From: a virus
Virus record (IMG/VR): IMGVR_UViG_3300033145_002929
Location: 1 to 46,278 of that record
DNA: 46,278 nucleotides
Reading direction: 5' to 3' (one strand)
Position numbers and translations under genes: made by a program. The notes beneath the pieces were generated by a model. It saw only the letters and a program-made list of their open reading frames with translations. It made no database searches and was not told the origin of the DNA. The stretch's first letter is position 1. Every line of letters starts with the position of its first letter. Below, in pieces: positions 1 to 46,278 of the stretch.

Positions 1-114
1 TCAGTTTAGTTGGGTTGGTGTTGGATGGTCTCTTTTAGCAGGTTTGTTATTAGCAGGGTTCTTGTTTTCTTCTCAAAAATTATTGAAGAAATATCATTTT
101 TCACAAACATTATT
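1..114. repeat. Left copy of 114-bp terminal direct repeat
   Basis: Bases 1-114 are identical to bases 46165-46278. This is the usual signature of a circular or circularly permuted genome assembled as a linear contig, which gives a unique length of 46,164 bp. The repeat lies inside the second half of a transporter reading frame, so it does not look like a specialised viral end. Confidence 0.9.
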
Positions 115-451
115 TTATAGTTATTTAATTGCTCTTGGAGTTTTCTTGATAGTGCAGAATCCAAGTTTTACATTTGAACAATTAATGATTCCATATATTT
201 TCAAAGCAGTTTTAATTGTTGGGATTGTATCAACATGCTTTGCTTATTCTTTACAACAAATTGGTGTAAAAAAAATGGGTGCAGCAACAGTTGCTAGCAT
301 GAAGCCAATAAAACCTCTTATTGCAGGGGTTTTAGCTTTCTTTATTTTGGGCCAGGTATTAACTTTGTTCCAAATTGCAGGAGGTTTAGTAATTCTAATT
401 AGCGCTTATTTAATTAGGAGGAATAAAGATGGACGTTTATCTGCCAGATAA
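2..451 (+). pseudogene. DMT/EamA-type transporter, C-terminal half (continues from 45777-46139 across the junction)
   Basis: The frame is open from base 2 and reads through the left repeat into five likely membrane helices: WSLLAGLLLAGFLF, then helices near FYSYLIALGVFLIV, AVLIVGIVSTCFAYSL, SMKPIKPLIAGVLAFFILG and FQIAGGLVILISAYLI. The pattern of a helix with MKPIKPLIAGVLAFFILGQ followed by a GG-containing last helix is typical of the second EamA repeat of drug/metabolite transporters. The matching N-terminal half ends at a TAG at 46137, in a different frame. A TTG at 44 could start a truncated product, but the coding pattern extends upstream of it. The end overlaps the next gene by 23 bases, so the two are co-transcribed. 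I read this as one broken transporter. A sequencing or assembly error at the junction is the alternative. Confidence 0.6.
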
Positions 452-1214
452 TTTTGTTGAAATTGAGATGCAAGTCTCTTTGATTGATCATAATTTAGAA
501 TTAATGAAAAAAGGATTTCTTCAAGATGCTGTAATAATTTCTAAACCGGAAAGAGCATTTGTTTATGGAAAACAGACAAGTGTGAATCGAATTGATTTAG
601 AGAAAGCAAGGAATGATGGAATAAAAATATCAAGAGCTCCAATAGGATCTTCAAAGAGGATTGGGGTTATTTGTTTTTCTGGAGAGATGTGGACTTTCAG
701 ATGGTGTTTTAAGGGAAACCAGGAAGAAAGAAATAAGGCCTTAGAATCAAAAAAATTAATTGCAAAAGAATTTTATAAATTAGTCGGGATTGAAATCAGT
801 GAAATCACTACAGACATTGAAGTTAAGGGAACTGAGAAAAAACTTAGTACTTTTTATTTTAAAGATTTTCCAGATAAAGAAATGTGTTTTGGAGGATTTG
901 GTTTTAACTTGAATCGTGGGGGGTTGAATTTTGATGATTATATTTCATTGCCAGATTCAAAGTTTGAAGGAAAAGAATGTAAAACAATCAATGAAAGAAT
1001 TACAACAATTTCAGAAGAAGGGAATGAACTAGATGATGCTGGATTCTTAGAAGTTTTGAAACAGGCGATGACAAATGCTGGAGTTGATTATCAAATTAAA
1101 GAACTTCCTGAAGAGGTAAGCAACATTGTTGGAAAAGGGATTGATAAATTTAGTTCTAAAGAATGGATTGAAGAAGGGAGAAAAAGTAATGTTAAAGATT
1201 ACGGGAAGGTTTAA
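429..1214 (+). CDS. Lipoate-protein ligase A-like protein
   Basis: A 261-aa protein with an overall layout like the LplA/LipB/BPL fold. It has QDAVIISKPERAFVYGKQTS (residues 32-51), which fits the family pattern of an early substrate strand followed by a G-x-Q block. GIKISRAPIGSSKRIGVICF (64-83) sits where the RR-x-GGG substrate loop lies. GTEKKLSTF (134-142) sits where the catalytic-lysine K-x-x-G motif lies, and DSKFEGKECKTINERITTI (176-194) matches the family block K-x-x-K-x-x-x-x-x-R-V-T. Known members attach lipoate or octanoate to lipoyl domains. The glycine-rich loop is degraded (IGSSKRIG), so the substrate may differ or activity may be lost. The start is set by GGAGG ending 10 bases upstream. 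It overlaps the transporter and is followed by the repeat protein after 3 bases, so it is in the late operon. It may be an auxiliary metabolic gene. Confidence 0.55.
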   Translation: MDVYLPDNFVEIEMQVSLIDHNLELMKKGFLQDAVIISKPERAFVYGKQTSVNRIDLEKARNDGIKISRAPIGSSKRIGVICFSGEMWTFRWCFKGNQEERNKALESKKLIAKEFYKLVGIEISEITTDIEVKGTEKKLSTFYFKDFPDKEMCFGGFGFNLNRGGLNFDDYISLPDSKFEGKECKTINERITTISEEGNELDDAGFLEVLKQAMTNAGVDYQIKELPEEVSNIVGKGIDKFSSKEWIEEGRKSNVKDYGKV

Positions 1215-1217
1215 AAA

Positions 1218-3779
1218 ATGGCAGAGGATAAATTAAAAATTAAACAAGATGATTCAAAAAAATATTCCTTCAAAACCAAAGATAATGAATCAGTTTCAAT
1301 AGAGCATAAGAATAAGAATCTTTCTGTTAAGATGAATAAATGGGGAGATGAAGCATCTCTTGAGATTACTTTTGATGATTTCAAAAGTGATGATCATTCT
1401 TTTTCTGATAATAAAGTAGAACTTGACGACGGGAAATGCAAAATTAGAGCATATCCTATTGAGACACGTTCAACAGCAGAATTTTATGGAGATACTACAG
1501 ACTTTACTCAATGTCAAGAGGGGGGTTTTAGATTTGACCTTACTTTTAATGAGAACCCAGGGAAGAATGTATTTGTTATTCCTATAAAAACTAAGAATCT
1601 TAGATTCAGTTATCAAAAGCCCCTTACGATTGAAGAGATAGAATCTGGATCAGATCAACCAATCAATGTTGATGGTTCCTATGCAGTTTATCATATTTCA
1701 AAAAAGAATAATAAATACAAGGCAGGAAAAGCTTTTCATGTTTATAGGCCTGTAGCTGAAGATGCTGATGGAAATAAAGCTTGGTGTGATATTTCTTTTA
1801 ATAAATTTAAAGATCCAACAAAATTCACCTTAACAGTTCCACAGCAATTTTTAGATGAAGCAGTTTATCCCATAATAATTGATCCGGACTTTGGATATGA
1901 ATCAATTGGGGGGAGTACTAGATATCTTGCTCTTGGAGATTCAACTTCAAATCGGAGTGGTTGTTCTTGGGACATGCCTGCGGGAGGAGGAGATACAACT
2001 TACCTAAAAGCATATATGGCTGGTGATGCAACAGCTGATGTTAAAGCTTTTATAAATGAAGAAGATAGTGGCGGATCAGGAACTCATGGCCAAATAGAAA
2101 CTGAGGAAAATGCAGCTTGTAGTGCATCACCTCATTGGGAAGAATTTACTCTCGGTGGTGAAACGTTGGTTGCAACTACATCTTATCTCCTTAATGTTGT
2201 GGCGAATGGTCCTGGGCTGGCTAAAGATGATGAATATAGGATTTATAGAGATGGTAGCGGGGATGCAAATAATTCTTATCAAAATTATGGAGGATCAAAT
2301 TATGCTTCTCCGGAAAGCCCATGGACAGAACCCACTGAAACAGGTTCTCCTTATGATTATAGTATTTTTGTTGGATATTCAACAGGGCCAGTAACAGAAA
2401 CAAAAACATTTACTGCAGATGCAATGCTAATGGAAGTTGGTACTAAGACATTCACTTCCGACGCTATTTTAAAGAAAACAAGTACTAGAACCTTCACAGC
2501 TGATGCTTTCTTACAAAAAACTGATACAAAGACTTTTACTGCAGATGCTCAATTACAAAAGACTGAAACAAAAACATTTACTTCCGACGCTGTTGTAGTA
2601 AATAGAAAAACTAAGACATTTGATGCAGATGCCTTCTTGCAAAAGACTGATACAAAGACTTTTGATGTTGATGCAATTCTAAAGAAAACAGACACTAGAA
2701 CTTTTGAAGCGGATGCAATTCTAAAGAAAACTCAAACAAAAACATTGACTGCAGATTCCATTGTTGTAAATAGATTAACAAAAACTTTTACTGCAGATGC
2801 TATTTTAATAAATAGAGGAACTAAAACTTTTGATGCTGATTCTATTCTTAGGAAAGTTCAAGAAAAAACTTTCACAATAAATGCACTTTTAAAAGGCCAG
2901 AATACAAAAACTTTTGCTGCTGATGCTACCCTTGAGAAAGAAGGTTTTAAGACATTTTCAGCGGATGCACAGTTGCAGAAAACTGATACAAAAACTTTCA
3001 CTTCAGATGCAATCATTGTCAATAGATTAACTAAAACATTTTCCGCAGATGCTTTTTTACTTAATAAAGTTTTGAAAACATTTGAGGTTGATGCTCAAAT
3101 ACAAAAGACAGATACGAAAACTTTTACTGTTGATTCCCTTATTAGAAAAACTGAAACAAAAACATTTTCAGCAGATAGTATTGTTGTGAAAAGATTAACA
3201 AAAACTTTTGATGTTGATGCTATTGTAGTAAATAGATTAACTAAAACTTTTGAAGCTGATTCAATGTTGAGCAAGGTTTCCACTAAAGATTTCACAACAA
3301 ATGCATTATTACAAAAGATAGATACAAAAGCTTTTGATGTTAATGCTATCCTAAAAGGTACTTTCACTAAAGATTTCACTGTAGATGCATTTGTATTAAG
3401 GAGAATTTTGAAAACATTTTCAGCAGATAGCACCCTTGTAAATAGATTCCTAAAGACATTTTCAGCAAACAGCATCGTAGTAAATAGATTAACAAAAACA
3501 TTTTCAGCAGATAGTATTGTAGTGAACAGATTCACAAAATCATTTGACGCTGATTCCTTAATTAGATTGACTTCTACAAAAACATTAGAAGCAGATGCAT
3601 TATTACAAAAAACTCAAACAAAAACATTTTCAGCAAATGCTATTATATTAGAGCCATTAGATGTGGTGAAATTTTTATTGAACATTAATCTTTTATCAAA
3701 ATATAGATTGCCGATTGTGCTTGAGAATCTCTCTTCATTGGGTATTGGACTCGAGTTGAAAAAGAGCCTCAAGCTTTAA
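1218..3779 (+). CDS. Large fibre-like structural protein with a 30 x 14-aa repeat array
   Basis: An 853-aa protein in three parts. Residues 1-225 are a beta-rich head domain. Residues 226-394 look like a jelly-roll or carbohydrate-binding-like segment rich in Gly, Ser and aromatic residues. Residues 395-814 are 30 consecutive 14-residue units with the consensus T-K-T-F-x-A-D-A/S-x-hydrophobic-x-K/N-x-x. A basic hydrophobic tail of about 40 residues ends the protein. There is no signal peptide. The position at the end of the late unit, after tail and fibre genes, suggests a tail fibre, adhesin or surface decoration protein. The regular alternation of hydrophobic and polar residues suggests a repetitive beta structure such as a beta-helix or stacked strands, but this is inference. 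The repeats are diverged at the DNA level, so recent slippage is not obvious. Confidence 0.65.
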   Translation: MAEDKLKIKQDDSKKYSFKTKDNESVSIEHKNKNLSVKMNKWGDEASLEITFDDFKSDDHSFSDNKVELDDGKCKIRAYPIETRSTAEFYGDTTDFTQCQEGGFRFDLTFNENPGKNVFVIPIKTKNLRFSYQKPLTIEEIESGSDQPINVDGSYAVYHISKKNNKYKAGKAFHVYRPVAEDADGNKAWCDISFNKFKDPTKFTLTVPQQFLDEAVYPIIIDPDFGYESIGGSTRYLALGDSTSNRSGCSWDMPAGGGDTTYLKAYMAGDATADVKAFINEEDSGGSGTHGQIETEENAACSASPHWEEFTLGGETLVATTSYLLNVVANGPGLAKDDEYRIYRDGSGDANNSYQNYGGSNYASPESPWTEPTETGSPYDYSIFVGYSTGPVTETKTFTADAMLMEVGTKTFTSDAILKKTSTRTFTADAFLQKTDTKTFTADAQLQKTETKTFTSDAVVVNRKTKTFDADAFLQKTDTKTFDVDAILKKTDTRTFEADAILKKTQTKTLTADSIVVNRLTKTFTADAILINRGTKTFDADSILRKVQEKTFTINALLKGQNTKTFAADATLEKEGFKTFSADAQLQKTDTKTFTSDAIIVNRLTKTFSADAFLLNKVLKTFEVDAQIQKTDTKTFTVDSLIRKTETKTFSADSIVVKRLTKTFDVDAIVVNRLTKTFEADSMLSKVSTKDFTTNALLQKIDTKAFDVNAILKGTFTKDFTVDAFVLRRILKTFSADSTLVNRFLKTFSANSIVVNRLTKTFSADSIVVNRFTKSFDADSLIRLTSTKTLEADALLQKTQTKTFSANAIILEPLDVVKFLLNINLLSKYRLPIVLENLSSLGIGLELKKSLKL
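2400..3659 (+). repeat. Thirty tandem 42-bp coding units (14-aa repeat)
   Basis: In-frame repeats of exactly 42 bp run without interruption for 1,260 bp inside the 853-aa fibre-like protein. Each unit encodes T-K-T-F-x-A-D-A/S and then six variable residues. The variable half falls into a few recurring types, such as LQKTD, ILKKT and VVNRL, that reappear at scattered positions. This implies unit shuffling or duplication followed by divergence. Confidence 0.9.
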
Positions 3780-3792
3780 ACAATAAATTTTT

Positions 3793-3823
3793 AAAGGAGG
3801 ATGACTTAATGATCTTAAGATAA
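3793..3823 (+). promoter_or_regulatory. Strong Shine-Dalgarno feeding a 4-codon mini-ORF before gene 3825
   Basis: AAAGGAGG at 3793-3800 is correctly spaced for the ATG at 3809, which encodes only M-I-L-R before a TAA at 3821-3823. The real gene starts one base later at 3825. Translation of gene 3825 may therefore depend on re-initiation. Confidence 0.45.
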
Positions 3824-3824
3824 A

Positions 3825-4130
3825 ATGGGAGAAATACACTTAAACGATATTGGAACAAGATTTGAAGTGACTATCCTAAATGAAGGAGCTGCTTATGATA
3901 TTTCTGGTGCTTCAACCAAACAGATTCTATTCAAAAAATCAAATGGAAATACTTTCGCTAAGGATGCTGATTTTGTTACCGATGGGACTGATGGGAAAAT
4001 AGATTATTTTTCTGTTGATGGAGATTTAGATTTAGTTGGAGTATGGTGCATCCAGGCAAAAGTTATTATTGGAGCTGGAACTTGGAAATCTGATATAGAA
4101 GAATTTGAAGTGTTTAAAAATATAATCTAA
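3825..4130 (+). CDS. Small phage-type structural protein (tail/baseplate associated)
   Basis: A 101-aa protein starting MGEIHLNDIGTRFEVTI. The pattern IHxNDIGT, then a Gly/Asp-rich middle (TDGTDGKIDYFSVDGDLDLV) and VWCIQAKV near the end, is a style I associate with small phage proteins encoded near tail fibres. A beta-sandwich fold is likely. It is the last gene of the late transcript, 45 bases after the repeat fibre gene, and is followed by a T-run. The exact role is unknown. Confidence 0.5.
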   Translation: MGEIHLNDIGTRFEVTILNEGAAYDISGASTKQILFKKSNGNTFAKDADFVTDGTDGKIDYFSVDGDLDLVGVWCIQAKVIIGAGTWKSDIEEFEVFKNII

Positions 4131-4142
4131 TTTTGGATGTAA

Positions 4143-4152
4143 TTTTTTTTTT
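4143..4152 (+). terminator. Poly-T terminator of the late (plus) unit
   Basis: Ten consecutive T residues begin 13 bases after the stop codon of the last plus-strand gene. Archaeal RNA polymerase terminates at such T-runs without needing a hairpin. The site marks the convergence of the two transcription units. Confidence 0.5.
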
Positions 4153-4164
4153 AGAAATTTAGGC

Positions 4165-4176
4165 AAGTATATACTC
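4165..4176. promoter_or_regulatory. Copy 1 of the palindrome AGTATATACT (convergent region)
   Basis: AAGTATATACTC contains the perfect 10-bp palindrome found at four other places (5564, 18820, 19509, 19547). Here it lies between the late terminator and the 3' end of the tRNA gene. It could be an operator, or a protein-binding site with another role at the convergence point. Confidence 0.45.
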
Positions 4177-4179
4177 TAA

Positions 4180-4252
4180 TCGCAATGCACAGAATCGAAC
4201 TGCGTTCTTAGGCTTATGAGGCCCATGTGTTACGCCATTACACCACACTGCG
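4180..4252 (-). tRNA. tRNA-Met (anticodon CAU)
   Basis: On the minus strand the sequence folds as a complete 73-nt cloverleaf. The acceptor arms are CGCAGTG and CATTGCG with one G-T pair. The D-stem is GTGT/ACAC, the anticodon stem is TGGGC/GCCTA around loop CTCATAA, and the T-arm is CGCAG-TTCGATT-CTGTG. The variable loop has 4 nt, the discriminator is A and no CCA is encoded. The C1-G72 pair is unlike archaeal initiator tRNA (A1-U72), so it is an elongator Met or possibly an Ile2 tRNA with modified C34. It is the last element of the leftward unit. Confidence 0.9.
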
Positions 4253-4292
4253 ATAAAAAAAAAGAAAAAAAGAATTAAAAATTTTAACAAAC

Positions 4293-4394
4293 TTATTCAG
4301 TACTTTCTGAACCTTCAGCTTTTTCAGCCTCTTCTGATGTTTCAGATTCTTCTGCTTTTTCAGATTCTTCAGTTTTTGTTTCGTCATCAACCAT
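4293..4394 (-). CDS. 33-aa highly acidic protein
   Basis: Starts MVDDETKTEESEKAEESETS and is almost entirely Glu, Ser, Thr, Lys and Ala. It has a perfect GGAGGT ribosome binding site 6 bases before the ATG, which is the main reason to believe it. It would be disordered. It lies downstream of the wHTH gene and before the tRNA. A DNA-mimic or charge-tail role is possible but unsupported. Confidence 0.5.
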   Translation of the reverse strand: MVDDETKTEESEKAEESETSEEAEKAEGSESTE

Positions 4395-4469
4395 TTGTTT
4401 TACCTCCCGAATTTAATTTCTCTTTCCGGCACATTTCTCAAAAAATAAAAAATAAAAAAAATAAATAAA

Positions 4470-4727
4470 TTACTCTTCTAGTTGAGATAAATCGAATTCA
4501 TATAAGTTAGTGCCTTTTGCATCTCGGTTTTTTAAAACCAAGAGTCTCTTCAGCTTCAATCTCTGGATTATATGATGTAAGGTCGTCTTGTGGGCGCCTA
4601 ATACTTCAGACAATTCCAAAGTTGTGTAAGGCTTTTCCAAAAAAGGAACTAACACTTCAATCTCTTTTTGAGTTAGGTTATGCTTGTTAGCAAACTTCAT
4701 CCCAGGGATTAAAACTTCTGAATTCAT
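4470..4727 (-). CDS. Winged helix-turn-helix transcriptional regulator
   Basis: An 85-aa protein. Residues 17-75 read as a compact wHTH: NLTQKEIEVLVPFLEKPYT, then TLELSEVLGAHKTTLHHIIQ (helix-turn-helix with recognition helix AHKTTLHHIIQRL), and a wing at LLVLKNRDAKGTNLYEF. This resembles MarR/ArsR-like single-domain archaeal regulators. Its ATG overlaps the TGA of the SSB-like gene, so the two are translated together. That operon has an AGTATATACT palindrome upstream at 5563, which makes this protein a candidate for binding the palindrome (inference). AT-rich poly-T tracts on the minus strand after the stop fit a terminator. Confidence 0.7.
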   Translation of the reverse strand: MNSEVLIPGMKFANKHNLTQKEIEVLVPFLEKPYTTLELSEVLGAHKTTLHHIIQRLKLKRLLVLKNRDAKGTNLYEFDLSQLEE

Positions 4728-5494
4728 TTTTTCCTTAGCTCCTCAATCTTTGCTTCAAGCTGTTCAGTTGCTTGCTTCAAACCATCGTCAGATACAAAGC
4801 CATCTTTGTTCATCTGCTTCATGTTTGTAATCTTATCCTCGATGGATTTGATCTCTTTGCTCACATCTTCAGAAACTGGTTTTTCTTCAGTTTCTTTTAC
4901 AGCTTCGTGTTTCACTTGTTTCTCAACTTTCTTTGGCTTCTCTGTTGCCTTAACATCTTTGACATCTTTTACTTCAGGCCCTTTGTAAGGATTAATATCC
5001 TTAATTGTCGAGGCTGTATATTTTTCATCACCCTCACCCTGTGTATAGTCGTCAAGATTTAATTCAACCCATTCCCCAATAAAATCATCGGGATCAACGC
5101 CTTCTGCTGAGAAAGTCCATCCTAATGCTTTTAGGATTTTTGTGATAGCACTGTTGGGAGTAATTGCGGTTTGATATTCTCCTTCAATCCACTTTTTGTC
5201 CTTGTCGAACTTTTTGTACAAGTGATAACAAAATTTTGATATTATCACAGGACTCAATTCATCATCGCTTTCACTAGCTTGATACATCATTGGCGCAACT
5301 GGTGCGTCAGTTTCAGAATCAGGTTTGTAAACAGCAAATTCAAGGATCAACTGTTGGCCGAATTTTCCTACTTTTGCATTTCCATCACGATCTGCAAATA
5401 CTTCAACCTTCAAAAGCTTTCCAGGATAGTAGCCCTTTTTGATGTGGGGCTTGTTCCCAAATGAAGAAGTCTTATCGCTTGTTGGTAGTTTCAT
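4724..5494 (-). CDS. Single-stranded DNA-binding-like (OB-fold) protein
   Basis: A 256-aa protein. The N-terminal 160 residues have the layout of phage SSB/OB proteins: HIKKGYYPGKLLKVEVF, LILEFAVYKPD, then AITPNSAITKILKALGW, and VDPDDFIGEWVELNLDDYTQ followed by YTASTIKDINPYKG. Residues 165-256 form a Lys/Glu-rich linker and coiled coil, unlike the short acidic tail of bacterial SSB. It is the first gene after a control region with a palindrome and is followed by the wHTH gene. Genes just upstream encode primase and helicase, which supports a replication role. The family call is by pattern only. Confidence 0.5.
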   Translation of the reverse strand: MKLPTSDKTSSFGNKPHIKKGYYPGKLLKVEVFADRDGNAKVGKFGQQLILEFAVYKPDSETDAPVAPMMYQASESDDELSPVIISKFCYHLYKKFDKDKKWIEGEYQTAITPNSAITKILKALGWTFSAEGVDPDDFIGEWVELNLDDYTQGEGDEKYTASTIKDINPYKGPEVKDVKDVKATEKPKKVEKQVKHEAVKETEEKPVSEDVSKEIKSIEDKITNMKQMNKDGFVSDDGLKQATEQLEAKIEELRKK

Positions 5495-5562
5495 CTTGTC
5501 TTGTTCTCCTAAGCTATTTTGTCTCTACGGACTCTTAAGCTATTTAATTTAATTAATATTAA

Positions 5563-5574
5563 GAGTATATACTC
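5563..5574. promoter_or_regulatory. Copy 2 of AGTATATACT palindrome, upstream of the SSB-wHTH operon
   Basis: GAGTATATACTC, a perfect 12-bp palindrome, overlaps the last codon of the primase gene and lies 69 bases upstream of the SSB-like start at 5494. It contains a TATA-like core, so it could be promoter and operator at once. A further AT-rich stretch (TTAATTAAATTAAATAG on the minus strand) follows towards the gene. Confidence 0.6.
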
Positions 5575-6781
5575 ACTTATAAACCTTACCCTTACACTTT
5601 TCCGAGATATCAATCCCTACCTCTTTTAAGAACTTATGAATGTAGTCACAGGTGAGGGAGTAATTTTTCCCCTTAAATCTATATTCGATTTCAGCTTCTT
5701 TTACTGGAAAATCCATACGAGCATTCCAATCATTGATCACTATTCTTGCCTGAGAGTCCCCTAGAACGCGTCTAAGCTCATTCAGGAGGATAAACATCCC
5801 TCTTTGGAATCCATCCCCAGCTTTTTTAAAATCCTCACTAAGAATCGCCTTTGCACAATTTCTTAATTTATCTGGAGATTTCTCAACACCCCAATCAATT
5901 AATGTTCGATTTCTCTTTCTTATTCTCTCACTTTTTTTCTTTGATGAAATTGATTCAATAAATTCTTCAATAAGCACTTGAATATTATGTGGAGAAGATA
6001 GCCTAATTTCCCCTAATTTAGGATAGATTCTATTTTGCTCATTGCAAACATAAGGAACAAAACTCATATCTTTGTAAGAATATCCTAAAAATGTTTTGTA
6101 ACCTTTTTTATTTTTGCTCAATTCACATCTGATTAAATGTGTGGCCCGAATTAAATCTGTATCAAATTCTTTTGCATTAGTGTCCCAACAAGAGATCATC
6201 TTTGTTCTTAGCCATTCAATAAATTTCCTCTTGAATCTTAATTTGCTGTCACCAAACAAAACTTTTAATTGGTCTTGTACAAGTGAATCTAATTCTTTCA
6301 AACAATTCCAATCAAAGAAAACATGAACATGAACACTCTTATTTCCAGAATAATAATACAATGGTTTGAATCCTTTTTCTTCAATTATTTTTCCAATTAG
6401 TTTTGCAGCATCATAATTTTCTTCATAAGTTGGATAATCAGATTCAATAACTACCTCATTTTTCAAAACACTTCGATGAACATCAATCGCAGCACTTAAT
6501 CCTCCGGTTGAAGAACCAAAATCATTTGTTCGAGTCTGCCATAATAGTCCTGGAAATGCTACCCATTTTGTCCAAAAATTATTAGAAGGATCTCTTAAAG
6601 CAATCTTCAAAGAATCATCTTGATTAATTTCATCTAAATAATAATATCTGTTGCAAGCAATTGAAAGTCCATAGCCACCCTTGTGATAAATCCCTTCATA
6701 AGATTCAGGTTTCATGTAAACATCTCCAAGAACATAATCCCAAATCTCAAAATCTGTTAGTTCCTCTGCAATAAAAGACAT
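5573..6781 (-). CDS. Archaeo-eukaryotic primase (AEP/PriS-like)
   Basis: A 402-aa protein with the three AEP landmarks. An acidic motif is at residues 113-122 (ESDYPTYEEN). The s-x-H motif, SGNKSVHVHVFFDW, is at 145-158. The third motif with basic residues is near 207-227 (DTDLIRATHLIRCELSKN). Such enzymes make primers for DNA synthesis and sometimes also extend DNA. The D-x-D of motif I is a looser E-x-D. The protein sits in a tight minus-strand cluster with the nuclease (1-bp overlap), MCM-like helicase and SSB-like protein, which is the expected setting. The C-terminal 150 residues may be a helical accessory domain. Confidence 0.75.
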   Translation of the reverse strand: MSFIAEELTDFEIWDYVLGDVYMKPESYEGIYHKGGYGLSIACNRYYYLDEINQDDSLKIALRDPSNNFWTKWVAFPGLLWQTRTNDFGSSTGGLSAAIDVHRSVLKNEVVIESDYPTYEENYDAAKLIGKIIEEKGFKPLYYYSGNKSVHVHVFFDWNCLKELDSLVQDQLKVLFGDSKLRFKRKFIEWLRTKMISCWDTNAKEFDTDLIRATHLIRCELSKNKKGYKTFLGYSYKDMSFVPYVCNEQNRIYPKLGEIRLSSPHNIQVLIEEFIESISSKKKSERIRKRNRTLIDWGVEKSPDKLRNCAKAILSEDFKKAGDGFQRGMFILLNELRRVLGDSQARIVINDWNARMDFPVKEAEIEYRFKGKNYSLTCDYIHKFLKEVGIDISEKCKGKVYK

Positions 6782-7206
6782 CAGTCATCCTCCCAGACTT
6801 CATTAAATAAATCTTTGATTCTAATTGGTGTGACTTCACTTCTTTTACGCATCATTGAATTTATTTTCTCCCAAGATTTAACTCTCCAAATCTTTTGTTT
6901 TCCTATTGAAACAACAAAAATATATTTTGGTATTTTATTTTCTATTTCTGCTCGAGCTCTTAATTTATTATGGTTATCTAATTTTACAAAAAATCTTCCC
7001 ATTTGAGTTGTTGTTATTTTTTTATGTGGTTTATTTGCATAAGCTCTTTTATGATTTCCATTGACACATTCAATAAATAATCTACAACTTTTTACTTCAT
7101 AAAGTGATTTTGTCGTCTGAAAATCAACACAATCTAATGGATGTTTTCGGCCTTTAAACCACTTCATCATTGCATTCTCAATTTTATAGCCGTGATTGTT
7201 CTCCAT
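6781..7206 (-). CDS. PD-(D/E)XK nuclease (Hjc-like/restriction-like fold)
   Basis: A 141-aa protein with HGYKIENAMMKWFKGRK near the N-terminus, then DCVDFQTTKSLYEVKSC (residues 25-41). The D-x(n)-E-V-K motif is the PD-(D/E)XK catalytic core. Size and layout are close to archaeal Holliday-junction resolvase Hjc, but a general DNA nuclease is equally possible. It overlaps the MCM-like gene by 23 bases and abuts the primase, so it is part of the replication operon. Confidence 0.6.
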   Translation of the reverse strand: MENNHGYKIENAMMKWFKGRKHPLDCVDFQTTKSLYEVKSCRLFIECVNGNHKRAYANKPHKKITTTQMGRFFVKLDNHNKLRARAEIENKIPKYIFVVSIGKQKIWRVKSWEKINSMMRKRSEVTPIRIKDLFNEVWEDD

Positions 7207-9274
7207 CTTTTAACTCCGAGAGGAAATGTGGCCTTGCTAATCCGAGTGACTCGACGAGAACCCCCATATCTATTAGTATGCTCCAGGCTTCATAATATTC
7301 AGATGTTGTCATAGCATCTTTTGCAATTTCTTTTGCTTCTTCTCTAGTGACTTCTTTCTTCCCTTCACAAATTCTCCAGTAAAGATATTGACAATTTTCA
7401 GGAAGATAAAAAATTCTCTCATTAATATCAATACTTCTTAATTGAGAAACATCTATCCAACTTTTGATTAGGCTCAACCAAACTTCTTTTAAAATTTTAT
7501 AATCTTCCTCTTTTGCTTTGAAAGACATATCCTTTTCCATAAAACATCTTGCCTTAACAATGCCGTCCATAAGACATTCAATGTGGTGCATGTGCCTGGC
7601 ATCATAATGTCTATTCAGATTTTCTGTTAAAACTTTTGGAACAGATTGATGAATTTCTTCAACTTTTTCTAAATCATACTTTGCTGGAAATGTTTGAAGA
7701 TAATCCAAAATACTAATCCAATCATTCACAGAGATTTTGAAATAATATCTTTCCAAAGCTGAATCCTTACTTTTTCTAACCATTTGCACATGATGATCTG
7801 TTTGATAATAGATAAGCCATCTCGAAAGAAAACTTTCATCAAAAGCATTTACTAAATTTTCCACATTCTTTATTTCTCTAATTGGATTTGTCGTCGCTAT
7901 AACTCTTGCAGTCATATTAACATTCACTCTTGAAACTCCTGAACCGGCTTCTCTTTTTTGATGTTCTAATAAATCATTCATAATTGCAACACCTTCTTCT
8001 CTTTGACTTCCTTCTTTTGTTGTCCTGGTATTAATCAAACATCTCAAGAACTCATCACAAAAAGCATATCTATTACTCTCAGCAAGGTACCCTAATCTTG
8101 CAGGATTATATTTAAAAGAAGGCACTAAATGTTTTAGCGTCGAACTTGCTCCTGAAAAAATATTTCTTGTTTCCTTACTTCTTGCATGCAATGAATTTAA
8201 CATTAAGGATTTACCTGACATCTTAGGCCCAATTTGAAGAATGTGCATAGGATATTTGTTGAAGATTCCTTTATTCTCATGCGTGAGCCAAGCCCATATT
8301 AACCATTTGTACCAATTAGGTTGCAACAGCTTCCATGTTTTAGAATTTTTTGTAGTTGTAAAAGGATATTCAAAGAAAGTATCTTTTTCAATTTTTAGAA
8401 AGTCTAATCTTGATTTAAATTCTTTATGATTTTTAAATTTAATAATTCTATTTTGAATTTTTTGAGCAAAGAAAAAAGGAAGTTTAGTTGGAAGTCTGGC
8501 AGAATCAGTGAGCATTTTATAGTCGCTGCATTGTGTCTGAACTCCTGTGACAACATAATCTCCAATCTCACATTGAGTTGAAGTCATCAGAATGAGCTCA
8601 TTATTATCTTCAGTAATAAATCGATAGACATAAAAAGGTATTGTTATTTCTTTAATAACTTTCACTTCATTTCTTGTAAACTTTTCTCCAAACAATGCTA
8701 TTCCCTTATACTTTGGCTCACCTGTTTCTTTGTCATGCTTCTTACTTTCAATGACTGTTGCTATTGGAATCTCTTGTGCATGCTCATAAATCTCAGCAAC
8801 TATTTTTCCATAAACTACTTTCTCCTTGCTGATATAAAACTTAACCAGGCCTGTTTCTTGATAGACTCCATTTGTTAATTTTGATAATTGAACATAATTA
8901 TAATTTTGAGGAATTGAAACAATCCCTTCTGAACCCTTTCCTAATCTTGAATACCCAAAAATTACTTTCTCTTCGATTGAATCATCTTTTTCTTCATACA
9001 AACTAATCATTTTAGATTGTTCATGCAATTCAATTTCTTCATCAATAAATTTTAGATCTTCTTCCGGAACATCCTGTTTAGAAATAAAAGATTTCAGCGC
9101 CTTTAATTGCATAATAAATTCTTTGCTTTTCTCTTCATTAATTGGCTCTGTTAATTCTGCACACTTCAAAACAACATCAGATTCGATTCTTGTCCAAAAA
9201 GATAATCCCCCAAATTTTGTTTTGAGCATTTTCATAATCTCTCCTCTTATAGAATCAGTTTTAGCTTCTGTCAT
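7184..9274 (-). CDS. MCM-like AAA+ replicative helicase
   Basis: A 696-aa protein. AAA+ motifs follow MCM order: Walker A GPKMSGKS (about residues 350-357), Walker B YAFCDEFLR (about 400-409), a helix with NDLLEHQKREAGSG, sensor 1 ARVIATTNP (about 453-462) and the arginine finger SFLSRW (about 480). These match the MCM signatures of a G-rich P-loop, an E-Q-Q-like helix, A-A-N-P and L-L-S-R-F. The first 330 residues would hold the OB/N-terminal domain, but no zinc motif is obvious. It probably unwinds DNA as a hexameric ring. Virus-encoded MCM next to a primase suggests replisome self-sufficiency apart from the polymerase. Confidence 0.75.
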   Translation of the reverse strand: MTEAKTDSIRGEIMKMLKTKFGGLSFWTRIESDVVLKCAELTEPINEEKSKEFIMQLKALKSFISKQDVPEEDLKFIDEEIELHEQSKMISLYEEKDDSIEEKVIFGYSRLGKGSEGIVSIPQNYNYVQLSKLTNGVYQETGLVKFYISKEKVVYGKIVAEIYEHAQEIPIATVIESKKHDKETGEPKYKGIALFGEKFTRNEVKVIKEITIPFYVYRFITEDNNELILMTSTQCEIGDYVVTGVQTQCSDYKMLTDSARLPTKLPFFFAQKIQNRIIKFKNHKEFKSRLDFLKIEKDTFFEYPFTTTKNSKTWKLLQPNWYKWLIWAWLTHENKGIFNKYPMHILQIGPKMSGKSLMLNSLHARSKETRNIFSGASSTLKHLVPSFKYNPARLGYLAESNRYAFCDEFLRCLINTRTTKEGSQREEGVAIMNDLLEHQKREAGSGVSRVNVNMTARVIATTNPIREIKNVENLVNAFDESFLSRWLIYYQTDHHVQMVRKSKDSALERYYFKISVNDWISILDYLQTFPAKYDLEKVEEIHQSVPKVLTENLNRHYDARHMHHIECLMDGIVKARCFMEKDMSFKAKEEDYKILKEVWLSLIKSWIDVSQLRSIDINERIFYLPENCQYLYWRICEGKKEVTREEAKEIAKDAMTTSEYYEAWSILIDMGVLVESLGLARPHFLSELKDGEQSRL

Positions 9275-9470
9275 AATATCCCCCCCTCATTGGTTCAACA
9301 TAAGAAATCCCATCATAATCAAAAGGAATCTCATTGTTAAATTTATCAAGAAATATCAAAGTATGTTCGCCAAGTTCTTTGATCACTCCTGTATAGAACT
9401 TTCCATTCTTCAAATTAAGTTTCACCTTAACCTTTTTTTTATGAAATTCAATTAAGTATTTTTTTTCCAC
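9261..9470 (-). CDS. Hfq/Sm-like RNA-binding protein
   Basis: From the GTG at 9470 the product is 69 aa. It contains VKVKLNLKNGKFYTGVIKEL, then HTLIFLDKF, then IPFDYDGISYVEP. This is the Sm fold pattern: Sm1 with NG-x-x-x-x-G-x-I, and Sm2 resembling the Hfq Y-K-H-A-I-S-T-V-x-P strand. Such proteins form rings that bind U- or A-rich RNA. A TTG start at 9515 (84 aa) is possible, but GGAGAGG lies directly before the GTG. It overlaps the start of the MCM-like gene by 14 bases. A TATA-like TTTAAATA upstream suggests its own promoter. Confidence 0.65.
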   Translation of the reverse strand: MEKKYLIEFHKKKVKVKLNLKNGKFYTGVIKELGEHTLIFLDKFNNEIPFDYDGISYVEPMRGGYYDRS

Positions 9471-9518
9471 TCTGTCCTCTCCATCTTTCCTAAGAAAGTA
9501 AGCAAGTAAATTCAATCC

Positions 9519-9531
9519 ATTATTTAAAGCT
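9519..9531 (-). promoter_or_regulatory. Possible TATA element upstream of the Hfq/Sm-like gene
   Basis: On the minus strand, GCTTTAAATAATG sits roughly 50-60 bases before the GTG at 9470. The spacing suits an archaeal promoter with a short leader carrying the GGAGAGG ribosome binding site. Confidence 0.3.
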
Positions 9532-9536
9532 TACCC

Positions 9537-9860
9537 TTATTTATCCTTACTTTTCAGTTGAGACATCATCTCTCTTGCAGCTAGAACTTGCTCAGCAACC
9601 TCTACCTCTTTTAATGGCCCAATTAATCTAAAATCATATATTTTCTTTTCTCCGAGCAAATTTTGTTCTGCACTAATAATCTCTGCTTTGAAGTGGCCAC
9701 CCATCACAATCAAATGATGATATTGGCAAAAAGTCAATTCAACTGAAGCGCCTTCTTCATTAATTAATTCAAAAGCATGTCTATATTTTCCTTCTAATTT
9801 ACATCCATGTTCAGTTGGATAAGAACATTTGCACCTCTCTGGTTTTTTATCAGCTTCCAT
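9537..9860 (-). CDS. Small zinc-binding protein
   Basis: A 107-aa protein from the ATG at 9860. A longer form from 9914 would overlap the TRAM gene by 65 bases and lacks a good ribosome site. It contains CKCSYPTEHGCKLEG and CQYHH, a Cys/His set able to bind one zinc. The rest (HFKAEIISAEQNLLGEKKIY and a helical C-terminus) is of unknown function. It is coupled to the TRAM gene through overlap of its start with that gene's stop. Confidence 0.55.
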   Translation of the reverse strand: MEADKKPERCKCSYPTEHGCKLEGKYRHAFELINEEGASVELTFCQYHHLIVMGGHFKAEIISAEQNLLGEKKIYDFRLIGPLKEVEVAEQVLAAREMMSQLKSKDK

Positions 9861-10071
9861 CAACCCTCTCTGCAAAAGCAAACTTAGGTAAAACTTTTGT
9901 AATTTTAATTTCAATCATTGTGCTTAACTGAACTCCTCTTTTTTCTATACCCTTCAGAAAAATAACAAATCCCTTATGTTCCATAATTGGATCTCCATCC
10001 TTTCCAAATTTTGTAACTCCAAGTTTAAGTTTCTCTCCTACTTTTACTGGGGGGTTTATTTCTTCTTGCAT
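9850..10071 (-). CDS. TRAM-domain RNA-binding protein
   Basis: A 73-aa protein from the ATG at 10071, which has GGAGAAA just upstream. An alternative start at 10110 adds 13 residues. The sequence KVGEKLKLGVTKFGKDGDPI, then HKGFVIFLKG, then VQLSTMIEIKITKV and FAFAERV, follows the TRAM pattern V-G-x-x-x-x-x-x-I-x-x-x-G-x-x-G, G-F-V-V-F-V, I-T-K-V and A-x-A-E. Stand-alone TRAM proteins in archaea act as cold-shock-like RNA chaperones. The neighbouring Hfq/Sm-like gene suggests a shared role in viral or host RNA handling (inference). Confidence 0.7.
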   Translation of the reverse strand: MQEEINPPVKVGEKLKLGVTKFGKDGDPIMEHKGFVIFLKGIEKRGVQLSTMIEIKITKVLPKFAFAERVDGS

Positions 10072-10451
10072 TTTTTTTTCTCCAACATTATTTTGATAGT
10101 TCGATTCCATATCTTATCTTCTCTCTTTTTATAATTTAAATATTTTTGCTTATCCTTTGCATTAGCAAAGAAGCACCATCCGCAATTCAAACACTCAAGC
10201 CACTCTACTTTTAAAACACATCTCATTCCTTTTTTGGTTTTCATGCTCTTAGAAACAATAATATCATTTGGAATCAAGCGGTGATAATTTTTTCTACAGA
10301 ATAATATCCTACAAATTTTCTTTCTAAAATCCATACTCCAATTCCAATATCTAACTTTGATCATAAAACATTCCCATTTGAAATTTCCCCAAGGTCCTAA
10401 ATCTTTTCCTTTGATATGACTTCCGGTTGTAGTTGTTTTTGTTTCACTCAT
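10056..10451 (-). CDS. Cys-containing hypothetical protein
   Basis: A 131-aa protein from the ATG at 10451, preceded by GGAGAGAAC. It has a basic, aromatic middle (ECFMIKVRYWNWSMDF) and a CLNCGWCFF motif near residue 100, followed by a Lys-rich tail. The C-x-x-C-x-x-C group plus earlier Cys residues could bind a metal. No family recognised. The start overlaps the stop of gene 10444-10644. Confidence 0.45.
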   Translation of the reverse strand: MSETKTTTTGSHIKGKDLGPWGNFKWECFMIKVRYWNWSMDFRKKICRILFCRKNYHRLIPNDIIVSKSMKTKKGMRCVLKVEWLECLNCGWCFFANAKDKQKYLNYKKREDKIWNRTIKIMLEKKKCKKK

Positions 10452-10644
10452 TGTTCTCTCCAAAAGGATCTAACCACAATTCAGTTCCACAGAATCTGCA
10501 TTTGTGTTTTGTTCCTCTTTTTTTTGGGCTTAGATTAAATCGACACTCTCCTTTAATGGGGTTCTCTTTACAAACAGGGCATTCCCATCTATCTTTTGAA
10601 ACCCCTGCAACCCCTGTTCCTGAAATAAATTTTGCATATTTCAT
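10444..10644 (-). CDS. Double zinc-ribbon mini-protein
   Basis: A 66-aa protein with WECPVCKENP and HKCRFCGTEL, two C-x-x-C knuckles spaced about 27 residues apart, which is enough for one zinc ribbon. The function may be nucleic-acid or protein binding. It overlaps the upstream gene by an ATGA junction. Confidence 0.5.
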   Translation of the reverse strand: MKYAKFISGTGVAGVSKDRWECPVCKENPIKGECRFNLSPKKRGTKHKCRFCGTELWLDPFGENNE

Positions 10645-10829
10645 TTTTCTAAATTCAACCCCTTCTTTTTTAATAATCGATTAGCCAGGGCAATCATCAC
10701 TTTTTTATTTTCTTCAGGGAGATCCTCAAACTTAACTTGACATTTCTTTTGAGTTCCCCACTTCATTTGCTTCGCAATCTCTTCATACTGGTCGTGCATC
10801 CAGATTGCTAATTTCTCTGCGTTTTCCAT
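10641..10829 (-). CDS. Small helical hypothetical protein
   Basis: A 62-aa protein, MENAEKLAIWMHDQYEEIAK at the N-terminus, mostly helical with a Lys-rich end. It contains FEDLPEENKKVMIALANRLL, a layout seen in small phage proteins of unknown function. Start and stop codons couple to neighbours on both sides. Confidence 0.5.
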   Translation of the reverse strand: MENAEKLAIWMHDQYEEIAKQMKWGTQKKCQVKFEDLPEENKKVMIALANRLLKKKGLNLEK

Positions 10830-10836
10830 TTTGGTT

Positions 10837-11022
10837 TTAAATGTTTATTGCTATTTTTGCGTTAGCATATTTCTTAACTTCTGCAGCAGCATCAATCTTT
10901 TTCTTAAATGCTTCTAGTTCTGCAAAATTCCCATAGACTTTGACAGCTCCACCCTTCGATGGTGTTCCAATCTCAATGCTATCTGGGTTTTCAGTTATAT
11001 GCTTTTGTGTACTTTCTTCCAT
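10837..11022 (-). CDS. Hypothetical 61-aa protein
   Basis: No family recognised. The segment GGAVKVYGNFAELEAFKKKI, then AAAEVKKYANAKIAINI, suggests a small beta-alpha-beta unit. It is preceded by GGAGG (minus strand) just before the ATG and lies in the tight minus operon. Confidence 0.45.
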   Translation of the reverse strand: MEESTQKHITENPDSIEIGTPSKGGAVKVYGNFAELEAFKKKIDAAAEVKKYANAKIAINI

Positions 11023-11039
11023 TGTTTTTTTCCTCCAAT

Positions 11040-11345
11040 TTAATTTTGAGTTGAATCAGCAACAACCTCTTCTTCAACTTCGGAATCAATTTTTTGACGA
11101 ATGATTCCTAAAATGTCAAACTCAACTTTAGCAACTTTTCCAAGCTTATTGTAGTCATAGATTGCAGATTGAACTTTCTTTAATTTCTCTTGAATCTTTT
11201 CAATCTTTTCATCTCTGCCTTCTCTTTGCTTAGCGTTTTCCTCAAGTCTTGTTGATCTCTCGCTTTTAATCTGCTCCTTTAAAGATTTTCTTTCAGCTTC
11301 AATTTTCTTCAACTTTTCTTCAGCAGTTATATCTTGTTCTTCCAT
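11040..11345 (-). CDS. Coiled-coil protein
   Basis: A 101-aa protein with a long charged helix (residues 5-70, heptad-like pattern of Lys/Glu with Ile/Leu), then VAKVEFDILGIIRQKI and an acidic tail. Probably an oligomeric helper. GGAGGT precedes the ATG. Confidence 0.5.
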   Translation of the reverse strand: MEEQDITAEEKLKKIEAERKSLKEQIKSERSTRLEENAKQREGRDEKIEKIQEKLKKVQSAIYDYNKLGKVAKVEFDILGIIRQKIDSEVEEEVVADSTQN

Positions 11346-11461
11346 TATTTTTTACCTCCCTCTAATTTTTCAACTCTTTGATCGAGCTCACGATTCTCGA
11401 GCATAACTTTATCGACATTATCCTCAATCTCTTCAATTCTTTTTTCTGTTTCTTTTTCCAT
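11345..11461 (-). CDS. 38-aa coiled-coil peptide
   Basis: MEKETEKRIEEIEDNVDKVM followed by ENRELDQRVEKLEGGKK. A single amphipathic helix with a clear heptad pattern. Its last codons carry the GGAGGT of the next gene, and its TAA overlaps the next ATG by one base. Confidence 0.5.
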   Translation of the reverse strand: MEKETEKRIEEIEDNVDKVMLENRELDQRVEKLEGGKK

Positions 11462-11556
11462 TATGTATAGCTTCCTGTTTTTTCTAAAATTTGTTTAAGC
11501 AAATCTTGAATCTTTTTTATTTCTTCAAGGAAAATTGCAAATTGTTCATTGTCCAT
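11461..11556 (-). CDS. 31-aa helical peptide
   Basis: MDNEQFAIFLEEIKKIQDLL then KQILEKTGSYT. It overlaps the next start by one base (TAATG). The pairing of two tiny helical ORFs in tandem suggests that both are translated, though proof needs proteomics or conservation. Confidence 0.4.
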   Translation of the reverse strand: MDNEQFAIFLEEIKKIQDLLKQILEKTGSYT

Positions 11557-11557
11557 T

Positions 11558-11746
11558 TTATTTTTTTTTGTGTTGCCTTTTTGTTCCAGGCATATATTTT
11601 CCCCTCTGCTTTGGAGGAGGCATACCTTCGCGCTTATCGTGACAAGGCCTACAAATCCTTATGAATGGAGGTCTGTGTCCACCCCTTAAAGAATGTTTTG
11701 TGAGCCACTTAAACTTCTTACAATCTGGGCAACGGCCCCACATCAT
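11558..11746 (-). CDS. Zinc-finger mini-protein
   Basis: A 62-aa protein with GRCPDCKKFKWL and ICRPCHDKREG. Two C-x-x-C pairs, the second followed by His, resemble the zinc-binding part of HNH-type proteins, but the nuclease residues are not evident. It has a basic C-terminal tail. Confidence 0.5.
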   Translation of the reverse strand: MMWGRCPDCKKFKWLTKHSLRGGHRPPFIRICRPCHDKREGMPPPKQRGKYMPGTKRQHKKK

Positions 11747-11925
11747 TTTTGGATGTTCTTGAATTCAGCTTCAACCTCAGTCCTTAGCAAAGTAAATCTT
11801 TTACGGATTCCTTTGATCAATTCATCTTCAGATTCATGTGAGATTGGTTCATCTAACATTTCCAAAGTAACTTTATCGAAGTTTCTGCTTAGCGCTAGTC
11901 CGATGTTGATTTTTGTTGTTGGCAT
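11743..11925 (-). CDS. Small helical hypothetical protein
   Basis: A 60-aa protein from the ATG at 11925, chosen because GGAGGAC lies just upstream. It starts MPTTKINIGLALSRNFDKVT and has a helical C-terminus (EDELIKGIRKRFTLLRTEVE). Similar small proteins are common in phage early regions. Function unknown. Confidence 0.5.
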   Translation of the reverse strand: MPTTKINIGLALSRNFDKVTLEMLDEPISHESEDELIKGIRKRFTLLRTEVEAEFKNIQK

Positions 11926-12187
11926 TTTTGTCCTCCTTTTTCTTATCAATTACTTTTTTCAAGTGCTTATTGAAACAAGTCTTTGAGCATATGTGAACAT
12001 CTTTGAGAGCAACTCTTTCTCCTAAAATTCTCATCTCTAAATTATAAATATAAATCCAACCATCTTCATAAGGGAAAACATTTCCACCCTTAAAATCATC
12101 GCTATCTAATTCTGGTTTATCTCCACTTTCTTTTTTACATTCATTGCAAATAAAATTCACAGTTTTGATATTCTTTTTAGTTTTCAT
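11873..12187 (-). CDS. Zinc-binding hypothetical protein
   Basis: A 104-aa protein with ICNECKKESGD at the N-terminus and DVHICSKTCFNKHLKKVID near residue 70. C-x-x-C with H-x-C-x-x-x-C forms a treble-clef-like set. A Lys-rich tail overlaps the next gene by 53 bases, so the tail may be dispensable. Confidence 0.5.
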   Translation of the reverse strand: MKTKKNIKTVNFICNECKKESGDKPELDSDDFKGGNVFPYEDGWIYIYNLEMRILGERVALKDVHICSKTCFNKHLKKVIDKKKEDKNANNKNQHRTSAKQKLR

Positions 12188-12326
12188 TGTATAACTCCAT
12201 TAAATAAAGTGCTAATGTGATTGCAAAGAAAATTTGTGATGTCGTCCCTGAAGTTAATCCAGAAACAATAAGAACAAAGATAAATAATCCTGCTTTCAAT
12301 AATCTATAAATTGTTGTTGCTTTCAT
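12177..12326 (-). CDS. 49-aa two-helix membrane protein
   Basis: Starts MKATTIYRLLKAGLFIFVLI. Two hydrophobic helices (residues 11-24 and 30-43) are separated by a short GTTSQ turn. There is no ribosome site, but a TATA-like CTTTTTAAAGG lies about 20-30 bases upstream, which fits a leaderless transcript. A holin-like or envelope role is possible but not shown. Confidence 0.45.
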   Translation of the reverse strand: MKATTIYRLLKAGLFIFVLIVSGLTSGTTSQIFFAITLALYLMELYNEN

Positions 12327-12344
12327 AAAAAGAATAACAAAAGT

Positions 12345-12355
12345 CCTTTAAAAAG
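12345..12355 (-). promoter_or_regulatory. Putative promoter for the small membrane protein and downstream minus genes
   Basis: On the minus strand GTAAGC-CTTTTTAAAGG lies close enough to the ATG at 12326 to make the transcript leaderless. It follows a poly-T stretch after gene 12427-13032, so a new transcript probably starts here. Confidence 0.35.
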
Positions 12356-12426
12356 GCTTACGCTGATGTTATCTCTAAATTGTGAGAAAATAAAAAAAAG
12401 AAAAAAAAGAAATAGTTGTGATGAAT

Positions 12427-13032
12427 TTATGCGAATATTAATTCGATATCCTCATCATTGTAGTCGCCTTCATCGAACACAACATTTGCTGTAGCAGTTA
12501 TATCTTTCTTGAATCTAGTAGCTTCCCCTTCTTCCAGGGTGTACTTGATCTCAAGTTCAAACACAACTTCTGCAACCTTGTCTTGGTCGGGCTTAAGGCC
12601 TAATTCGATTACGTTAATCTTGTAATCGTCAACATCCACATCTTTCAACTCATCAAATCCTTCTATATTGGCTTCGAGATATTTCTCTAATGCCTTATAG
12701 TCACGATCTTCGAGCTCGATTTCTGCGACGTCGTAAGCTTCAGCTTCGAGTTCTTCGATTTCATCTTCGTACAAATTTTCCCATAAGTCATCAATCCTAT
12801 CCGAATTAACTTCTTTTGGTTCAGGAATTGTAATCGCAGGGATTACAACTTCTGGAATCTCTGCTGCAATCTCAACTGCAGTTGGGATTTCAATTTGTCC
12901 GAGAACTTGGGCGGCAACTTTGTCAGATAATGCTTGTTCATCAACTTGATTTCCTACAACAAGAAACATTGAGACGATGCTCAAAATTCCTACGAGAACA
13001 ATCAAAGTAATTAACAGGTTTTCTTTTTCCAT
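12427..13032 (-). CDS. Membrane-anchored acidic protein
   Basis: A 201-aa protein from the ATG at 13032, preceded by GGAGGTAACA. One N-terminal helix (LLITLIVLVGILSIVSMFLV) is followed by a strongly acidic ectodomain (many Asp/Glu; segments LEAEAYDVAEIELEDRDYKA and KVAEVVFELEIKYTLEEGEA). The predicted topology is a single anchor with an outside or cytoplasmic domain. No family recognised. It stands alone, flanked by T-rich minus-strand stretches on both sides, so it is probably transcribed as a single gene. Confidence 0.6.
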   Translation of the reverse strand: MEKENLLITLIVLVGILSIVSMFLVVGNQVDEQALSDKVAAQVLGQIEIPTAVEIAAEIPEVVIPAITIPEPKEVNSDRIDDLWENLYEDEIEELEAEAYDVAEIELEDRDYKALEKYLEANIEGFDELKDVDVDDYKINVIELGLKPDQDKVAEVVFELEIKYTLEEGEATRFKKDITATANVVFDEGDYNDEDIELIFA

Positions 13033-13191
13033 TGTTACCTCCATATTTAATTGATTCCATAAGGAGTATGTTGCTTTTAAAGTTAATTATTTTAGAAAAG
13101 CCCGTTTAATATATATGGGAGATTTTAAAACAGATATGTAGAAAAGTATAATTGCAAATTGCAAAAAAAAAGAAATAGTAAAAAAAATAAA

Positions 13192-13380
13192 TTAAATTTT
13201 GTTTCCTGCTCGTTTGAGGAGTTTGTTGAGTTCTTCTTCAACCTTTGGTAATTCCGATTGCTCAAAATTGTTTGCTTTCAATCTGTGGTATCTAATCTTA
13301 TCCTTAAGTGCTAATCGCTTCTGCAATAACTTTCTAATTTCTTTCTTCCACGCACCATATAGATAATCTTTAAATACCAT
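13192..13380 (-). CDS. Basic helical hypothetical protein
   Basis: A 62-aa protein from the ATG at 13380 (a TTG at 13389 is possible). It reads MVFKDYLYGAWKKEIRKLLQ, then a basic helix and LPKVEEELNKLLKRAG. It is probably coupled to the upstream 267-aa gene. A poly-A/T tract after the stop may be a terminator. Confidence 0.45.
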   Translation of the reverse strand: MVFKDYLYGAWKKEIRKLLQKRLALKDKIRYHRLKANNFEQSELPKVEEELNKLLKRAGNKI

Positions 13381-13385
13381 TTTAA

Positions 13386-14186
13386 TCAATAATAACTTCC
13401 GTCGTCATCTTCCTCATCTTCATCAAAATCCTCATCATCATCATCTTCACAATCAGAATCATCTTTCTTCTTGTAATAGAATGTTGGAAGTTTCAGAAAT
13501 GAATAAGTTGATTTTAGTTTCTTGAGTTCTTCTTCAAATTCAGACAATCTTTTATCATATTCTTCTTCAGATATAACAATTCTAATTGTAGTTGTGTCTT
13601 GCCTATATCCATAATTATATGATTCTTTGACTTGCCTTTTCAAGTCATCAATCTTTTCCATAATTAAAAGATAACGATTGAAATCATTTTCTTCTTTTTT
13701 GGAAACAACTTTTTGTTGATTAAGAAGTTCTAAAACACTCGCTTTAAATTGAGATAAATCAAAATTTATACTTGCTTCTTCTCCAACTTGGAAATCAATT
13801 TCTTCAAATTCAATTTTGTCCTCTCTAAATTCTGTTAATCCCCAAGAACTAATCTTGTTATCTGATTTTCTATTGTAAGTCAGATATGCTTTGAAGATTG
13901 GAATCACAACATAATTCTGAAGTTTGTCTAAAAACTTTTTGATGTTAATTTTATCTCTATTCCAATAACTTATATCACTCATAAAAGGAAGGTTTGAACT
14001 AACTTCAATTCTCTCTTTTCTTTCTAAGAGATTTCCACTCACAATTTTCTCAACCTTCACAAAAAAAGAAGTTGGAGATTGGAGAGTGATTAAATTCATA
14101 CCTCTATTGTTTTTTTCTAATCGTTCCTCTCGTAATCTCAACTTTTGATATTGCTCATACGCTTGAGTGCTTGTTTGGATTTCCAT
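13386..14186 (-). CDS. Hypothetical protein with acidic C-terminal tail
   Basis: A 267-aa protein from the ATG at 14186; a longer form from 14234 would overlap the next gene by 47 bases. The first 200 residues are mixed alpha/beta (MNLITLQSPTSFFVKVEKIV, YVVIPIFKAYLTYN). The last 25 are almost all Asp/Glu (SDCEDDDDEDFDEDEEDDD). Acidic tails of this kind occur on single-strand DNA-binding and histone-chaperone-like proteins. It follows the AAA+ ATPase cluster. Function unknown. Confidence 0.5.
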   Translation of the reverse strand: MEIQTSTQAYEQYQKLRLREERLEKNNRGMNLITLQSPTSFFVKVEKIVSGNLLERKERIEVSSNLPFMSDISYWNRDKINIKKFLDKLQNYVVIPIFKAYLTYNRKSDNKISSWGLTEFREDKIEFEEIDFQVGEEASINFDLSQFKASVLELLNQQKVVSKKEENDFNRYLLIMEKIDDLKRQVKESYNYGYRQDTTTIRIVISEEEYDKRLSEFEEELKKLKSTYSFLKLPTFYYKKKDDSDCEDDDDEDFDEDEEDDDGSYY

Positions 14187-14187
14187 T

Positions 14188-14574
14188 TTAATCTTTTTCC
14201 TTCCTGTCTGTTTTAGGCAAAGGACTAACAACAACTATTGTATCTTTTACTTGGATAAATAATTCTTTGTTATTATCTTCGGAGATAATCATCTCTCCCT
14301 CGCTACCAACCAAATCAAGTGCTTCCTTAAGTTGCTTAACATTGTATCGGACATATTCTTTTCCATTAAACCTCGCTTGAGTAATCAATAGTTTTGTTAG
14401 AGTGCTATCTCCAACTGAAATACTTTCTTCGTTGCACTTCACTTTGAATTTTTCTGCTAAAGAATTATCATCAAGCATATTGTCTGCTGAAAATTTCCTA
14501 ACCCATTTCAATAATGTCAAGTTATTAAGAAGATTCTTAATAAAATCATTACTCGGTTTTTTTGTTTTTTCCAT
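14188..14574 (-). CDS. Hypothetical protein, faintly sliding-clamp-like
   Basis: A 128-aa protein. The stretch EKFKVKCNEESISVGDSTLTK, then YNVKQLKEALDLVGSEGEM and ELFIQVKDTIVVVSPLP, resembles the alternating strands of a sliding clamp subdomain with a closing V-V-V-S-P-L-P. At half the length of PCNA it would need to assemble differently. The resemblance is weak and seen by eye only. It overlaps the AAA+ gene by 26 bases, a partner arrangement that would fit a clamp and its loader but also many others. Confidence 0.4.
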   Translation of the reverse strand: MEKTKKPSNDFIKNLLNNLTLLKWVRKFSADNMLDDNSLAEKFKVKCNEESISVGDSTLTKLLITQARFNGKEYVRYNVKQLKEALDLVGSEGEMIISEDNNKELFIQVKDTIVVVSPLPKTDRKEKD

Positions 14575-15601
14575 TATTTTTACCCCCTTTCAATTCTGTA
14601 TTAGTGTCAACATCAGTTTTTGATGACACTTTGACACTCATTTCTTTTTTAGTTCTAAAGAATGTTCTTCGGCTTCTGCCTGTTAATTCTATGAACAAAA
14701 GAATTTGAGTTTTCACAACATCAGATTTTGTGATGACTTTGAGATATGCTTGTTTCAACTCATCAGTTTCTGTTGTTGCTCGGAATAAATCTATTGCTTT
14801 TTTCTTATTGTATTGAACAAAAGCAATTAGTTTTTTCAAAGTTCTGAAATTAAAATCTCTCGTTGCTTCTGTAACCTCATCAACCAAGATTTTCAGAATA
14901 TTTTTTCTATCCATATCGGAGAGAGTTTTATCATCAGCAACAAAATCCTTACAGATTTTCATCTTCTGATTGAAAGAGAAAGACATCTTGTAAAAGATAG
15001 TTCTTGAAATCATTGCTCTTGTTGAAGCGTCGTTCTCTTTTGGAATGTGATTACATAAGATAATTATGTTTGCTTTCATCACAAACTTTTCTGGATATTT
15101 TGCTTTGTCGCTTGTTGAAGAATATTGACAGATTCTTTTTCCGTCGCTATCCCACAAAGCACCTTTGAGGATTGCAAGAGATAATTTGTTGTTGAAGATT
15201 CCCTCAACATCATCAAGAATAATTGCTTTCTTATCCCTATTGTTGTAGAGAAATCCATAGAGAGAAAGGGGTGTGGTATATCCATTAGAATATTCCCACT
15301 CGTTAGGTTTCAAAATCTTTTTTATAGATGAGAGAGTTAGAATTGTTTTTCCTATCCCCCCTTCTCCTGTGAAAATAAGTCCTTCATAATGTTTTGTTTG
15401 CAATACGCATTTCAAAAGTTCGTTGGGAGTTTTAAATTCCTCAATGATTGTGTGTTCTTTGTTATCACTTTTCCAATCCTCAAGTTCTTTCTCATCTTCC
15501 TTCTCCTCTTTGGTTTTCAAATCTGCAATCTTTCCTGTGATTTTTAAACCACTCTCCTTCGCTGTATCTTCCAATAATTGTTTTAGTTTTTCTTTATCCA
15601 T
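14549..15601 (-). CDS. AAA+ / P-loop ATPase
   Basis: A 350-aa protein. It has Walker A GEGGIGKT (about residues 79-86), Walker B AIILDDVEG (about 125-133), a sensor-like IIILCNHIP (about 178-186) and SRTIFYKMSF further on. The layout resembles phage and plasmid replication ATPases and small helicase or DNA-remodelling proteins. The N-terminal 60 residues are charged and helical. The neighbouring small membrane protein and ParB-like gene suggest replication or segregation, but no substrate can be deduced. Confidence 0.6.
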   Translation of the reverse strand: MDKEKLKQLLEDTAKESGLKITGKIADLKTKEEKEDEKELEDWKSDNKEHTIIEEFKTPNELLKCVLQTKHYEGLIFTGEGGIGKTILTLSSIKKILKPNEWEYSNGYTTPLSLYGFLYNNRDKKAIILDDVEGIFNNKLSLAILKGALWDSDGKRICQYSSTSDKAKYPEKFVMKANIIILCNHIPKENDASTRAMISRTIFYKMSFSFNQKMKICKDFVADDKTLSDMDRKNILKILVDEVTEATRDFNFRTLKKLIAFVQYNKKKAIDLFRATTETDELKQAYLKVITKSDVVKTQILLFIELTGRSRRTFFRTKKEMSVKVSSKTDVDTNTELKGGKNNGKNKKTE

Positions 15602-15831
15602 TGTGTTTCTCCTTTACTCTCTAATTTTAAATATCTCCCAAACAAAAAAAGCAATCCAAATCCATAAACTGAAATAGGCATAATGTAATTTGGTGTTGGG
15701 AAAATTAATATTGAAATGAAAGACATAATAGGCAATCCACCAATCAACCAAATACAAGCAAGTCCTAAAGCGTCTAATTGTTTTGATTGGGGTAATCCCT
15801 TATCTCTCCCCATAAAGTTTGCACCACCCAT
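15583..15831 (-). CDS. Small membrane protein
   Basis: An 82-aa protein with two hydrophobic helices: LGLACIWLIGGLPIMSFISI (residues 22-41) and a second near ISVYGFGLLFLFGRYL. Its end overlaps the AAA+ gene start by 19 bases and it starts right after the ParB-like stop. No family recognised. Confidence 0.5.
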   Translation of the reverse strand: MGGANFMGRDKGLPQSKQLDALGLACIWLIGGLPIMSFISILIFPTPNYIMPISVYGFGLLFLFGRYLKLESKGETQWIKKN

Positions 15832-15832
15832 T

Positions 15833-17014
15833 TTAAATTACTTCAACCCCCAAAACTTTTAGTTTAACCCTCGCTGATTTCCCTCTTGGGATATTAAGTT
15901 CTTTTGAAATTTCCATAGGAAAAGTAAATCTTCTTTCGTGCTTTGATTGGATTCCATTCTTAATCGGAGAACGAACTGCAACCTCAAAAGGAAAAATCTT
16001 TTTATTGATTTCTTGAATCCCTTTGTCTGCAAGTTTTTCTTTTATTCTATGCCTAACTAAAAACAATTCCTTATCTAATTCTTGCATAGAAATAATAAAC
16101 TCCTCGCCTTCCAAAGTTTCTTCTAACTGCCTTAATGTATCAATGCTAAAACTTCTTAATCTTGAAGATAATCTTTTGCAATCACTTGCAAGTTCATCAA
16201 CTTTGTCCATTTGATTTTTTATCTTCGGTAAATGATTATATTTTTTCTCAACACCTTTCCATTCTCCCTTATCAATTTTTTCTTTGTAGAGATTCACAAG
16301 TGCCTGTAATCTTTTTTGATTAGTTCCTTTCAATGCTCTCTCAAATAAATATTTTTGATAGTTGTTATCTTCAACCCTCACTAATTGTTCTGCTTGAGAA
16401 ATTGTTATCTTTCCGTCGGTGTTGTAACCTCTCTTTTTGAAAGCCAATTCTTTTTGAATATATTTTGGAAGTTTTAGAATCTGCAAATAAATAACTGCTG
16501 TGTTTTCTGTGATGTTAATCTCTCTCAAGATTTTCTTCACAATAAAAATATCATTCTCTTTGAATCCTGTAATTCTATGCTTGAAAACTTTTACTCTTGT
16601 CCTTCCCTCATAGTTTTTCAAACAATGAATCAAATAAGTCATTCTATCAACATCATCTTTTGTGCCTTTAATCTGCGACATCAAAAGTTTTATTGATAAT
16701 CCTTTTTCTATCGGTGTCAAGTCCTCTCTAACTAAATTCTCGTGAACTAAATCAATAATCAATTCGCTGTTGACTTGCCTTTCCTTAACAATACAGGGGA
16801 TTGTTTTTCTTCTCAAACTCTTGAACGCCTTTAATCGTCGGTGTCCACTTATTACAATGAAGCCACCATTTTCTTTGAGAACACTAATCGGATTAATCAA
16901 ACCTCTTTGCATTATGCTTTGAATCAACGCACTCAATGGCTCTTTCTTCATCTCCATTCTTATTTGATATGGATTGTCTTTGATTTTTATTACTTCAACT
17001 TCTTGTAGTTTCAT
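15833..17014 (-). CDS. ParB-like nuclease/partition-domain protein with C-terminal AbrB-like domain
   Basis: A 393-aa protein. The N-terminus is a ParB/Srx fold: EVIKIKDNPYQIR, LSALIQSIMQRGLINPISV, and FIVISGHRRLKAFKSL, the G-H-R-R box that binds CTP in ParB proteins. LVHENLVREDLTPIEKG (box 3 of ParB-type proteins) follows, then a long HTH and coiled-coil region. The last 33 residues (RFTFPMEISKELNIPRGKSA) match the SpoVT/AbrB swapped-hairpin pattern P-x-E-I-x-x-x-L-x-I-x-x-G. No ParA is encoded, so it is more likely a regulator or nucleoid protein than a partition motor partner. The domain fusion is unusual as far as I know. Confidence 0.65.
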   Translation of the reverse strand: MKLQEVEVIKIKDNPYQIRMEMKKEPLSALIQSIMQRGLINPISVLKENGGFIVISGHRRLKAFKSLRRKTIPCIVKERQVNSELIIDLVHENLVREDLTPIEKGLSIKLLMSQIKGTKDDVDRMTYLIHCLKNYEGRTRVKVFKHRITGFKENDIFIVKKILREINITENTAVIYLQILKLPKYIQKELAFKKRGYNTDGKITISQAEQLVRVEDNNYQKYLFERALKGTNQKRLQALVNLYKEKIDKGEWKGVEKKYNHLPKIKNQMDKVDELASDCKRLSSRLRSFSIDTLRQLEETLEGEEFIISMQELDKELFLVRHRIKEKLADKGIQEINKKIFPFEVAVRSPIKNGIQSKHERRFTFPMEISKELNIPRGKSARVKLKVLGVEVI

Positions 17015-17157
17015 TCCAAATCTCCTCGCTGTTTAATGTCAAATAAAATATCAAATGCTTTTTCTTTTTCGTTGCACTCAATCGCATTGATGAGTTTTTG
17101 TTGTTCTCCTCGCTTAAACCAAATTTGTTTCAATATCATATTTTTATGCTTGTTCAT
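17011..17157 (-). CDS. 48-aa hypothetical protein
   Basis: MNKHKNMILKQIWFKRGEQQ, then a charged helix. GAGGAGAAA lies before the ATG, and its TGA overlaps the ParB-like start (ATGA). The tight coupling is the main support. Confidence 0.5.
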   Translation of the reverse strand: MNKHKNMILKQIWFKRGEQQKLINAIECNEKEKAFDILFDIKQRGDLE

Positions 17158-17384
17158 TTTCTCCTCTTGTTTATTTTAATTAAGATTCTTATCGTCAGTA
17201 AAAATGCAATAGTCCAATAAGTTGTCCAAAAGAAATTATATGAAATCAAATCAAAGAGAGGAAAGTTTGGATAAAGAATATAATTCTCCCAACCTTTCAA
17301 AACATCTGCCCAATGCAAACTTGCGTCATATCCTGTCATCACAATCAATGTGATTGCTTCCCAACTTCGCTTTAATGATTTCAT
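17154..17384 (-). CDS. Small membrane protein
   Basis: A 76-aa protein with one clear helix (FFWTTYWTIAFLLTIRILI) and a basic end. The first part (AITLIVMTGYDASLHWADVL) may be a second, weaker membrane segment. Overlapping ATGA junctions occur on both sides. No family recognised. Confidence 0.5.
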   Translation of the reverse strand: MKSLKRSWEAITLIVMTGYDASLHWADVLKGWENYILYPNFPLFDLISYNFFWTTYWTIAFLLTIRILIKINKRRK

Positions 17385-17560
17385 TTTCTTTTAATCTCCA
17401 ATTCTAAATATGCTTTGCAATCTGAATATTCAAAATTATTATAATCATCATCAATGATTTCAAAACCATTGAAATGTAAAAATGCTTCAAAAGAAACTTG
17501 CTTGAAGTCGTGCATACAACCAAACAGATTGATTTCTTTTGCAATATCTCTCACTTTCAT
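17381..17560 (-). CDS. 59-aa hypothetical protein
   Basis: MKVRDIAKEINLFGCMHDFK and FEIIDDDYNNFEYSDCKAYL. GGAGATG precedes it closely. Its stop overlaps the next start and its start overlaps the upstream stop. Acidic, no family recognised. Confidence 0.5.
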   Translation of the reverse strand: MKVRDIAKEINLFGCMHDFKQVSFEAFLHFNGFEIIDDDYNNFEYSDCKAYLELEIKRK

Positions 17561-17769
17561 TGGGGAATCATCTCCTTCTCTTTTTCAACCATTGAATTTA
17601 ATGCTTTGAAAATATATGCCTTCCATTCTTCAGCAGTTTTTTCTTTTTGATGTGCTTGGATTGAGTGAGCAAGTTCCTTTAATAGAACGCCTTGATTTAT
17701 TTTTGCGTCTGCAATCTTAAGAACTACCTTAATCACTTTCTTCAATTTCCAATTTCTTATTTCTTCCAT
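17557..17769 (-). CDS. Small helical hypothetical protein
   Basis: A 70-aa protein, MEEIRNWKLKKVIKVVLKIA, helical throughout, with LKELAHSIQAHQKEKTAEEW. Coupled at both ends by overlapping codons. No family recognised. Confidence 0.5.
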   Translation of the reverse strand: MEEIRNWKLKKVIKVVLKIADAKINQGVLLKELAHSIQAHQKEKTAEEWKAYIFKALNSMVEKEKEMIPQ

Positions 17770-18191
17770 TAGTTTAGAGCCACCTTTTGAATTTTAGGAT
17801 TCTGAATAATCTCTCTTGGGCTTAAAGAGAGGTTAGGATTTTTCTTTTTATCAAATAAATCTTTGCTCTGAACTGAAAAACATTTCGCTTTTGGAATCGC
17901 CTTTAATACACAGAAGCCAAACCGATTAAAATAATATAAGCCCTTTAGATAGTATGTCTTATTATTTTCTCCGTCAACCATTGTGTAAACTTCGCCTTTA
18001 GTCCGTTTAGCATACTTAAGGGCTTTCTTGTAGTCCTCTTTATATGAATCCGAATCATCAAAGCGTTTAAAGTCGTAGTCCTCGCTTTGTCGTTCTGTCA
18101 GTTCTTCAGGGTATTTTGTTGTTTCCATTTTTATTTTAGGTGTTTTAAGCCAACCTAACGGCTTTTTTTGATTGAGTTGATGTTTAGTCAA
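17769..18191 (-). CDS. Hypothetical 140-aa protein
   Basis: It has a basic N-terminus, KYAKRTKGEVYTMVDGENNK and a strand-rich middle (YYLKGLYYFNRFGFCVLKAI). The true start may be the internal Met at residue 22 (METTKYPEEL), since neither start has a clear ribosome site. A run of T on the minus strand just upstream (about 18206-18214) suggests that transcription of the preceding gene stops there and a new promoter drives this one. Confidence 0.45.
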   Translation of the reverse strand: MTKHQLNQKKPLGWLKTPKIKMETTKYPEELTERQSEDYDFKRFDDSDSYKEDYKKALKYAKRTKGEVYTMVDGENNKTYYLKGLYYFNRFGFCVLKAIPKAKCFSVQSKDLFDKKKNPNLSLSPREIIQNPKIQKVALN

Positions 18192-18205
18192 CCCCTTTTT
18201 ATGAG

Positions 18206-18214
18206 TAAAAAAAA
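18206..18214 (-). terminator. Minus-strand poly-T terminator after gene 18242-18556
   Basis: Nine A on the plus strand (T-run on the minus transcript) follow the stop of gene 18242-18556 by about 30 bases. This is typical of archaeal intrinsic termination. Confidence 0.4.
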
Positions 18215-18241
18215 AGTTAAATTAAATAGATGTGATTCTGT

Positions 18242-18556
18242 TTACTTCAAGTAAGCAGTATCAAAGTCAACAGCGATATAATCCCCACTCTTTAGCTTTG
18301 CTTCTGTGTCTTTCTTTTGTTCGCCTAAAAATTGGTTTCTATACTTGCCTGTTGTAGTTGAATAATCCCAATCTTTGAAAATGTAAACCTTTCCATTTTT
18401 ACGCATTGCAATCGGTGAACTATAACTTTGAAACAAAGTATAATCTTTGCCTGTTATAATAAATTGATTTGCTATGTCGTTGTTGCTTGAACTTTGCATA
18501 TTCTCAACTTTTGGGATTTCATCTATAATGTTTTTGACATTGTTAGTTTCTTCCAT
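18242..18556 (-). CDS. Hypothetical 104-aa protein
   Basis: The first 25 residues are charged. Then come FIITGKDYTLFQSYSSPIAM, KVYIFKDWDYSTTTGKYRNQ and a final YIAVDFDTAYLK, giving a strand-rich small domain. GGGGG lies 13 bases before the ATG. A single C-terminal beta domain with exposed aromatic residues is suggested. Function unknown. Confidence 0.5.
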   Translation of the reverse strand: MEETNNVKNIIDEIPKVENMQSSSNNDIANQFIITGKDYTLFQSYSSPIAMRKNGKVYIFKDWDYSTTTGKYRNQFLGEQKKDTEAKLKSGDYIAVDFDTAYLK

Positions 18557-18558
18557 TC

Positions 18559-18792
18559 TTAATTTAACCCCCTTTCAATCTTATTAAATTTCAATCTCTT
18601 TTCTTTGTCTGCTCTAATCGTTGCTTGAATCTCTTTTAATTGCTTCTCGTATCTTTGAATAAGGGAAGGATTAAAATTTAGTTCTCTTGCGTCTTGAACT
18701 AAATTAATAAGCTCTTTTTCTCGTTGTTGTATGCTTAGGGTTATTTGTGATTGTCGTCCTTAATAAATACTAACTTTGATTATCAACGCCAT
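18559..18792 (-). pseudogene. Small charged protein interrupted by TAA, or ORF with a non-ATG start
   Basis: From the ATG at 18792 the frame reads M-A-L-I-I-K-V-S-I-Y and then TAA (18760-18762). The same frame continues open to 18559 as a convincing charged helix (LSIQQREKELINLVQDAREL, then RYEKQLKEIQATIRADKEKR). No ATG, GTG or TTG lies between the TAA and the helix; the nearest candidate is an ATA at 18744. The AGTATATACT palindrome with TATA core is about 32 bases upstream of the ATG, the right distance for a leaderless start at 18792. Either a Tyr codon has become TAA or initiation is unusual. Confidence 0.35.
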
Positions 18793-18818
18793 TGAAACAC
18801 TAAGAGAGAGGGATATAA

Positions 18819-18830
18819 AAGTATATACTT
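18819..18830. promoter_or_regulatory. Copy 3 of AGTATATACT palindrome (promoter/operator)
   Basis: AAGTATATACTT is a perfect 12-bp palindrome. It lies in a non-coding gap (18793-18898) on the minus-strand side, about 30 bases before the ATG at 18792. Its TATA core could act directly as the promoter of the gene there. Confidence 0.55.
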
Positions 18831-18898
18831 GTAATTCTCTCGTCTTTGTATAGTAGCGTTGATATGGAGTTTTAGTATTATTGAGTAGTAACGCAGTT

Positions 18899-19168
18899 TT
18901 ACTCGTAAATCCTCCTGTTTTCTTGGTTTAGTGAGATAATAGAATAAATTTTGATATTGAAGAATCCATCTTGGAAATTGAGAAAATAAGCACATCCTCG
19001 CTTAAATCCTAAGCCCTTTATTTTTTGGGTTTTTATGCTGATTTTTCCTTCTTTTTGGAGATTTACTAAAATAGAGTTACATATATGGGGATTATGAGGG
19101 TTGATTATGTCTATATCTAACTCTCTCATAATCTCGTTATATGAGGGCTTGAGGTGTTGCTCTACCAT
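18899..19168 (-). CDS. Small winged-helix-like protein, early gene
   Basis: An 89-aa protein. LKPSYNEIMRELDID, then HICNSILVNLQKEGKISIKT and GCAYFLNFQDG, read as HTH plus wing (S-x-x-E-I-x-x-E-L, N-I-L-x-x-L-x-x-E-G-x-I). It is the second gene of the leftward unit and overlaps the 41-aa gene at ATGGTAG. The early position and small size suggest a viral transcription regulator. DNA binding is inferred from the pattern only. Confidence 0.5.
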   Translation of the reverse strand: MVEQHLKPSYNEIMRELDIDIINPHNPHICNSILVNLQKEGKISIKTQKIKGLGFKRGCAYFLNFQDGFFNIKIYSIISLNQENRRIYE

Positions 19169-19287
19169 AGCAGAACAACCCCTTTTCTCTTGGCTTCTTG
19201 CAATAGGGCAATATCAATATAACCCCTTCGCATAACCAACCTAACAAGCCAATTTCTTATTGTGTTTTTCATTGTTTGTTTCTCCAT
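19162..19287 (-). CDS. 41-aa basic protein, first gene of the leftward unit
   Basis: MEKQTMKNTIRNWLVRLVMR, then RGYIDIALLQEAKRKGVVLL. The sequence has the feel of the first half of an HTH (I-D-I-A-L-L-Q-E-A). It lies about 60 bases from the archaeal promoter at 19350 and overlaps the wHTH-like gene. A single split or coupled regulator formed by the two ORFs is possible. Confidence 0.45.
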   Translation of the reverse strand: MEKQTMKNTIRNWLVRLVMRRGYIDIALLQEAKRKGVVLLW

Positions 19288-19348
19288 TGTTTAATTGTTG
19301 TATTAGTGTATCACTCTCTCACTACTACGATATAATAAGAGGAATAGT

Positions 19349-19366
19349 GCTTATAAATGTTTCGTT
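19349..19366 (-). promoter_or_regulatory. Archaeal promoter (BRE-TATA) of the leftward unit
   Basis: On the minus strand the sequence is AACGAAACATTTATAAGC. CGAAAC matches a B-recognition element and ATTTATAA a TATA box. Transcription should start near 19326, and the first ATG is at 19287. Confidence 0.65.
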
Positions 19367-19507
19367 TTCCTAAGAAGGTAAGAGAATGAGATATATACAT
19401 AATAGTAGTAACACATTAGGCAATATGATGTTACGGGGGAGTAGTGAAGTTTAAGGATATAGGGTTTTAGTGAGAGGGGTTTGAATATTTTTTAGATAAC
19501 TTTAGGT

Positions 19508-19519
19508 GAGTATATACTG
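19508..19519. promoter_or_regulatory. Copy 4 of AGTATATACT palindrome
   Basis: GAGTATATACTG, in the divergent control region, 38 bases (start to start) from copy 5. It lies just upstream of the rightward BRE/TATA. Two spaced sites permit cooperative binding. Confidence 0.55.
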
Positions 19520-19528
19520 ATATATTAA

Positions 19529-19559
19529 GCGAAAGGTTTATTAAGGAGTATATACTCCT
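19529..19559 (+). promoter_or_regulatory. Rightward promoter with 16-bp operator (copy 5 of the palindrome)
   Basis: GCGAAAGG (BRE, 19529-19536) and TTTATTA (TATA, 19537-19543) are followed at once by the perfect 16-bp palindrome AGGAGTATATACTCCT (19544-19559). The predicted transcription start is about 19562-19566, next to the ATG at 19566. A protein on this palindrome would cover the start site, the classic archaeal repressor position. Confidence 0.65.
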
Positions 19560-19565
19560 CAAGGG

Positions 19566-19664
19566 ATGGAAGAGATGACAAAGCTCCAAGAGGCAATGAG
19601 GGAAGAACCTGGCGTCGAGGTGAAGCTTGAGATATTAGGGCAGGAGGATTCTGATGGCATTTAG
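19566..19664 (+). CDS. 32-aa leaderless small ORF, first of the rightward unit
   Basis: MEEMTKLQEAMREEPGVEVK then LEILGQEDSDGI. The ATG is about 25 bases from the TATA box, so the transcript is probably leaderless. It overlaps the next gene by 11 bases and its tail carries GGAGG for that gene. It may be a leader that couples translation. Confidence 0.45.
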   Translation: MEEMTKLQEAMREEPGVEVKLEILGQEDSDGI

Positions 19665-19941
19665 AAAAGAGATCATAATTTATGAAACAGAGAAAGTGAG
19701 AGTTTTCATCAATCAGTGCCACAATCCCGGAAAGAAGACTTGGCTTTATTCAGTGCGAAAAGATGTTGACAGAAAGTGCGCAGGACAATTCCTCGGAGTT
19801 ATCAAATGGAATGGGGCCTGGAGACAATATTGTTTTTATCCAGATAAAGAAACTTATTGGAGTTCTAGTTGCATGCAAGGAATCACAGATTTCTTAATGG
19901 AGATTACTCAAATTCAAAGAGCAAAGTGGAGGGCGCGATGA
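19654..19941 (+). CDS. Hypothetical 95-aa protein
   Basis: MAFRKEIIIYETEKVRVFIN, then HNPGKKTWLYSVRKD, and KWNGAWRQYCFYPDKETYWS followed by SCMQGITDFLMEI. A compact aromatic-rich alpha/beta domain, with strands first and one C-terminal helix. It resembles small archaeal and viral proteins of unknown function. GCAGGAGG precedes the ATG. Confidence 0.55.
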   Translation: MAFRKEIIIYETEKVRVFINQCHNPGKKTWLYSVRKDVDRKCAGQFLGVIKWNGAWRQYCFYPDKETYWSSSCMQGITDFLMEITQIQRAKWRAR

Positions 19942-20417
19942 AAGTTAAAAAACTAACTAAAAAAGAAAAAAAGCTAAAGAAAGAATTTCACATTAAATTT
20001 CTTAAAGATAATTTAGAACATAAAAAAGATGTTTATGAAACTTACATTGAAGCATTAGTAAAATACAATATAAAAAATGTTGCTTATGCTGCAATCAAAT
20101 CTGAAGAACTATTCCAAAGAGAATTAATGCGAAAAATGGAAAATTGTCGAGATAATCAAAAAAGCTTTTGTGATTTTATGTTTGGAAAAAAATATGATTC
20201 TGAAGAAGAAAAAATTGAAGCTAACATTGATTATTATGACAAATTAATTAAACAAGCTCAATGGAAAATTGCAAATTGCGAAGATTCAATAAAAACAAAA
20301 ATTGCAAAAGATGCAGTTGAAAAAGGATATCTCTGGCTAAAACTATCTTCAGAAAATTATTCTGATGAAAATCCAAAAAGAAAATCAAAGAAGAAAACTA
20401 AGAAGGTGAAAAAGTGA
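19938..20417 (+). CDS. Coiled-coil Lys/Glu-rich protein
   Basis: A 159-aa protein from the ATG at 19938, which overlaps the preceding TGA and has GGAGGG upstream. It is mostly helical, with basic ends (MKVKKLTKKEKKLKKEFHIK at the start, KRKSKKKTKKVKK at the end). Possibly a nucleic-acid-binding or scaffolding helper. No family recognised. Confidence 0.5.
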   Translation: MKVKKLTKKEKKLKKEFHIKFLKDNLEHKKDVYETYIEALVKYNIKNVAYAAIKSEELFQRELMRKMENCRDNQKSFCDFMFGKKYDSEEEKIEANIDYYDKLIKQAQWKIANCEDSIKTKIAKDAVEKGYLWLKLSSENYSDENPKRKSKKKTKKVKK

Positions 20418-20707
20418 AAGTTAAGAAATGGCTTACAATTAATTCAAGAGGTGCTGCGCGAATCACTCAAGGAAAACCAAGCATTACTTGGGATGAGATT
20501 TCTATTCTCCTGGACATTAATTTGCCAGATGCATTATTTGACAAACCGAGACTTGAAGCAAAGATTGATATTCCAAAAGAAGCTGCAGGGCCTGAAAAAA
20601 TCACAACTGAAGTTGTTGAAAATGTTAAGGAAGCAATCGAACAAGCAACTGGATTGACATTTTCAATTAACGTGATTAAAAATGAAGAAGAAAAAAAAGA
20701 ATTATAA
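20414..20707 (+). CDS. Hypothetical 97-aa protein
   Basis: MKVKKWLTINSRGAARITQG, then WDEISILLDINLPDALFDKP and a helix ending IEQATGLTFSINVIK. A small alpha/beta domain is likely. It overlaps its neighbours by ATGA-type and 26-base overlaps. It lies in the block of small genes before the terminase. Confidence 0.5.
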   Translation: MKVKKWLTINSRGAARITQGKPSITWDEISILLDINLPDALFDKPRLEAKIDIPKEAAGPEKITTEVVENVKEAIEQATGLTFSINVIKNEEEKKEL

Positions 20708-20930
20708 AAAGCATCAAAGCAGACACCATATTGTTCCAAGTTCAAGAGGGGGAGATTCAAAACTTGAAAATATTGCAAAAGTGCAAACAAAGGGCCACCA
20801 ATATTATCATGCTCTTTTTAGCAATCAAACTCCGGATGAGATTGTTAATTATTTGGTGAACACTTATTGGAATGGACAATGGGATTATGTTAAAAGAGCT
20901 TACGAGCAAAGGGATAGAAAATGTTTATGA
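20682..20930 (+). CDS. HNH endonuclease-like protein
   Basis: An 82-aa protein with SRHHIVPSSRGGDSKLENIA, then KGHQYYHALFSNQTPDEIVN. HH-x-V-P-x-S-x-G-G followed by N-I and H-x-x-x-H is the HNH (beta-beta-alpha metal) nuclease core. Small HNH proteins often sit next to terminase genes and support packaging in tailed phages. It lacks the extra zinc Cys pairs. Confidence 0.65.
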   Translation: MKKKKKNYKKHQSRHHIVPSSRGGDSKLENIAKVQTKGHQYYHALFSNQTPDEIVNYLVNTYWNGQWDYVKRAYEQRDRKCL

Positions 20931-21130
20931 AAAAAGAAAATTATGAAGCTTGGATGAGAGAGCAGAATAAAAACTTGCAAAAGCAAGGAGTGAGAATTAT
21001 GCCTCCAGTCTGTGCTGAATGCGGAGAGCCGATGATCAATGCAGTTGATTCTATCACAAAAAAAATTAGCAAATATCTCTGGAAAACAAATTGCGCGCAT
21101 GCAAAGAAATTGAGGTTGAGCATAGGATGA
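20921..21130 (+). CDS. Small Cys-containing protein
   Basis: A 69-aa protein with PPVCAECGEPM and a later CAHAKK. C-x-x-C plus Cys/His near the end can hold one zinc. A helical N-terminus precedes it. It overlaps both neighbours. Function unknown. Confidence 0.5.
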   Translation: MFMKKENYEAWMREQNKNLQKQGVRIMPPVCAECGEPMINAVDSITKKISKYLWKTNCAHAKKLRLSIG

Positions 21131-21567
21131 TGATTATTGATTCAAGGGAGCAAAAGCCTTTGTGGAATCCAAAAAGATTTAAGGTGAAAGTTATGAAATT
21201 AGACGAGGGCGATTATACAATCGATTCTCTTTTGAATAAAGCCCATGCTGAAAGAAAGTCCGGGATTGATCTTTATGGGAGTTTAATTCAAAATCACAAG
21301 AGGTTTTCTGCAGAAATTCAAAGAGCAATAGAAAAGGATCTCTCTTTTGCTGTTTTTGTTGAATGTACTGAAAAAACGTTTGTTTCAAAAAGATTCAATG
21401 GAGGATGCAGATTGCAAGTAAAACCTGCAGTTTTAGCGAAAATTGTTAAGACTTTCACAAGCAGATACCCGATTCAATTTTTTTGGTGCAGGGATAGAGA
21501 AGATTTAAAGAATAAAATGTGTCTTTGGTTTGTTCATCAGATGGAAGAACTCGGAGTTAAAAACTAA
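21127..21567 (+). CDS. ERCC4-type nuclease
   Basis: A 146-aa protein from the ATG at 21127, which overlaps the preceding stop. MMIIDSREQKPLWNPKRF, then LDEGDYTID, AERKSGIDLYGSLIQN and RFSAEIQRA follow the ERCC4/XPF nuclease core (D-x-R-E, G-D-Y, E-R-K-x-x-x-D). XPF-family nucleases cut flap or fork DNA. The archaeal-style core without helicase or HhH domain suggests a stand-alone nuclease. The late-module position suggests genome processing, though a recombination role is equally likely. Confidence 0.75.
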   Translation: MMIIDSREQKPLWNPKRFKVKVMKLDEGDYTIDSLLNKAHAERKSGIDLYGSLIQNHKRFSAEIQRAIEKDLSFAVFVECTEKTFVSKRFNGGCRLQVKPAVLAKIVKTFTSRYPIQFFWCRDREDLKNKMCLWFVHQMEELGVKN

Positions 21568-21568
21568 A

Positions 21569-21769
21569 ATGCCAAAATTACAAAGAATCAAGAGATCGAA
21601 TGGAAGTGTTGTTTTTAGTGTGAACATTCCTCTCGAAATCATTGAAGAGTTAGATTGGGAGAAAGGAACAGAATTATTAATGGAAATCGGAAAAGTGAGA
21701 GTTAGCAAAAGCATCATAGTCTTCAGAGAAGAAGAGCCAATTAAAAAGGAGGAAAAATCAGATGGATGA
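21569..21769 (+). CDS. AbrB/SpoVT-like DNA-binding protein
   Basis: A 66-aa protein from the ATG at 21569. LQRIKRSNGSVVFSVNIPLE, then IIEELDWEKGTELLMEIG, match the swapped-hairpin AbrB pattern (S-V-x-I-P-x-E-I-x-x-x-L-x-W-x-x-G-x-x-L). The final Lys/Glu-rich tail carries GGAGG for the next gene. Possible regulator of late genes; the ParB-like protein ends in a similar domain. Confidence 0.65.
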   Translation: MPKLQRIKRSNGSVVFSVNIPLEIIEELDWEKGTELLMEIGKVRVSKSIIVFREEEPIKKEEKSDG

Positions 21770-22166
21770 TATTAGTCAAAAAGAATTTGATAAAGCAGCA
21801 GCATTGCATCCCGAGAAACTTGAGGATGATAATAAGGGACTTACTGAAAGTGAGTTCGCGAGATTACTTCAAGAAATGCAAAATCCTGTTCAGGCCCAAC
21901 AACACCTTGCAGTGAAAATTAAATCTTTCCTGGATAAGAGAATTACTGATGAAATGGCCGATAAAGGTTTTTTGAGTGATCACACAAGAAGATGGGTTGA
22001 ATCTTACAACAATATTTTGGAAAAAATCCAAAAAGCATTGCATGGGGATAAAAGTGTCAATTTGCATTTGCATAAAGTTTCGCATAGTGATATTTCAACA
22101 AAAATTAAAGAATCTGTGTTTGTCATTGAAAAAGCTAAGAAGAAAAAGAAGAAGGTGGCACAATGA
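21762..22166 (+). CDS. Putative terminase small subunit
   Basis: A 134-aa helical protein placed directly before TerL with a 4-base overlap and a GGAGG ribosome site. EFDKAAALHPEKLED and RRWVESYNNILEKIQKALHG read as helices, with a basic end (KAKKKKKKVAQ). Small terminases are very divergent, so the call rests on position and size. Confidence 0.4.
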   Translation: MDDISQKEFDKAAALHPEKLEDDNKGLTESEFARLLQEMQNPVQAQQHLAVKIKSFLDKRITDEMADKGFLSDHTRRWVESYNNILEKIQKALHGDKSVNLHLHKVSHSDISTKIKESVFVIEKAKKKKKKVAQ

Positions 22167-23743
22167 AGGCAGAATTAATAATTGGCCCAACTACTGAGCA
22201 TGCAAGAACAGAACTCCTTTATGAGATTGTTATGGGAGCTCCTGCAGAGATGATTAGAAAAACTGCTGCGAAATTTGAAGCTTGGGATGTTGTTTTAGAA
22301 AAAAACACTTTGGAAGATGGAACTCCTGAAGAAATTGCTGAAGCTTATGCGCTTCTACAAGATCCAACAATTTATGCCTATGCCTTTTTTAAGGATCCAA
22401 GAAATCCCCGAAAAAGATTCAAGATGTATTATTATCAGGATGCAATTATCAATGATACTCACAGAAGAATTATTTTCGCGGCTGCAAATCAGATTGGAAA
22501 ATCGATTGCTCTTTGCGTGAAGGCCTTAACCTTTGCTTTTCATAATCCTGGAAAAACAGTTTTGATGACTTCAAAAACACTCCCTCAATCAAAGGATCTT
22601 CTTCGACAAATTAAACAATTCTTGCAAAATTCACGATTAGACTACAAATATGATATTGGAGATTCTGAAACAAAAACAGAGATTTATTTCAAACATTTTG
22701 TAGATGAAGAAGTTTATGACGCGGAATTAGATAAAACATTTACTCAAACAAGAGAATTGCCTCAAAGTAGAATTATCTGTGTTCCGGCAACAGAAGCTGC
22801 TTTAGGTTATGCTGTTGATTTAGCTTTAGAAGATGAACTTTTTTTCTATGAGAATGGAGAGCATTTTCACAAACAAATTCTTCAGCCAAGAACTTATACA
22901 ACAAAAGGGCAAATTATTGTTTTTTCAAATCCAAACGGTCAACAGGGAATTGGGTGGGAATTGTGGAATGATGATGATTTTCATAGATACAGATTTAATT
23001 TTTTGGATTGTCCAACAAACTCCCAGGAAGAGTTTGATAGGCTAAGTAAGAATTTAACGAGGGAACAAATTGATTCAACCCTTCTCGCTGTCTTCACATC
23101 TCCAGAAGGTGGTTTCTTAACACTACTTGAAAGGAAGAACATGCAAGAATCAGAAAGGAGCTCAATGTTGCCTTCAGTTCTCACTAAACCAATTTATGTA
23201 TTTTTTGATTGGGCGAAGGTAAAAGATAGAACAGTACGGATAATCGCCTCACCGAACAAGTCTAATAGTGAGGATTGGGCCGATGAAGTTTATGTTTATG
23301 AGATGTTAGAGTACCCTTCCGGGACTTCTTACACGAAGATTATTGATGAAGATCTAAAAAATCTTATTAAGGATGTTGGTCCTGAAATGGTTGCAATGGT
23401 TGGTTGGGATAATACTGGTGTTGGAAGAGGTCTTGAAGATTTCACAAAAAGAGTTGAACAGCTTGGAATAATGGCCATGCCTGTTGAATTTTCTCTCGAG
23501 AATAAATCAAGGATTTATACACTTTTAAAATTACTTGCAGAGCAACAAAGAATCAAAATTCCTTATGTTAAGGAATGCGATAAACAATTAAGTATGCTTC
23601 GATTTCAAAGATCTCCAAGAGGTCACTTAAAAGTTCACCATGACAATGAAAAAGATAGGGATGATTTTCCAGATGCTCTTGCGGGAGTTTGTAGTCTGAT
23701 AATTCAGCCAGAGAATCCTCCAATATCTGCAACAATAATATGA
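22163..23743 (+). CDS. terL: Terminase large subunit (TerL)
   Basis: A 526-aa protein. The ATPase domain has IIFAAANQIGKSIAL (Walker A, about residues 107-114), VLMTSKTLPQSKDLL, and AVDLALEDELFFYENG (Walker B with catalytic Glu). The RNase H-like nuclease domain has the three acidic motifs VFFDWAKVKDRT, MVGWDNTGVGRGL and DDFPDALAGV. It powers DNA entry into the procapsid and cuts the concatemer. All key residues appear intact. It is coupled to the putative small subunit upstream, with the portal downstream after four small genes. Confidence 0.9.
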   Translation: MKAELIIGPTTEHARTELLYEIVMGAPAEMIRKTAAKFEAWDVVLEKNTLEDGTPEEIAEAYALLQDPTIYAYAFFKDPRNPRKRFKMYYYQDAIINDTHRRIIFAAANQIGKSIALCVKALTFAFHNPGKTVLMTSKTLPQSKDLLRQIKQFLQNSRLDYKYDIGDSETKTEIYFKHFVDEEVYDAELDKTFTQTRELPQSRIICVPATEAALGYAVDLALEDELFFYENGEHFHKQILQPRTYTTKGQIIVFSNPNGQQGIGWELWNDDDFHRYRFNFLDCPTNSQEEFDRLSKNLTREQIDSTLLAVFTSPEGGFLTLLERKNMQESERSSMLPSVLTKPIYVFFDWAKVKDRTVRIIASPNKSNSEDWADEVYVYEMLEYPSGTSYTKIIDEDLKNLIKDVGPEMVAMVGWDNTGVGRGLEDFTKRVEQLGIMAMPVEFSLENKSRIYTLLKLLAEQQRIKIPYVKECDKQLSMLRFQRSPRGHLKVHHDNEKDRDDFPDALAGVCSLIIQPENPPISATII

Positions 23744-23895
23744 CAAAAGATTTAATTTTTAAATGCAAGAAATGTGGCCACGAGCTTTATACTAGCGACG
23801 CAAGAAAGTTATTTGATTATGATTGTCCAGAGTGTGGGGAAGAGTGGAATGAAAATTATATTTTAATTGGTGAGGGGGATTTTAAAAAAAGATGA
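23740..23895 (+). CDS. 51-aa zinc-ribbon protein
   Basis: Two clear knuckles, FKCKKCGHEL and YDCPECGEEW, form a classical zinc ribbon, followed by NENYILIGEGDFKKR. The ATG overlaps the TerL stop and its own TGA overlaps the next ATG, so it is translationally coupled on both sides. Confidence 0.65.
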   Translation: MTKDLIFKCKKCGHELYTSDARKLFDYDCPECGEEWNENYILIGEGDFKKR

Positions 23896-24344
23896 TAAGT
23901 GAAGAAGAAAAACTAAGATATGCTCAAGCTGCGAAATGTAAAGATTGTCTTCAGTGGCATAAACATTGCAAAGCTGAATGTTGTAAAGTTATTTTTATAA
24001 ATGTTGATCCAGAAGAATTAAACAAGCCTGGAATATTTCTCACAATAAAAGTCAAGCAACCTTTTACAGATTATAGATATTATTCTCTTAGAGATGTTCA
24101 ATACATTCGAGGGCTCTTAAGATTTAAAAAAGATAGAATTGTTGTTGTTGGAAGGAAAGTGATGTATGTTCATAATTGTAAACTTTTAACTGATGATCTT
24201 CTTTGTACAGGCCATCCAGACAATAGGCCTGAAATATGCAAATTGTTGACTTTGGAAACTGCTAAGATTCCAGGACAACCTTTTGTGTTAACAGATAATT
24301 GTTTATTCAAATATAAGTGCAGGGAGGTTAAAACCGATGGTTAA
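23892..24344 (+). CDS. CxxCC / YkgJ-like metal-binding protein
   Basis: A 150-aa protein. AAKCKDCLQWHKHCKAECCK holds a Cys cluster ending in CC. Later CKLLTDDLLCTGHPDNRPEI-C and CLFKYKC complete the family pattern C-x-x-x-x-x-x-x-C-x-x-Y/H-x-x-R-P-x-x-C. YkgJ-type proteins are proposed to bind zinc or iron. Its place between TerL and portal in a viral late operon is odd and its role there is unknown. Confidence 0.6.
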   Translation: MISEEEKLRYAQAAKCKDCLQWHKHCKAECCKVIFINVDPEELNKPGIFLTIKVKQPFTDYRYYSLRDVQYIRGLLRFKKDRIVVVGRKVMYVHNCKLLTDDLLCTGHPDNRPEICKLLTLETAKIPGQPFVLTDNCLFKYKCREVKTDG

Positions 24345-24759
24345 AAAAGAAAAAACTGAAACTGAAAAAAAAGAAGTGACTTTTGGAATGCAAGTAAGAT
24401 TAGCAAATCTAAAAAATAATTATATCAGGAATATTGTTAATGGAAGATATCATTTAGCTCGATGCAATATGCTCGCTGTTCAAATTCAAAATAAGGAAAT
24501 TAAGGAATCTATCGACGGTTGTTTAAAATCTGAAGAATTTATGAGGGCAGAGTATGCTCATCAGAAAGTACAAGCGATTATGGATTTGAGGAATGCTCAT
24601 TTTGCAAAGCAAGAGATGTTTGCTGATTTCAAGCTAAAAGAAGAAGACATTTCAGTGATTGAGAAAGACTATTATGATGGAAAAATCATAAGGGAGGCAT
24701 ATGATGAAAGCTATAAAAAAGGAAATAAAGCAGAGTTCGTTGATTCATCAAAGGATTAG
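24337..24759 (+). CDS. Helical hypothetical protein
   Basis: A 140-aa protein, VTFGMQVRLANLKNNYIRN, then mostly helix (SEEFMRAEYAHQKVQAIMDL) with a charged end. GGAGGTTAAAACCG precedes the ATG. Possibly a head-assembly helper, from position only. Confidence 0.5.
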   Translation: MVKKEKTETEKKEVTFGMQVRLANLKNNYIRNIVNGRYHLARCNMLAVQIQNKEIKESIDGCLKSEEFMRAEYAHQKVQAIMDLRNAHFAKQEMFADFKLKEEDISVIEKDYYDGKIIREAYDESYKKGNKAEFVDSSKD

Positions 24760-25132
24760 AAACGCTTCTTTTGTTCCCTTAGAATCTCACGACACCGAAA
24801 AGTTTAAATATAATATTTGGCTCAAAGTTAGTAAGTACATCAATGATAAATTTGTCGTATTGAGGACTACTTGCAATAAAATTATCCAGAAGCCAAGCTT
24901 GTGGGTTCAAGAAGTTGATTTTAAAGCAATTAGGAACGATACATCAATGTGGGTTGTTGAAGCCTTAATCGAAGGTTTTGTAATCAACTTTGTTGTGTGG
25001 GCCTTGATAGGGTGGGAGTTCAACCTCATCACAATGTTGGCATGGGGATTTGCGCTGAAGCAATCATTGAGTATTTATCGGAGAATAACAAAAGATGGTT
25101 CAAATACAACAATACCTAAAAAGGACAAATGA
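24701..25132 (+). CDS. Membrane protein upstream of portal
   Basis: A 143-aa protein from the ATG at 24701, with AGGGAGG just before. Two hydrophobic stretches near residues 85-120 (EGFVINFVVWALIGW and FNLITMLAWGFAL). It overlaps the gene before by 59 bases and the portal gene by 38 bases. The role is unknown; a membrane protein in the capsid module is unusual. Confidence 0.5.
   Translation: MMKAIKKEIKQSSLIHQRIRNASFVPLESHDTEKFKYNIWLKVSKYINDKFVVLRTTCNKIIQKPSLWVQEVDFKAIRNDTSMWVVEALIEGFVINFVVWALIGWEFNLITMLAWGFALKQSLSIYRRITKDGSNTTIPKKDK
24794..24812 (+). promoter_or_regulatory. Possible internal promoter ahead of portal/capsid genes
   Basis: ACCGAAAAGTTTAAATATA has a BRE-like CGAAAAG and a TATA-like TTTAAATA inside gene 24701. 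It could give extra transcripts for the portal-capsid block. It may also be coincidental in AT-rich coding DNA. Confidence 0.25.
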
Positions 25133-26561
25133 TTTTCAGCAGTCAAAGCATCTCCCTCTTTTAAATTCGCTTTTTATTGAAAGGTTTTCTGAATTCAATC
25201 CTTATGCTAAGGACAATGATTTTAAAAATTTTATGAAGTGGGCGAGGAGATCTCCTCAGTTAATGGGGTTCTTAGGAATTATAGCGACGGATATGATAAG
25301 TGATAATATTGATTTTGCTCCACTCGATAAATCTTCTGGGCGAAATAAGGTGATGAAAGCAAAAGCATTTTGGGAAATGAATGATGGTATGGATTTGGCT
25401 GAGGAAACAATTTATGATTTATTGATCAACGGGATTGGTTATAATTGGCTTGGAAAAATTAATGAAACTCAGTTAAAAGAATTCTGTGAACTTGCTGTAA
25501 GAGAAGTAATGCCTGAACTTAAGGCTAAAGAATTAGAGTATAAAGCAGATCACATGGTGAAATTAATTAGCAAAGATAGTCCTGAAAAAATGGTTAAAAA
25601 ATTGAGACATATTGCTGCGAGTACAATGTCAATCCACACTGATGAGTATGAAGTCTTAAAATATATTCAAAGAGTTGGAGTCAATACAAAAAAATTCTCT
25701 CCTGATGAAATTCTTGTTTTTAAATTAATGCCTTTCGATGGGAAAGTTTTTCCTTTTCCTCCAATGGAAGCTATTCTTTCTGAAATTTATTTGCTTTGGT
25801 TGATCACTCAAAACTATGTTTCTTTTTTTGAAAATGGTGGGAAGCCAGACAATGTTTTTATTTTGCCTAAAGAACTTGCAGGGAGCAAGAATCATAAATA
25901 TCTAATTGATACTCTTACAAAATATAAAAAGATTCAGAACAAGCATGGAAATCTTGTTTTCACTGGAGATCTAAATATTGAAAAATTAATGGAAATTGAA
26001 CATCAGATGGAGAACAAAGATTTAGGATTATATCTTACAAGTGTTCTTGCAATGATGTATGGGGTTCCTGTAAATAGGATTCCTTTTTTGGTTGGAAAAG
26101 CTGCAGCAGGCGGAGATTCAGGAGGACTTGCAGACACTGGTTATTGGAGAAAGATAAGTGTTTGGCAAAGTAAACTTGAAGCAACTTATAATCGTGATCT
26201 TTGGATTCCTCATTTTGGGGTAGAGATGAAATTCAGGAGAGGATATCTCCAGGATGAAGTTAGGGAAACTCAAAACGCAATGCAAATGACTTCTGTTGCT
26301 GAGCAAAGATTAAGGCTTGGGTTATGGACTGTTGAGGAAGCAGGAGATTATTTACATATCGATGAGGATGTAATCAGAGAAGCTCAACTTCAAAAAAAGA
26401 AAAGAGATGAAGAAGAAATGAAATCAAATATGCTTAATCAAAATTTGAATACAAATGACAATGTTCAAAAAAATCAAGATGCAAAACTTAAAGCAAAAAA
26501 GAAACAAGATACTCAAAATAAAAATCAACAAAATAAAGGGGGCAAGCAAATAAATCCTTGA
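25095..26561 (+). CDS. Portal protein
   Basis: A 488-aa protein. The order of blocks is typical of HK97-type portals: WARRSPQLMGFLGIIATDMI near the start, LLINGIGYNWLG, then DEILVFKLMPFDGKVFPFPP, IYLLWLITQNYVSFFENG, and YGVPVNRIPFLVG near residue 325, followed by an ETQNAMQMTS-type helical stem. The C-terminal 70 residues are Lys/Gln-rich and disordered. It forms the dodecameric channel at one capsid vertex. It lies between TerL and the capsid protein as expected. Confidence 0.8.
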   Translation: MVQIQQYLKRTNDFQQSKHLPLLNSLFIERFSEFNPYAKDNDFKNFMKWARRSPQLMGFLGIIATDMISDNIDFAPLDKSSGRNKVMKAKAFWEMNDGMDLAEETIYDLLINGIGYNWLGKINETQLKEFCELAVREVMPELKAKELEYKADHMVKLISKDSPEKMVKKLRHIAASTMSIHTDEYEVLKYIQRVGVNTKKFSPDEILVFKLMPFDGKVFPFPPMEAILSEIYLLWLITQNYVSFFENGGKPDNVFILPKELAGSKNHKYLIDTLTKYKKIQNKHGNLVFTGDLNIEKLMEIEHQMENKDLGLYLTSVLAMMYGVPVNRIPFLVGKAAAGGDSGGLADTGYWRKISVWQSKLEATYNRDLWIPHFGVEMKFRRGYLQDEVRETQNAMQMTSVAEQRLRLGLWTVEEAGDYLHIDEDVIREAQLQKKKRDEEEMKSNMLNQNLNTNDNVQKNQDAKLKAKKKQDTQNKNQQNKGGKQINP

Positions 26562-26568
26562 AATTAAA

Positions 26569-28788
26569 ATGCCAAAACATCAAGACTTTGTAAAAATTTA
26601 TAATCGATTCACGAAACAGTATAAGAGTAAGGGTGAGAGTTTGTATTCTGCTTGGTTGGAGAAAAAAAGTTATGACGATACAAAAGCCTTTCCGAAGGGA
26701 AAAGAGAAAAAAGAATTTATGTGTTCTGTGATTGGGATAGAAGTAAAAGAACAAGAAGGTTGTTTTCATATTGAAGGATTAATTGCAACAACTCATGTTG
26801 ATGATTTGGATAGAGAGGAAGGAGTAGATATTCCTGATAGAATTCCTAAAGAAACTTTAGAAAGTTTTGCTGTGCAAATGAATGCTAGTAAAGAATCTCG
26901 AGTTATGGGAGTTCATCACAGTGAGGGCCATCCTTATATTCCTGAATATTTTGGTGAAGCAGATGTTGAAAATCATCCTGTGAGGGTGATCCAATTAACT
27001 GATGGAGAACATGGTTTATTTGTTGATACAAAATTATTAAAAAATGATCCTGCAACTCCAGGAATCATCCAAGCTTTTCAAGAAGGAGATCTTGATTCAT
27101 TTTCCATAACCTACGATACCGACGGGTTTATGACAACTGACTTCGACTGGGTTGGAGACAACCTTGTTAGAGTTCTCTTGCCGGCTACTCGTCTTGCGGG
27201 TTATACCGCAGCGAGTAATCCGAAGAATCCCAATGCTGTTGCTACAGCGTATGGATTCAAGGAATTCAAGGAGTTAGTTGGAGTGGAAACAATTAAATTA
27301 AAGGAGGTTAAAAAAATGGATAAAAAAGAAGTTAAAGAAGTTGAAGAGGATAAAGCTTCGGAGTCTGTTGCGAAACCTTCTTCTGAAGAAGAGAAGAGTC
27401 AACCTGAAGAGGCTGGTTCTGACAAACCTTCAAATAAACCTGAAGGTATATCAGAAGAAGAAGCGACTGAACAAAAAGAATTTCGTAAGTACAAGGCTGA
27501 AAAAAAAGAGCTTGAAGAAAAAGAGCTTTTAGATAAAACAGCTGGAAAAATTGCGGATGGAGTTCTTGGTAAGATGGAATTGAAAGAAAAAGTATTGAAA
27601 GACAATTCCCCATCTAACAAGGATGCCGAAGTCTCTCTCGAACTTAAGGAGTTTAGGGAAGTAATTAATAGCCCTGGAAAACTTGAATTGAAAGAACAAT
27701 TCCGAAGAGCAGCTGCATTAAGTGAATCTATTAAATTAGATTGGCAATCAGCAACTACATCTGCTGCTGAAAGCAGAGAGTACAAAAGCTTTGGAGTTAA
27801 AGGAACAAATTTAGAGTTTAAAGGACTAGGAATTGATACAAACCAGAATACAGACACAGATTATCTTCAGAGTTCTGCGGAACTACAAGATGTTTATGAT
27901 CCTGTAATCTATAATGCTCTAAACCAGCAAACTCTTACTTGGAATCTTTTAGCTAAGGACGACTATAGCAAAAAAGGAAATAACCAAGTTCAGTTTACCC
28001 TTAAGATTGCGGCTAATACAAGTGCATCTTTCTATACTGGAAATGCTGTTGCATCTGATAATGTAACAAGATTAAAATATCAAACGAAGTTCAAGAAACT
28101 TCAAGTTGGTGTTTCAGTTGATGGAGACATGATTGCTGCTGCTCGTGGAGGTCCTGTTAGTGATGTGTTTGCACAAGAAGTAATGGATTCGACAATGGAT
28201 ATGATGGCTGTTCTTAATCTAGCTCTGTTCGCAGAAGTTGGATTGGAAACTGTTGCAGGTCCAATTGGATTTGAGTACATAACAGACAGTGCAGGAAACA
28301 CAACTCTATATAACTTGACAAGAAGTACAACAAATAAGTTGGCACCAGATTCTGCAGGAGACACCTATATAAACCAGAGCTCAACAGTCATTTCGATGAC
28401 TAATTTGAGAGCTGCGATTAGACAGGCTGTTCTTGAGAATGCACAAAAAAGGAATTTGGTATTTATCACAGCACCAACCCAAGGGGATATGATGCGTGGT
28501 AAGTTTGATGATAGCAGAAGAATGCTAACAGCAAAAGATACTGATTTTGGTTTTAGTACAGATCTTTTCGTTGATGGAATCCCTGTTTTTGAAGACAAGG
28601 ATTGTAACACTGACGATTGGTGGCTTGTTGATTTAGAAACACATAGAGTAGCTGTATGGATTCCGCCTACAATAGAGAAACTTGGTAAGACTGCTGATAG
28701 CGAAGACGCTTTCATCAAGACTTATCTTGCAACCTATAATCGGGCTCCGAGACGTATGGTTCAGATCTACGGCTGTGCTACTTCGTAG
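26569..28788 (+). CDS. Fused prohead protease - scaffold - major capsid protein (HK97 fold)
   Basis: A 739-aa protein in three parts. Residues 50-230 look like an S78-type prohead protease: FHIEGLIATTHVDD, GVHHSEGHP (candidate catalytic His116/117) and GDLDSFSITYD (candidate Ser179), then TAASNPKNPNAV. Residues 250-380 are a charged helical scaffold-like region. Residues 385-739 read as an HK97-fold capsid protein (KLQVGVSVDGDMIAAARGGP, FITAPTQGDMMRG and a closing APRRMVQIYGCATS). The first ATG has no good ribosome site. An in-frame ATG at 27316 (codon 250) has a perfect GGAGG. The likely outcome is a rare full-length fusion plus an abundant 490-aa scaffold-capsid product that the protease trims. 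It could also be a recent loss of a stop codon. Confidence 0.8.
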   Translation: MPKHQDFVKIYNRFTKQYKSKGESLYSAWLEKKSYDDTKAFPKGKEKKEFMCSVIGIEVKEQEGCFHIEGLIATTHVDDLDREEGVDIPDRIPKETLESFAVQMNASKESRVMGVHHSEGHPYIPEYFGEADVENHPVRVIQLTDGEHGLFVDTKLLKNDPATPGIIQAFQEGDLDSFSITYDTDGFMTTDFDWVGDNLVRVLLPATRLAGYTAASNPKNPNAVATAYGFKEFKELVGVETIKLKEVKKMDKKEVKEVEEDKASESVAKPSSEEEKSQPEEAGSDKPSNKPEGISEEEATEQKEFRKYKAEKKELEEKELLDKTAGKIADGVLGKMELKEKVLKDNSPSNKDAEVSLELKEFREVINSPGKLELKEQFRRAAALSESIKLDWQSATTSAAESREYKSFGVKGTNLEFKGLGIDTNQNTDTDYLQSSAELQDVYDPVIYNALNQQTLTWNLLAKDDYSKKGNNQVQFTLKIAANTSASFYTGNAVASDNVTRLKYQTKFKKLQVGVSVDGDMIAAARGGPVSDVFAQEVMDSTMDMMAVLNLALFAEVGLETVAGPIGFEYITDSAGNTTLYNLTRSTTNKLAPDSAGDTYINQSSTVISMTNLRAAIRQAVLENAQKRNLVFITAPTQGDMMRGKFDDSRRMLTAKDTDFGFSTDLFVDGIPVFEDKDCNTDDWWLVDLETHRVAVWIPPTIEKLGKTADSEDAFIKTYLATYNRAPRRMVQIYGCATS
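27291..27318 (+). promoter_or_regulatory. Internal ribosome binding site and start for the scaffold-capsid product
   Basis: AATTAAATTAAAGGAGGTTA lies at 27291-27310, then AAAAAATG, with ATG at 27316 in frame with the protease. The same 21 bases (27291-27311) recur at 33147-33167 before the tail-tube gene. GGAGG is 8 bases from the ATG, an ideal spacing. Confidence 0.7.
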
Positions 28789-28820
28789 TTAAGCTGTTAA
28801 GTCAAGGCTAATATTCGATT

Positions 28821-28846
28821 ATGGCCCCCTTTTTTTTTGGGGCTAT
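28821..28846 (+). terminator. Hairpin with T9 loop after the capsid gene
   Basis: ATGGCCCC and GGGGCTAT (28821-28828 and 28839-28846) pair with one G-T, around a loop of C and nine T. The stem carries GC-rich base pairs in an AT-rich genome, and the T-run itself would be an archaeal terminator. It isolates the highly expressed capsid gene from downstream genes. Confidence 0.55.
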
Positions 28847-28908
28847 TATCAACTCTTTCAAATGCGAGAGATTAAAGAAGCAAAACTAAATAAAACAAGG
28901 AGAAAAAA

Positions 28909-28956
28909 ATGAAAAAAATACAATGCTCCGAGAATAGAACATGGCTTCAGCAATAA
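28909..28956 (+). other. 15-codon leader ORF overlapping gene 28941
   Basis: AAGGAG at 28897-28902 precedes the ATG at 28909, giving MKKIQCSENRTWLQQ and a TAA at 28954-28956. The larger gene starts inside it at 28941 in another frame with only a weak ribosome site. This looks like coupled re-initiation. It may be a chance ORF. Confidence 0.35.
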
Positions 28957-29252
28957 CACCAAGTGTTGTTCAGAAGACTTACGTCCCAAGTACAGGTATG
29001 ACTGGAACACCAATGAGATTGGTGAAATATACTTACAAAGGGACTAAGGCAGCTGACGCAGATTGGATTGTTACTGGAACTTACATGCAAAGTGGAACCC
29101 CTTTATTTTGGAATGCCTGCACTATTGATAGTAGTAGCGACGGTGTTACAGAAGCGACTGTGGGTTGTTCGTATGTGAATACAGGAACAAAGTTGACTTT
29201 CTCTGGCGGAACTACTGGCACCGTTTACGGTGAAGTTTGGTTTGAGGAATAA
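28941..29252 (+). CDS. Capsid-accessory protein A1 (tandem paralog)
   Basis: A 103-aa beta-rich protein: ITPSVVQKTYVPSTGMTGTP, then RLVKYTYKGTKAADADWIVT, and CSYVNTGTKLTFSGGTTGTV, with WFEE at the end. The next gene is a clear duplicate. Small beta proteins encoded right after the capsid gene are often decoration (cementing) proteins. Function by position only. Confidence 0.55.
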   Translation: MASAITPSVVQKTYVPSTGMTGTPMRLVKYTYKGTKAADADWIVTGTYMQSGTPLFWNACTIDSSSDGVTEATVGCSYVNTGTKLTFSGGTTGTVYGEVWFEE

Positions 29253-29254
29253 GA

Positions 29255-29569
29255 ATGACAGCAACTGAAATTACACCAAGTATTGTTCAGAAAACTTATG
29301 CCCATTCGACAAGTTCGACTGGAACGCCAATGAGATTGGTTAAGTATGTTTTCAAGGTGACAAAAGCTTATGCGGATGATTGGATAGTTACGGCGGATTA
29401 TTTTCAAAGTGGAACTCCTATCTATTGGAATGCATGTGTGATTGATTCAAGTTCTAATGGTGCACAAGAGTGTACTACGGGCTTGACTTATACGTCTTCA
29501 GGGACGCTATTAACATTTGAACATGCTTCTGTTGGAACTGTGACCGGAGAAATCTGGTATGAGGAATAA
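29255..29569 (+). CDS. Capsid-accessory protein A2 (tandem paralog)
   Basis: A 104-aa protein sharing with A1 the blocks ITPSIVQKTY, TGTPMRLVKY, DDWIV, FQSGTPIYWNACVIDSSS and EIWYEE. The two genes are 2 bases apart. The pair arose by tandem duplication and has diverged in loops, so both copies are probably used, perhaps at different capsid positions. Confidence 0.6.
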   Translation: MTATEITPSIVQKTYAHSTSSTGTPMRLVKYVFKVTKAYADDWIVTADYFQSGTPIYWNACVIDSSSNGAQECTTGLTYTSSGTLLTFEHASVGTVTGEIWYEE

Positions 29570-29571
29570 GA

Positions 29572-29829
29572 ATGACAGATGCAACTGTAACAACTAGATT
29601 GGATGTGAATAACCCGACTGAGGAAGTTGTTGTTTTGACTTGTACCGATGGATATACTTATACAAGTAAGAAATTTAGTACAGTCACTGCTGCTAGTGCA
29701 ACTTTAATGGAAGATACTGCTACTTTAAGCATTCCATTATCTTTAGCAATTAGTGGATCAACAATAACTGTTCATTGCACAGGGTTGAGCGCTCAATTAA
29801 TTTGCTTGACTCTCTACGGGAGAAAGTAG
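29572..29829 (+). CDS. Capsid-accessory protein B1 (tandem paralog)
   Basis: An 85-aa protein with VVVLTCTDGYTYTSKKFSTV, IPLSLAISGSTITVHCTG and LICLTLYGRK. Small beta-sandwich-like. A second copy follows after 1 base. Likely virion decoration or a minor structural protein. Confidence 0.55.
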   Translation: MTDATVTTRLDVNNPTEEVVVLTCTDGYTYTSKKFSTVTAASATLMEDTATLSIPLSLAISGSTITVHCTGLSAQLICLTLYGRK

Positions 29830-29830
29830 A

Positions 29831-30088
29831 ATGGTCGCTGCAACAATCACAACTGTGATTAATATCAATGATCCTGTGAAAGAAGTCGTAGTATTAACCT
29901 TTAGCGACGGAGAAACTTATGTAAGTAAGAAATTCGGAGCTATCGTAGCGGCTCAGGCCACACTAAACCAGGACACTGGAGCTTTAACATATCCGGTATC
30001 TTTAGCGATTAGTGGTGGGACTGTCACAATACATTGTGAAGGTGTATCCGATAAAAAAGTTTGCTTAACTCTTTACGGAAAAAGGTAA
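29831..30088 (+). CDS. Capsid-accessory protein B2 (tandem paralog)
   Basis: An 85-aa copy of B1: EVVVLTFSDGETYVSKKFGA, YPVSLAISGGTVTIHCEG and KVCLTLYGKR. Same length and strand pattern, with many substitutions. The Cys of the shared HC motif is conserved. Confidence 0.6.
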   Translation: MVAATITTVININDPVKEVVVLTFSDGETYVSKKFGAIVAAQATLNQDTGALTYPVSLAISGGTVTIHCEGVSDKKVCLTLYGKR

Positions 30089-30105
30089 ACAGATTTTGTT
30101 TTTGT

Positions 30106-30127
30106 GGGTTGATTATTTTTTCAACCC
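30106..30127 (+). terminator. Hairpin with T-rich loop after the accessory genes
   Basis: GGGTTGA (30106-30112) pairs with TCAACCC (30121-30127) around TTATTTTT. It has the same design as the hairpin after the capsid gene. It likely ends or attenuates the capsid-accessory transcript. Confidence 0.5.
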
Positions 30128-30169
30128 CCTAAACGACTTAAATAAATAAATAAAACTGGAGGAAAAAAA

Positions 30170-30505
30170 ATGTACAAAGCAATCAAAGAAATTGGTGGGT
30201 ACCAAGTTGGAGAAGAAGTGCCTGCTGACAAAGCTGAAGCTTGGCTTAAGATGTATTCCGTACCTCATGTAGAGAAGGTAGATGGAAAAGGTGAAAAATC
30301 TTCTGAAGATAAGGAACCTAAAGCATCGGAAAAAAAATCTAATGTAATGTTGGATGATTATCTTGGTAGAAATACCAACGTTGTAAAGAAAAACGTTGAG
30401 GAAGATGATCTTAGTCAAGAACAACTTGAAGAATTATTAGAATTAGAGAATTCTGGTAAAAAAAGAAAAGTTGTAATCGCTGCAATCAATAAAAAATTGA
30501 ATTAG
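30170..30505 (+). CDS. Hypothetical head/connector protein
   Basis: A 111-aa protein. The N-terminal YKAIKEIGGYQVGEEVPADK and WLKMYSVPHVEKV form a small beta unit. A charged linker and a C-terminal helix pair (LSQEQLEELLELENSGKKRK) follow. The C-terminal L-S-x-E-Q-L/K-K-x-V-I-x-A-I-x-x-K pattern is common in small phage head proteins. GGAGG precedes the ATG. Confidence 0.5.
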   Translation: MYKAIKEIGGYQVGEEVPADKAEAWLKMYSVPHVEKVDGKGEKSSEDKEPKASEKKSNVMLDDYLGRNTNVVKKNVEEDDLSQEQLEELLELENSGKKRKVVIAAINKKLN

Positions 30506-30520
30506 TGCATCCAAATTTAA

Positions 30521-30715
30521 ATGGGAGACAATTTAGATATTGGACTAACTGAATTCAAACGGATGAAAAGTATTGATAGAGACGTCCTTGTTTATAATAA
30601 CTTAGTTCATATTAGAAAAAAAATTGGAGATTATCAGCTTCATAAAAAAATCCAATATGTTTGGTTGTTAGTTTTAACTGTGGCCCTGGGATTAAAAAAG
30701 TTTATTGGAGTTTAG
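30521..30715 (+). CDS. 64-aa membrane-tethered protein
   Basis: A charged N-terminal half, then one helix (VWLLVLTVALGLKKFIGV) at the end. A C-terminally anchored small protein. Phage genomes often carry such proteins beside head-tail genes, and the function is unclear. Confidence 0.5.
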   Translation: MGDNLDIGLTEFKRMKSIDRDVLVYNNLVHIRKKIGDYQLHKKIQYVWLLVLTVALGLKKFIGV

Positions 30716-30723
30716 AGAAATAT

Positions 30724-30741
30724 CCGAAACAATTAAATATA
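30724..30741 (+). promoter_or_regulatory. Archaeal promoter before the connector/tail block
   Basis: CCGAAACAATTAAATATA: CGAAAC is a good BRE and TTAAATATA a TATA box. The predicted start at about 30761 gives a leader of about 40 bases with GAGGAG before the ATG at 30804. Confidence 0.5.
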
Positions 30742-30803
30742 GGGAAAACTATTATTAATCAAGGACTGAGGTTCTTAAATCAGAAACTCTGAGGAGAAAA
30801 AAA

Positions 30804-31886
30804 ATGGCATTAAAATATACCACCACATTACAATTTGCAGAAGTGATAGGCGCGAAGAAAGATGTTCCAACATGGGACATTGGTGCGACTCCATCCAACG
30901 AAGCTGTTGGGGAAGGAGATGATTCTGCAACACAATACTTTTTAGATCAAAAAAATATCATTGCTAATTCTTATACTCTTTATGCAAATGATGTTGCTAT
31001 GACTGAAACAACTGATTATGCTCTCGATAAAGATACTGGCGAAATAACTTTAACTGGAGGGGGCGTAACTAAACTTTCTACAAATCATTTGACTGCAAAA
31101 TATAAATATTTTGATAATGGAATGTCTGATAGCCATATTAATACAACTTTGGAAAGGGCCGAACAAGAAGTTGATAAAGCAATTAATTCAACTTTTACTG
31201 ACGGGACTGCAACAAATCCAACTTATCCTTTAGAAACAGAAATTCAAGCTTCACAAGGAATTTTTAGAGATAGAATCATTGTCGAGAAAAAACCTTTGAT
31301 TGATGTTGAAACTACTCTTGATGGAGATCTTGCTATTGATGCTACAACAATTCCTCTTACCGATGCAAGTGGATATCCTACATCTGGAGCAATTATTATT
31401 GGAAGTGAAATTATTACTTATACTGGAATTACAAGCAATAATTTAACCACTGCAACAAGAGGGGCTTTAGATTCTGATGCTGCAACTCATACTGATTTGG
31501 ATGCAGTTCATTCAACAATATTACTTAGATCTGATTCCATAGAAGGAGATGCTGTGGTGTGGACTGTTCAACCCTGGGGAACTTCAATGAATGCAACTGC
31601 TGAAGGATTAATTTATAAATTTCAAGGAGCTGCTCCCGAACCTTTGACAAGAGAAGGGGTTGCAGAGAGAGTTAAAATCCTTTATTATCATGGATATGAT
31701 TCAGTTCCGGCAGACATCACAAGATTAGCTTTATTATTCGCAAAGAAAATGTTGATTACAGATAACATTGGGAAGGCGATGATAGCAGGACGAAATGAGT
31801 TTCGACCTGAGATGTTGGACGCAGACAGGGAAGAAGGCAAGAGGATTGTTAATTCCTATATTGTATTACCTATGGGCAATACTTAA
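30804..31886 (+). CDS. Head-tail connector / adaptor protein
   Basis: A 360-aa protein. The order of segments (YTTTLQFAEVIGA start, YKYFDNGMSDSHINTTLERA, PLIDVETTLDGDLAIDATTI, PADITRLALLFAKKMLITDN and a last helix) resembles a gp6-like adaptor enlarged by an inserted beta domain near residues 175-240 (DASGYPTSGAIIIGSEIITY). It comes before tail-completion proteins and after head genes. Family by position and helix pattern. Confidence 0.55.
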   Translation: MALKYTTTLQFAEVIGAKKDVPTWDIGATPSNEAVGEGDDSATQYFLDQKNIIANSYTLYANDVAMTETTDYALDKDTGEITLTGGGVTKLSTNHLTAKYKYFDNGMSDSHINTTLERAEQEVDKAINSTFTDGTATNPTYPLETEIQASQGIFRDRIIVEKKPLIDVETTLDGDLAIDATTIPLTDASGYPTSGAIIIGSEIITYTGITSNNLTTATRGALDSDAATHTDLDAVHSTILLRSDSIEGDAVVWTVQPWGTSMNATAEGLIYKFQGAAPEPLTREGVAERVKILYYHGYDSVPADITRLALLFAKKMLITDNIGKAMIAGRNEFRPEMLDADREEGKRIVNSYIVLPMGNT

Positions 31887-31918
31887 ATCCAAATCAAAAT
31901 TAAACCCGAGGGTTAAAG

Positions 31919-32431
31919 ATGGCAAAACAAGTAACATACGAAAATTTATTTAGTGAATCAAGGAGTAATGTAGTAGCTTTGATTATTCCAAGAAATGTTT
32001 CTGATCCAACTATTTCTACTGCAGAATTTCGTAAGTGGATTTATTCTCGAGAACCAGATGTAAAGGCCACTAATTTTTCTGGGTACCCTTTTATTGTTGT
32101 TCATCCTTGTGATTTAGATATTGAAAAAGAGTTAGGAAGTTTGGATGGAAAATCTAAAAATATTTATTGGGATATTGAAATTGAAATAATCACAAGTGAT
32201 AGAGGTTATGGTGAGACTGATGCAAAAGGATTATCTCACATGGATTCAATCTCAAATAATTTAATTAAAACTTTTATGAATGTGGATAATAGAAAAACTT
32301 TGAGTTCAAATTCTATGAAATTTGTAAATCCAACAACAACTTCTGTTGGAACTGAAGTAATTGGGGATGAATTAGTTTATCGAAGAAGTATTTTGCTTTC
32401 ATTTAAAAGTAGGATTCAGGTGAGTGCATAA
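31919..32431 (+). CDS. Tail terminator / neck protein
   Basis: A 170-aa protein. YPFIVVHPCDLDIEKELGSL, then YWDIEIEIITSDRGYGETDA and LSHMDSISNNLIKTFMNVDN, an alpha/beta arrangement like tail terminator proteins that cap the tail tube. The neighbour order (connector, this gene, gp10-like, tube) matches siphovirus gene order. GAGGG precedes the ATG. Confidence 0.5.
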   Translation: MAKQVTYENLFSESRSNVVALIIPRNVSDPTISTAEFRKWIYSREPDVKATNFSGYPFIVVHPCDLDIEKELGSLDGKSKNIYWDIEIEIITSDRGYGETDAKGLSHMDSISNNLIKTFMNVDNRKTLSSNSMKFVNPTTTSVGTEVIGDELVYRRSILLSFKSRIQVSA

Positions 32432-32432
32432 A

Positions 32433-32939
32433 ATGACAAAAGTAATTATCATAAAAACATCAGGGGATTTAGTTACTGCGGTAAAAACTTTGGGTAGGGT
32501 TAAGAAAAGACTCCCTCAAATGATTAGGAAAGGGATGAGGCGTTGGGGAAAAATCTTGACAAGAGATATGAAATTGTCTGCTAGGAAAGCAAGGATAAAA
32601 GATTATTCAGGAACATTGCAGGGACCAGGAATTAGATGGGAACAAAGTGTTCACGGAGACACCGGGTATTTATTTATGAGACTCTACGCAGTTTTTTTAG
32701 ATTCAATGGCTCCCCATTATGTTAATATTACTCGAAGAAGAACAAGATTATTGATGTGGGCAAGGAGATCGAGGAGCTCTACTATTCGTAGAAAAGCAAG
32801 GCTGGTTGGTAGCAGAAAACTTAAAAGCTTTGCGATCTATGTAAAACCACACCCGTTTATTGCTCAAGGATATGCAAGAGCAAGACCAAAACTCAGGCCT
32901 GTTATGAAAAGATTGGCTGCGAGGGGAGTAAATTTATAA
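32433..32939 (+). CDS. HK97 gp10-like tail-completion protein
   Basis: A 168-aa very basic protein from the ATG at 32433. LPQMIRKGMRRWGKILTRDM at the start and VKPHPFIAQGYARARPKLRP near the end match the gp10 pattern (a PHPF-type motif then a helix). It probably joins tail tube and head. A GTG at 32424 would add three residues. Confidence 0.65.
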   Translation: MTKVIIIKTSGDLVTAVKTLGRVKKRLPQMIRKGMRRWGKILTRDMKLSARKARIKDYSGTLQGPGIRWEQSVHGDTGYLFMRLYAVFLDSMAPHYVNITRRRTRLLMWARRSRSSTIRRKARLVGSRKLKSFAIYVKPHPFIAQGYARARPKLRPVMKRLAARGVNL

Positions 32940-32940
32940 A

Positions 32941-33177
32941 ATGGAAAAAGAAAAAAAATACAAAGTTACTAACAAAGCAAAAGATGTTAGGAAATTTAGA
33001 GATGGATTTCTTGGAAAAGATATTCTTGTTGGCCCAAACAAATTCATACTCACTGACCACCCTCCAGAAGAGAGTGAAATCTGGAAGGTAGAAACTGTTG
33101 AACAGCTGGAAAAGATACCCGAGAACAAAAAGAGTTCTCACAAAAAAATTAAATTAAAGGAGGTTAATAAAAAATGA
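32941..33177 (+). CDS. Hypothetical protein before tail tube
   Basis: A 78-aa protein. KVTNKAKDVRKFRDGFLGKD, then ILVGPNKFILTDHPPEESEI, and a Lys-rich tail IKLKEVNKK. The tail is encoded by the same 21-base stretch that ends the protease part of the capsid fusion (IKLKEVKK). Common phage type with unknown role. Confidence 0.5.
   Translation: MEKEKKYKVTNKAKDVRKFRDGFLGKDILVGPNKFILTDHPPEESEIWKVETVEQLEKIPENKKSSHKKIKLKEVNKK
33147..33176 (+). promoter_or_regulatory. Strong ribosome binding site of the tail-tube gene
   Basis: AATTAAATTAAAGGAGGTTA at 33147-33166 is identical to the internal capsid RBS at 27291. It precedes the ATG at 33174 by 7 bases and lies inside the end of the preceding gene. 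Sharing between the two most abundant virion proteins suggests selection for high translation, or gene copying. Confidence 0.6.
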
Positions 33178-33785
33178 CAGCAGCAGCAGTAGATGATGCA
33201 TGGATGGAAACTTGTTTAATTGCAGTATCAATACAAGCAGGTAGTGATATACAATTTGCAGGCGTTACAGAAACTGTTGATTTCGATATTGGAGAAAAAG
33301 ATATTGAAGGAGTCCCTCTCGTTAATGGTGGAAGAGTTACAAAATTCACACCTGAAGGAGATTCGTCAATTACTTTTGAAGCATACCCATTGCAAGCTGG
33401 AACTGATACAGGCGCAGTTGGATTAGGTTTTTACGACTTGATGCATAGCGTTGATTCATCAGTACCTATTCGGGTTACAAATGATCGAGATAGGGATAAG
33501 TATAGGGTTTTAGTTCTTTGGACTAATGATCCTTCACCGACAACAGCACAATCTGTAATCGCAGAGAATTACTCAGCGTTCAGAATTGGCATGGCTGATG
33601 GCCATTTTACAAGTGCGAAACCAAGTTTCACAGACGGGATTTTAAAATTCACTGTGACTTACAAGTGTGCAGCATTTGATAAATCAGGCGCAGGCAATGT
33701 AATGATGGAGAGTTGTGCAGGTTCAAGTGGATCTGATATCTTACCCGCAGTAGCATCCTATACGTCGTCGGCTAAATTCGATTAA
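33174..33785 (+). CDS. Major tail (tube) protein 1
   Basis: A 203-aa protein. AWMETCLIAVSIQAGSDIQF, then FDIGEKDIEGVPLVNGGRVT and KFTPEGDSSITFEAYPLQAG are typical of siphovirus tube proteins, with a closing domain KPSFTDGILKFTVTYKCAAF. It forms the non-contractile tube. A paralog follows immediately. Confidence 0.7.
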   Translation: MTAAAVDDAWMETCLIAVSIQAGSDIQFAGVTETVDFDIGEKDIEGVPLVNGGRVTKFTPEGDSSITFEAYPLQAGTDTGAVGLGFYDLMHSVDSSVPIRVTNDRDRDKYRVLVLWTNDPSPTTAQSVIAENYSAFRIGMADGHFTSAKPSFTDGILKFTVTYKCAAFDKSGAGNVMMESCAGSSGSDILPAVASYTSSAKFD

Positions 33786-33786
33786 A

Positions 33787-34788
33787 ATGGCAGATGACGC
33801 ATGGATGGAGACAGCCCTTATCGGCATATCCATTATAGGATCAGAGGAAGTGCAATTTAACTCAATAGTTGAGACAGCAGATTTTGATGTTGGAGAAAAA
33901 GATATCGAAGGGCTTGCGCTAGTGAATGGGGGACGTGTTACAAAACATACTCCCGAGGGAGATTCTTCAGTTACTTTTGAAGTTTATCCTATGGAAGCTG
34001 GAGCAGGCGAAGGATTCTTTGACTTGTTACATGGAAATGGAGATATTGTTTCTGGAACAGCGACTGGAACGAATGCAAATGACTTGATAGATTCAAGTGT
34101 AGATTTTGTAGTTCTAGGAGTTAAGGTTGGGGATAGAATCACCAACGTGACAGATACAACTTATGCAACAGTCACAGCAATTGAGGATGCAAATACTTTA
34201 TCAGTTTCTGCAGATGTTTTCGCATCAGCAGATGAATATACAATTACTCGAGGAGTGAGAATTGTTAATGGTACAACTGATGGAACAACTTCAGGAAAGC
34301 TTGTTGATTCCGGAGAAACTTTTACAAACAGAATTGCAGTTGGAGATTCGGTTAGAAACACAACTGATAATACTGAAGCAAAAGTAACAGCGATTGATGA
34401 TGCAAACACTTTATCTCTATCAGCGAATATAATGACGTCTGGAGAAGATTACATTATTTCTGAGTCACCACAGAGAGTGATCAATAATAGAGTTAGAGAA
34501 AAAGCAAGAATCCTTGTTCTTTGGACTGATAAAACAGCACCCGTGAAAGCGAGTGAAGCAATTGCAAACAGCCTAAATGCGTTTAGAATGGGATATGCGA
34601 ATGGACATTTTTCAAGTGTTAAACCGAGTTTTACAGACGGTGCCTTGAAGTTTACCGTTACATACAAGTGCGCGGCTTTTAGTAAAAGTGGCGACTCGAA
34701 TGTGATGATGGAAAGTTGTGCAGCAGGTGGAGGCTCAGATGCCTTACCCGTAATAGCCGATTACACAACTTCAAATACATTCGGCTAA
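33787..34788 (+). CDS. Major tail protein 2 with inserted tandem domain
   Basis: A 333-aa paralog of tail protein 1, clearly alignable on both sides (FDVGEKDIEGLALVNGGRVT; KPSFTDGALKFTVTYKCAAF). About 140 residues are inserted at 87-226, where protein 1 has a short loop. The insert has two similar units of about 70 residues (VTAIEDANTLSVSAD at 129-143, VTAIDDANTLSLSAN at 200-214). It starts with the next codon after the TAA of gene 1 plus one base. The insert may be an exposed domain on the tail surface, or this may be a specialised tube-tip protein. Confidence 0.7.
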   Translation: MADDAWMETALIGISIIGSEEVQFNSIVETADFDVGEKDIEGLALVNGGRVTKHTPEGDSSVTFEVYPMEAGAGEGFFDLLHGNGDIVSGTATGTNANDLIDSSVDFVVLGVKVGDRITNVTDTTYATVTAIEDANTLSVSADVFASADEYTITRGVRIVNGTTDGTTSGKLVDSGETFTNRIAVGDSVRNTTDNTEAKVTAIDDANTLSLSANIMTSGEDYIISESPQRVINNRVREKARILVLWTDKTAPVKASEAIANSLNAFRMGYANGHFSSVKPSFTDGALKFTVTYKCAAFSKSGDSNVMMESCAAGGGSDALPVIADYTTSNTFG

Positions 34789-34798
34789 AATTAAATTT

Positions 34799-34814
34799 GT
34801 ACTTTAATTAGTAC
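34799..34814. promoter_or_regulatory. Dyad GTACT-N6-AGTAC before the RHH-like gene
   Basis: GTACTTTAATTAGTAC has perfect 5-base arms around TTAATT, 15 bases before the ATG of a ribbon-helix-helix-like protein. Could be an operator or a promoter-like A/T element. Confidence 0.3.
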
Positions 34815-34828
34815 ATGGAGAAAAGAAA

Positions 34829-35185
34829 ATGGAAGAGACAAAAGACAAACCTGGAGCAGAAAACCCGGCACATGTGTTGAGGAAGAAACTCCAGGAGAAC
34901 AGGAAATCTTTGCATATAGCTAGAATACCTGATAAGACAAAAGAAGCTTTCATAGCCCTTGCAGAGGAAGATTTCTGCGGAGATTATGGAATGACTTTGA
35001 AGTGGCTTATTGATGACATCCCGGCACAAGATACTCGGATGATCATTGCGAAACTCGAAGAGCAAGAAGCAAGACTTCAGGCCCTTGAGTCAGCAACTCC
35101 CTTGAGTGAGGAAGCCCCAAGTGAAAACAAAAGAAAAATGTTGGATGGGAAAGAAATAACTACAAGGGGGGTGAAGAAAAAATGA
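34829..35185 (+). CDS. RHH-like / tail-associated small protein
   Basis: A 118-aa protein. SLHIARIPDKTKEAFIALAE, then FCGDYGMTLKWLIDDI, reads as a ribbon-helix-helix (strand I-H-I-A-R-I-P, helix, D-Y-G, helix). A coiled coil (IAKLEEQEARLQALES) and a disordered basic tail follow. The combination of putative DNA-binding head and coiled coil suggests a dimeric regulator. GGAG precedes the ATG. Confidence 0.5.
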   Translation: MEETKDKPGAENPAHVLRKKLQENRKSLHIARIPDKTKEAFIALAEEDFCGDYGMTLKWLIDDIPAQDTRMIIAKLEEQEARLQALESATPLSEEAPSENKRKMLDGKEITTRGVKKK

Positions 35186-35586
35186 GTAACTTAAATCAGA
35201 TTGAAGAAATTCAAAAACTATATGCGAAACCAAAGACCTACAAGATTCCAAAAGAACTTGTGGAAGGAAAGGAGCAAATTGAAATTAAGATTATGCCTCT
35301 CGGATTGAAGGACATGGATTTGATGAATGTAAAAGAAGACGATGCTCTTAATGAGATTTCAAAGAATGTGAAATCCTTATGGGCTATATCTCTTGAAATC
35401 AGTGAAGAAGAAGCTGAAAAAATATCTCTTGAGTTTATGAAGGATATGATGGATGCATTTATGGATGCAAATAACTTCAAAGAAGAAGATATGAAGAAAA
35501 CTGGAATCAAGGATTTCATCAAAAAGAAACAAGAGCAAACTAAGGAGAAAGCAGATGGTGAAAAAAAGCCCGATAGAAAGGCTTAA
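35182..35586 (+). CDS. Tail assembly chaperone (gpG-like)
   Basis: A 134-aa protein. YKIPKELVEGKEQIEIKIMP, then LKDMDLMNV and a helical core with SLEISEEEAEKISLEFMKDM and MDAFMDANNF. This follows the gpG/gp14-type tail chaperone pattern. It lies directly before the overlapping second chaperone-like gene and the tape measure, the standard location. Confidence 0.6.
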   Translation: MSNLNQIEEIQKLYAKPKTYKIPKELVEGKEQIEIKIMPLGLKDMDLMNVKEDDALNEISKNVKSLWAISLEISEEEAEKISLEFMKDMMDAFMDANNFKEEDMKKTGIKDFIKKKQEQTKEKADGEKKPDRKA

Positions 35587-35866
35587 GGAACGTATCCTCG
35601 AGAAGAAAGGCAGTAAAAAAGAAACAGAGCTCACAATCATGTTGAACATGGTTCGTGAGTTTAGTTGCCTTGGGGAAATCATTGGCCGAGAGTTTGAGGT
35701 AAGAAATCCAGAAGGCAAGTTGGTTTACACTATCAGTCAAAAACCGATGGCTATAAAACAAATGAACACCTTAATTAAAGAGTTCGCTGTACTCAGAAGA
35801 CAAGATGATGAGAAAGAAGCAGCGAAGTGGAATACTAAAGGCAAGGGGAAAATAGGTAAAAAATAA
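35555..35866 (+). CDS. Tail assembly chaperone extension (gpGT T-domain-like)
   Basis: A 103-aa protein overlapping the chaperone gene by 32 bases in a frame reached by +1 or -2 shift. A run of seven A (35561-35567) lies in the overlap. AAGGAG 9 bases before the ATG supports independent initiation. In many siphoviruses these two ORFs are fused by frameshift. The first helix (MVKKSPIERLKERILEKKGS) is basic. Which mode is used cannot be decided by eye. Confidence 0.5.
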   Translation: MVKKSPIERLKERILEKKGSKKETELTIMLNMVREFSCLGEIIGREFEVRNPEGKLVYTISQKPMAIKQMNTLIKEFAVLRRQDDEKEAAKWNTKGKGKIGKK

Positions 35867-35867
35867 A

Positions 35868-37298
35868 ATGGTAGCAGGAACAGTTGAAAAAATACAAGTA
35901 ATGTTGCAGGTTGTAACATCTGGATTTACAAAAGGCTTAGAGAGAACTCAAAAACAATTGAAGGGTGTTGGAAAAAATATTCAAGGATTTGGTGAGGTGA
36001 TGAAAATGCCAATGAATAATTTTAAGGAAATGAATAATAATATGAAAGCCATGCAAAGTACTGGGGGAAGAGTTGCAAAAAGATTTAGGATGATGACGCA
36101 TGGGATGAGAGGATTTCGTATGGAAGCTTTGGGAGTTATGTTCTTTGGGATGATGATGCAAAAAATGTTTATGGGATTACTTCAACCCGTTATGGAAGCC
36201 TTTGGAGTATTTGATGTTTTTAGATTAATGTTACTAACTTTATTCTTGCCTGTCATGGAAATGATTTTTCCATTTTTATTGACGATGATGGAATGGTTTA
36301 TGAATCTTCCAGAGCCTGTAAAAAAAGCCATTGGAATTTTTGTTGTCTTAGGTGCAATCTTCGGAACAATAATTATGGTGATCGGGCAATTCACTTTGGG
36401 GATTGGTTCTATGATTTTAATGTTTGGAAGTTTTGGTGCTGTTGTAGCTATAATTGGAACTGTCGCTGCTGTGTTAATTGGACTTGTTTTAATAGTCAAG
36501 GGAATTTATATGATCTTCAAGAAAAAATTTGAAGGCATTGGGATAGTCATTATGGGAATCGGTGTGATCCTTCTTTTATTTATTGGTTGGTGGGCCTTGA
36601 TTCCGATTGCAATCGGTGCTGCAGTTTATTTAATAATTAAACATTGGGATAAGTTCAAAGCATTTTTTGTAAGATTATGGGAGGGAATTGTAAAGCTTTA
36701 TAATTCAAAAATAGGTTGGCTGATTTTTCCAGTTTTCAAAGTAATAGAACTAATTATTAAAGCTTTCAAATGGCTTAAAGATAAATTAGTTGGACATTCA
36801 ATTATCCCAGATATGATCAAGGCAATCATTAGTTGGTTTTGGAAAATTCCTAATGTAATAAAAACTGTTGTAAAATTCGTTGGGAATGCTTTTATTGGAG
36901 TTGGAAATGCAATCATAAATGTGTGGAATAAAGTTATGGGTGCAATAAGTAAAGCCATTGTCACAGTTCTTCGAGGAGTGGATGTTGTAATTGGTGTTTT
37001 AAATAAAATACCTGGAGTTAACATTGGAGGATATTCTTGGAATATTAGTTGGGGACACATCCCTTCAATACCTTATCTTGCAGATGGAGGAATTGTAACA
37101 AGACCGACTTTAGCTATGATTGGAGAATCAGGCCCTGAAGCTGTTGTTCCTCTAGGGGGCGGTGGAGGATTAGGTGCAGGTGGAAATATTACTCAAGAGA
37201 ATCACTTTCATGGTTTCACAATGGATGATTTAAAAAGAGAGCTTGACAATAGAGATAGAAGGCTCGTTGATGATATCAGGAGGTTAGTAAAACAATGA
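35868..37298 (+). CDS. Tail tape measure protein
   Basis: A 476-aa protein. The N-terminal helical part (KGLERTQKQLKGVGKNIQGF) precedes several hydrophobic stretches between residues 80 and 260 (FGMMMQKMFMGLLQPVMEAF; ILMFGSFGAVVAIIGTVAAV). The C-terminus has YLADGGIVTRPTLAMIGES and GPEAVVPLGGGG, the hallmark end of tape measure proteins. The length is short, predicting a tail of about 70 nm by the usual 0.15 nm per residue rule. Runs of Met and Phe suggest the membrane-active part used in DNA entry. Confidence 0.8.
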   Translation: MVAGTVEKIQVMLQVVTSGFTKGLERTQKQLKGVGKNIQGFGEVMKMPMNNFKEMNNNMKAMQSTGGRVAKRFRMMTHGMRGFRMEALGVMFFGMMMQKMFMGLLQPVMEAFGVFDVFRLMLLTLFLPVMEMIFPFLLTMMEWFMNLPEPVKKAIGIFVVLGAIFGTIIMVIGQFTLGIGSMILMFGSFGAVVAIIGTVAAVLIGLVLIVKGIYMIFKKKFEGIGIVIMGIGVILLLFIGWWALIPIAIGAAVYLIIKHWDKFKAFFVRLWEGIVKLYNSKIGWLIFPVFKVIELIIKAFKWLKDKLVGHSIIPDMIKAIISWFWKIPNVIKTVVKFVGNAFIGVGNAIINVWNKVMGAISKAIVTVLRGVDVVIGVLNKIPGVNIGGYSWNISWGHIPSIPYLADGGIVTRPTLAMIGESGPEAVVPLGGGGGLGAGGNITQENHFHGFTMDDLKRELDNRDRRLVDDIRRLVKQ

Positions 37299-37690
37299 CA
37301 AGTGCAAAAACTGTACCCAATATTCTTTTAGATGAAAGTGGAAGTAATGAGTTGACAGTCTATACTCAATCTTGTGAGAAAATTTATTCCAAAAAATTTA
37401 CAGGAATCACTCCTCCACAAAGTACTGCGAATTATGGTTCAGGCCCAAAAGATACAAAGATTGTTGATCTCTTAAGAATCGAAGTGAGATTTACTGTGAG
37501 GGGTTTAATTAATTCTGCTGATGAAGCTAAGATACAAAATCTTTTCAACGCTGGAGGGGTTTTTAAGATGAAATATAAAACCTTAACTTTCACAATCAAT
37601 ATGGAAAAGCTTACAATTACAAATGATAGTAAAACTGAAAATGATGAGACGCCAATTATGTACACTGCTTTAGTGGGGATTAATTTATAA
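37295..37690 (+). CDS. Distal tail-type protein
   Basis: A 131-aa beta-rich protein. ILLDESGSNELTVYTQSCEK, then VRFTVRGLINSADEAKIQNL and MKYKTLTFTINMEKLTI. Small proteins between tape measure and baseplate hub with R-F-T-V-R-G and a G-G-V-F-K-M-K-Y block are usually distal-tail or DUF-type. Overlaps the tape measure stop and the next start. Confidence 0.5.
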   Translation: MTSAKTVPNILLDESGSNELTVYTQSCEKIYSKKFTGITPPQSTANYGSGPKDTKIVDLLRIEVRFTVRGLINSADEAKIQNLFNAGGVFKMKYKTLTFTINMEKLTITNDSKTENDETPIMYTALVGINL

Positions 37691-40600
37691 TGGGAAGTAA
37701 AAGAATTTATTTAGGGAGAGAAAATAGCAAGTATGCAACTATTGCTGGAGGAGCAATCGTAACAATCACTGCATTATTTTTTGTTTTGATGGCTGTTGGA
37801 TTAGAAATTACTGGAAGTGATGATTTTTGTTTGGGTACTCCTGAGAGCCCCTGTGTTTCCTATGGAAAGATTTGTAATTTAGGGCCAGACAATTATGATA
37901 TTTATAATCCTGAAGGGTTTAAAATGGATTTCTCACCGACGATAGAAAACTATTGGATTTTTTTTAAAGATGGGAGAGTTAAGAAGGAGTTCTTAATTCC
38001 CCAAGGGATAGAACACTCAACTAAAGGATGGAGGTATGAAAATTTTACAGATGCTACTAAACCGCGAAAGGATAGAATTTATGTTCATAGATTTGCTCGT
38101 TACAGTTGTCAGGACTATATGCTTGTTGGCTTAAAAGAAAATCCAGATGATTTAATTAAGTGGGGTGTTGGCGTTGGGAAAGAATATTTAGATCCTTTTT
38201 GGTATGGGATTAATGATACTGCAAATATTTCTACAGGAGCTTCGATGAATGTTGAATTAGGAAGCCCAATAAATATCTCTGCAAATATTACTGGTGCTGC
38301 AACAGTTTGTGTGGATATTGATCACCCAGATTATGGAATCAATTATACTTGTGGAACTCCTAATGCAAATTTCATTTTTGAGATTGATTATTTTCAAAAG
38401 AATACATTCAATGATTCTACAACTTCAAAATTATTTTCCTTTGACACTGTAGTTGATTCAGCATATGCTGAAGGAGGAGTGTGGGAAGGTGGACATGATT
38501 ATGTTTTAGCGCATGACGGAGATTGGGGAACTTATGCTCAACCAAGTATTGCATTTGGATCTTCAACATATTTTGCGAACTATTCAATTCCAACTAATGT
38601 TGATACCTCTGATGTCACATGGCTTGTTAAAGATGAAGTTACAACTCAGCATATTGTAATTAGTGAACAGTGCATAGATCCTTATTCGGATGACACACTT
38701 GTTTTCAAAGTTGAATTAGATAATGTCGATGGAGCAACAGCAAGCATAGAATATTATTGTTATAACACTACTGGAGATTGGAATTTATTAGAAGAAACAT
38801 TTCCAGTTTGGGATACAGCTTATTTATTTGAAACACAAATTAATTGGGATGTTTCTCCGGAGTGGCCATCTTATACAGATTATTTTGGATTTGAAGTAAA
38901 TGCTTTTGATGATGTTTTAAATATTTCAATGAATCTTACTGGGGCTGATGTAGATGGGACAATGCCTGCAAACATTAGACTTAAAATAAATGGCACTTTG
39001 AGCAATACAATTCCTTTGTTGATGAATGGATATGATAATTTACAAAATATTACTGGAACAAGTGGAGGGGCCTGGACAAGTTTATATTATCCAATTTCTA
39101 CAAGTTGCCAAGGAGGATTTTATTCGTCTGTACCTTGTACAAGAATGTTTGATGATGATGTATCAACTTATGGCCAATCAAATGCTGCAGGGAATGTTAC
39201 TTATGTTTTTAAGAAATCAGAATCAGGGACTACTGCAACAGAGTTCTTTTTCAAAACAGGGATTGGAACTGTTCAAGTTTATTGTCAAGAAGATGGTGGT
39301 GGTTGGAAATCAATGGGCTCTAGTTCATCTTATTCAACAAATGAATTATTGATTGCAGATACTTGTAATAATGCGAGTGTGGATAATATCACAATAAGAG
39401 GGCGGCTTACAACTTCAGATATGGTTTTTGAAGGATGGGTAAGATGGAAAACTGATGGTTCAAATACTTCTTTTAATTTAGATGGAGAAACCACAACTAT
39501 TGCAACTTTGAGATTGCCTTCTAAGGGTACAATGGATACAGCAATTTTTAATGTTTCAGGAAGTTATTCAGAAGATTTCACAGATATAACAACAGCGACG
39601 GATTCGACTAATGGTTATATAATTAGTGGATCGCTAGAAGGATCACAAGAATTTATTCCTACAAAAGAAAATCTTACAGCAGTGTGGGTTTTTCTTTCGG
39701 ATTATGATACAACTGAGTTGACGATTAAAGTTGGAACAACTGCAGGGGGAAGTGAATTATCTTCAGATGCATTCGCTGTTGGAGCTTATTCAAACGTTGG
39801 AACATGGGCTAAATTTGATTTGACAGATAGTGTCCTTACTCCAGGAGTGGCTCATTTTATATCTTTAGATTCTGCAGGAGATTCTATAGCATGGTCTGTA
39901 GATAATACAAATCCTTATCCAGATGGCTCGGCTTATGTTAATGGGGGAAATATTACTTCAAGTGATTTCCTTTTGAAAACAGTGATGTTTGATTTAGCTA
40001 CAGATCCAAAAATAACAATAGGAGATTTAGATACAAATTATGAATGGAATGCAACTGGAAATTATTCAGGCAATACTCAATCAGTAGATTTATCAGCGAA
40101 TATAACTGAGTATTTATTAGACTGTTCTCCGGAGAGTGATGGATATTGTCTTGTACCATTTTACTTTTTGTCATCAACTCCAGGGAAGCTGAGAGTACAT
40201 GCTATCACAATGAATCATACTTATAATCCAAATCCAGTTTATTTAGATAGCACAGTTTTAGCAGATTATTTGAGTGAAATTACTTCAACAGGAAATGTTC
40301 AAATCCCAATTACTTTAATTACAGGATCTGCTGGAAACATCACAATCGATGATGTCCGAATTGATTATGCAGGAGGGAATGATACTATTGAAGTTTTGGT
40401 TTGGGAATCTACAAATAAATCAAATAATGAATCTCTTAGTTTGATAAATTATTTTTCAAAATGGGATTATGAATTTCCATCATTTATTGAATGGTTAGAA
40501 TTTATTCCTAAAGGACCGACTGAAAAGAATGTAACTCCTTATGGACAATCAGCTCTAAGGCCTATTTTAAATATCACAAGTTATGGTTATGGTGGAATGG

Positions 40601-40860
40601 TTTCAAACTTTTCAGTTTACCTTAATGAAACTCATTCTTGTGTGAATTTAACAATGAGCACAACAGATAATAAGTCTGCAGGATTCGTTTTGAATGCAAC
40701 TTGGAAAGATTATTTCACAGACTTTGATCTTTTAGATTCACAAGGGCTTTGGATGTGGGCTGATTATGGATGTAATTATACTACTTGGAAATTATGGGAG
40801 CCTACCTTTTCATTTAGAAATTGCTGTGAGGAATGTATTTGTTCAGAGGAGTTGGAATAA
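37690..40860 (+). CDS. Large membrane-anchored surface/tail protein
   Basis: A 1056-aa protein. One N-terminal hydrophobic helix (YATIAGGAIVTITALFFVLM, residues 15-34), then a long beta-rich ectodomain with very many N-x-S/T sequons, aromatic-rich strands, and TSGGAW and LDGETTTIATLRLPSK segments. The end has a Cys cluster NCCEECICSEEL. The order in the tail block suggests a receptor-binding or tip protein, but a signal anchor is unusual for a tail protein. The reading could also be a glycoprotein displayed on the infected cell. Confidence 0.6.
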   Translation: MGSKRIYLGRENSKYATIAGGAIVTITALFFVLMAVGLEITGSDDFCLGTPESPCVSYGKICNLGPDNYDIYNPEGFKMDFSPTIENYWIFFKDGRVKKEFLIPQGIEHSTKGWRYENFTDATKPRKDRIYVHRFARYSCQDYMLVGLKENPDDLIKWGVGVGKEYLDPFWYGINDTANISTGASMNVELGSPINISANITGAATVCVDIDHPDYGINYTCGTPNANFIFEIDYFQKNTFNDSTTSKLFSFDTVVDSAYAEGGVWEGGHDYVLAHDGDWGTYAQPSIAFGSSTYFANYSIPTNVDTSDVTWLVKDEVTTQHIVISEQCIDPYSDDTLVFKVELDNVDGATASIEYYCYNTTGDWNLLEETFPVWDTAYLFETQINWDVSPEWPSYTDYFGFEVNAFDDVLNISMNLTGADVDGTMPANIRLKINGTLSNTIPLLMNGYDNLQNITGTSGGAWTSLYYPISTSCQGGFYSSVPCTRMFDDDVSTYGQSNAAGNVTYVFKKSESGTTATEFFFKTGIGTVQVYCQEDGGGWKSMGSSSSYSTNELLIADTCNNASVDNITIRGRLTTSDMVFEGWVRWKTDGSNTSFNLDGETTTIATLRLPSKGTMDTAIFNVSGSYSEDFTDITTATDSTNGYIISGSLEGSQEFIPTKENLTAVWVFLSDYDTTELTIKVGTTAGGSELSSDAFAVGAYSNVGTWAKFDLTDSVLTPGVAHFISLDSAGDSIAWSVDNTNPYPDGSAYVNGGNITSSDFLLKTVMFDLATDPKITIGDLDTNYEWNATGNYSGNTQSVDLSANITEYLLDCSPESDGYCLVPFYFLSSTPGKLRVHAITMNHTYNPNPVYLDSTVLADYLSEITSTGNVQIPITLITGSAGNITIDDVRIDYAGGNDTIEVLVWESTNKSNNESLSLINYFSKWDYEFPSFIEWLEFIPKGPTEKNVTPYGQSALRPILNITSYGYGGMVSNFSVYLNETHSCVNLTMSTTDNKSAGFVLNATWKDYFTDFDLLDSQGLWMWADYGCNYTTWKLWEPTFSFRNCCEECICSEELE

Positions 40861-42332
40861 TGGCAGCAAGAAGTTTGAAAACTATAAAGCCGAAGATATG
40901 GATTCCCCCAATTTATTCTGCAAATTATAAAGTGACTGTTGAGAGATCAGATGGAACTATCGACGACATAACAGATATTTTACTTAGTTTAAAAATTGAA
41001 GATGGAGTCACCAATAGTATTGGAAACTTTGAATTTGAACTTCCAAATCCTAATCAAACTTATAGTGATGCTTGGGAAGGAATGGAAATTTTTAGATTCT
41101 ATTGTGATTATGCAAGCTCAGCTACAACCTTAAGATTTAGGGGAAGAATAGAAAAACCCTCAAAAAGAAATAATAATGTTTTGGTTACTGGAAGAAGTGA
41201 GGCCTTATTTGTTCATGGACAAAATGTTCATAAAGATTATACTGATGTTGATGTCGGATATATAATTAAAGATTTGTTTGATACTTATGGCGAGGATAGA
41301 TTTGACACTTCAGGGATTAATACCTCAACAGGAACAACTGTTACAATGTCTTTTTTAGATCTTCCTTTTTGGGATGCTGTTGAAAGTGTTTGTGGAGCAT
41401 CAGATTATGATTGTTATGTTTCTGCTAACTTAACTGTGGAATTTTTTGCTACAGGCTCGAGAACAAACGATGATGAAGGAATTGTGCATGATTATAATTT
41501 AATTGAAGTTGGAGATTTTGCTCCGGACTTGACATTTATTAAAAATCAAATTAGAGTTATTGGGGCAAATTTAGATGGGTTTCAAGTAATGTACACTGCA
41601 AATGATACAGCTTTAAATCAAACAAAGTATGGACTCCGACGAGAAGTTGTAAACGATGATGGAATTTTGACTGTTGCTGCAGCAAGAGAATTAGCAGATG
41701 CTACCTTGGCCTTAAGAAAAGATCCCCCAATCTTAGGGGATGTGAAAGGATTACTCCTTGCAACAATTCAACCTGGAGAAAAAATAAGATTGAGTTCTCC
41801 TTTAGAAGATCTTCAACCAGCAACGTATAATATTATTACATACACCCATGAAATTGGAGAAGATGGTTTCTTCACAATCGTACAAATCAATAAAGAATCA
41901 AAAAGGATTAGTCATGTTCTAAAAGAAAGAATCCAAAGAGAGCATCGAAGAACAGACTCTGCTTCTAATCTTGATGATTTAGATATGGCTGAAGTTGAAT
42001 TATTTAATGCTGAAACAGGGACTACTTCAGATACAAAAATTGTGGATGGGGTTTTAAAATTAATTAATGAAGATACTCCTGGAACTTGGATTAGTGGAAA
42101 TTATGGGCCTGAAGATGATAGAGTATTTGATGAAGTTAGAATTGATCTTCGTGGAGAGAATCTTCCTGGAGCCACAATCGAAGTGAGTTATAATGATGGG
42201 GTGAGTTATCAAACTGTTACAAAGGGAGAAATTTTTACATTGGGTATTGGATTAAGAATCGTTGTTAAATTAACATTGACTGGTACAACTCAAATCGATA
42301 GTATGGTTGTTCAGTATTCAATGACAACTTAA
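40860..42332 (+). CDS. Baseplate hub protein (gp27/gp44-like)
   Basis: A 490-aa protein from the ATG at 40860, which overlaps the preceding TAA and has GAGGAG upstream. KVTVERSDGTIDDITDILLS, then GNFEFELPNPNQTYSDAWEG and FRGRIEKPSKRNNNVLVTGR fit the first hub domain. SFLDLPFWDAVESVCGASDY and ADATLALRKDPPILGDVKG follow. A C-terminal beta domain with ISGNYGPEDDRVFDEV might be carbohydrate-binding. It forms the tail tip around the needle. Confidence 0.65.
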   Translation: MAARSLKTIKPKIWIPPIYSANYKVTVERSDGTIDDITDILLSLKIEDGVTNSIGNFEFELPNPNQTYSDAWEGMEIFRFYCDYASSATTLRFRGRIEKPSKRNNNVLVTGRSEALFVHGQNVHKDYTDVDVGYIIKDLFDTYGEDRFDTSGINTSTGTTVTMSFLDLPFWDAVESVCGASDYDCYVSANLTVEFFATGSRTNDDEGIVHDYNLIEVGDFAPDLTFIKNQIRVIGANLDGFQVMYTANDTALNQTKYGLRREVVNDDGILTVAAARELADATLALRKDPPILGDVKGLLLATIQPGEKIRLSSPLEDLQPATYNIITYTHEIGEDGFFTIVQINKESKRISHVLKERIQREHRRTDSASNLDDLDMAEVELFNAETGTTSDTKIVDGVLKLINEDTPGTWISGNYGPEDDRVFDEVRIDLRGENLPGATIEVSYNDGVSYQTVTKGEIFTLGIGLRIVVKLTLTGTTQIDSMVVQYSMTT

Positions 42333-42355
42333 ATCAAAAGGGAGGTAAAATAAAA

Positions 42356-42571
42356 ATGTCAAAAAATATTAGCGAGAATCTAAGTTTGAAAGGCTGGAAT
42401 CTGTGGCAGTTTATCAAAGGCAGAAAGAAATTAGTGATAACAATTGTTGGTTTGGTTTGTGTGAAATTTGCTTTTGATCCTGAAATGATTGCACTTCTTT
42501 CTGGCGGCGCAGTTTTTGAAGGAATCTGGTCAATCTTAGAATACTATTTCAAGAGAGTAGAAACGAAATAA
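42356..42571 (+). CDS. 71-aa membrane protein (holin-like candidate)
   Basis: MSKNISENLSLKGWNLWQFI, then one or two hydrophobic helices (KLVITIVGLVCVKFAF and MIALLSGGAVFEGIWSI), and a basic end. Position after the hub gene and size fit a small holin or tail-associated membrane protein. No lysin-like partner is seen. GGGAGGTAAAATAAAA precedes the ATG. Confidence 0.5.
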   Translation: MSKNISENLSLKGWNLWQFIKGRKKLVITIVGLVCVKFAFDPEMIALLSGGAVFEGIWSILEYYFKRVETK

Positions 42572-42580
42572 TTTTCCTTC

Positions 42581-42603
42581 CTGGGCAATTTATTATTGCT
42601 CAG
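42581..42603 (+). terminator. Hairpin after the small membrane protein gene
   Basis: CTGGGCAAT and ATTGCTCAG form a 9-base stem (one G-T pair) with the loop TTATT. Presumed terminator or RNA-stability element before a new promoter. Confidence 0.4.
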
Positions 42604-42623
42604 GCATTTGCCCTTAGAACCCA

Positions 42624-42677
42624 AAAATTTAAATAGTCCCTTTATTTAAAGAGATTGGTAATGATGAGCAATCATCA
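42624..42677 (+). promoter_or_regulatory. Promoter with TATA element and 5' UTR hairpin before gene 42692
   Basis: AAAATTTAAATAG (around 42624-42636) is a TATA-type element. A perfect hairpin TGATGA-GCAA-TCATCA (42662-42677) then lies in the leader, with a GNRA-type tetraloop, 14 bases before the ATG at 42692. The hairpin may protect or control the mRNA. Confidence 0.4.
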
Positions 42678-42691
42678 ACCAAAAATACAAA

Positions 42692-43024
42692 ATGACAAAA
42701 CATTTTTCTCGAAACAAAAGCGGAGCGGTAGAATCTACAAATTTATCAGCAGTTACTTCTGCAACAAATGGTTCTTCATTAGGCATAAGAGATTTTGAGA
42801 AGACTACTGTTTTTGTTAATGTTTCTGTAAACACTGGCGCAGTTACTGTTAAGATTGAAGTTAGTCCTGATGGCTCTGTATGGTTTGAAAGATTTAGTAA
42901 AACATATACTGCAGCAACAGGGAAAGATATTTTTAATTTGACAAATCATTACCCTTTCATTAGAACAACTACATCCACACATGCTAATGCTACTGTTACA
43001 ACTTACATTAGTGGAGGAAATTAG
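42692..43024 (+). CDS. Small structural protein
   Basis: A 110-aa beta-rich protein: STNLSAVTSATNGSSLGIRD, then TTVFVNVSVNTGAVTVKIEV and SPDGSVWFERFSKTY. The pattern V-x-V-x-x-G-x-V-x-V-x-x-S-x-D-G-x-x-W is a common phage structural type. Several N-linked sequons. Confidence 0.5.
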   Translation: MTKHFSRNKSGAVESTNLSAVTSATNGSSLGIRDFEKTTVFVNVSVNTGAVTVKIEVSPDGSVWFERFSKTYTAATGKDIFNLTNHYPFIRTTTSTHANATVTTYISGGN

Positions 43025-43025
43025 A

Positions 43026-43646
43026 ATGAAAAGAAAATTTCTATTCACGATTTTAGGAATAATTTTAACAATTGCTTTAGTCACAGCAGCTGTTTATCAA
43101 GAACCTTGGAGTGCTGATGTAGATGCTGGAGGCTTTAATCTCAACAATGTAAATAATGTTACTGCTAATAATTTTTTAGGAAATCTTTCTGGAAATATGG
43201 ACTGGGATAATTTACAAAATTATCCAGCTGCTTGTCCTGGATCGAGTGCGATTACAACTTTAGGTGATTCAGTGACTTGTTCAGATTTGTGGGTTGATGC
43301 TGCAGGAGATAATATGACTGGAGCATTATGGATTAATGCAACCAGTGAAACTGATTCTCAATTAACTCTTGGTCCCGGAATTAGTGCAGTTGGTTTGGCT
43401 GTTCCAGGAATAACTATTGGAGCGACTTCAGGGAATGTAGCTATTATTCTTGGTTTAGATGGAAGTAATTTTGCTACAATATCTTGGGAAGATTTAGCAA
43501 CTGATTATCTTAAAATTGATACAGGAGCTTCAAATAGAAAAATTAGAATACAACAATCTGGTGGGCTTTTAGATGTTGGAGGAGCTTTAAATGTTACTGG
43601 AAATTTAACAGTTAATGAATATTTATTTTCAAATGATTGGACGTGA
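43026..43646 (+). CDS. Secreted fibre-like protein, N-terminal part
   Basis: A 206-aa protein from the ATG at 43026 (GGAGG just before). Signal peptide MKRKFLFTILGIILTIALVT, then an Asn-rich beta domain with many sequons (NVNNVTANNFLGNLSGNMDW) and GALNVTGNLTVNEYLFSND at the end. The frame ends at TGA (43644-43646) where the next frame continues the same type of sequence. The two ORFs are probably one protein split by a frameshift. Confidence 0.55.
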   Translation: MKRKFLFTILGIILTIALVTAAVYQEPWSADVDAGGFNLNNVNNVTANNFLGNLSGNMDWDNLQNYPAACPGSSAITTLGDSVTCSDLWVDAAGDNMTGALWINATSETDSQLTLGPGISAVGLAVPGITIGATSGNVAIILGLDGSNFATISWEDLATDYLKIDTGASNRKIRIQQSGGLLDVGGALNVTGNLTVNEYLFSNDWT

Positions 43647-44490
43647 TTTACAAACTTATGCAATCAATAATACTGCAGGATGGATTTTGAATTTTACAAA
43701 AATATTTTCTCTTGATTGGACAAATGTTACAATCACTGAATCACAAATAAGTGATCTTGTGCATACTGTGAACGGAACAAATATTGATGTTTTAAATGTT
43801 AATTCTAGTTCGATTGACAACTGGGGAAATCTTACAATGCATGGAAATAATATCACAAATCTTTCTTACATAAATCCTGATGGAGAGGAATTATTCTTGG
43901 GAGGAAATATGACTTTGACAGACAGAATCTCTTTTGCATTTGGCCAAGCTATTGATAATCTTGTGACTGGATGGTTGAGGATAACAGGGAATCTTCAAGT
44001 TGATGGAGATTTAAATATGACTGGAAACTTCACAGGAAATCAAATCTATGGAGAGATGTGGATGCAAAATGAGACAGGCGAGATTACAACTGCAATCGGA
44101 ACACAAGATATTTATTATAATATTACTGGATTTAATGCGACTGATTGGGCCACAGGTCAATCATTGAATGGATTTGCTTATGATAATGCTGCAGAACATT
44201 TAACAGCTTTGGTTGCAGGAAAATATAAAATAGATTATTCAATTTCAGCTGGAAATGCTGGGAACAATGAAGAATATCATTTCGTGGTTGCAATAAATAA
44301 TGTCCTTCAAAATCAAACAGTGAGTCATAGAAAGATTGCTACTGCGGGAGATGTTGGAAATTCTGGAGGAACTGGTTTTCTAGATTTGTTAGTTGGTGAC
44401 AATGTGCACATGATGGTAGCAGATCATGGAGGAACTGCAGATCTTGAAGTTCATTCAATGAATTTAAATTTAATGAGGATTGGAGAATAA
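43615..44490 (+). pseudogene. Fibre-like protein continuation in shifted frame
   Basis: A 291-aa frame with FSLDWTNVTITESQISDLVH, an Asn/Thr-rich, sequon-rich passenger (NGTNIDVLNVNSSSIDNWGN), and a final domain of C1q/collar-like pattern (HLTALVAGKYKIDYSISAGN ... HFVVAINNVLQNQTVSHRKI). It has no signal peptide of its own, and the preceding ORF ends in NEYLFSNDWT at the same place. Removing one T after ACG at 43643 would join them as NDWTDLQTYAIN. The likely ancestral gene is about 490 aa. Confidence 0.55.
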
Positions 44491-44810
44491 TGGAAAACAA
44501 TGTAAAATTAACAATTGGATCAATCATTACAATGGCTTTGCTTTTGTCTGGAGCTTACTAAGATGACGACGGTTATTATTGTGAATCAAAAGATATGGTT
44601 ATGATTTGTGAAAAATTAAGTTCAGGTGTTGGAACAAGATGTTATTATGAAGATACTTATAAAATTTGTAAAGAGGGATGGGTAAAGATGGAATCAGGTG
44701 AGGGTATAGTCCCGACGGAAGTTGAGATTCCAGTCTATTCAGATGTCCCTCAATCAGCAGAAGGAATTAAATGGGAATGTTCACCTGAAGGGTGTGTGAG
44801 GATCAAATGA
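44490..44810 (+). pseudogene. Small secreted Cys-rich protein with in-frame TAA
   Basis: From the ATG at 44490 the frame encodes a signal peptide (MENNVKLTIGSIITMALLLS GAY), then TAA (44559-44561), then continues DDDGYYCESKDMVMICEKLS and CYYEDTYKICKEGWVKM to the stop at 44808. The pattern signal-G-A-Y-x-D-D-D-x-x-Y-Y-C, C-x-x-L-S, C-Y-Y, C-x-x-G-W is one continuous secreted module of a type I recall from small archaeal proteins. A T to A change in a Tyr codon explains the TAA. The second half alone has a start at 44595 (71 aa). Confidence 0.5.
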
Positions 44811-44817
44811 GAGAAAG

Positions 44818-44827
44818 ATTTAAATAG
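44818..44827 (+). promoter_or_regulatory. TATA-like element before gene 44824
   Basis: AAAGATTTAAATAG (44814-44827) is like the promoter at 42624. If it is active, transcription would start near 44848, downstream of the likely N-terminus of the next gene, so its role is uncertain. Confidence 0.25.
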
Positions 44828-45381
44828 ATGTTTACTTTGACTTCGGAGGATCGGATAATTCTCCTGGAACAGAACAAGATACAGATGCTTTAGGTCCCCC
44901 TCAAATTAGATTTAAACAAGCTGACGACGCTACTATTGATACTTCTGATCCAATGCCAATTACTGCGGCAACAACTGAATATTCTCGATGGAAACAAATT
45001 TATTTAAAATGTGCTACAGCTCCAGATACTCAAGTTGATAATATTAAATTCTATACTGACGGTGGTGGCTTCGGAACAGGAATCACTGTTAATGCTGGTG
45101 ATGAATTTCCAGTAAAAAATAGTGGTGCAGATACTGGATATGATGTTTCAGATACAAATGAAGTTATGACAAATCACACAGATATTACTGGCGTAACTGA
45201 TGCATTTTCTTTCACTTCTGGAAGTCCACTTGCTGGCCCTTCAATTAGTGAAGCAGGAAATATAATTAATGCTCAAAATGAAACAACTAATTATCTTGTC
45301 TTACAAATGACTGTGGTAGATACAGCAAGTCCTGGAGATCTTGCTAATGAGACTTTCACTTTCCAATATGATGAGATTTAA
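44824..45381 (+). CDS. Structural protein with missing standard start codon
   Basis: The coding pattern runs from 44824 (ATA) as DVYFDFGGSDNSPGTEQDTD, then IRFKQADDATIDTSDPMPIT, YSRWKQIYLKCATAPDTQVD and NIKFYTDGGGFGTGI. The order D-F-G-G-S-D-x-x-x-G-T-E, R-F-K-x-A-D-D, P-I-T, Y-S-x-W-K-x-I-Y-L-K and I-K-F-Y-T-D-G is one I associate with phage structural proteins. The only ATG in frame is at 44953, which would drop the conserved first 43 residues. The true start may be ATA at 44824 or may have been lost by mutation. Confidence 0.5.
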   Translation: MDVYFDFGGSDNSPGTEQDTDALGPPQIRFKQADDATIDTSDPMPITAATTEYSRWKQIYLKCATAPDTQVDNIKFYTDGGGFGTGITVNAGDEFPVKNSGADTGYDVSDTNEVMTNHTDITGVTDAFSFTSGSPLAGPSISEAGNIINAQNETTNYLVLQMTVVDTASPGDLANETFTFQYDEI

Positions 45382-45408
45382 TTAAACTTTTCAAACTAAT
45401 CCAATACA

Positions 45409-45747
45409 ATGGAACTAATATGGAAAGCTATTTACTCCGACGGTAAATCGCTTAATCAATACAATGAAGGAAAAACTTCTAAATACACTGATATAGATCG
45501 AAATCTTTTACAATTCTTTGAACTTTATAATGGGGATAAATTAATTTTTAGAGTGCATTTAGACGACGGCAAAAGACTTATCTTTAGGAAAAGAGTTTCT
45601 CAAGAAATGAATTCAGGGAATAAAAAAAATGTATATCTTGTTGGTTGGCAGAAAAAGATTGGAGGAGAAAATGTTCAATCTATAGCATATATTTTTGAGG
45701 ATGGAAGAATAGAATTGGCTGGTGCGTGGAATGAAAAGAGTAATTGA
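45409..45747 (+). CDS. Hypothetical phage-type protein (112 aa)
   Basis: MELIWKAIYSDGKSLNQYNE, then YTDIDRNLLQFFELYNGDKL and RLIFRKRVSQEMN. The pattern W-K-A-x-Y-x-D-G-x-x-L-x-Q-Y and I-D-R-x-x-L-x-x-F is frequent in phages and in some archaeal viruses. Function unknown, probably virion- or host-takeover related. Confidence 0.5.
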   Translation: MELIWKAIYSDGKSLNQYNEGKTSKYTDIDRNLLQFFELYNGDKLIFRVHLDDGKRLIFRKRVSQEMNSGNKKNVYLVGWQKKIGGENVQSIAYIFEDGRIELAGAWNEKSN

Positions 45748-45776
45748 TGATGAGAAATCTAAGGAGAGTTCAGAAA

Positions 45777-46139
45777 ATGATTAATAAAAAGCAATATGCT
45801 CAAGGGTTCTGGATAACTATTTTATCAATAATTTGTTTCTCAATGGTTGAGGTTATTGGTGTTTTAATTTTTCAAAGAGGTGGAACTCCTTTAACTTTAT
45901 TAACAGGAAGAGCAATAATTGCTGTAGTAGTTTTTGCTTTGTTGATTCCTATTTGTGGGAAGAAACTTAAGATAGAGAAGAAAGATATTTTGTTATTTTT
46001 AGTAGCAGGATTATTTATGGCTTTCATGTTGATCTCTTTTTATAATGGATTACAAGCATTGAAAAATATAGCAGTGCATTTATCAATATTCTTTTTGCAT
46101 CCAATCTTCATGGCCTTTTGTTTTTTGTTTTGGGAATAG
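45777..46139 (+). pseudogene. DMT/EamA-type transporter, N-terminal half
   Basis: From the ATG at 45777 (AAGGAG upstream) the frame has helices ITILSIICFSMVEVIGVLIF, LLTGRAIIAVVVFALLIPI, ILLFLVAGLFMAFMLISFYN and IAVHLSIFFLHPIFMAFCFL, ending FWE and TAG. The Phe-x-x-E end of helix 4 is the normal EamA landmark. Helix 5 is missing, and the frame with the second half (ILGIAPTFQIANFQFSWVGV, continuing at base 2) is shifted by one. T-rich TTTTGTTTTTTGTTTTGG precedes the stop and contains a possible slippery U-UUU-UUG. A mutation or assembly join is the simpler view. Confidence 0.6.
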
Positions 46140-46164
46140 CACCAACATTTCAAATAGCAAATTT

Positions 46165-46278
46165 TCAGTTTAGTTGGGTTGGTGTTGGATGGTCTCTTTT
46201 AGCAGGTTTGTTATTAGCAGGGTTCTTGTTTTCTTCTCAAAAATTATTGAAGAAATATCATTTTTCACAAACATTATT
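46165..46278. repeat. Right copy of 114-bp terminal direct repeat
   Basis: Identical to bases 1-114. It begins 26 bases after the TAG that ends the first half of the transporter and reads into the second half in the same way as the left copy. Joining 46164 to 1 restores the circle. Confidence 0.9.

Follow-up and report, generated by a model that had tools for sequence, protein, structure and literature searches.

A fused protease, scaffold and capsid gene with a conserved internal start in an uncultured virus, probably of DPANN archaea

Organisation of the fused head gene

The viral DNA analysed here, IMG/VR record IMGVR_UViG_3300033145_002929 over its full 46,278 nucleotides (the window), carries a portal gene on the plus strand (25095–26561, stop codon 26559–26561; Pfam Phage_portal, 3e-11) followed on the same strand by a single open reading frame of 739 amino acids (26569–28788). 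Its extent was as given in the preliminary description, and the sequence reads through to a stop codon at 28786–28788. Behind a short N-terminal module the frame contains three parts, a prohead protease fold, a charged scaffold region and a capsid protein of the SU10/HK97 type, all in phase with one another and located downstream from the portal gene.

The N-terminal module (residues 1–55; 26569–26733) is the most variable element, and alignments showed that it is kept among near relatives and swapped or missing elsewhere. Unrelated modules replace this segment of about 45–55 amino acids at loci L009, L012 and L013 and it is absent from L010, L015 and L016.

Right behind the capsid gene lie two adjacent pairs of paralogous small genes, 28941/29255 (28941–29569) and 29572/29831 (29572–30088), which perhaps encode decoration proteins; their order and copy number differ among relatives, with an alternating ABAB arrangement in L011 (7295–8513). 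Further downstream, the genes at 33174–33785 and 33787–34788 have a segment of about 86 amino acids in common, with cross-matches in L013, L015, L016 and L027. One of the two may represent an extended copy of its neighbour and, possibly, both encode tail tube proteins.

The protease domain

The protease part, about residues 56–220 (26734–27228), was modelled with AF2 at a pLDDT of 72, and a BFVD fold search with the model yielded prohead or head-maturation proteases with probability 1.00 and E values down to 1e-8. There were 100 matches at E ≤ 1e-3, of which the top named ones were mostly head-maturation proteases, and residues 45–220 fold as such an enzyme by this comparison; a fold search of the PDB gave no significant match. 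At the sequence level the window protein stays below the curated cut-offs of the caudovirus prohead protease profiles (Peptidase_S78/TIGR01543, COG3740). TIGR01543 matched the N-terminal part at 3e-4 with 21 bits against a cut-off of 59, and PF04586 (Peptidase_S78) scored 16.4 bits against 21 (domain alone), with a weak match to the latter family in 8 of 17 members.

A candidate His116 or His117 and Ser179 had been put forward earlier as catalytic residues. H117 (26917–26919) and S179 (27103–27105) are invariant among 17 relatives, in His-then-Ser order, and remain the candidates, while H116 has been dropped. Alignment by hhalign pairs them with H65 and S114 of HK97 gp4, in a weak alignment with a probability of only 33%. 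Given the fold matches and the invariant H117 and S179, we regard about residues 56–220, on the basis of the model, as a divergent prohead protease.

The scaffold and capsid regions

Residues 250–418 (27316–27822) constitute the putative scaffold which, from the alignment and a low-confidence model, appears to be charged and mostly helical. It leads into the predicted mature major capsid protein, from G419 onwards (27823–28785). The HK97-type capsid end that had been noted beforehand is supported by SU10_MCP (PF17236), which matched the C-terminal part with 27.7 bits, above its curated cut-off of 24.1, and is matched by 16 of 17 family members at E ≤ 0.01; NF033394 (phage major capsid) gave 1e-13, below that model's cut-off. 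The structure model of this part is weak (pLDDT 49), and the identity of the capsid protein therefore rests on the sequence families. BFVD matches of the model were nevertheless major capsid proteins (best E 5.5e-11), including HK97-type proteins of the archaeal viruses HCTV-2 and HSTV-1. No sequence similarity was detectable when the capsid profile was compared with HK97 gp5 using hhalign.

A repeated motif and predicted cleavage sites

A four-residue motif, hEhK, where h is V, I, L, F, M, Y or C, recurs right before the protease core, at up to four places within the scaffold and at the boundary of scaffold and capsid. In the window it occurs as IEVK directly before the protease core (residues 57–60; 26737–26748), where E58, K60 and E61 are invariant in the alignments, as MELK (336–339; 27574–27585) and twice as LELK (357–360; 27637–27648 and 372–375; 27682–27693) in the scaffold, and as LEFK (415–418; 27811–27822) at the boundary. 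The boundary form among relatives is LE[FY]K/[GS]LG, where the slash marks the predicted cut, and that of the window is LEFK/GLG. The scaffolds of the window and 16 other loci contain 55 copies of hEhK against 5.3 expected, and those of divergent members contain 12 against 1.7, although the L045 scaffold has none. The motif occurs once in 5,194 amino acids of capsid cores and seven times in 10,211 amino acids of other window proteins.

HK97 gp5 is cleaved at K103/S104 (PMC10275583), in the context FNK/SLG, which parallels the boundary motif. We lean slightly towards the view, based on these sequence patterns, that the protease itself cleaves after the hEhK lysine, which would both leave a mature capsid protein beginning at G419 and free the protease from the N-terminal module.

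Conservation of the fusion

Two scans yielded 17 contigs on which this fused protein is likewise encoded, at 45–86% identity, and a scan based on the terminase (TerL) added the divergent fused members L043, L045, L047, L050 and L054. Three relatives lie on contigs of metagenome-assembled genomes (MAGs), two of which, L032 (Ca. Parvarchaeota) and L033 (Ca. Woesearchaeota), came from the TerL alignment scan while the third, L088 (same phylum), came from a phylum survey. L002 and L005 appear to hold identical sequence, and the set comprises 24 non-redundant loci besides the window, from independent metagenomes and assemblies. Some loci are incomplete: L032 and L033 are truncated, the latter before the junction between protease and capsid parts, and in L007 the capsid part is missing its end. 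A search for relatives with the same fusion, recommended beforehand, thus gave a uniform picture, in that no stop codon separates the two parts in the 24 loci wherever the junction is present and all relatives found that match in both protease and capsid are fused, none being split. A scan of the genome collection with the fusion alignment gave nothing, and tblastn of the full protein against the phage collection detected no homologues in isolated phages.

In most distant TerL relatives (L055–L063) the protease gene is separate, with about 245–275 amino acids, and where examined it is followed by another gene, with a scaffold-like gene further on. This suggests that the fusion arose by joining of neighbouring genes. 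At L016 (6583–6873), and likewise at L048, the stretch from the protease to the junction start is longer by about 97 codons, and this insert is flanked on each side by a candidate start preceded by a Shine-Dalgarno (SD) motif.

Two starts in one frame

The first ATG, at 26569, had been described as lacking a clear ribosome site, and the calculation bears this out, with an SD pairing energy of −0.9 kcal/mol, 7 nt beyond the portal stop. Given that many late genes of the window do use SD motifs, this absence is notable. In 11 relatives the first start lies 1–12 nt beyond the portal stop or overlaps it by 4 nt, and it is without a good SD at all loci except L009 and L012; in L012 it overlaps the portal stop. 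With the portal stop so close, this start may rely on ribosomes that re-initiate once the portal has been translated. At L009 the SD of the first start is equally strong as that at the junction, and the ratio of products may therefore differ there. L027 and L054 have GTG or ATT in place of ATG as the first start. In L054 (reverse strand, 12894–15002) an ATT occupies the position of the first ATG and the frame offers no ATG, GTG or TTG further upstream, a hint that the start of its long form is very weak.

The junction presents a different picture. Positions 27300–27318 read aAAGGAGGTtaaaaaaATG, in which an 8-base SD, AAGGAGGT (27301–27308), precedes by 7 nt an in-frame ATG (27316–27318; Met250 of the long form) that would open a scaffold-capsid protein of 490 amino acids; the perfect spacing noted previously was confirmed. 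The gene has, within its frame, a second start served by an SD of its own, as in nested-start genes of the lambda C/Nu3 type. In the window this SD is the best of the 16 in-frame ATGs ranked, at −12.9 kcal/mol against −7.4 for the next. By its SD the junction start likewise outranks every other in-frame ATG in 20 of the 23 ranked loci, where 1.7 would be expected, and it comes second or third in the remainder; L088, tested apart, ranks second. The motif is weaker in L012, L016, L047 and L088, the spacing is mostly 7–8 nt across loci, and in L043 the start is a GTG preceded by AAGGAGG.

Linkers rich in K and E produce SD-like strings by chance. In 16 of 17 aligned loci, however, codon −4 of the junction start is a GAG with a G after it, although GAG is the minority Glu codon in each of these genes (9–47%); the product over 12 lineages is 1.5e-7, beyond what chance would give. 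Synonymous shuffling of single loci gave only weak significance (P 0.02–0.6), because encoding K-E-V already favours codons that look like an SD, and it is therefore the pooled tests that carry the argument. Under a stricter rule, by which the first ATG behind the protease is taken, the signal was lower yet significant (P ≤ 1e-5 in the window's family); this rule is too crude, its anchor pattern having failed in several loci.

Proposed expression and assembly, and alternative explanations

The strong conservation of the second start makes it very likely that the gene yields two products, and we consider it probable, from the sequence comparisons, that one gene with two in-frame starts supplies few protease-bearing and many protease-free shell proteins. 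Rare initiation at 26569, at a weak start that is probably linked to termination of the portal gene, would produce the full-length protein and frequent initiation at the strong start at 27316 the 490-residue form. The two would coassemble via their common scaffold and capsid parts, so that every procapsid would unavoidably take up a small, fixed proportion of protease. Once the procapsid is assembled, the enzyme would cut at the hEhK sites, freeing itself from the N-terminal module, shredding the scaffold and trimming the capsid protein to a start at about G419.

An alternative is that only the 739-residue form is made, as a polyprotein with one protease per capsid subunit which cleaves itself while the internal SD and ATG go unused. 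The single open frame is compatible with this and the cleavage motifs would be enough to part the pieces. However, such a scheme does not explain a Met or GTG conserved at exact SD spacing, the GAG bias, or the coexistence of an SD-less first start with the best SD of the gene at the junction in most ranked loci. It would also, by a rough estimate, add about 47 kDa per subunit and so burden the procapsid far more than the 103-residue scaffold domain and sparse protease of HK97 do, and we consider it improbable. SD-like strings can slow ribosomes, and this one sits directly behind the protease domain, where a translational pause might aid folding of that domain; yet a pause requires no start codon and one is found, including the GTG, at a near-constant distance wherever the junction is present, such that a pausing role without initiation appears very improbable.

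The joining of neighbouring genes inferred from L055–L063 is likely to be the true origin of the fusion, and after loss of a stop codon the former capsid-gene start could linger unused. That the start is such a relic is nevertheless a slender prospect, given that both the SD and the start have been kept in relatives with terminases only about 30% identical, while the surrounding linker residues have changed. Finally, the contigs are metagenomic, and an assembly or sequencing error could in principle have joined two genes, but the identical frame recurs in separately assembled contigs, at protein identities as low as about 45% and below. With all 24 loci fused, the split-gene or artefact explanation was rejected as having a negligible chance of being correct. 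The two conditions named beforehand as refuting the original reading, a stop codon between the parts in related genomes and a region at residues 50–230 that is not a protease, both turned out in its favour, and that reading is supported.

Relation to other head maturation systems

Fusion of protease and capsid genes is, in itself, already known. Archaeal head-tail elements with a protease fused to the major capsid protein include the thaumarchaeal proviruses Nvie-Pro1, NCAV2-Pro1 and NitIsl-Pro1 (PMC6563490). These belong to a different archaeal phylum, the protease of Nvie-Pro1 is chymotrypsin-like, and the accessible text of that report mentions no internal start. Protease-capsid fusions have also been published for actinophages (PMC5513430) and three-part fusions of protease, scaffold and capsid for small siphoviruses (PMC7302621). 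The actinophage examples, the small phages of Microbacterium cluster EE, Arthrobacter AN, Gordonia GMA5 and Rhodococcus RRH1 and the larger AM, AU and EL phages, resemble the window in having all three parts in one gene after the portal gene, but they have bacterial hosts and, in the accessible accounts, are described just as fusions (PMC5513430, PMC7302621). Common descent with the window protein was undetectable by tblastn of the full protein against phages, which gave no match to them. Full-text searches of the open-licence literature turned up no paper that describes an internal start in such a protease-capsid fusion.

The window shares with HK97 gp4/gp5 a prohead protease and an N-terminal scaffold domain on the capsid protein, which in HK97 is cut at K103/S104 in a K/SLG context, whereas in HK97 the protease has a separate gene and the capsid sequences show no detectable similarity. 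In lambda C/Nu3, Mu I/Z and herpesvirus UL26/UL26.5, a long protease-scaffold product is accompanied by an abundant shorter in-frame product with the same scaffold, but there the capsid protein is separate and the herpesvirus uses a nested transcript with no internal SD. The design of the window gene joins the HK97 logic, with the scaffold on the capsid protein, to the nested shorter product of lambda and herpesviruses.

Among 21 known fusion genes of the actinophage type, counting Adaia and Hadban, near-identical at the junction, once, an SD-preceded junction ATG was found in 19. Its SD was the best in the gene in 12, where roughly three would be expected, and second in seven; SallySpecial and EricDab lack it and KylieMac/Maggie are weak. 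Under the first-ATG rule P was 0.0014. The junction ATG was chosen by eye, and BurtonThePup, Camille and Count were likewise read by eye from the listing, and this evidence is therefore weaker. Bacterial phage genes of this kind thus seem to hide the same second start, less strikingly, and from the junction counts and the first-ATG result the internal start looks general in protease-capsid fusions. There is a reasonable, if modest, case for a convergent rule extending across the fusion genes of archaeal and bacterial tailed viruses. Were it to hold, two products at a set ratio would be predicted for many genes whose annotation reads as a single "major capsid and protease fusion protein", on the principle of the protease/scaffold gene of herpesviruses. 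The window gene also bears on a general assembly question, namely how a tailed virus controls the amount of a destructive protease within its closed shell: the proposed answer is that the dose is set by the ratio of two starts on one mRNA and that incorporation is guaranteed through the fusion.

Probable host

The virus probably infects DPANN archaea, a view based on the relatives in the three MAGs, one named Parvarchaeota, one Woesearchaeota and one of the same phylum, together with a weak match, below cut-off, to the small subunit of archaeal-type DNA primase (5573–6781, minus strand) and an ERCC4 nuclease domain (21091–21567, plus strand). The primase and ERCC4 matches, together with a ParB-like protein (15833–17014, minus strand), are features of an archaeal virus; it is possible that the MAG relatives are free viral contigs that were co-binned. 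For this uncultured virus group, hEhK provides a concrete candidate cleavage motif. The virus also carries a tRNA-Met (CAT) gene at 4179–4253 on the minus strand.
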